30,474 nucleotides of DNA, from positions 1-30,474 of IMG/VR virus record IMGVR_UViG_3300001849_000027, one strand, 5' to 3'. The position numbers and the translations under genes were made by a program. A model generated the notes under the pieces. It saw nothing but the letters and a program-made list of their open reading frames with translations. It did no database searches and was not told the origin of the DNA. The DNA comes from a virus. Positions 1-30,474 of this stretch are shown piece after piece; position 1 is the stretch's first letter, and every line of letters starts with the position of its first letter.

Positions 1-1453
1 CACCAGTCGCACCAGTCGCACCGGTTGCACCCGTAGGAATGGTCAGGTTAAGCGTCTGAGTAGGAGACGTGCCGGTGATCGATGCAGATGCCGACGAGCC
101 AGCAGAGCCGGTCGTAACAGTACCAATCGACAGCGTGTTAGCTGGACCGGCTGCACCGGTATTACCGGTCGGACCTTGTGGGCCTTGTGGACCGGTTGCA
201 CCGGTTGAGCCAGTGGCACCGGTAGCACCAGTTGCGCCAGTTGCACCGGTTGCACCGGTTGCGCCTGTGGGGCCTACAGGGCCTTGGATGCCGCGACCGA
301 ATGGAATCCAGTCAGACCAGTCACCCGAGGTGGACGAGTTCTTGAACGAGATTGCACCGAGGTCCGTCGCGAGGAACGCGAACCCCGTTGCTCGCGCGTT
401 ATAAGTAGACCGGCTGGTGCTCGGCATAATCACGTCAGGGACAAACGAGTTACCCTGAATGCCCTGCGGACCTGTCGTTCCTTGTGGACCGGTAGGACCG
501 GCAGGGCCGGTTGGGCCAGTGGCACCGGTAGCGCCAGTAGCACCCGTTGGACCAGTTGGACCTTGCAGACCAGTTGGACCGGTAGCACCAGTGGCACCCG
601 TGTCGCCCTTGAGTCCACGCGGGATAACAAGGTTCAGCGTCTGGCTGGGCGCGGTTCCAGTGATCGACGCCGTGGCGTTAGACGACGGGTCGCCCGTGGT
701 CACCGTACCAATGCTGAGCGTATTAGCAGGACCGGTGGGGCCGGTTGGGCCGGTTGGACCGGTTGAGCCAGTGCTACCCGTGTCGCCCTTTACGCCTTGC
801 GGGCCAGTAGCGCCGGTTGGGCCTTGTGGACCGGTTGAACCGGTTGCACCGGCTGGACCGATGGTCCCCTGTGGACCAACGGGGCCTTGCAATCCTTGAG
901 GCCCTTGTGGGCCAGTGGGACCCATCGCACCAGTATCACCTTTAGGACCGGTAGCGCCGGTTGCTCCGGCTGGACCGGTTGGGCCGGTTGGACCGGTTGG
1001 ACCGGGTACGCTGATCTGAGCAACAACGAACGCCTTGTTGGCCGCGTCAGTGTCGGCTACCGGAGCAGCGACATTCTTGATGCGCTTATTGTTCGCATCC
1101 CAGTTGCCGGATGGGTCAGTATTAATGCTGCGACCCGCCGTGTCGTTGGCTTCCTGCATACCGTACAGGAGCTGGTTCATCGAAGCGTTGAGCTGGTTTC
1201 CAGTGGTCGCAGCGCCGTTAGAGTAGACAACCTTCGGTGAACTCAAGTCCGTCCGCCGCTCGATGCGAATGGAGTCGCCATTGGCAAGCGGAGCGGACAG
1301 ACGGATGAGATTGGGGTTGACGAAGGTGTAGGTAACGGAACCACCAGTTCGAGTAACAACGACCTCATCGGTGCTCTGATAAGAGAACGGCACTGCGAAG
1401 TCGGTGGTAGTTCCGTTTCCGTTGTAAGTAATGTAGGTGTTATAAAAGGTCAT
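1..1453 (-). CDS. Tail fibre protein, T7 gp17-like N-terminus with collagen-like repeats (partial, 3' end outside window)
   Basis: Host-recognition fibre. The ATG at 1453 follows the gp16-like gene by 2 bp, with AGGA about 7 bases upstream. Residues 1 to about 145 resemble the T7 fibre N-terminal domain that docks the fibre on the tail (starts [14 protein letters not shown]; has the [19 protein letters not shown]-type segment before the shaft). The shaft is collagen-like Gly-X-Y repeats, mostly GPT, GAT and GPQ, at about 736-1008, 458-619, 150-289 and 1-37. These are interrupted by two copies of one non-collagen module ([11 protein letters not shown] ... ASITGT ... QTLNL.IP) at about 620-735 and 38-149. 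A third, unrelated insert at about 290-457 contains [12 protein letters not shown]. The reading frame is open to position 1, so the receptor-binding tip is not seen. Confidence 0.9.
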
Positions 1454-1455
1454 TG

Positions 1456-4400
1456 TTATTCCTTAGTAGTATTTAGAGGATTTGTAAAAATCTCCGGTGT
1501 TCCCCTGTCGAAAGATGATTGAATACGGTTGAGCTTAATCTGCTTACCGATGTTGATCTTTCCAATCAGCTCAAGGTTTTTGTTGGCAACCTCTTTGGCC
1601 TCAACAATGTTCCAAGCAGCTTTGTGCCCTGCTTCGATCTTCTTTTGAATTAGCTCAATAAGTGGACCCCGGTTCTCTGAGCCGTGACCACCCATAGCCA
1701 AGGAACTGTTGTCCACGGAGCCTTTATAGGACCGAAGAGTGCTATAAAGGTCTTCCACCATCCCGCTTTGAGCTATTGCGGTGACATACTCGTCCCACAC
1801 TGTAGCTTTGCCGACAGACGACTTGATAAGCCGAAGGTCTTCATTGTGGAGGTAGGGGCTGGGAGCAACGGGCTTAATTGAAAAGTCCGCACCAGTCAGC
1901 TTGCTGATTTCACCAAGCCTCTTATCAACCCATTCCGCTTTAGTGTTGATTTCCTTCTGCGGGACTGTGCCGAGAATGCCAACAAATCCGCGTGTAGGAT
2001 TGACTTGAACAAGTGGTTGCCCGGTGAACGTATATGCCTTCGGGAGGATGTCCTTGTTGTTAATGACCTTTGACCAGCTTTGAATGAAGTCCATCGTCTG
2101 AACGACGCGGGGGTCAAGGGTATTATTCAAGTGATTAAGGAAATTGGGAGCCATACCGGCGGACCAACGCCCTAACGCTTTGCTGCCCTTCTTAGCGAGG
2201 CTTGGGTCATAATCCTGTGCTTTCTCCATTCCTTCGAGTGAGGCGGCGAGATCGCGAACGGTTTGAAAACCCGGTTTATCCAAAAGGCTAGAACCAATGG
2301 CAACGGCAACAGCTCCAAAGGTATTAATGCCGTCGTCCAAATAGCTTTGCTGCTCTTCACGTAGGCCGCGTTGAGTTTCGATGGATGCAAGCGTTGTTTT
2401 AAGTGCGTGGATCGTGTTGATGATTGGAGCGACCTGATCTAAGTTCGAGTAGTCTCTCCACTCGCCATTGATCTTGATCAACTGCGGTTGCCAATAGCCA
2501 CTAAGTTGATTTGCTTTGTTTGCTCCAGTTCCTGTCAAAGAAGGACCGGTGACTTCGTTGTTGTCCACCATGTTCCAAATTTGATACATGAGGTAGAGGC
2601 CAAAAAGAGATTTACCCAAAGCAATCCTTTGTTCTCTAGCTCCTAAGTCTCCTCCTACTTTTGCTCTCCAATCACGAGAAAGGGGAGCAAACGGAGTGTA
2701 GTCTTGAACGGAACGGTACAAGCTCCGCAAAGGCTGGCGGACAAATGGCGTGAGAACCAAACGGGAGTAGTCGTTCCCAAGAGCGGCTTCAACAGTTTTA
2801 CCAAACTCGCTGGTGAATGGGTCTTTATACAGAATCTCGTCTACCCGCTGAGCTAGGGCGTCATCAACAATCCGTCCGTTCTTATCTATAGCTGTTTGAA
2901 CTTGGGTTTGAATCCACTCCTTCTCAGTGTACTTTCTTTTTCCCACCATAATGGTAGGGGAAGCCTTTAGTTCATCAAATTCTTTAGACAACGCCTCACG
3001 ACGAGCCGCTGACAGCGACTTGTCATCTAGTGTCTGTTTTAGAGTCTTCATTCGGTCAAATAATTTTTCAGAAAAGACCGATGACTCTTTTGCTGCTAAC
3101 TCTATTAGAGCCGCCGATTTCCCGAAGAGGCTATCGGTAGCCATCATCAACTTAGTCGGCGTGGAGGCAGCGTGGCCTATAAAGTCTGTAGCCTTAGCTA
3201 CGTTTTCTGCAAACTTGGTTCCAGCAAATGCTTGTTGAACAGCATCTGGCACAAAGGCACGAGTCATATTGCCTGAGAGTAGCGCGTTTTCCGTGTTTAT
3301 GTTTTCGTATTTGGTTTTTGTAACAATAGACCTATCGTGCAAAAACGCTTCGCGGAACGAGTCGTTGACGATGCTAAGCATTGTGCGACTGGCACTTGCT
3401 TGTTCAACACGCCAAGCGGCGGCGAGCGCTGCGTGGTTGTTAATGATCTGTTTGTATTGCAGGGTAAGAGCAAGTATCAGATTGTCCGCAGCCCAGCGCG
3501 ACGTGATGTTAATAGCAGCGCTGATCGGGCTAACGAGGGCCATCGTGTTGAGGCCGAAGAGTTTCATATTGGTTGACCAAGCCACAAACGCTTTCATCAT
3601 GCTATCCCAGCGGGATACCAGCGTGTTGCTAGCTTGAGAGCGCAGCTCTCGTTCGGCTTTACGCACGGCTGCGGTTGCAGAACGGATCAAAGGTTTGTCT
3701 TCTAGCTCGATAGCTTTCTCTAGAGCCTTGTTAGCCCGTGCAAGTTCGGTCGTATCTATTTTGACCTTTGAGGCCTCTAGATCGAGGACACTTTGAATCT
3801 GATCAACCGTGATGCCTTCTTGGCGGAGTTCGTTGATACGAGCTTGAATGTCGATGTCAGCCTGAGCATTTGCTTTACCTCGACGGAGGTTCAACAAGTC
3901 CGACGCTATTGAGCCAAGCGGCTTATCCACGTCAGATAGTTTCACGTACAGCTCTCTCAATGGTTCAATTTTCTCAACCAGAAGAGTGTCGGCAGCAGCC
4001 CCCTGTTTTTGCTTTAGTAATGACTTGTACTGTTTTTCCAGAAGGTCCAATTCTTTGCTTGTCTCCTTCGTTGTTTCTTTAAACAAGGAGGACAGCGCCT
4101 TCATATCGGAAAACGAATAACTGTCGGAAAGTACGCGAATGGCGTTGTATCGGTCTCTAGCTGCAATAGACGCCAATGCGTCAGCAAACGGAGCGACTTT
4201 GCCTTGAATGTCTTTAAGCTGACGGCTGAAGTCTCTTGGGATCATGCTGAGTAGTTGGCGCAGCTCGTCACTAGCTGCATTCACATTCTCTGGAACCTTA
4301 CCATTGATAAGGTTTTCCATGTCGCGTTCTGCCGTGGACGCGATGGCGTCGATGGTCTGCTGTGGGCCGGTTTTATCTTCAACCCCAATGGCAGGAGTCT

Positions 4401-6024
4401 CCGCCTTGGGTGACTTGCGCTCCGCAATGCGTCCAATGGTCAGCACATCCTCGTCGGATGCTTTGGCAGATTCCTTGATGCTGTCCCGTACCGACTTCCC
4501 AAGGGCGTTTATTTCGTCGTCTGAGTAGCCGAGGCCATGCAGCCAGCCCCTGTAATCCGCATCACGCGCCGATTTACGGGTTTGAGCCGTGATGAACAGG
4601 GCCTTTTCAATGTCGCTCTCAAATTTAAGTTCAAACCCCTTTTGCCCGTAATTGTAACGCGGCTTTGCTCCCGCAAGGTTCTTGGGGAGGGTGTCTGAAA
4701 GCGCAGTAGCCGCAGGCTCTACAACTTGCTGAGCTGGTGCGGCTGTAGGCAGAGGAGCGGTTGGTTCTGGAGCTGCGGATGCCGGAACAGCCGTCTGATC
4801 CGCAGATGCTGCCGGAACGCTAGCCGGTGTTGATTGATCAGATGTCTGACCAGCCTTTTCCAGCTCGCTAGCAGCGAGATTGCGTTCAGCTTCAGCGCCC
4901 TTGGTGTCACCCGCTTTAGCCTTGCGGCCAGCAATAAGGAGACCGCCGATAGCTTTAATCAGGAGAATGGTAGCCGCCGAGACGCCGCCCTGTTCAAGGG
5001 CGCGAATACCGCGCTTTGCCGCATCCGACTCGAAGCTGTCGATGCCGTACATCCAATCAAGGGACTTTTCATCCCCGGTCATGTAGCGGGATAAGTGCTT
5101 TACACCATCGGCAAGCAGAGGGTCTTTCGGATCAAAACCAAAAGCGTTGGCTAGGCCATCCAAAGAAAACTCACGGACGATCTTGGCCCCAGTGCTTAGA
5201 GACCCAGCAGCGGCAAACGGAGCTGCCAAGGCACCGACGATAGCGCGAGCCGAGGTGAATTGACCGATGCCTTCAGCAAAGGCCGACAAGATCGGCGCAT
5301 CATTGGGTCGAGTATCAGGCGGCACAAAGTCGTTTTGAAGCAATCCAACAGATTGCCCCAACTCCTGCACGCCCTTGGCTAGACCGCGCTCAAATCCTCT
5401 CGTCACGTCTCCGGTGGCACTGTATTCCAGCCCAGTCTTCGCGGTGAACCCGTGGTAGTAGATGTCGGCCAGCATGGACCCAGCGAGTTTTCGGGTGCTC
5501 TGGTCGCTCTTGGGGTCAAGCAGTTCGATCCACGGTTTTGAAACACCACCGTAGACCTGATCAAAGACTTCGCGTGCCTTCGGGTCATTCCGGTGGATCA
5601 TCAAGCTGTCCAACGCTTCCCGGCTCGGCACCGATAGGTACATCATCGCTGTGCCTGTGCCGAAGGCGTAGTCAAAAGCTTCAATCGCTCCCGGCTCGGA
5701 TTGTTTTGCTCTAAGGACTTGCACATTCTCAGGGGTAGGGAAGCGCTTAAAGCTCCCGTATCCCTTAAATGCTCGGCTTGTTTCTAAAGTAAGGTCTTGA
5801 CTGGCCGTACCACCTAGCGCTTGGACTACGTTGCGCCCTAACCACCGTTCTGCTGTTGAAACAAATTTTCCGCTTTCGTTTACAAGCTCGGTGGCGTCTG
5901 GCCGCTGTTCAGTCTGAGCCGGTGCCTGTTGTGTGATGGGAGCGTCGGGCGGCTCCCCAGCAATAGGCATAGGGGGAGCGCCCGTGTCCCCCGGTGTAAC
6001 GGGGGCCACAGTGATCGAGGCCAT
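1456..6024 (-). CDS. Large internal virion (core) protein, T7 gp16-like by position
   Basis: A 1522-residue protein in the position of T7 gp16 (1318 aa), the ejected core protein that helps carry DNA across the cell envelope. AGGAG lies 7 bases before the ATG at 6024. The N-terminus is Pro/Ala-rich (residues 7-38). Hydrophobic stretches at about 255-277 and 347-366 could enter membrane. A Pro/Ala-rich linker covers about 399-442, followed by long helical, Lys/Glu-rich sequence. I do not see the lytic transglycosylase signature that T7 gp16 has at its N-terminus. The assignment rests on size, gene order (after the gp15-like gene, before the fibre) and composition more than on motifs. Confidence 0.85.
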
Positions 6025-6035
6025 TCAAATACTCC

Positions 6036-8090
6036 TTATTTTGTGAAACCTAGTCTCTGGGCTTCATCACCAAGAGTTTTATCTCTAGGGCTAATCTCTG
6101 GGCGCGTCTCTTTGACAACACCGTCGTTCAAAAAGCTATCAAGGGTTGCTTGATTGGAATTTGCGAGTTGCTGTCTAAATGTTTTGACAGTTTCTTTAGC
6201 GGCGTCATACCAGATGATTGCTCGGTCAGAATCGTTGAGATTAACTTTGCCCGTAGATTCTAAATACTTTGGAATCATTTTAACGAGATTAGCTCGATAA
6301 TTTTGTAGCATAGCCGAATAGACAAGGGGCTGATTGATGCGAAGAGCGACCCCTTCTCCAGTGTAGCCAACAAGCGAACCCATCGCTTGATAATACTGCT
6401 TATCGTAGTAATTATTGTTTAACTCGTTTTTATTTTCAGCAATCCGTTGACGTAAGTCGTGCAGCTTAGTCCACAGTTTTGGGTCATTCACAGAATTGAG
6501 GGACACTGAAATTGGGTCTTTACCTTCAGCAGCCGCTAGATACATTTCTCTTTCTAGTCTTTCGGCGTTTGCGTTTTCCACCTTCTGATCTGTTAGCCCA
6601 TTTACGACTTTGTGGATTCGTTCAAAAACCTGATTAGCGTCTTTTGAATTGATTTCATTTAGTCGCTTAAAGAACCCATTCTTTGCTTCTTGAGATAAAT
6701 CCTCTCCGGGTTTTAACGTACTCAGGGCGGTGTTAATGTCTTTCATCACCATGTCTTCTCGTTCAGCTTTAATTCGCTGTTGACGAGTGTACGCCCAGTT
6801 TTCCAATTCCCGTTGCTGTTTAACAATTGACTGCCTTGTATCAAGGTTGTCCTTGATCTCAGCAGGGGTCAGCATCTTTTGAGGGATGATGTCTAGCAAG
6901 CTCGGATCGTTAGTTTCCAACGCCATCAATCTGGCAGCTTCTAGCATTCCCTTTTTCTTTTGGGTTCGATCAAATAACGAATGCGTTTTATCTTGTGTCT
7001 GATCGAGAAGCATAAGAGCGACTCGACTTTCATAGGTCGAGTATGAAACTGGCAAGCCCTCGGGGTCGCCGGGTCTCAATTTGCGTTCGCCACTACCTTC
7101 GGCGGCGGGATTAACTCCACCAACTGTGAACAAGGCGGGATTGGTTGGCATACCCAAAAAACCAATGCCTTTGTGCATAGACGCTTTAGTGATTTCGTCG
7201 ATTTCTTTTTCACTTGCGTTTGGATTCAGAAGCTTGGCAATTTGCTTAAAGTCAGCTCCGGGGCTAACTTGTTTAGCCAGCAATGTTGCTTCAAGAGCTT
7301 TTACTTGCGTCTTCGTGTCCGCTTGGACTTCAGGGTTGAGTGATTTCCAATATTCATACGTCATAGCCGCAGTGAGTGGGCTAAGGCGATACTGTTTCCC
7401 GAAGTCCACAACATCCGCAGCGTCTGTCGGATTAGGAGCGGTGTTGGGATTGTAGTTTGTCTGCCCGGTATCTTTATAATCTTTCAGCAACTGAAACTGC
7501 TGCGCTTTACCGTCCTCAACCATTGTCTTGTAGTTGGATTGAATACGGGTTTCTGCCAAAGCACTAGAACGGGCAGAGAAGGCTTGACGCAGCGCGTTTA
7601 GATACGGAGTTGTGTAGAACGGAGTCTGGCCGACTTTAATGGATTGGTCGTGCAACGCTTGACGAAGATACGCATCGGTAGCTTCGGGAGTCAGAGTAGC
7701 CGAGTGAGGCATATTCTCCAGAATGCTTTGTGCAACCGGGGCTGCATTCTGCCGAGCAATGATCTGAGACATTGCAGCTCGGGTCATTGGGCTTAAATCT
7801 GGGCGCAGCTTAGCTAGCTGCTGATCAACCGGGCTGTCTTTTTGAAGCTTATCGGCGACAGTCGCCACATACATCTCGGCGTTAGCTTGCTCCTCTTTAA
7901 GTCGGTTTTCTTCAATCGAGTTAACCGATTTTGTAAGAGATGAAAGCGCATTTACAAGCTGCTCAGAGTGGCGCAAAGAGTCTTGGTACTGCGCCTCCAT
8001 ACCACGAACGCTGGACGAATATGTCTCGCGTGGAGTGATGCGGGAGTTTCCAAGCTGCACCTTGTCCTGTTCAGGAATAACGATAGGCAA
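6036..8090 (-). CDS. Internal virion protein, T7 gp15-like
   Basis: A 684-residue protein in the slot of T7 gp15 (747 aa), a core protein ejected with gp14 and gp16 to form the DNA-translocation channel. It is mostly charged, helix-prone sequence without Cys-rich or enzymatic motifs. The start is a TTG at 8090: it has GGGAGG six bases upstream, and the next in-frame ATG is about 30 codons further in. It begins 15 bases after the stop of the gp14-like gene and ends 11 bases before the gp16-like gene, as expected for one late operon. Function is inferred from order and size. Confidence 0.85.
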   Translation of the reverse strand: MPIVIPEQDKVQLGNSRITPRETYSSSVRGMEAQYQDSLRHSEQLVNALSSLTKSVNSIEENRLKEEQANAEMYVATVADKLQKDSPVDQQLAKLRPDLSPMTRAAMSQIIARQNAAPVAQSILENMPHSATLTPEATDAYLRQALHDQSIKVGQTPFYTTPYLNALRQAFSARSSALAETRIQSNYKTMVEDGKAQQFQLLKDYKDTGQTNYNPNTAPNPTDAADVVDFGKQYRLSPLTAAMTYEYWKSLNPEVQADTKTQVKALEATLLAKQVSPGADFKQIAKLLNPNASEKEIDEITKASMHKGIGFLGMPTNPALFTVGGVNPAAEGSGERKLRPGDPEGLPVSYSTYESRVALMLLDQTQDKTHSLFDRTQKKKGMLEAARLMALETNDPSLLDIIPQKMLTPAEIKDNLDTRQSIVKQQRELENWAYTRQQRIKAEREDMVMKDINTALSTLKPGEDLSQEAKNGFFKRLNEINSKDANQVFERIHKVVNGLTDQKVENANAERLEREMYLAAAEGKDPISVSLNSVNDPKLWTKLHDLRQRIAENKNELNNNYYDKQYYQAMGSLVGYTGEGVALRINQPLVYSAMLQNYRANLVKMIPKYLESTGKVNLNDSDRAIIWYDAAKETVKTFRQQLANSNQATLDSFLNDGVVKETRPEISPRDKTLGDEAQRLGFTK

Positions 8091-8096
8091 AGCTGT

Positions 8097-8102
8097 CCTC
8101 CC
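8097..8102 (-). promoter_or_regulatory. Strong ribosome binding site selecting a TTG start
   Basis: GGGAGG on the minus strand sits six bases before the TTG at 8090. No ATG or GTG is available near the gene's 5' end, so this site fixes the start of the gp15-like gene. Confidence 0.7.
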
Positions 8103-8105
8103 TAA

Positions 8106-8678
8106 TTATGATGTCGGCATAGCAATATTGAACGGCGAGTTCATTCCCCATCCAGTAAAGAACCCGCCCTGATTAAGAGCGTTTAGTCCGGTGGAACCAG
8201 CGTTCAGAGCAAGAGCGGTGTAGTTAGGACCAGACTTGAACGGGATAGCGTTTTGCCGTCCCATTGCTTCGTACTGAGCGCTAATAGTGTTTCCAATAAA
8301 CTGGTCTTTCAAATCATCGCGCTGAGTGTTAATTCTGCTTTCGTTCTCAGCGGTGACTTGACGCTCATCGTTCATAAGCTGCTCTAGGGTAACTGACCCC
8401 GGAGCAATACCAGCGCTACCAGCGCTAGCCACACCAGTAGCCAAAGCCGCACGTCCCTTAAGAGTTGCGGCATAGCCTTTCTGTTGAACTGCTCGTTCAT
8501 CGTAAACATACTTTCTTTGTAGATCGCCAACCTTGTTTTGATATGCGATAGCTGCGTCACGATGAGCAGCCGCCGCTTGGGCGTTGTACGCATCCGCAGC
8601 GGATTGTTGTGCGCTAGCGCCTGCTGCCATTTGCAGCCCGCTCATCGCAAGGCCAATGCCCATCATTGGACTACACAT
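8106..8678 (-). CDS. Internal virion protein, T7 gp14-like
   Basis: A 190-residue protein, close to T7 gp14 (196 aa), the core protein that forms the outer-membrane part of the ejection channel. The N-terminus (MCSPMMGIGLAMSGLQMAAG) is hydrophobic and small-residue rich. Ala/Gln-rich helical sequence follows (SAADAYNAQAAAAHRDAAIA), typical of gp14-like proteins. The C-terminus is Gly/Asn-rich. It starts one base after the stop of the gp13-like gene with GAGGA upstream. Confidence 0.85.
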   Translation of the reverse strand: MCSPMMGIGLAMSGLQMAAGASAQQSAADAYNAQAAAAHRDAAIAYQNKVGDLQRKYVYDERAVQQKGYAATLKGRAALATGVASAGSAGIAPGSVTLEQLMNDERQVTAENESRINTQRDDLKDQFIGNTISAQYEAMGRQNAIPFKSGPNYTALALNAGSTGLNALNQGGFFTGWGMNSPFNIAMPTS

Positions 8679-8679
8679 G

Positions 8680-9162
8680 TTAGAAGGTCCTCAATTTTAC
8701 GAACTCAAAGAATGGCAGTTCGTATGGTGGGAGTTTCACCTCCCTAAGAAATTTGAAACCGAGCCAGCGGAGCCAAGCGTGGTGAACGTGGTTCTCGCGG
8801 TAGGTAGCGTTGTAAAAAACTGATTTGTTAGACTCGATAAACAAGTCGTCGAGCATAGGCCTGCTATGCTCTAAGAACAGAAACTTGAACCTGACGATGT
8901 CTTCAGAACCGAGTAGCCATGCGATCCCCCAGTCTTCACCAAGAGGGCTGTGGCTTATTCCTAATATGGCCGCACATTTAGATTGAGGGCCATACAGAGA
9001 GTAATTCAGGAAAGACGTGTCAACACTGCGTCGGAGGGCCACGAGAGGCGTCATGCCACCGGCAGCGCACTCATCAATGTCCTCCTGACGCAAGTGTTGT
9101 GCTAGGTACTCTACATCTTCGTTTGTCGTTTTGCGTACATACGTAGAATAGGGTTTATCCAT
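8680..9162 (-). CDS. T7 gp13-like protein (DUF2833/GNAT-like)
   Basis: A 160-residue protein in the T7 gene 13 position. The segment TNEDVEYLAQHLRQEDIDE, followed by a specificity-like block and LRWLGFKFLREVKL near the C-terminus, fits the phage family related to GNAT folds (DUF2833). The family is virion- or assembly-associated in T7-like phages. I see no basis for claiming acetyltransferase activity. The ATG at 9162 overlaps the stop of the tail-tube B gene (TAATG) with AGAGAG upstream. An upstream in-frame start at 9204 lies inside the previous gene and is less likely. Confidence 0.75.
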   Translation of the reverse strand: MDKPYSTYVRKTTNEDVEYLAQHLRQEDIDECAAGGMTPLVALRRSVDTSFLNYSLYGPQSKCAAILGISHSPLGEDWGIAWLLGSEDIVRFKFLFLEHSRPMLDDLFIESNKSVFYNATYRENHVHHAWLRWLGFKFLREVKLPPYELPFFEFVKLRTF

Positions 9163-11549
9163 TAAACTCTCTGGACGGACTTCGGAGACAACTGTCCCTG
9201 CCATTCGCAGTTACCGAATGAAGACGGGTAGGGGCTGTCGTTGAACATCTCGACCCGTGCCTTCGTGTTCTCACTCATCACAGGAATGCGATACTTGCCC
9301 GTCGAGAACGGGACGCCGCCAAGCACGGATGAGTCACCGCCGATAAATCGACCGACGAACTCATGCTCGTAAGGATCGCGACCTGTCAGCGTCACTCGCG
9401 TCTTGAAATAGCAAGTGTTGTTGTAGCTGACGGTGAGGTAGCGAACTTGGAAACGGCCATCGAGAACTGAAGTCTCACCACCCGCCGAGCGCCTCTCCTT
9501 GGCGAACAAGGTTGAGAACTCGAAATGCTGGGTGTAGCCAAGTCCTGCTTTGACCTGATGAGAGCGGATGTCTCCGTCTACCGTTACTGTGTTGGAGTTA
9601 ACGCTGGTTACCGTGTGTCTAATCCCGTAAATATTGTTAGTTGTATCGTTAGACAGGATTTCGACAGGTCCAGTGGTGTGTATCCCAAGTGTGACCGTGC
9701 TCTTCCCGGTCGTCGCATTGTAAGCAATGCTGCCCGACGGGACTGTGTGCTGGCGGTCGATCAGGAATGGGAAGTTCTGAGCGGTGTCAAACACCTCTTC
9801 ATCGATGTAGATGCGTTCAAGATTGATGCCGTCACTACGGTTCATCAAAAGGTAGAGCCACGCTCCGCTGAAACCAGCCCATAAGATGCTGGTGCAGTCG
9901 TTGAAGGTCCACTTTGACCAAGCGTTCTGAACCTTGCGGTCGCCAACCCAGAAGAACTTGTAGAGATAAATTGTACTTGGGTCTTGCGAACTGTTGACCA
10001 ACACGGTCTTTGATCGGTTAGACCCAGTGATCCACACAAGGTCCTTCGGGATATACTCAGGCACCGACGAGGTGACCTCTTCAGCTTCCTGAAGCGTCCC
10101 GACTTCCTTGGTGTAAAACTCGTTGATCTTGGTGAACTGGTAGTCAGGCCGGTCATCCACCATGTACAGGCTATTGCCCATCGGAACGGGCTTGAGGCGG
10201 CTGGAAACAGGGAAGGACGCGGTATAGCGAACCTGAATGGTCTTCGGCGCGAGGTAGTTGTTGTACTCGACGCTGAACTGATTGAGGTTCGAAATGACCA
10301 ACAGGTTCTTATTGAACGGGACGGCGTGCTTCAGGTAGTTCACGTTGCTGCTTAGCGCTGCCACGTCGATAGGATCGCTATCGAGGAGCTGGGCCACCGT
10401 GGTTCGATAGAAGTTCTCGAAGACGTTAGCTTCCGAGAAGATCACGTTTTCATCGGCGAGGAACCCAAGTCGGTTCGTGTAAACGAACACGTCAGAAATA
10501 TTGGACGTTACGAATGACGGATTCTGGCTGCTCTCCGAATTACCGGCAATGCGGCCTTTCCATGTGTGCTTTTTAAACGTCCACGTCCCGTCGTTGTTGT
10601 TAACGAGGACGTGAGGCATGGTCGTCGCGTCAAACGCTTCACCTTGCCCGTAAGCAACGGTTTCAATCCACAGCGTGCCTTGGTAGACAACATAATAGTC
10701 GTCGCCAGCAGTATCAGGGTCGCCAATGACTTTGACCATGCGGCCTTGTGGGGAGTTAGGCGGAAGATCGGAAAAGCTTTGCACGGCGTCGATAAAGCAT
10801 TTGATGGCTTTATCACCGGAGCCGCCTTGAGTTGACAGGGTTCCGCCTGACGGGAAATTGGTGATCGTAATGGTGGAGCCGGTTCTAATCCACGTATACC
10901 CGTGTGAGGTCAGCCCGGCCTGAAGGTTCTGAGCAATAGTCGCCGTGTCCGGGACCGCTGTCGCACCTGTCGTACCATCAGGAGTGAGGTACGAGGCGAC
11001 CAGCGTGCCGTTAATGTAGATCGAGTAGTAATGATTTGCGATTGACTGCGTGACGTAGCATGTCGCTTGCCCAGCCGGGTTATTCCGGGTCTGACCAGTG
11101 ACTGCCGGTTCGCTCACGGCGTCAGTATCAACGCGCACAGTGTTGTTAGCAACGAACGTATAGTCGCCGACTGTGTGGCACCGGATCGTATCGAGGGCCG
11201 TCATGGTCCCACCGGTTCCACCAGAGGTAAGGTAGTTTGTACCGTCGGGGAACGAGACTGGCTCGGTAGCACCGGTCAGCAGATTGATAACCTTGACATC
11301 ACCAGTCTTGAACAGAACGAGATAACGGTAGGTGTCGTTGCGGTCGATCAGGTGACCTTTGGTTCCAGTAGGGAGAGACAAGCTGGACAGGTTAACGATG
11401 TGAGACGTGGCGGGACGTTTCTGCAACCCGCTGACCAAGCTCGGCCAAGCATTCTCCATCGCCGTACAAGCAGAGCTTAGACGAAGTTGAGGGGGTTGCT
11501 GGGAGACGCCTCCGACTAGGTTAGAAATAACGCCAGAGACGAGTGCCAT
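9162..11549 (-). CDS. Tail tubular protein B, T7 gp12-like (tail nozzle)
   Basis: A 795-residue protein (T7 gp12 is 794 aa) that forms the nozzle of the short tail. The N-terminus GVISNLVGGVSQQPPQLR is the hallmark of this family. Further typical segments are NRLGFLADENVIFSEANVFE, VNYLKHAVPFNKNLLVIS and the late beta-rich domain ending in GNCEWQGQ. GGGGAG precedes the ATG, which directly abuts the stop of the tail-tube A gene. Confidence 0.95.
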   Translation of the reverse strand: MALVSGVISNLVGGVSQQPPQLRLSSACTAMENAWPSLVSGLQKRPATSHIVNLSSLSLPTGTKGHLIDRNDTYRYLVLFKTGDVKVINLLTGATEPVSFPDGTNYLTSGGTGGTMTALDTIRCHTVGDYTFVANNTVRVDTDAVSEPAVTGQTRNNPAGQATCYVTQSIANHYYSIYINGTLVASYLTPDGTTGATAVPDTATIAQNLQAGLTSHGYTWIRTGSTITITNFPSGGTLSTQGGSGDKAIKCFIDAVQSFSDLPPNSPQGRMVKVIGDPDTAGDDYYVVYQGTLWIETVAYGQGEAFDATTMPHVLVNNNDGTWTFKKHTWKGRIAGNSESSQNPSFVTSNISDVFVYTNRLGFLADENVIFSEANVFENFYRTTVAQLLDSDPIDVAALSSNVNYLKHAVPFNKNLLVISNLNQFSVEYNNYLAPKTIQVRYTASFPVSSRLKPVPMGNSLYMVDDRPDYQFTKINEFYTKEVGTLQEAEEVTSSVPEYIPKDLVWITGSNRSKTVLVNSSQDPSTIYLYKFFWVGDRKVQNAWSKWTFNDCTSILWAGFSGAWLYLLMNRSDGINLERIYIDEEVFDTAQNFPFLIDRQHTVPSGSIAYNATTGKSTVTLGIHTTGPVEILSNDTTNNIYGIRHTVTSVNSNTVTVDGDIRSHQVKAGLGYTQHFEFSTLFAKERRSAGGETSVLDGRFQVRYLTVSYNNTCYFKTRVTLTGRDPYEHEFVGRFIGGDSSVLGGVPFSTGKYRIPVMSENTKARVEMFNDSPYPSSFGNCEWQGQLSPKSVQRV

Positions 11550-12152
11550 TTAATACGCTCCCCGCGAGAAGGACGAGCGGTTCATAATCGAGGAAGTAGA
11601 CCAATTGTCGTACAGCATGTTTGCATCGGAGACCTCGGCCTCCTCCTGACACAACACGGTCCACGCGCGGTTCTCGTCCGCAGAATCAAATTTATAAAGG
11701 GTGTCTGATCCAAGTACGCGCTGCTGCAACAGCCGCGCTGACCGGATTGACACAAACTGTTTAGCCGCAAAGGGCATGTCCTCGAACGGGAGAGCCACGT
11801 ACATGTCTAGTTCAAGGGGGATAGAGAAGATGTATGTATCGTCACCACGGTTGTACAAACGGGTGCCACGCTGGATCACGTCAGTGGTTACATAGCTTCC
11901 AGTGGTATCGACGCGAAGAGTGTTGGCCGGAAGAGTGAGGTAGCCGTTGCCATCCGGTTCGATGGTGTGCTTCTCGCGGTTCCAATGCCAGCCAATCGCT
12001 TGCACAGAGCGGGCCGTCTCATCGACGATGTCGGAGGCCATCTGCGCGTCAATCGCTGCACTATCCAGTGAGTTGACGGTAGGTTCGCCCATCGACGAAA
12101 GGCAGATATTGACCGCCTCCAACTTCGTCATCGGGGTGTTATAAAAGGGCAT
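11550..12152 (-). CDS. Tail tubular protein A, T7 gp11-like (adaptor)
   Basis: A 200-residue protein (T7 gp11 is 196 aa) linking portal to nozzle. The sequence MTKLEAVNICLSSMGEPTVN, followed by ARSVQAIGWHWNRE, is the standard family start. GGAGG lies five bases before the ATG at 12152. The frame is open further upstream to 12272, but that extension would read through the terminator hairpin and into the capsid gene, so I reject it. Confidence 0.95.
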   Translation of the reverse strand: MPFYNTPMTKLEAVNICLSSMGEPTVNSLDSAAIDAQMASDIVDETARSVQAIGWHWNREKHTIEPDGNGYLTLPANTLRVDTTGSYVTTDVIQRGTRLYNRGDDTYIFSIPLELDMYVALPFEDMPFAAKQFVSIRSARLLQQRVLGSDTLYKFDSADENRAWTVLCQEEAEVSDANMLYDNWSTSSIMNRSSFSRGAY

Positions 12153-12164
12153 AAAGACCTCCAA

Positions 12165-12208
12165 AAAGAATAAACAAAAGAAAAGGGGAGAGGATTGCTC
12201 CCCTCCCC
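12165..12208 (-). terminator. Rho-independent-type terminator after the capsid gene (T7 Tphi analogue)
   Basis: On the minus strand, 12208-12200 (GGGGAGGGG) pairs with 12193-12185 (CCTCTCCCC). This makes a nine-base stem with one G-U pair and the six-base loop AGCAAT. A T-rich tract (TTTTCTTTTGTTTATT) follows. It starts 8 bases past the capsid stop and lies between capsid and tail-tube A genes. T7 has its phage-polymerase terminator Tphi at the same place. Confidence 0.85.
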
Positions 12209-12216
12209 AAATCTCA

Positions 12217-13176
12217 TTAAGCGTGAGCGCGCAGTTCGTAGAGGCACTCAGGACGAAGGACGCCGTGACCAACGGCGAGCTTCGAGACCATCAGTGTACC
12301 TTGCCTGCGAATATCATATTCCATTTCGCTCGACAGATCGAGGAGCTGGACAGTACCAAGCGCTTCCTTCTGCATGAGAAGGGCGACGGTATCGTGCGCG
12401 TCAACAGCGTACTTGCTGTTGTAGTCCGGGTAACGGGTCGAAGACGTGTGGTCCACGGCGAGGTTGTTGGACTTCACAATCGTGAAGCCAGCAATCTTCT
12501 GGACCTTACCGTCGCTATACGAACCGTTGTTGCCGGGGTTGTAGAAGAGGTTCAGCAGCTTATCGTTGTTGACGAGGCTATAGTACGTCGCCGGGGAGAC
12601 AACGAGATAACGCTCATTCTCCGGGATGTTGTGCTCGTCGAACTTCTGAGCCGCCGCGTAGGACGCATCAACGATGTTCTGAACGGTCGGCGTTGCGCCG
12701 ATGTTCGCCGAGTAAGCGTCGGCCTGATCGACCGCGCCCTTACCAATACCAGTCACGTCGCGGCAAGCCTTGACCGCCAGCGACAGAAGGTTCCGGTCGT
12801 AGGTCTGAGCAAGAGCCTGACCCATCTGGTTGGAGTACTCGGAGCGAACGTCGAAGTGCGAAATAGCCTCATCAATGCGAGCGATGAAGGTATCCGCAAT
12901 GAGCAGATCATCGATGGTGATGACCTTCTCATCCTGCTGGAACTGAGTTCCGGTGATTTCAGCACCCGGCGTGTGGTAGTGAGCCAAGGTTTTACCGATA
13001 GCCGGAAATTGGGACGACTTGCCCGCGCTGATATTACGAACGCGAACCTTGTCTTTCATAATAGTTTCGGCATTGAACGTGGTAAGAACTTCACCACTGA
13101 ACAATTTCAGAAACAGTTGCCGTACGTCACCAGTACCAAGCTGCTGACCAATACGAGAAGGGGTAGCATTAGCCAT
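12217..13176 (-). CDS. Major capsid protein, T7 gp10A-like
   Basis: A 319-residue capsid protein (T7 gp10A is 345 aa). Family-like segments include LFLKLFSGEVLTTFNAETIM near the N-terminus, then SGKSSQFPA-type sequence, a central DEAISHFDVRSEYSNQMG block, and MQKEALGTVQLLDLSSEMEY near the C-terminus. A strong AAGGAAGGA site lies seven bases before the ATG. The gene sits between scaffold plus HNH genes and a terminator, which fits high-level late expression. Confidence 0.95.
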   Translation of the reverse strand: MANATPSRIGQQLGTGDVRQLFLKLFSGEVLTTFNAETIMKDKVRVRNISAGKSSQFPAIGKTLAHYHTPGAEITGTQFQQDEKVITIDDLLIADTFIARIDEAISHFDVRSEYSNQMGQALAQTYDRNLLSLAVKACRDVTGIGKGAVDQADAYSANIGATPTVQNIVDASYAAAQKFDEHNIPENERYLVVSPATYYSLVNNDKLLNLFYNPGNNGSYSDGKVQKIAGFTIVKSNNLAVDHTSSTRYPDYNSKYAVDAHDTVALLMQKEALGTVQLLDLSSEMEYDIRRQGTLMVSKLAVGHGVLRPECLYELRAHA

Positions 13177-13298
13177 AAAATATTCCTTCCTTTATGGATT
13201 GAGTTTGTTGTTGTTATTAGAACTCATCCCACTTGCCAGTTGTCTTCGGACACGCTCGCGCACGAGCTGCCTTCGGGCCGGAAGGGTAGTAAGTAGTT
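13177..13298 (-). other. Untranslated leader of the capsid gene with three tandem hairpins
   Basis: Between the HNH stop and the capsid start, three perfect short hairpins follow each other: 13241-13244 with 13249-13252 (4 bp), 13254-13258 with 13263-13267 (5 bp) and 13270-13274 with 13281-13285 (5 bp). All reading frames are open across this GC-rich stretch. One of them, minus one relative to the HNH gene, reads on for about 47 codons. No start codon supports a separate gene. An A/C-rich unstructured run and the capsid ribosome binding site follow. Confidence 0.55.
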
Positions 13299-13529
13299 CT
13301 ATTTGTGCTTCGGCTGTTTTCTTCGGTTTGCCGAAACGGATTTAATTGAAAGATTGGAGAGACGGTTATCCGTTGGGTTGAGGTTGACGTGGTCAACTTC
13401 CTTCCCACGCAGGGCTTTCTCTCCATATTTCTTGATCATCAAACGCCGTGCGCGTTGACGCATAATGTTAGCGCGACGACGCTCTGGCGTTCGTGATGCC
13501 GCGTATTCTTTAGCGTAATCACGAGCCAT
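13299..13529 (-). CDS. Small HNH endonuclease
   Basis: A 76-residue basic protein. The segment GKEVDHVNLNPTDNRLSNL is the core of an HNH nuclease (D-H, then N with the downstream N-R-x-x-N-L motif). The N-terminus RRRANIMRQRARRLMIKKYG is highly basic and likely contacts DNA. Such free-standing HNH genes act as homing nucleases or assist packaging; which applies here cannot be told. GAGG, formed partly by the scaffold gene's stop, precedes the ATG by five bases. It is inserted between scaffold and capsid genes, which are adjacent in T7, so it looks like an acquired gene. Confidence 0.85.
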   Translation of the reverse strand: MARDYAKEYAASRTPERRRANIMRQRARRLMIKKYGEKALRGKEVDHVNLNPTDNRLSNLSIKSVSANRRKQPKHK

Positions 13530-13536
13530 TTAAGCC

Positions 13537-14343
13537 TCACATAATGTCAGACCGTGCAAGCTTCTGCTCGACATCGCGCCTGAACGCAGGATCGTTCTTG
13601 TAACGAGGATCACCCATGTCACGCTGAAGTTCAGCAATGGAACGGTAAGACTCCTGCGAAGCCTTCTGTGTTGATCCTTTAAGTTGGCGCTGTGGCTCAA
13701 AGCCCACTTCAGTGTCAAACCGAGCTTTCAACCCTTTGACGGCCATGATCGTGACGTTCGAATCGCCACTGTTAACCGCACGGTTGAAAGCGTCGATCTC
13801 CGACTTTTGAAGATTGTCAGACGCCCACTTAGTCATGGAGTCGTAGTTGTCCTTTCCGCCAACAGAGTTGAACACCATGTTGGTGGTCTGTTGAACCAAG
13901 GCTTCTTGCCCAGCAATGAACTGGTCTACGACGAATTTCGGAATGCCAGATTTCTCCAGCTTCTGATAATCAGCGTCTTCGAGAGAACCCTTGTCGTAGT
14001 ACTTCTTACTGAGGTCCTCGAAATCCAATCCAGCCTTGGCGGTCGCCTGCTTGGCAGCGTCAAGAGCGGAGTTGTCGAGGTTGGGTTCCTCGGTGTCTAC
14101 GTCCTCGCTAGCTTCAACAGGGACTTCCACGTCTTCCTGTTTAGAGCGGGAGCCAAGCTTTCGCTCCAGCTCTCCATATGCCTTTGCGAGGTCTTCGGCG
14201 GACTTAAACTTGTCAGGTAGCCAAGCAGGACGGTCTGATGCTGCTGTTTCGGGAGGGTTGTCGTACTTAGCGGCCTCTTCCTCAAGCGTTGGCTGTTTAA
14301 CATCCTTACTACTATCGATTTCTACCTGTAGGGTCTCGCCCAT
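13537..14343 (-). CDS. Capsid assembly scaffolding protein, T7 gp9-like
   Basis: A 268-residue acidic, helical protein between portal and capsid genes (T7 gp9 is 307 aa). It contains PAWLPDKFKSAEDLAKAYGE, the typical opening block of these scaffolds, and ends with a helical tail (FRRDVEQKLARSDIM) that would bind capsid subunits. AGGA lies seven bases before the ATG. Confidence 0.93.
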   Translation of the reverse strand: MGETLQVEIDSSKDVKQPTLEEEAAKYDNPPETAASDRPAWLPDKFKSAEDLAKAYGELERKLGSRSKQEDVEVPVEASEDVDTEEPNLDNSALDAAKQATAKAGLDFEDLSKKYYDKGSLEDADYQKLEKSGIPKFVVDQFIAGQEALVQQTTNMVFNSVGGKDNYDSMTKWASDNLQKSEIDAFNRAVNSGDSNVTIMAVKGLKARFDTEVGFEPQRQLKGSTQKASQESYRSIAELQRDMGDPRYKNDPAFRRDVEQKLARSDIM

Positions 14344-14361
14344 AAATTGTTCCTATATTGC

Positions 14362-15987
14362 TTATGCTGCGGGTTGTTCTTTCTGCATCTGAGCGTCATC
14401 CACTCGTGCAGCCCGGTCGCTCATGCCTCTAACAATGTTAGGCGCGGCTTTACCAGCAAGTTGCATCATTTGGTTTGTTGCATTCATAGCAGCGGCCTGC
14501 TGCTGTTCCTGCGCTATTTCTTGATCTGTTTTCACAAGGTCATTCGGATCAATACCCAAGCTTGTAGCGACAAGCCGGATGTACTGGTTAGGCCGGATGT
14601 ACTGAGCAATCACTTGCGGGCCGAGTGGCTGCAAGACTTGCATCAGCGTGAGATACCGATTGAGGTCGTGCCCACGGCCAAGAGCTTCGAGGCCGGTCAC
14701 GATCTCTGGCTTGACCACGCCCTTGGGGAGTGGCGGCAAGCGCTTCTGACGGGTCATCCTGTCCATGAGACGGATCACCATCGGAAGCTGTAGTTCCTGC
14801 GAAAGAACTGAGTAGACACCACCAAGGGCGTCCTCCAGTTCTCCAGCCATGAACCGAATCTCTTCGGCGGTCACTCGTTCGGCCTGACGCTGTACAGAGG
14901 AGTTGAGTAGGAAGGCCATCGAAAGACGATCTTGGATCGACTTCCCGGCTTCAAACGCAATCCGCATGTCAGCCTGTTTTTCGGATTGAAGGGAATGCAC
15001 ATCATCGTGCTTTCCAATAATCACGTCGCCACTTTCAGCCGTAGTCAAATCCTTGATGCGCGTAACGCCATTTGGGTTGACCATGAAGACAACCTTGGCA
15101 GCTACGGCGCTAGCTTCGACAACAGCTTTGCTCAAACCTTCGAGTGAAATCAGGTCGCCAAGGTATTCCTCGACGTACCCTCGACCGTAGTCCTCGTTCT
15201 CTACAGCGTTCCACCGAAGAGCCATCATCGGAGGCTTATCGATAGGGTAGGTGCCGTAAGAGCCGGGGACTTGTTTCTTGTTGATCTCTTGATAAGTAAT
15301 CCACTTGTTGTCTTCGCGACACCAGTGGGTGAAGATTTTGACGTTCTTCTCGTTCTCGCGAACCTCGCTGAAATAAGACTCGCTCTTGTCGCTCTTCTCC
15401 GACTCGTTAAGCGGAGGATCGAGCAGAGCGCGGTCTTCCTCAGACAGCATCTCCGGGCTTACTTCGTCCTTAGCAATCACTTCGAGGACATCGCCCATCA
15501 CGTCACGTTTCACAACGTAACTGTCGAGACGGTAGACTCGAACACCACCATCCTTGGGAAGGTAGAGAAGGACGTTACCAGCGACGATCAGATGCTTAAG
15601 AGCGAGGAAGATCGGCGACCGCATCCCTGTGCTTTCGATTTCAGTCTGCACAGAGCGTTCGATCTTTGCGAGGCCTTCTTCGACGACAGCGCGTTTGTCG
15701 GGGCTACCGGCCAAACGGTCCATCGTGAAGTCGTCAGCGGTGAGCCGGAAGAACGGACTGTTCGGGGGGAACAGGCTAAGCAGTAGCTTAGATGCCAGAT
15801 TATTCACGCCTCTGGCCCCGATGCCTTGCCACGGCGTGTAGTAGATCGTTGACTTACTGTGTGCCTGTGGCGGGACAAGAGTGGGGAGCGTCAACTCACT
15901 GGCTCGTCTCGCCCGATTAAGAAAAACAAGGCGATCAGATTCCAATTGAGCATAGCGCTCTTGAAGCGTGAGGCCTGAATAAATCAT
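14362..15987 (-). CDS. Portal (head-tail connector) protein, T7 gp8-like
   Basis: A 541-residue protein (T7 gp8 is 536 aa) forming the dodecameric ring through which DNA is packaged and ejected. Recognisable blocks are LTLPTLVPP near the N-terminus, YTPWQGIGARGVNNLASKLL, LFPPNSPFFRL, and RVTAEEIRFMAGELEDALGGVYS towards the C-terminus. A Gln/Ala-rich tail follows. GAGG lies six bases before the ATG. It is the first large virion gene after the replication block. Confidence 0.95.
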   Translation of the reverse strand: MIYSGLTLQERYAQLESDRLVFLNRARRASELTLPTLVPPQAHSKSTIYYTPWQGIGARGVNNLASKLLLSLFPPNSPFFRLTADDFTMDRLAGSPDKRAVVEEGLAKIERSVQTEIESTGMRSPIFLALKHLIVAGNVLLYLPKDGGVRVYRLDSYVVKRDVMGDVLEVIAKDEVSPEMLSEEDRALLDPPLNESEKSDKSESYFSEVRENEKNVKIFTHWCREDNKWITYQEINKKQVPGSYGTYPIDKPPMMALRWNAVENEDYGRGYVEEYLGDLISLEGLSKAVVEASAVAAKVVFMVNPNGVTRIKDLTTAESGDVIIGKHDDVHSLQSEKQADMRIAFEAGKSIQDRLSMAFLLNSSVQRQAERVTAEEIRFMAGELEDALGGVYSVLSQELQLPMVIRLMDRMTRQKRLPPLPKGVVKPEIVTGLEALGRGHDLNRYLTLMQVLQPLGPQVIAQYIRPNQYIRLVATSLGIDPNDLVKTDQEIAQEQQQAAAMNATNQMMQLAGKAAPNIVRGMSDRAARVDDAQMQKEQPAA

Positions 15988-15995
15988 GGTTTACC

Positions 15996-16214
15996 TCACG
16001 AAGGAATATTGAGACTCGACGAACTTCCGCTGGAGTCGATTGAAAGAGGTGAAGTCCGGTACTGCTTCGTACCAACCGCTTTGGTCGCAAGGCTGTCACC
16101 GGTCTTCGGCGCAGCAGTCTGCGGGGCGCTCTGCTCCAGCGTCGGCGGCGGGGGCGGAGGCGGGGGCGGAGGCGGAGCGGCAGCAGGGGCGGATGAGCCA
16201 CCACCAAAACACAT
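15996..16214 (-). CDS. Small polyproline protein upstream of the portal
   Basis: A 72-residue protein beginning MCFGGGSSAPAAAP followed by eleven consecutive prolines, then Ser/Gly-rich sequence. Proteins of this design (Cys-Phe-Gly-Gly start, Pro run) occur upstream of portal genes in many podophages; their role is not established. Translating such a Pro run normally needs EF-P in the host. AGGAG lies seven bases before the ATG, and its stop is 8 bases before the portal start, so expression is linked to the portal. Confidence 0.75.
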   Translation of the reverse strand: MCFGGGSSAPAAAPPPPPPPPPPPTLEQSAPQTAAPKTGDSLATKAVGTKQYRTSPLSIDSSGSSSSLNIPS

Positions 16215-16216
16215 TG

Positions 16217-16411
16217 CTATTCTCCTAACATATTTTTTCGTTGTTCTTGATGGAGCAAACGGAGGTGTCTAATGACACCCACCGCCCCACGGTTCATCCA
16301 GATTTTTCTAGAGTCGTCTGACGGCTCTGGTGCCTGATCTGGGTGCAGGCGTTCCAAATATTCAAGTAGCGCGTCATCGACGAATGGAAGACGCTGCGTA
16401 TTAAACTCCAC
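16217..16411 (-). CDS. Hypothetical protein (64 aa) overlapping the RNR stop
   Basis: Reads from a GTG at 16411 that overlaps the last codons of the ribonucleotide reductase gene. GGAGG lies five bases upstream, inside the reductase tail. The protein is acidic in its first half (FVDDALLEYLERLHPDQ) and basic in the second (GAVGVIRHLRLLHQEQRKN). It ends two bases before the polyproline gene. I do not recognise the family. The good ribosome site and tight packing support it as a gene. Confidence 0.7.
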   Translation of the reverse strand: MEFNTQRLPFVDDALLEYLERLHPDQAPEPSDDSRKIWMNRGAVGVIRHLRLLHQEQRKNMLGE

Positions 16412-18080
16412 ACGAACCTCCCTTTCCGGTGATGTCGCAGATGTCGTGCGTCTGCACGCCTTCTTCAAACTCTTCACCGAGAGCGTTCTTGGCTTCTGTG
16501 TAAGAGATCGCAGTAAGTGGCTGTCCGCCACGAGCACCGTCTGGGTAGCACGTAAAGCCACGGAGACGATGTGCGTACTTTGCTAGAGTGTCAGCAAAAG
16601 CACGGACAGTATCAGAATTATTGAGCTTGCTACCCCAAGACGGGAGATTGATTGTTGAGCTAATTGATTGATCGACATAGTCCTGAACATCAGCTTGGAA
16701 CTTGATGCGCCGTTCGACAGATGTTGCGAGGTCAAGTGCGCTTTCAATCTCTGTGGGCTTAACGCCATAGAGATCGATGAGTTCTTGAGCCGCCGAGTCA
16801 ACGACATACTGGTAATGCCATTTGCTGTTTTTCAGATATCGCCGCTTGTAAGCAACTGCAAACAGAGGCTCAACGCCAGTTGTAGTACCAGCAAGAATGC
16901 CAATGGTCCCTGTAGGAGCGACAGCGCGTACAGCCACAGGGCGGCCAACACTGAGATGAGCAGAAAAAGAATTACTCGTGTCATTCGATACACCTTTGTA
17001 AACCGACAGCCACTTATGTAGCTCCGGTGTAACTTCGTATTTCGAACCGCGTTTAATAAGCCACTCATGTAGACCCATGACGCCAAGGCCAAGGCGACGG
17101 TTTTTTTCGCGGATTTGATAGACCTTGTCATAAGGAAGTTGTGCCTTCAGTGTGCCACACAAGAGAAACTGTACCGCTAGTGAGACAACATCGCGCAATT
17201 CAGATATGTCTTCGATGCGACCAAAGTTCAGAGAGCCAAGGTTGCACACGTCGCTGTCATCAGCGCTGGTCACCTCGGTGCAAGCGTTGCGTAGCGTTTC
17301 GTTTTCTTTGTCAAAGAAGTTGAACGAGAACCCCGGTTCAGCAGTCTGAAGCGCCTGTTCAACATTCTTCAAAAACACTTCGCCTACCTCGCCAGTCTCC
17401 CAGTAATTGAGCAACCACGAAGTATCGTAGTTGACGGAGATGTTGGTCATGTCCAACGGGGCAGGGAAGTTGAAATCGGTTTGCTTTACGTCCCACAGGG
17501 TTGAGCCGGTGGAACCAATCTTCATGCTGTGCCAGTCCTTCGCTTTCACGAAGTACATCACGTCGCCGTGTTTCCAATTTAGCGAAGCGTAGATTGCCGA
17601 GCGGCGAGAACCACCCTGCATGACGTTGCGGCCAAGCTCGTTGATCATCAGCATCTTCGGAATTGGCCCAGAAGCCACACCGCCTGTGCGCCCTAGACGC
17701 GCACCGTTCGGACGGTAAACGCTGTAATCGATGCCAATGCCACCGCCAGTCATCAGGCAGCTTTCGGCTTTCCAGCTCAGGTTAGCCCAATCCTCGCGCG
17801 TGTCTTCTTCGGCCCGCAGGAGGTAACAGTTGTTGAAGAACTTAGCCTTTCGACCAGCGTAATAAAGATAGCGACCACCGGGAATGAACTTCAAATCCTG
17901 CATGTAGTTTGTGAGCTGATCGCAATCGGTCTTGGTCATGTGCTCGGAGCACACATCCTCGACGAGGGTTCGACAAAGGTCCGCCCACGTTTCACATCCT
18001 TCGTGAGCGTACTTTTGTTTAAAGATGGTCTCCGAGAATTGAGACCGGAACATTGGATTGGCATTGGACCTGAACGACAT
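16401..18080 (-). CDS. Adenosylcobalamin-dependent (class II) ribonucleoside-triphosphate reductase
   Basis: A 559-residue monomeric class II reductase that makes deoxynucleotides for phage DNA synthesis using vitamin B12. Active-site residues are visible: C85 (FFNNCYLL), the N265-A-C267-T-E269 radical-site motif, C279 (DVCNLGSLN) and a C-terminal redox pair C548/C557 (CDITGKGGSCGV). No small (NrdB-like) subunit gene is present, as expected for class II. AGGGG lies four bases before the ATG. Placement just before the portal region resembles the cyanopodophages, which also carry a class II enzyme. The host, or its surroundings, must supply cobalamin. Confidence 0.95.
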   Translation of the reverse strand: MSFRSNANPMFRSQFSETIFKQKYAHEGCETWADLCRTLVEDVCSEHMTKTDCDQLTNYMQDLKFIPGGRYLYYAGRKAKFFNNCYLLRAEEDTREDWANLSWKAESCLMTGGGIGIDYSVYRPNGARLGRTGGVASGPIPKMLMINELGRNVMQGGSRRSAIYASLNWKHGDVMYFVKAKDWHSMKIGSTGSTLWDVKQTDFNFPAPLDMTNISVNYDTSWLLNYWETGEVGEVFLKNVEQALQTAEPGFSFNFFDKENETLRNACTEVTSADDSDVCNLGSLNFGRIEDISELRDVVSLAVQFLLCGTLKAQLPYDKVYQIREKNRRLGLGVMGLHEWLIKRGSKYEVTPELHKWLSVYKGVSNDTSNSFSAHLSVGRPVAVRAVAPTGTIGILAGTTTGVEPLFAVAYKRRYLKNSKWHYQYVVDSAAQELIDLYGVKPTEIESALDLATSVERRIKFQADVQDYVDQSISSTINLPSWGSKLNNSDTVRAFADTLAKYAHRLRGFTCYPDGARGGQPLTAISYTEAKNALGEEFEEGVQTHDICDITGKGGSCGV

Positions 18081-18097
18081 GGAACCCCTGTGTAAAG

Positions 18098-18253
18098 TTA
18101 CTTCTTGCGCTTCTTGCGGAGGATGCCGGTTTTTGAATCGGCCTTATTAAATTCGCGAGCAACTTTCACAGGGATGCCAACCTTGGCGGCGAAAGCGGGG
18201 TTGTGTGCAGCAGCGGCCATGAGCCGTGCTTGTTTTGGTGATGTCGAGGGCAT
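18098..18253 (-). CDS. Small conserved phage protein (51 aa), MPS..A..LMAAAAHNPAFA type
   Basis: Starts ATG at 18253, one base after the previous gene's stop. The sequence ARLMAAAAHNPAFAAKVGIP, followed by VAREFN.AD, belongs to a very common small phage family of unknown function. The family is otherwise found as a stand-alone short ORF in many tailed phages. The C-terminus (ILRKKRKK) is strongly basic. The next gene, the reductase, starts 17 bases downstream. Confidence 0.88.
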   Translation of the reverse strand: MPSTSPKQARLMAAAAHNPAFAAKVGIPVKVAREFNKADSKTGILRKKRKK

Positions 18254-18254
18254 G

Positions 18255-18488
18255 TCAGAAATCTTCTAGTTCTGTGCCAACCAGCAAAGCCGTGAGAATC
18301 TTCACGGTGGCTGCGGCTTGGTTAGGACTGAGGACGATGACGTTGGCTTTGTCTGCGTTCTCCCACTGTTGGCGAACAAAGACTTTGTCTGACCCATCGT
18401 CTGCGGATATTTCGAGGTCTTCAATTTGAGCGTTCTTGTCGAGCACAGTGAAGATAGCTGTGTCTCCCAACAGTTCGCATGTGATCAT
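18255..18488 (-). CDS. Hypothetical acidic protein (77 aa)
   Basis: Not recognised. It begins MITCELLGDTAIFTVLDKNA and contains an acidic patch (IEDLEISADDGSDK), then a beta/alpha-like segment (ANVIVLSPNQAAATVKILTA). Its ATG overlaps the previous stop (ATGA), so it is translationally coupled to the DUF3310 gene and directly precedes the 51-residue gene. It sits in the nucleotide-metabolism block. Confidence 0.75.
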   Translation of the reverse strand: MITCELLGDTAIFTVLDKNAQIEDLEISADDGSDKVFVRQQWENADKANVIVLSPNQAAATVKILTALLVGTELEDF

Positions 18489-18853
18489 GCAGTGAGGTCC
18501 ACTTCGCCCTTGAGCTGTCGAATCCTGATTTCTGCGTAGCGTCTAACCTTTTCCAGATCGACGATCTCGCTCTCGGTTTCAGACATGTGATCGTATTTCT
18601 TATGACCAGCGCGAGCCGCGTACTTAATCAAGTTGCCGCGCCAAAACTCCATCTTGTTCCGCATCACGAACGTGATCGGCTCGATGGGCCACTTAGCGTA
18701 GTGAGATGGCTGACGTACTTTGTCGTCTGCCTTTGTCTGAGGCTTGTCGTCCATGAAAGGAAACGAGAGATGCTCGGGTTCGCTTATTGGACAGATCGAG
18801 CAAGACCCATCACACGTGCCGGGGTTCTTCACGCAATAGTAGGTGGGTTCCAT
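18485..18853 (-). CDS. DUF3310 protein, T7 gp1.7-like nucleotide kinase family
   Basis: About 122 residues. The core PSHYAKWPIEPITFVMRN, then FWRGNLIKYAARAGHKK and the segment ESEIVDLEKVRRYAEIRI, is the DUF3310 domain. T7 gp1.7, a phage nucleotide kinase that makes dGDP and dTDP, has this domain, so a similar role feeding the reductase and polymerase is plausible. An N-terminal Cys cluster (YCVKNPGTCDGSCSICP) could bind metal. I chose the ATG at 18853; an upstream GTG at 18883 in the same frame lacks a ribosome site. The first 25 bases overlap the exonuclease gene. Confidence 0.83.
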   Translation of the reverse strand: MEPTYYCVKNPGTCDGSCSICPISEPEHLSFPFMDDKPQTKADDKVRQPSHYAKWPIEPITFVMRNKMEFWRGNLIKYAARAGHKKYDHMSETESEIVDLEKVRRYAEIRIRQLKGEVDLTA

Positions 18854-19563
18854 AGAATCGGCTCGCTGGTTTGATTGTTCCACTGATCGGCCCGAAGGAT
18901 TCTGGCGACACGCGCCTGCACGAGGGCGTCGTCTTCAGTCAGGCCTTGCTTTTTGTAAGCCTCGACAACGCGAGGCCAGTGCGGAGTAACCGACAGGATA
19001 GTCTCGGCCTTCTTCGGTCCAATGCCGGGACAACCGGGGTAACCGTCAGCGCTGTCACCTGTTAGCGTCTGAAGGTAGAACGAGTAGTCGGCTTGCGTCG
19101 GCGTGACGTTAGTTATGCCGTCTTCGGTCAGATGTTGACCGGGGATTTGCCAGAGGTCCTTGTCGTCAGACCAGACGATGTATTCATCAGGAGACTGAGT
19201 GGCAAGAATGCCTATACAATCGTCTGCTTCTAGGCGCGGCTTGGTGAAAATGCTGTGGGCGTGGGTTTCAAAGATCGCGTCTCTGAACGAGTGGAAGCAC
19301 AGCGGCTTCCGAGTGCCTTTCCGGTGTGACTTGTACTGCGGGTAAATGTCCTTGCGGAAGTTACCATCGGAGGAGAAGCACAAGATGAAATCTCGTACAC
19401 CAGCCTTTTCTAGCAGCGAGGAAAGTTCATCATCGAACAAACACTGCGCGTCACCTTGGTATGACATGAGCACAAAACATTCAGGCTCATATTCCAAGGT
19501 GCGTTCGGCGGCGCTTGCCGCTCGGTAAACAAGGATGTCAGCGTCAACTAGAAGCTTTTTCAT
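18829..19563 (-). CDS. 5'-3' exonuclease, T7 gp6-like (FEN family)
   Basis: A 244-residue FEN-type nuclease that degrades host DNA and removes primers. Metal-binding acidic residues are seen at D7/D9 (LLVDADILVYR), E112-A-D114-D115, and D133/D134/D136 (SDDKDLWQ). The helix-hairpin-helix segment LTGDSADGYPGCPGIGPKKA (residues 167-186) is textbook. The ATG at 19563 shares one base with the stop of the preceding gene (TGATG). An upstream TTG at 19593 is unlikely. Confidence 0.95.
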   Translation of the reverse strand: MKKLLVDADILVYRAASAAERTLEYEPECFVLMSYQGDAQCLFDDELSSLLEKAGVRDFILCFSSDGNFRKDIYPQYKSHRKGTRKPLCFHSFRDAIFETHAHSIFTKPRLEADDCIGILATQSPDEYIVWSDDKDLWQIPGQHLTEDGITNVTPTQADYSFYLQTLTGDSADGYPGCPGIGPKKAETILSVTPHWPRVVEAYKKQGLTEDDALVQARVARILRADQWNNQTSEPILWNPPTIA

Positions 19564-19847
19564 CACTTTAGCCTTTTGCGTGAAACGATCCAACCTTTTG
19601 GAATAACCATTCGCTCGTTCGTGTCAGTGTCGGACGCACCCCAAGAGCCGACCAGCACGATATACTTTGGGGTTTCTTTGATGACCCGGCCAACTGTGTA
19701 GGCAACGAACGGCTCTACCTTGTTGTCGGCTTCGGCCCACCCGATCTCGCTGCAAGCATCAACCCACAGCAGAAGCTCAATGCGTATCGGCCCAAGTGCG
19801 TCCGACTTTGTACTCGCCTGTGAGCGGGACTTTGATTTTGAACTCAT
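19563..19847 (-). CDS. Small hypothetical protein (94 aa) overlapping the DNA polymerase 3' end
   Basis: The core IRIELLLWVDACSEIGWAEA, then KYIVLVGSWG and MVIPKGWIVSRKRL, matches a small phage family of beta-rich proteins of unknown function, often near DNA polymerase. AGGAAG lies six bases before the ATG at 19847, giving a 71-bp overlap with the polymerase gene. The conserved part begins about 20 codons later, near the polymerase stop, so the Ser/Lys-rich N-terminus may be a non-conserved extension. It is coupled to the exonuclease gene. Confidence 0.78.
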   Translation of the reverse strand: MSSKSKSRSQASTKSDALGPIRIELLLWVDACSEIGWAEADNKVEPFVAYTVGRVIKETPKYIVLVGSWGASDTDTNERMVIPKGWIVSRKRLK

Positions 19848-21546
19848 CTGCTGCTTCCTGAATGCAAGCGACCGCTCGTTTGCCAAACTCTTCCGCAATA
19901 TCTGGGTCGCATTCGAATTGTGCTTCATCGTGTATCCAAGCTAGTTGTTGAACTTTGTGTTGCCATCCCACTTGTGGGATCATTCGATCAATTTGAACAA
20001 GCCATTGCTTACAAATGAGAGCGCCTGCCGACTGTATGAGAGTATTAGCAGCAGAATGGCTACTGCGAATAAACAAGCGGCGACCATCAAGGCCATTGAG
20101 ATAGTTACGATGCTCGCACACACCTTCAATAGCGCTGAGCAATTTACCCAGCGCTGGAGTCTGCGCCAGAAACCTAGAACGAAGCTGAGCACCATCTTTC
20201 GGTCCTTTGCCGATGATTGAGCCGATCTTGGCTGGACCGGCCCCGTAAATGAGAGCGTATATAAATGTTTTTGCCTGCGCTCTTGAAGTAAGTCCTGCGG
20301 CTTTCTGATTGGTCGTGTGGACATCACCTGACACTACCTCTTTTGCATACGCGCCGTTGTCGTAGGTGTGCATGAAGTGAGCAAGTAAACGTAGTTCGAG
20401 ACCACTTACATCAACGCCAACAAGAACACGGTCAGAGCTAGCACGAAAAAGGGAACGGCATTCTCTCCCATACTGGACTCCCACTGCTGGCACTTGCGCG
20501 ATGTTCGGATTTCGGTGTGTCGCCCTGCCGGTGACGGCACCGTTCGTCAGAACTTCGCCATGTATTTTTCCATTGCGAACGAGTTTCAGCCAAGCGTTGT
20601 TACCGTCGCTCAACATCCCAAGCCGCTTCTGAACCATCAGGTACTCAGTCAGAAGCTTAGCTTCCGGGTACGGGAGCTTTGACAAGACAGCTTCGTCTAC
20701 CTTGGCAGAACCATCCGGGGTGTACTCGGAGGGTGACCAGCCGTGGATTGCTTTCAGCCTGTTTGCAATGTGGTGACGTGAGCCGGGGTTGAACTCGATG
20801 GTCTTCTTGCGAAGAACGGGTACGCCCTTGACGTAACCAAGCTGCGCGTTGTTGACCTTCGGGATAAACTCACCGACCTCTTCTTCCCACGGGGGGAACG
20901 TGTCCTGTAGCTGCTTCTCAAGCGCGTGACGACGAGCCGACAGCTCGCCGGTAAGCTTCTCAGCACCGGTTACGTCAAACGAAAACCCGGCCTGCTCCTG
21001 CTTGGCTGCAATCCACTGAACAGCGTGTTCAAGTTGGTCAGCCTTTTCAGAGTAAGCTTCGTGCTTAAGCAAAAAGCGCCACAGCCTCTCGGTGACCTCC
21101 ACGTCTCTCACGTTGTATGACAACATCTCCTCGCTGAACTCGTCAAAGCCTCCTTGATAGTCGGCCTTTTCGAATCCGAGACGCTGGCCCCACGCCTTCA
21201 GCGAATGACTCCCACGAAGAGCAGGATCAATTGCTGCGGCCCCCTGTCGCGCGAAGTCTTGGTCACTAAGGTTCGCGCAGATAAAACGAGACAGGACCAG
21301 AGTGTCTGTAACCTTGTAGCGAGCGCCAAACCAAGGATACAGTCGCGAAGCAAGTGCGAGGTCGTAGGCAATCACGTTATGGCCCACAAGCAACTCGGCT
21401 TGCATCGCAAAGCGAAGACCTTGTTCGACCTCAGAAGGTCTGAACTGTTTGATCTCGCCTGTGTCTACATCTTTAGTAACGAGGCAATGAATGCGGCTCG
21501 CGTCGTACAGTAGGCCATTGGCTTCGAGATCGATCACGAGCCTCAT
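19777..21546 (-). CDS. DNA polymerase, family A, T7 gp5-like with 3'-5' exonuclease domain
   Basis: A 589-residue replicative polymerase. The exonuclease site is intact: D6/E8 (VIDLEANG), D62 (HNVIAYDL) and Y144xxxD148 (YNVRD). Polymerase motif A has D379 (VDVSGLELR). Motif B has R422, K426 and Y430 (RAQAKTFIYALIYGAG), and motif C has H539-D540 (IHDEAQFE). T7 gp5 is 704 aa. Between the last exonuclease Asp and motif A this protein is about 70 residues shorter, close to the size of T7's thioredoxin-binding insertion, which therefore seems absent. GGAG precedes the ATG at 21546; a GTG at 21585 in frame is less likely. Confidence 0.96.
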   Translation of the reverse strand: MRLVIDLEANGLLYDASRIHCLVTKDVDTGEIKQFRPSEVEQGLRFAMQAELLVGHNVIAYDLALASRLYPWFGARYKVTDTLVLSRFICANLSDQDFARQGAAAIDPALRGSHSLKAWGQRLGFEKADYQGGFDEFSEEMLSYNVRDVEVTERLWRFLLKHEAYSEKADQLEHAVQWIAAKQEQAGFSFDVTGAEKLTGELSARRHALEKQLQDTFPPWEEEVGEFIPKVNNAQLGYVKGVPVLRKKTIEFNPGSRHHIANRLKAIHGWSPSEYTPDGSAKVDEAVLSKLPYPEAKLLTEYLMVQKRLGMLSDGNNAWLKLVRNGKIHGEVLTNGAVTGRATHRNPNIAQVPAVGVQYGRECRSLFRASSDRVLVGVDVSGLELRLLAHFMHTYDNGAYAKEVVSGDVHTTNQKAAGLTSRAQAKTFIYALIYGAGPAKIGSIIGKGPKDGAQLRSRFLAQTPALGKLLSAIEGVCEHRNYLNGLDGRRLFIRSSHSAANTLIQSAGALICKQWLVQIDRMIPQVGWQHKVQQLAWIHDEAQFECDPDIAEEFGKRAVACIQEAADEFKIKVPLTGEYKVGRTWADTH

Positions 21547-21560
21547 TCGTTTAACTCCGG

Positions 21561-21827
21561 TTATTTCGGTTTGAACAGGTCGCACCGATGCCCACTTCTT
21601 ACGAGCATTCGGTTCGGATTAGTTGAAACCTCCAGCATTGGCGGCAACGTGATGCCGCAGACGTGGAGAAATTCATTCCATTGCTTGCCTACAAAAGCGC
21701 AGTTCTCACACGTGTCATTTGGAGAGTGACACGAAAGTGAGGACGACGATGATGCTGATGATTCCGACGAGATCGGCGACTGCTGCTGCGGCTTCCAATC
21801 GAGTCGCTCCTTCTTAGGCCTTGGCAT
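21561..21827 (-). CDS. Small Cys-rich protein, probable zinc-binding
   Basis: About 88 residues: basic start (MPRPKKERLDWKP), a Ser-rich linker, then six potential metal ligands, C33, H34, C40, C43, C57 and C82, of which C40-x-x-C43 is a knuckle. Family not recognised. A longer version from an ATG at 21860 is possible; neither start has a convincing ribosome site. It overlaps the end of the upstream gene by 14 bases and ends 14 bases before the polymerase gene. Confidence 0.7.
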   Translation of the reverse strand: MPRPKKERLDWKPQQQSPISSESSASSSSSLSCHSPNDTCENCAFVGKQWNEFLHVCGITLPPMLEVSTNPNRMLVRSGHRCDLFKPK

Positions 21828-22179
21828 TTGCAAGCTGCCGGTTGAGGTAATAACGCGCATAAGCCTGACCCGTGACCGGGTTGCGCTTCATAACCTTGAT
21901 AAGCTTGTGGCCGAGCTGGCGCAGCTCAGTGATCCGAGCCGTGAAGCTCTGGATCGAATACTCGATGAATGCTTCGCGGCGAGAGATAGAGCCGCACTTC
22001 TTGATGTGGTTCAAAATCTTGTCGTTCTGAGTCATACCGTTTCTCTTTTTCCATCCGTTGATTTCAGTTGCTACACACATTGTCAGGAGCCGCTTGTGGT
22101 ACGGCCCCCAGCCTTCTTCGTCCCACGCCCGCACGCACGCGGTGTCACACATGTCGAACAGGAGGTCTTCGGCTGACAT
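21814..22179 (-). CDS. Helix-turn-helix (winged helix) domain protein
   Basis: 121 residues. The C-terminal half (MTQNDKILNHIKKCGSISRR, then SFTARITELRQLGHKLIKV and ARYYLN) is the common phage winged-helix domain found in small replication-region proteins. The N-terminal half has three Cys (CDTAC, then MCVATEIN). The ATG at 22179 follows the helicase stop with no gap and has GGAG seven bases upstream. An internal ATG at 22035 would give only the winged helix. Target unknown. Confidence 0.82.
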   Translation of the reverse strand: MSAEDLLFDMCDTACVRAWDEEGWGPYHKRLLTMCVATEINGWKKRNGMTQNDKILNHIKKCGSISRREAFIEYSIQSFTARITELRQLGHKLIKVMKRNPVTGQAYARYYLNRQLANAKA

Positions 22180-23772
22180 CTAAAACTCCGTTGTGAGTTG
22201 TGGTGGGACTTCAGTCAGTCGCCCGGTTTGCTTGTTGTAGAAGAGTGATCCGGTTGGACCTGTCTCTCCACTAAACCGGTTCTTCAAAACGCGAACGGTA
22301 GTCTCGTCGCTGTTATCCTCCGCTTGCTGATTGCGTTCCAAGCCAATCACGATGTCACTAAGCTGAGCGATTGAGTGCGAACCACGGAGCTGTGATAGCG
22401 ACGTGTGCGCTCCCTCCTCATGCCCCTTGCCTTCAGGCCGACGAAGGTGGGACACAACGATCAACCCAATCCCCGTTTCCTGCACGAGCGTGCGAAGAAG
22501 GGTCATTGCACGGTCGATCATCTTGCGTTCGTCGCCTTCCTCCATCGAGGACACGACGATGCTCAGGTGATCGAGCATGATCCACTTGCAGTCCAGCGCC
22601 TTTGCCATGTGGCGAATGCGTGAAAGCAAATGATCAACTGCGGTCGAGCCGAAGTGGTCGTATAGGTAGAACCGGCCAGACCCTACCGTAGTTGTGAACG
22701 CTTCATGTAGTTGCTCATGTGGGACGACATCGGGGTCTAGCCTCAGTCGCTTCTGCATGAACAACGACATCATCTCGTGAGCCGTAGTAAGAGCCGACTC
22801 TTCGAGCATGATCATGCCAACCGTCTCACCCTGTTGGATGAGGTGATGAGCAATCTCACGAACGACAGCCGACTTACCTATGCCGCTTCCCGCCGTGAGC
22901 GTAACGAGTTCACTGGTCCGCAGGCCGTGGGTCTTCTCGTTCAGACACGCCCACGGGTATGGAATGGAGGGCACCGTCTTGTAATTGACGATCTTCTCCC
23001 ACAGGTCCCGGCCATCGATGATGCCGTCTGGTCTGTAAACCTCGGCATCCCACATTGCGCGGATGACTGCCTCGCCTTCGCCTTTTAACAAACACTCATT
23101 GGCGTCCTTGCGAGGTAGCTTGGCAATCTTCACCTTCCCCGGTTCAAACAGCTCCGCGCATTCCCGAGCGGCGGTTTGACCGGGGCCGTCCATGTCGAAC
23201 ATCAGCACGATGGATTCGAACTGATTTAACCACTCGAACTCCTGCTTCAGCGCTTTGGCTGCGCTCTGTGCTCCGTTGGCTACGCTAACGGTCGGCCAAC
23301 GGTTTTGCTGAAGCTGCGAGACGGTCAACGCATCGATCTCGCCTTCCGTGATCACGATCTTCTTCGAGGGCGACCACAGCCAACGTCCGTAGAGCGAGAC
23401 CTTGGACGGGTCGCCTAGCCACATAAACGACTTGTTCTCGAAGCGAACCTTGATCGCAACCGGGTTTCGATTGGCGTCAAGGTAGTGAGCAAGGTGAGCG
23501 GGTTTACCTGACACTGAACCAAACGCATACGACCAGTGTCTGCACGTTTCCTCTGTCAACCCCCGAGCGGGGATGGACATACACTGCCCAATAAACTCAA
23601 TGGGCGGTTTATCTGACGGTGGCTTGTTGAACGTAACCACGTTCATCCCATCACCTCTTTCGCGGTAACCACATGTTGGTGAGAAGCACCACGCCGATCC
23701 ATCATCGTACCGCGCGAGGTTGTCGCGTGATCCGCATGATGGGCATGGTTCCTTATGCGTGTACTTCGCCAC
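22180..23772 (-). CDS. DNA primase-helicase, T7 gp4-like
   Basis: A 530-residue bifunctional enzyme that unwinds the fork and makes primers. The N-terminal zinc site has C10, C13, C29 and C34. The TOPRIM primase has E143 (ITEGEIDAL) and D193/D195 (MFDMDGPG). The helicase has Walker A AGSGIGKS (K300), the LEES motif at about 323-326, Walker B WIMLDHLSIVVS (D401), H442 (VSHLRRP) and the Arg segment LKNRFSGETG (R499). It ends in a Phe, as T7 gp4 does. GTG at 23772 is preferred because GAGGAG lies seven bases upstream; ATG at 23793 is the alternative. T7 gp4 is 566 aa. Confidence 0.95.
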   Translation of the reverse strand: MAKYTHKEPCPSCGSRDNLARYDDGSAWCFSPTCGYRERGDGMNVVTFNKPPSDKPPIEFIGQCMSIPARGLTEETCRHWSYAFGSVSGKPAHLAHYLDANRNPVAIKVRFENKSFMWLGDPSKVSLYGRWLWSPSKKIVITEGEIDALTVSQLQQNRWPTVSVANGAQSAAKALKQEFEWLNQFESIVLMFDMDGPGQTAARECAELFEPGKVKIAKLPRKDANECLLKGEGEAVIRAMWDAEVYRPDGIIDGRDLWEKIVNYKTVPSIPYPWACLNEKTHGLRTSELVTLTAGSGIGKSAVVREIAHHLIQQGETVGMIMLEESALTTAHEMMSLFMQKRLRLDPDVVPHEQLHEAFTTTVGSGRFYLYDHFGSTAVDHLLSRIRHMAKALDCKWIMLDHLSIVVSSMEEGDERKMIDRAMTLLRTLVQETGIGLIVVSHLRRPEGKGHEEGAHTSLSQLRGSHSIAQLSDIVIGLERNQQAEDNSDETTVRVLKNRFSGETGPTGSLFYNKQTGRLTEVPPQLTTEF

Positions 23773-24037
23773 CCGCAGTCTCCTCAAGCTCATCGCTCTC
23801 GGTGGAAGACGAATGGACTTTACCGAAGTGGCTGCAAGCTCGGAGTTCTTCAACGTAGGTGAACCCAGCCGCTTGGAGAAACTCAACCATCTCTCGCAAC
23901 ACATGAGGCAGATAGGTTGCGTCTTCGTCTTCAATAGTTCGGCTAATCGAGGTCGTGTTCTTTCCAATTCGGTTATCAAACCGCATTGTGATCCGGTCGA
24001 AGTCTTCAAGGTCTTCTTCGTTGAAAAGTCCGTACAT
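23753..24037 (-). CDS. Hypothetical protein (94 aa) in the slot of T7 lysozyme
   Basis: Begins MYGLFNEEDLEDFDRITMRF and contains a helix LPHVLREMVEFLQAAGFTYV, with an acidic C-terminal tail. Similar short acidic proteins lie beside endonuclease I or primase genes in other T7-like phages, but no function is known to me. AAGGG lies nine bases before the ATG, which is four bases after the endonuclease stop. Its last 20 bases overlap the helicase start and supply the helicase ribosome site. T7 has the amidase gp3.5 here; this protein has no amidase motifs. Confidence 0.75.
   Translation of the reverse strand: MYGLFNEEDLEDFDRITMRFDNRIGKNTTSISRTIEDEDATYLPHVLREMVEFLQAAGFTYVEELRACSHFGKVHSSSTESDELEETAGGEVHA
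23780..23785 (-). promoter_or_regulatory. Strong ribosome binding site selecting a GTG start for the primase-helicase
   Basis: GAGGAG on the minus strand, seven bases before the GTG at 23772 and inside the 3' end of the preceding gene. It favours this start over the in-frame ATG at 23793, which has only a weak site. Confidence 0.6.
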
Positions 24038-24041
24038 GCGC

Positions 24042-24464
24042 TTAGCCCTTTGGTTGGAGCCACGCGGGCGGAATGGATTTATCCGCAAAGATGAACCCGT
24101 TTTTTTCACACCACATGGCGTAGGTGGTTTTGCTCTGCTTACTGATACGCTCGGCACTTCTCGAAAAAACAAACCTGATGTCGAGGCTCGGGTGTTGCTG
24201 CTTCACGAGCAGATGCTTCTGGCGATCTGCGGTCAGGAAGCGACCCTTGGTCTCAACGATGATTTGACTCTGATCAGGTCGAGTGATGACAAAGTCGGGG
24301 CGGTACTTCGACCACTTCGCTGGCCGCAAATATTCGATGAAAGTTTCCTCGTATTCGAAAGGAACGCCTGCATCGAGAAGCGACTGCGCGATGGTTTCTT
24401 CTAGCCCCGACCGGTAACCAAGCTCAGAACGCTGGGCGTTCGTCGGCTTGCGGCGAAGCTGCAT
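24042..24464 (-). CDS. Endonuclease I (Holliday-junction resolvase), T7 gp3-like
   Basis: A 140-residue protein (T7 gp3 is 149 aa) that cuts branched DNA and host DNA. All four catalytic positions of the T7 enzyme are present: E22 (RSGLEE), D57 (YRPDF), E71 and K73 (IIVETKG). The following blocks RQKHLLVKQQHPSLDIRFVF and FADKSIPPAWL are close to T7. The first 41 bases overlap the single-stranded-DNA-binding protein gene. Confidence 0.95.
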   Translation of the reverse strand: MQLRRKPTNAQRSELGYRSGLEETIAQSLLDAGVPFEYEETFIEYLRPAKWSKYRPDFVITRPDQSQIIVETKGRFLTADRQKHLLVKQQHPSLDIRFVFSRSAERISKQSKTTYAMWCEKNGFIFADKSIPPAWLQPKG

Positions 24465-25047
24465 TCGCGAAACTCACTGCTGTGTTGTTATTATTGTCGT
24501 CCTCGTCAGCCATGAACGTACCGCCGTCAACGGCGTCAAAGCCTGATGCACTGCGTTCGATCAGGTCGATGACTTGGACTTCCTTGAGGTTGAGCCGCGC
24601 ACTCTTCTGCGAGACCGAAATGTAGCCAAGGCAACGAATAGTGCTGCCAGAGGTAAGATAGAGGTCAGACTGGACAGGACGCCCCTTCGCGTCAAAGAAG
24701 AGGATTTTGTTGGGCGAGCCATTCTTCAACCGTCCGTAGGCCTTGAACTTGAACTCGATCTGACCGGTCTTCTCTCCAGTTTCCTTTTCGACGTGTTCTC
24801 GGTACGGCAAGAACTCTGGCGTGATCCCCGCTTCTTTGATGGTCGCGTTGATCTGCTCGATCATTGGCTGCGCTTCCTTAATAGGAACGAGCAGAGACGT
24901 ATCGAACGATCCGTTGACCGCGTCAGGCACGGAGCGGCCCTGCGCCTGCGAGTACGTGTAGGGCTGATCGAGGCGCGGGTAGCGAGCGATGCCCTTCGGC
25001 GACATGAAATTGGCGAATGCCTTCTTAATTTTCTTCTGAGTGACCAT
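24424..25047 (-). CDS. Single-stranded DNA-binding protein, T7 gp2.5-like
   Basis: A 207-residue protein in the T7 gene 2.5 position (T7 232 aa) that coats single-stranded DNA and recruits polymerase and helicase. The body shows FANFMSPKGIARYPRLDQPY, KIKAYGRLKNG-like and RLNLKEVQVIDLI segments typical of the OB fold in this family. An acidic stretch (ADEDDNNNN) precedes the end and the last residue is Phe, a feature essential in T7 gp2.5. A modest GGA site precedes the ATG. Confidence 0.92.
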   Translation of the reverse strand: MVTQKKIKKAFANFMSPKGIARYPRLDQPYTYSQAQGRSVPDAVNGSFDTSLLVPIKEAQPMIEQINATIKEAGITPEFLPYREHVEKETGEKTGQIEFKFKAYGRLKNGSPNKILFFDAKGRPVQSDLYLTSGSTIRCLGYISVSQKSARLNLKEVQVIDLIERSASGFDAVDGGTFMADEDDNNNNTAVSFANAASPQADERPAF

Positions 25048-25067
25048 TTTGTGTGTTTCCGTTGTCG

Positions 25068-25241
25068 TTAAATCTTGTCCCAGAGCTTCTGGAGGTAGTC
25101 TTCCAGCTCCGGTCCCTTGAGTGTTTTGACCTTCTTGTTGAAGCGTTCGACGCTGTCACCTCGGATGAGGCCATCCTTGAGTGCATCTCGAACGATCCTG
25201 ACGATCTGAGGCATGAGGTCGTGGTCCATTGTGTTCTGCAT
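25068..25241 (-). CDS. Small hypothetical protein (57 aa) after the RNA polymerase
   Basis: Reads MQNTMDHDLMPQIVRIVRDA, then a basic helical segment (RFNKKVKTLK) and PELEDYLQKLWDKI. Predicted all-helical; not recognised. Start uncertain: ATG at 25241, ATG at 25229 or GTG at 25250, none with a clear ribosome site. It fills the gap between the polymerase stop and the ssDNA-binding protein gene. The helical, charged composition supports coding. Confidence 0.65.
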   Translation of the reverse strand: MQNTMDHDLMPQIVRIVRDALKDGLIRGDSVERFNKKVKTLKGPELEDYLQKLWDKI

Positions 25242-25261
25242 GAGTATCACATGTGGGACGA

Positions 25262-27748
25262 TTAGGAAAAAAAGAAGTCGTTGTGCATGACGCCATCAAG
25301 ATCGAGCGTCCCCTTTGAGGGTGGGGGCGGCAGATCGAGCGATGGGTCAAGACGAGAGATCAAGTCGGTTAGCGGGTCGTGATTTGTGTACATATCGATA
25401 AACGCTGGTTTGACGCATTCGGAGATGAGGGTCGGCAACTGCGCCACCGGCACTCCAAACGAGTCGTGGATCATTCCGTACTGAGTGATGCTTTTGTCCA
25501 AACCTCGCATCACCGATGCACGCAACAGGTTGGCATCGAGGCTATGGACGAAGTTAGGAGCGAGTGCGAGCGCCATGTCTTTCGAGGACACTCGGTTAGA
25601 CGGGTCGTAGATGGTGAGACCAACGCGAGCGTTGCCGTCTAGCCAAGTCGCAACGATGGACTTCTTGAGGTCCGGTCGATAGTGGCGAACGACGAAGCCA
25701 TCAGGGGTCTTCCACGTGATCGACTTTTCGAACAACGAAAGATCACGCTTGGCTACGTTGGCCCACTTGCTGTGAGCCTTGGCAACCTCGTTCAAAAAGC
25801 GCATGCCCTCCTTGCCCCTTATGACCACGCGGTCAATTGCGTCCCATATGAGTTGACTGAGCACGACGATGTGACGCGAGTGAACGAAAGGATCGTTGTG
25901 ATCCCACGGACAGGCGTGGCCGTCCTTGATCTTCTCGGTGACTGCGTCTCGTGTGTAATTCATGCACGAGGAAAACGTCCCCGAATATGGGACAACCATG
26001 ACTTGACGCTTGGTGATCTTGCGGTCGATGCCGAAGCGGACGAGAGCCTTGGCGATGGCTGCGTCTGCGTGGTCAGGATCGACGCCGATGGCAACACATC
26101 GGTCGATCACCACGTCAGCAACATCTTGATAGATGTCCTGCCGGGGCAGGCCGGGTACGAGATTAACGGAGCGTCCGCCCACCTCATCGCGGAACATTGC
26201 ACTGTAGTGCTGTAGGCCAGAACACGTGGCGTCCACGTAGCCGACGTAGTGCGAACGATAGCCATACCCGTGGTTCCAAAAGTCCGACCACTCTAAACAA
26301 AAGCGAAGGAACATGAACGGCTCGGAGGCTTTGGTCCAGCGGAGGTCATGCTTCGGGTCAGCAGCGATCTCAAAGATCATTTGCTCATTGTCTTGCGCCC
26401 AATGGACGCGGTCCTGAAGTGGGACCTTGTCGTGGCCGAAAGCGTTAGCACCGGTGATAGCGAGCCAACACACTGCGTCCTCAGTGTCGATGGACATCGG
26501 CTCAGAGAACTCTAGCAGCGCTCGTGCATAGTCCGGCCCCTGCGGGTTGAGGAAGGCAGGAAGCGGATAGGCACGTCCTCGGCTGTCGAGGTTGTGCGGA
26601 AAGAAGACGTGATCGAAGCGCTTGTATTGCTCTGCGAGCGTAATAGTCGCGAAGCAAGCGAGGCGTTTGCTGATGACCTCTCGGTTGTACGAGTGGATCA
26701 GGAAGCAGATCTTGTCGTGTGCCTTGGTGATCTCCTCGTCCACCTTGTATCCAGCCGGTGCCGGGGGCAGGGGCTTCGGATCGGAGGGAGGCAGTCCTGC
26801 AATGTCTCCGCCTCGGTCGAGAGCGAAGTAAGACAACACCTCCAGCATTCGGTCGTTGATCTGCCACGCTGTCTCTTGCAGAGCGTTGATCGCCGGGATG
26901 ATCTGAGACCAATCCTGATGCTCAACCAGCTCGGTGGCGTGCCGTCGCTGATGCGTACCCTTGACTAACGGGTAATGCTTAATCGCATTCGAGATGTACC
27001 CACCGCGATATAGGTTTTCTTCCGACCACGGCTTAGGTGGCACCACCATCGGGCGGTAGAGCGTGAAGTCTAAGGCTCTGCTGCGGATGGCATTAGCGAA
27101 GTGGTCAACGAGGGTCGGAGCTGGGTTGACGTAAGCGTCAGTCGATTTGAACTCGACCAACCCAGTGGTGTCCCTGAACAACACCAGCAAGGCATAGCCG
27201 ACCACCAGCTTTTGTCTTGTGCTCCAAGAGTTCCACTCGATTTGCTCAGAGTGGAAGTAATTAAGGATGGTACGCCGTCGCCATGCACGTGGGTAGGTAC
27301 GCTTGTCGAACGTCTTGAACAGCTTCTTGAGCAAGGCTCTGCGCTGCTTATCACTAGCGAAGTGACGTATACGGACCTCATCATGCAGCAGCTCGCCGAT
27401 GCGTATGCACAGCGAAACCTTCTTCACCCGTCGTTTGACCGGGAGGGCCAGAGCGTTGAACAAAGCCTTACTAAAGAGATGACTTATAACGCTCGGCTCT
27501 AGATGGCTCTCTTGTAACAATCTGTGAGCCACTACCCGCCTGCCGACGGTGTTAGGCGAGGTGAGGATACTGATCAGACCTGAGATGAACTGAGTGTTGA
27601 CCTCGGCTGAACGGGTGTACCGGATACCGAGCTTGCTCTCAGCCCAAGCCCCCCGCTGGAGGGCTTTGATGTTATCGTTAGTGAGACGAGTTTTAGCTTC
27701 AGCTAGGATTGTATTCTCGATCTGAACTTGATGATCGATCATGGTCAT
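25262..27748 (-). CDS. Single-subunit DNA-directed RNA polymerase, T7 gp1-like
   Basis: An 828-residue polymerase (T7 883 aa) that transcribes the replication and virion genes from phage promoters. Catalytic residues are all present: D506 (YVDATCSGLQHYSAMFRDEV), K580 and Y588 (KRQVMVVPYSG, same eight-residue spacing as K631-Y639 in T7) and D762 (IHDSFG). APNFVHSLDANLLR matches the T7 block. The aromatic C-terminal end (NDFFFS) corresponds to T7's FAFA foot. T7's G640, after the active-site Tyr, is S589 here. The gene follows a 250-bp repeat-rich leader. ATG at 27748; an ATG at 27742 is also possible. Confidence 0.97.
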   Translation of the reverse strand: MTMIDHQVQIENTILAEAKTRLTNDNIKALQRGAWAESKLGIRYTRSAEVNTQFISGLISILTSPNTVGRRVVAHRLLQESHLEPSVISHLFSKALFNALALPVKRRVKKVSLCIRIGELLHDEVRIRHFASDKQRRALLKKLFKTFDKRTYPRAWRRRTILNYFHSEQIEWNSWSTRQKLVVGYALLVLFRDTTGLVEFKSTDAYVNPAPTLVDHFANAIRSRALDFTLYRPMVVPPKPWSEENLYRGGYISNAIKHYPLVKGTHQRRHATELVEHQDWSQIIPAINALQETAWQINDRMLEVLSYFALDRGGDIAGLPPSDPKPLPPAPAGYKVDEEITKAHDKICFLIHSYNREVISKRLACFATITLAEQYKRFDHVFFPHNLDSRGRAYPLPAFLNPQGPDYARALLEFSEPMSIDTEDAVCWLAITGANAFGHDKVPLQDRVHWAQDNEQMIFEIAADPKHDLRWTKASEPFMFLRFCLEWSDFWNHGYGYRSHYVGYVDATCSGLQHYSAMFRDEVGGRSVNLVPGLPRQDIYQDVADVVIDRCVAIGVDPDHADAAIAKALVRFGIDRKITKRQVMVVPYSGTFSSCMNYTRDAVTEKIKDGHACPWDHNDPFVHSRHIVVLSQLIWDAIDRVVIRGKEGMRFLNEVAKAHSKWANVAKRDLSLFEKSITWKTPDGFVVRHYRPDLKKSIVATWLDGNARVGLTIYDPSNRVSSKDMALALAPNFVHSLDANLLRASVMRGLDKSITQYGMIHDSFGVPVAQLPTLISECVKPAFIDMYTNHDPLTDLISRLDPSLDLPPPPSKGTLDLDGVMHNDFFFS

Positions 27749-27765
27749 GTTGAGGTGACCCTGTG

Positions 27766-27805
27766 TTTAACTAGGTTAAACTAGGTTAACTAGGTTTAAC
27801 TCGGG
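27766..27805. repeat. Four tandem 10-bp repeats just before the RNA polymerase start
   Basis: On the plus strand: TTTAACTAGG, TTAAACTAGG, TTAACTAGG, TTTAACTCGG, at 9-10 bp spacing, i.e. one helical turn. They end 18 bp from the polymerase start codon. The spacing suggests cooperative protein binding on one DNA face. Confidence 0.85.
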
Positions 27806-27900
27806 GTTAGGCCTCTAGTTGATGCTAGAAGTACTACCCCAAGATAACTTGTGTTCACTTGTGTTTAACTAACGGCTGGGGCCGGGGCTTTACTTTAGGT

Positions 27901-27919
27901 GTATAACCAAAGGTTATAC
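27901..27919. repeat. Perfect 8-bp inverted repeat
   Basis: GTATAACC at 27901-27908 and GGTTATAC at 27912-27919, three bases apart. Each arm carries TATAAC. No T-run follows on either strand, so it looks more like an operator than a terminator. Confidence 0.75.
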
Positions 27920-27926
27920 TTTAGTT

Positions 27927-27947
27927 TAACCTAGTTTAACTAGGTTA
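27927..27947. repeat. 10-bp inverted repeat containing TAGTTTAACTAG
   Basis: TAACCTAGTT at 27927-27936 and AACTAGGTTA at 27938-27947 around one central base. Its centre, TAGTTTAACTAG (27932-27943), recurs exactly on the other strand at 28431-28442 beside the integrase. Confidence 0.85.
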
Positions 27948-27999
27948 TACCCCCTCAGTATCACCCCGTGTTTCCCCCTTCCCCTAATGGTGGTAGTAA

Positions 28000-28239
28000 T
28001 TACCACTCGTGGTTAAGTGTTTGAAAATCCTCGGTTAACCAGAGTTCCCGTATAAAGTCGTTTCCGTCCCGAAAGCGGGTGTGCAGTCTGAACGTCCGTT
28101 CACCTAGGAGGACGTGATTGGTGCCGACTTCGACGAGGGTGAAGGACAGGTGGACCTCGTCCTCCTTTATGACGGCGGTGACTAACTTGAAGTCCTTACG
28201 TGTCAAACAAAGGTTCAGACATTCCATTGTGTTGTGCAT
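28000..28239 (-). CDS. Hypothetical protein (79 aa) between attachment site and RNA polymerase
   Basis: Starts MHNTMECLNLCLTRKDFKLV, then beta-strand-like segments (EVHLSFTLVEVGTNHVLLGE, RTFRLHTRF) and ends LNHEW. Not recognised. GAGGA lies eight bases before the ATG at 28239. The frame is open further upstream to 28422, but that part is the antisense of the tRNA fragment (giving GLEPPCGGIKI, a well-known artefact), so I exclude it. The stop codon lies in a small inverted repeat (TGGTA...TACCA). Confidence 0.7.
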   Translation of the reverse strand: MHNTMECLNLCLTRKDFKLVTAVIKEDEVHLSFTLVEVGTNHVLLGERTFRLHTRFRDGNDFIRELWLTEDFQTLNHEW

Positions 28240-28335
28240 CTGAAGTGTCCTCGGTTGTGGTAGTTTCTCATTTCCACATCGAGGAAAAGGCTGTGGTAAG
28301 AAGGGGTTAGACCTCGGTGGAGCAAAACCGGCTGC

Positions 28336-28385
28336 CCGGATTTTGATTCCGCCACACGGAGGTTCGAGTCCTCCCGCCCCAGCCA
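28336..28385 (+). other. attP core: 3' half of a tRNA-Gln(TTG) gene
   Basis: On the plus strand the sequence runs from the anticodon arm (loop TTTTGAT, anticodon TTG) through a perfect T-arm (GGAGG, TTCGAGT, CCTCC), the acceptor 3' strand CGCCCCA, discriminator G, and CCA. The bases before 28336 do not form a D-arm or the matching acceptor 5' strand, so it is only a tRNA 3' end. It lies just past the 3' end of the integrase, the usual place for an attachment site. On integration it would rebuild the host tRNA-Gln gene. Confidence 0.88.
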
Positions 28386-28430
28386 AATCCGCAATGGGTA
28401 TCAGCAGTGTACGCTTGCACAAGTAAAACG

Positions 28431-28442
28431 CTAGTTAAACTA
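28431..28442 (-). repeat. Copy of the 12-bp motif TAGTTTAACTAG near the integrase
   Basis: CTAGTTAAACTA on the plus strand, the exact reverse complement of 27932-27943. With the polymerase-side copies it flanks the attP core, which fits arm-type integrase sites or a shared operator. Confidence 0.75.
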
Positions 28443-28446
28443 TTGA

Positions 28447-28462
28447 AGTGTCAACAGTGTCA
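28447..28462. repeat. Direct repeat AGTGTCA, 9-bp period
   Basis: AGTGTCA at 28447-28453 and again at 28456-28462, the second overlapping the integrase stop codon. Possible integrase or excisionase site; short enough to be chance. Confidence 0.5.
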
Positions 28463-29398
28463 CGTTGAGCGCCGGTTCAGCACGGTCAGCCCTGTTTTCA
28501 GGTCGTTGACGTTGAGATGCGTGTACCTCTTCGTCATGGTTGGCGTGCTGTGCCCCAACCACATTTGCAGTCGGAACGGGTCGATCTCGCGGGCCAGCCG
28601 GGTAGCGAGCGTATGCCTGAGCGCGTGGGCCACGGCCTGCTTGTCGTGACCTAGGCCCGCGGCTGCTCGCGCTGTTCGCCAATGCTTGTTGAACGTGCTG
28701 TAGACCACCGGCTCAAACGGGCAGGAGTAGCCCCGGTCGCGCATGTAGCTGAGCGCGGTGAGAGCGGGTTGAGCGAGTGGGACCGAGCGAGGCCGGTCAG
28801 TCTTGGTTCGCCAGAATGTGACCACGTCGTCCTTGATGTCATCCCAGCGCAGCGCGAGGGCCTCGCCTACACGGCACCCTGTGTAGAGGAGGAAGATAGT
28901 GAACTGGCGGTACGGCGGTTCGAGGTGACCGACGATCCGGTCCTCCTCCTCGATGGTGTACTCGCGCACCCGCCCCACCGGGATGCGCCGAAAAGGTATC
29001 TTTGGAGCCTGCGTGATGATGTCCTCGTCCACCGCGTAGGTCATCAGCTTGGAGATCACCGACAGCTTGGAATTGATGGTTTGAGCCGCGTTGCCCTCGT
29101 CTTCGAGTTCTTCGATCAGCCGCCGGACGCACTTCCGATCCACGCCGATGATCGGCATGGATGGGCCGAGCCTCGCTATCATTTCAAGCGTGATCCGAGC
29201 GCAGTTCCTGTAGTTGCGCGTCTTATTCCATATCACCTCGGACCAACGCGGCCACATCGCACCGACGGTCGCGTGTTGTTTTGCTGGCAGGCCCGCTTCA
29301 AAGTCGCGGGCTTCCTGCTCGGATTTAAACGAGCGCCGAACGCGCTTGCCGTCTTCCCAGACGACGCCTTGCCAACTGCCACCGCGCGGAGTGACCAT
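28460..29398 (-). CDS. int: Tyrosine-recombinase integrase
   Basis: A 312-residue site-specific recombinase for integration and excision. The catalytic set is complete: R176 (TGCRVGEALALRW), K199 (RTKTDRPRSVPL), H258-x-x-R261 (HALRHTLATRL), H283 (WLGHS) and the nucleophile Y292 (KRYTHL). The N-terminal about 40 residues look like an AP2-type arm-binding region (GSWQGVVWEDGKRVRRSFKS), followed by a core-binding helical domain. The ATG at 29398 is 5 bases after the last tiny gene of the early operon, so int is expressed with it. The tRNA-derived core lies directly downstream. Confidence 0.96.
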   Translation of the reverse strand: MVTPRGGSWQGVVWEDGKRVRRSFKSEQEARDFEAGLPAKQHATVGAMWPRWSEVIWNKTRNYRNCARITLEMIARLGPSMPIIGVDRKCVRRLIEELEDEGNAAQTINSKLSVISKLMTYAVDEDIITQAPKIPFRRIPVGRVREYTIEEEDRIVGHLEPPYRQFTIFLLYTGCRVGEALALRWDDIKDDVVTFWRTKTDRPRSVPLAQPALTALSYMRDRGYSCPFEPVVYSTFNKHWRTARAAAGLGHDKQAVAHALRHTLATRLAREIDPFRLQMWLGHSTPTMTKRYTHLNVNDLKTGLTVLNRRST

Positions 29399-29403
29399 GA
29401 CGG

Positions 29404-29514
29404 CTACTCTACTTCTCGCGCGTTACTAGAATTGCTTGAACTTATCAGAGATATTGCCCCCACAATTAACGCAGCAGCAATCATCTTCCCTACAACTAGA
29501 AGTGCAAGTGTCAT
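29404..29514 (-). CDS. Tiny membrane protein (36 aa)
   Basis: Starts MTLALLVVGKMIAAALIVGA; residues 2-25 form one predicted membrane helix, with a short Ser/Asn-rich polar tail. GGAG lies eight bases before the ATG at 29514, which overlaps the stop of the previous tiny gene (ATGA). Function unknown; small holin-like, signalling or exclusion roles are all possible. Confidence 0.68.
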   Translation of the reverse strand: MTLALLVVGKMIAAALIVGAISLISSSNSSNAREVE

Positions 29515-29630
29515 CGATGTTTCTCCACACCTCTGAGTCGTCGGTGGTCGTCTGCTGCAACGCAGCGTGCATACATCACGAGACCCCACAGCACGACGGC
29601 GGCTTGCAAACCGATGGTCAAAAGCTTCAT
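29511..29630 (-). CDS. Tiny membrane protein (39 aa)
   Basis: Starts MKLLTIGLQAAVVLWGLVMY; residues 3-20 form one predicted membrane helix, followed by a basic tail (RRLRGVEKHR). The positive tail predicts a cytoplasmic C-terminus. The ATG overlaps the stop of the winged helix gene (ATGA) and its stop overlaps the next start (ATGA), so it is coupled on both sides. Confidence 0.68.
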   Translation of the reverse strand: MKLLTIGLQAAVVLWGLVMYARCVAADDHRRLRGVEKHR

Positions 29631-29950
29631 CGGATTTTCTCTTGTAGCTGCGCGTAGAACTCTCGACCCTTCTTCGTCAGTTCAAGCCTGCGATACCGCA
29701 TGTCATCAGGATCGATCTCGCGTCGGATGAAGCCCTTGCCGGGGCGGCGGTCGAAGGTTCGCTCCGTCCACCACGATACGTTCCGGGATGCGCCGCTGTT
29801 TGAATAGCCAAGCGCCTCTTCCAGTTCGTTTTGTGTGCATGTTCCTCGGCTCGCCACGAAGAAAAACGTCAGCAACATGTCGATAGTGACTTGGCCGTCG
29901 AAGTCATTCTTCATCCAAGTCAGGAGGCTCAAGAAACTCGATGGGGTCAT
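29627..29950 (-). CDS. MarR-like winged helix protein
   Basis: 107 residues. The pattern VTIDMLLTFFFVASRGTCTQ, then ELEEALGYSNSGASRNVSWW, a wing (GFIRREIDPDDMRYRRLELT) and the last helix (KKGREFYAQL) is a MarR-type winged helix with the recognition helix around SNSGASRNVS. Similar proteins occur in early regions of integrase-bearing T7-like phages. It could regulate int or the RNA polymerase leader. GGAG lies nine bases before the ATG at 29950, giving a 47-bp overlap with the gene before it; a start at 29914 is the alternative but has no ribosome site. Confidence 0.83.
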   Translation of the reverse strand: MTPSSFLSLLTWMKNDFDGQVTIDMLLTFFFVASRGTCTQNELEEALGYSNSGASRNVSWWTERTFDRRPGKGFIRREIDPDDMRYRRLELTKKGREFYAQLQEKIR

Positions 29951-30053
29951 ATCCCAGCACTCCGGTTAATGTTTCAAGCAGCCCGACCCTATCGCGAGTG
30001 AGGAGGTCGCGCAATAGTTTATTTATCTCGATTTCGTGAATGGTGTCGGTCAT
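29904..30053 (-). CDS. Small acidic protein (49 aa)
   Basis: Starts MTDTIHEIEINKLLRDLLTR, followed by a helix (VGLLETLTGVLGYD) and a very acidic end (PPDLDEE). Not recognised. The ribosome site is weak (GTGAG). Its end overlaps the winged helix gene by 47 bp, in line with the dense overlaps of this operon. Confidence 0.6.
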   Translation of the reverse strand: MTDTIHEIEINKLLRDLLTRDRVGLLETLTGVLGYDPIEFLEPPDLDEE

Positions 30054-30066
30054 GGCGAAGCTCACT

Positions 30067-30171
30067 TCATGGGACAATTAGGGCCACGACCGTCACGAAA
30101 AAGGCGAGGGTCAGGAACGACAGTAAGTCGCTGGCATCGCGCTTGAGACGCTCCTCGATGTATTCATTCAC
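30067..30171 (-). CDS. Tiny membrane protein (34 aa), GTG start
   Basis: Amphipathic charged N-terminus (NEYIEERLKRDASD) and a membrane helix at about residues 16-33 (LLSFLTLAFFVTVVALIV). GAGGAGG at 30180-30186 lies eight bases before the GTG at 30171, one of the best ribosome sites in the window. Ends 13 bases before the acidic protein gene. Confidence 0.65.
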   Translation of the reverse strand: MNEYIEERLKRDASDLLSFLTLAFFVTVVALIVP

Positions 30172-30174
30172 GGG

Positions 30175-30333
30175 TTAGTCCTCCTCACCTGATACATAGT
30201 CAAGGTCACACGTCACCTCTTCACCACAGCACTCACAGCGCAGGAATAGCGTGTCCTTCGCGCCTGTCTCTGGGCAGGGCAAAACAATCTCGTCGTCACA
30301 CTCCGGGCAGTGATAATGAGCTGTATCCGTCAT
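30175..30333 (-). CDS. Small zinc-ribbon-like protein (52 aa)
   Basis: Starts MTDTAHYHCPECDDEIVLPC and continues to CECC and CDLDYVSGEED. The pairs CPEC and CECC, about 20 residues apart, fit a four-Cys zinc ribbon. GGAG lies eight bases before the ATG at 30333, which overlaps the previous stop (ATGA). The 3' end contains the ribosome site of the next tiny gene. Confidence 0.78.
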   Translation of the reverse strand: MTDTAHYHCPECDDEIVLPCPETGAKDTLFLRCECCGEEVTCDLDYVSGEED

Positions 30334-30474
30334 TGCTTTCTCTCCAGCATCTTTCGGGCCTCGGCCCTCGTTACATTCAGGCACCGGGCGACCTTGATGA
30401 TTGTCCGGTTTCGCTTTTTGTATGCCGCGTTCGCCGCGCGATATAGGTTTTTGTGGCTCCCGTAATACACGCGT
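30330..30474 (-). CDS. Partial helix-turn-helix-like protein (5' end outside window or GTG start at 30470)
   Basis: The frame is open from the right edge and ends TGA at 30330, overlapping the next start. The visible 47 residues include YRAANAAYKKRNRTIIKVAR and CLNVTRAEARKMLERKQ, which look like a helix-turn-helix (helix, turn at CLNVTR, recognition helix). It is either an early regulator or the C-terminus of a longer protein. Confidence 0.6.
   Translation of the reverse strand, partial: RVYYGSHKNLYRAANAAYKKRNRTIIKVARCLNVTRAEARKMLERKQ

Follow-up and report, generated by a model that had tools for sequence, protein, structure and literature searches.

The window, by which we mean the whole stretch of 30,474 bp analysed here, is a linear piece of a genome that lacks terminal repeats and breaks off within the early region at its right end. 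Its phage genes all lie on the minus strand and are thus transcribed from the right, in the order small early genes, a MarR-type regulator, a tyrosine integrase, a tRNA-like stretch, an open reading frame of 79 amino acids, a gap rich in repeats, an RNA polymerase of the T7 type and the genes for replication and the virion. The set is T7-like, with a single-stranded DNA-binding protein, endonuclease, primase/helicase, DNA polymerase, exonuclease, head-tail adaptor, scaffold, capsid, tail and internal virion proteins all encoded on that strand; the left end of the window is collagen-like. Judged by its gene content, the window holds the greater part of the genome of a T7-like temperate phage with the known marR-int-attP-polymerase arrangement, an additional member of the marR-int kind already recognised among temperate T7-like phages (Autographiviridae). 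What is new in it is a polymerase at most 36% identical to that of any named phage (the closest being the roseophages CRP-804, CRP-118 and CRP-403, together with LUZ100) and a tRNA-Gln core that was absent among the targets met in its relatives.

The RNA polymerase gene (25262–27748, minus strand) encodes a T7-type single-subunit enzyme of 828 amino acids, matched over its full length by phrog_414 (E = 5.2e-190). Relatives in IMG/VR carry polymerases 46–61% identical to it, and finding them among viral contigs required an alignment of RNA polymerases as the query rather than a single protein; single-protein searches of these contigs with the integrase or the polymerase returned no relative, or the same phage only. 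The integrase gene (28460–29398, minus strand; 312 amino acids) is a full-length open frame that matches phrog_1 (E = 7.6e-60) and the Pfam family Phage_integrase, PF00589 (E = 3.3e-23), and, as expected of this phage type, it stands directly upstream of the polymerase gene.

Between the two genes, at 28337–28385, lie 49 bp on the plus strand, antiparallel to the phage genes, which agree at 47 of 49 positions with the 3' half, CCA included, of the tRNA-Gln(TTG) gene of two alphaproteobacterial genomes and diverge from it abruptly on both sides. As expected of half a gene, ARAGORN calls no whole tRNA in the window. The stretch has the usual look of an attP core derived from a tRNA gene, an assignment that rests on the tRNA fragment, and it is here that the integrase would be expected to act. 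The initial annotation of this DNA had already placed the integrase, a tRNA-Gln 3' half and the polymerase in this order with the phage genes on one strand, as PHROG, Pfam and tRNA matches confirm, and its limits for the tRNA fragment (28336–28385) were right to one base. The same phage is represented in IMG/VR by another contig, L003, with a 100% identical polymerase, whose first base lies one position inside the 3' end of the tRNA. If the core occurred in both free and integrated forms, the assembly could fork there and begin a contig at this point, although chance could also produce such a start. The exact core had no match in the viral contigs, nor among the genomes sampled. A search for the host by core pattern, through the Alphaproteobacteria (385 genomes) and a further order (300 genomes), returned two genomes only, each with two mismatches, and neither a tRNA-Gln prophage of this phage nor its host was found in the genomes and viral contigs searched.

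The gene of 79 amino acids between core and polymerase (28000–28239, minus strand) is conserved, with homologues at the same place in the relatives L115, L117, L118 and L124. Its product belongs to no PHROG or Pfam family. As a hidden repressor it was considered and set aside, its confident structural model (pLDDT 91) containing no helix-turn-helix and giving no significant fold match.

A MarR-type regulator and the palindromes before the polymerase gene

Upstream of the integrase, the gene at 29627–29950 (minus strand) encodes a MarR-type winged-helix regulator of 107 amino acids, matched by phrog_9665 (E = 3.2e-24). This family is an integrase-linked regulator in nine of nine reference sequences and in all 16 of a second set, the window's own sequence being counted within both. 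The protein is modelled with high confidence (pLDDT 94) as a winged helix, and among solved structures the model best matches E. coli MarR in complex with operator DNA; the Pfam MarR scores of the protein fall below the curated cut-off. On family and predicted fold, it is the likely repressor of this phage. The initial annotation had recognised no repressor, which holds for the CI type, none being found in the window (its early region is cut at the right end, and further regulators may lie beyond), but it had missed the MarR-type gene.

The gap before the polymerase gene (27749–27999) is filled by two clusters, at 27762–27806 and 27902–27950, of GTTTAAC/CTAG units and of palindromes with arms of 10, 8 and 7 bp. 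Within the window the motif is confined to the region 27762–27950, bar one half-site copy at 28431–28442. Because a fixed half-site, GTNNAC, showed no enrichment in the window, repeats were counted free of any motif, with the collagen-like left end excluded: the count of repeated 7-mer pairs reaches 94 in the 260 bp before the polymerase, while none of 1,410 other intervals exceeds 22. The array looks like an operator region, and its palindromes are candidate binding sites for the MarR-type protein. It lies between the core and the start of the polymerase gene, and integration at the core would therefore leave it beside that gene. Arrays of this type, with different sequences, stand out likewise before the polymerase in four near relatives (L115, L116, L118 and L124) and were also seen in the roseophages CRP-118 and CRP-403. 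By the motif-free count, L117, L119, L121, L122, L123 and L014 have no such excess of repeats before the polymerase; in L014, whose polymerase is 47% identical, GTGTTTAACCTAGTGTATAACC occurs shortly before the gene. That a repeat array generally precedes these polymerases was rejected, the array being absent in the 20 genome prophages described below.

Signals for transcription were sought around these features. A sigma-70 promoter scan of 24000–30474, the stretch from core to polymerase included, found none, for a host whose promoters may not fit the consensus. Nothing convincing emerged as a phage promoter common to the region upstream of the polymerase and the other intergenic regions. On the coding strand no terminator-like site was found from the integrase to the polymerase, so host read-through across attP is possible in the phage. 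To that extent the read-through from the early operon into the polymerase gene suggested by the initial annotation is compatible with the DNA, the transcript itself being conjectural.

Prophages and named phages of the same type

Genome contigs were scanned with an alignment of eight polymerases, yielding 80 loci. Thirty genomes were then examined, mainly those with loci on long contigs and without an integrase within 10 kb upstream of the polymerase, a choice that favours the predicted layout. In 20 of the 30, an integrase match occurs on the same contig and strand, with 38.3–44.4 kb from the start of the polymerase to the end of the integrase. These are 20 T7-like prophages in as many bacterial genomes, with the polymerase at one end and the MarR-type gene and integrase at the other, a MarR-like open reading frame adjoining the integrase in every one. 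In the other ten genomes the integrase was on another contig, or none was clear. Eight of the prophages have both ends joined by repeats of 35–60 bp that contain tRNA sequence (tRNA-Leu or tRNA-Cys). The integrase and polymerase also occupy opposite ends in eight proviral IMG/VR records, including L117 (51% polymerase identity to the window), and where the window has its core, near relatives have ones derived from other tRNAs. The initial annotation's claim that integration would send the two genes to opposite prophage ends is thus borne out in relatives, by the 20 genome prophages and the eight provirus records. At a few long-contig loci (L036, L052 and others) an integrase-like gene does occur less than 10 kb upstream of the polymerase; the opposite-end layout is common, but not universal.

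The same annotation expected a restored tRNA-Gln beside the integrase and convergent with it, which fits the strands in the window (tRNA plus, phage genes minus); in L081, L059 and L038 a restored tRNA does stand beside the integrase, facing it. The orientation is opposite in L045 and L046: an intact tRNA-Leu, 601 bp from the polymerase match in the former and 209 bp in the latter, is upstream of that match and directed into it. The gap between tRNA and polymerase contains one terminator-like site in L045, at chance level, and none in L046. Not every member of the group would therefore have its polymerase shielded by position alone.

Among named phages, the pelagiphage HTVC019P, the roseophages CRP-804 and CRP-403, LUZ100 of Pseudomonas, Pasto of Rhizobium and YIMV22061 of Limnohabitans share with the window a phrog_9665 MarR-type gene beside a tyrosine integrase, followed by a single-subunit polymerase, on one strand; Pasto and YIMV22061 also have a tRNA gene between integrase and polymerase. 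The window differs from these temperate T7-like phages in its tRNA-Gln core, where theirs are of tRNA-Leu or tRNA-Cys, and in the extra gene of 79 amino acids and the dense palindrome array before the polymerase. In LUZ100, a single host-type promoter drives marR and int together, with a terminator behind int and a phage promoter ahead of the polymerase gene. The authors of that study propose that read-through first activates the polymerase and that, for lysogeny, MarR binds close to the polymerase promoter, the MarR idea being credited to earlier work; they obtained no stable lysogens (PMC10134795). The T7-like cyanophage P-SSP7 has a MarR-like gene (gp0.7), integrase and polymerase in the same order as the window, and the notion that cyanophages lack a MarR gene was dropped on that account. 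In P-SSP7 and S-TIP37 attP lies downstream of int and integration has been demonstrated experimentally, while stable lysogens are not formed in T7-like cyanophages, the tests having been made with S-TIP37 (PMC8776855). The S-TIP37 test is not a clean one, since a cell that also holds further copies of the phage could be lysed by them. These cyanophages differ from the window's phage in their tRNA-Leu core and perhaps also in forming no stable lysogens.

How lysogeny may be held

We think it probable that the lysogenic state is held by the MarR-type protein acting at the array, with integration helping by ending read-through from marR and int. In the infecting phage, with promoter positions and any effect of integration on transcription as we infer them, host polymerase would transcribe the early genes, marR and int, and may continue across attP into the gene for the phage polymerase. 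The integrase would then recombine the tRNA-Gln core. In the resulting prophage, marR and int would keep their upstream region at one end and the polymerase gene would come to lie at the other, beside host DNA, with the array still before it as a site for the MarR-type protein; the loss of read-through would help, in that the repressor could be made without the polymerase. We count in favour of this reading the core and the gene order, the link of the MarR family to int, the predicted MarR fold, the opposite-end layout, the arrays in the window and in near relatives, the want of a terminator-like site from integrase to polymerase and the proposals made for LUZ100. Counted on the other side are the missing array in L117, L119, L121, L122, L123 and the 20 genome prophages; P-SSP7, which has a MarR-like gene and the same order yet gave no stable lysogens; and a choice of genomes that favours the layout, with some loci differing and attP resting on a tRNA fragment.

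The initial annotation had gone further, proposing that integration alone silences the lytic programme by leaving the polymerase without its early promoter, so that no repressor would be needed. The separation of polymerase and early genes to opposite prophage ends in relatives speaks for this, as does the failure to find a sigma-70-like promoter between core and polymerase. That annotation had also named what would tell against it: a host-type promoter in this stretch, of which the scan found none, or a repressor gene elsewhere in the genome, for which the MarR-type gene, of an integrase-linked family, is a likely candidate. With an operator-like array that would stay beside the polymerase, restored tRNA genes directed into the polymerase in L045 and L046, and cyanophages of the same order that integrate without stable lysogeny (PMC8776855; in the unclean test noted above), silencing without a repressor now seems unlikely. 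The phage is probably not switched off by insertion alone, because a likely repressor is encoded and operator-like DNA precedes the polymerase gene.

The array might instead serve recombination, providing the integrase complex with arm-type or excisionase sites, with the MarR-type protein acting elsewhere. Phased repeats are typical of such factors, and the further half-site copy at 28431–28442 lies across the core from the clusters; these clusters, however, are separated from the core by about 390–620 bp and a conserved gene, and in relatives they adjoin the polymerase start; one such relative, L014, shows no core within 440 bp. We regard a role in recombination as improbable. That the tRNA fragment is a relic, in a phage that no longer integrates or does so only transiently, and that the gene order has no regulatory role, appears very unlikely. 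It would agree with the want of a tRNA-Gln prophage and of an exact core match in the genomes sampled, and with the transient integration of T7-like cyanophages (PMC8776855), but the integrase is an intact open frame, the core keeps 47 of its 49 tRNA positions, and near relatives, one of them a provirus, have other tRNA cores at the same place.

A stronger role for integration than the helping one given to it beside MarR control would be that of a transcriptional uncoupler: a single host-driven transcript running from marR and int through attP to the polymerase would be cut at attP, and the prophage would go on making repressor without polymerase. This is a possibility that we hold only tentatively. 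Mycobacteriophages such as BPs and Brujita offer a functional analogue in their integration-dependent immunity, in which attP lies inside the repressor gene. Integration at attP would be part of the regulatory change there and here alike; unlike theirs, the core of the window (28337–28385) lies outside the marR gene (29627–29950), and integration would leave the MarR-type protein unaltered. A position of attP downstream of int (PMC8776855) and control of the polymerase by MarR (PMC10134795) have already been described. We found no statement in the literature of integration as an uncoupler of marR-int from the polymerase, the earlier work behind the MarR idea for LUZ100 being outside the reach of our search.

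Among T7-like phages, LUZ100 gave no stable lysogens, and cyanophages integrate without lysogeny. That attP recurs between the polymerase gene and an operon of repressor and integrase points to a division of labour, in which integration removes read-through and MarR blocks what is left. If integration does contribute, moving attP should alter the stability of lysogens even with the repressor untouched, and if it acts as an uncoupler, selection would have acted on the position of attP as part of the switch between lysis and lysogeny throughout the temperate T7-like phages.

The interval between attP and the polymerase

Between the attP core and the RNA polymerase gene lies a small conserved gene of 75-80 aa (28000-28239, minus strand), with homologues in four near relatives of the phage (L115:252-491, L117:1862-2080, L118:2066-2290 and L124:34-273), whose products share with it the motif GxRxFxxxTxFxDxxDxxxELW. 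The product belongs to no PHROG or Pfam family, and its predicted structure, alpha-beta-beta-beta-alpha in a confident model, had no significant match in the PDB. In another metagenome, a contig of the same phage (L003, positions 1-50) has its first base just one position in from the tRNA 3' end that the core contains. Free and integrated phage forms meeting at an assembly fork would leave such a start, which could also arise by chance.

Other T7-like elements and other window genes

In T7-like prophage loci, mostly from Gastranaerophilales and Vampirovibrionales bins (L036, L042, L044, L052, L032 and L068), the DNA upstream of the polymerase contains either an integrase at a distance of a few kb or, immediately next to the polymerase, two or three MarR-like genes. 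In Desulfovibrio phage ProddE an annotated CI-like repressor (L011:4867-5637, opposite strand) separates integrase and polymerase, whereas that interval in the window holds the core, the small gene and the palindrome array. The T7-like phage of the window also encodes a ribonucleotide reductase large subunit (16401-18080, minus strand), and at the left end of the window a collagen-like gene (2-1453, minus strand), densely packed with 9-bp repeats, probably specifies a fibre or surface protein.

A MarR-type relative in a cyanophage

A study of cyanophage integration reported homologues of known repressors to be absent (PMC8776855), yet gp0.7 of the T7-like cyanophage P-SSP7, which takes its name from T7 gp0.7, is related (38% identity) to the MarR-type regulator of the T7-like Pseudomonas phage LUZ100; the window's own gene for a MarR-type regulator lies at 29627-29950 (minus strand).
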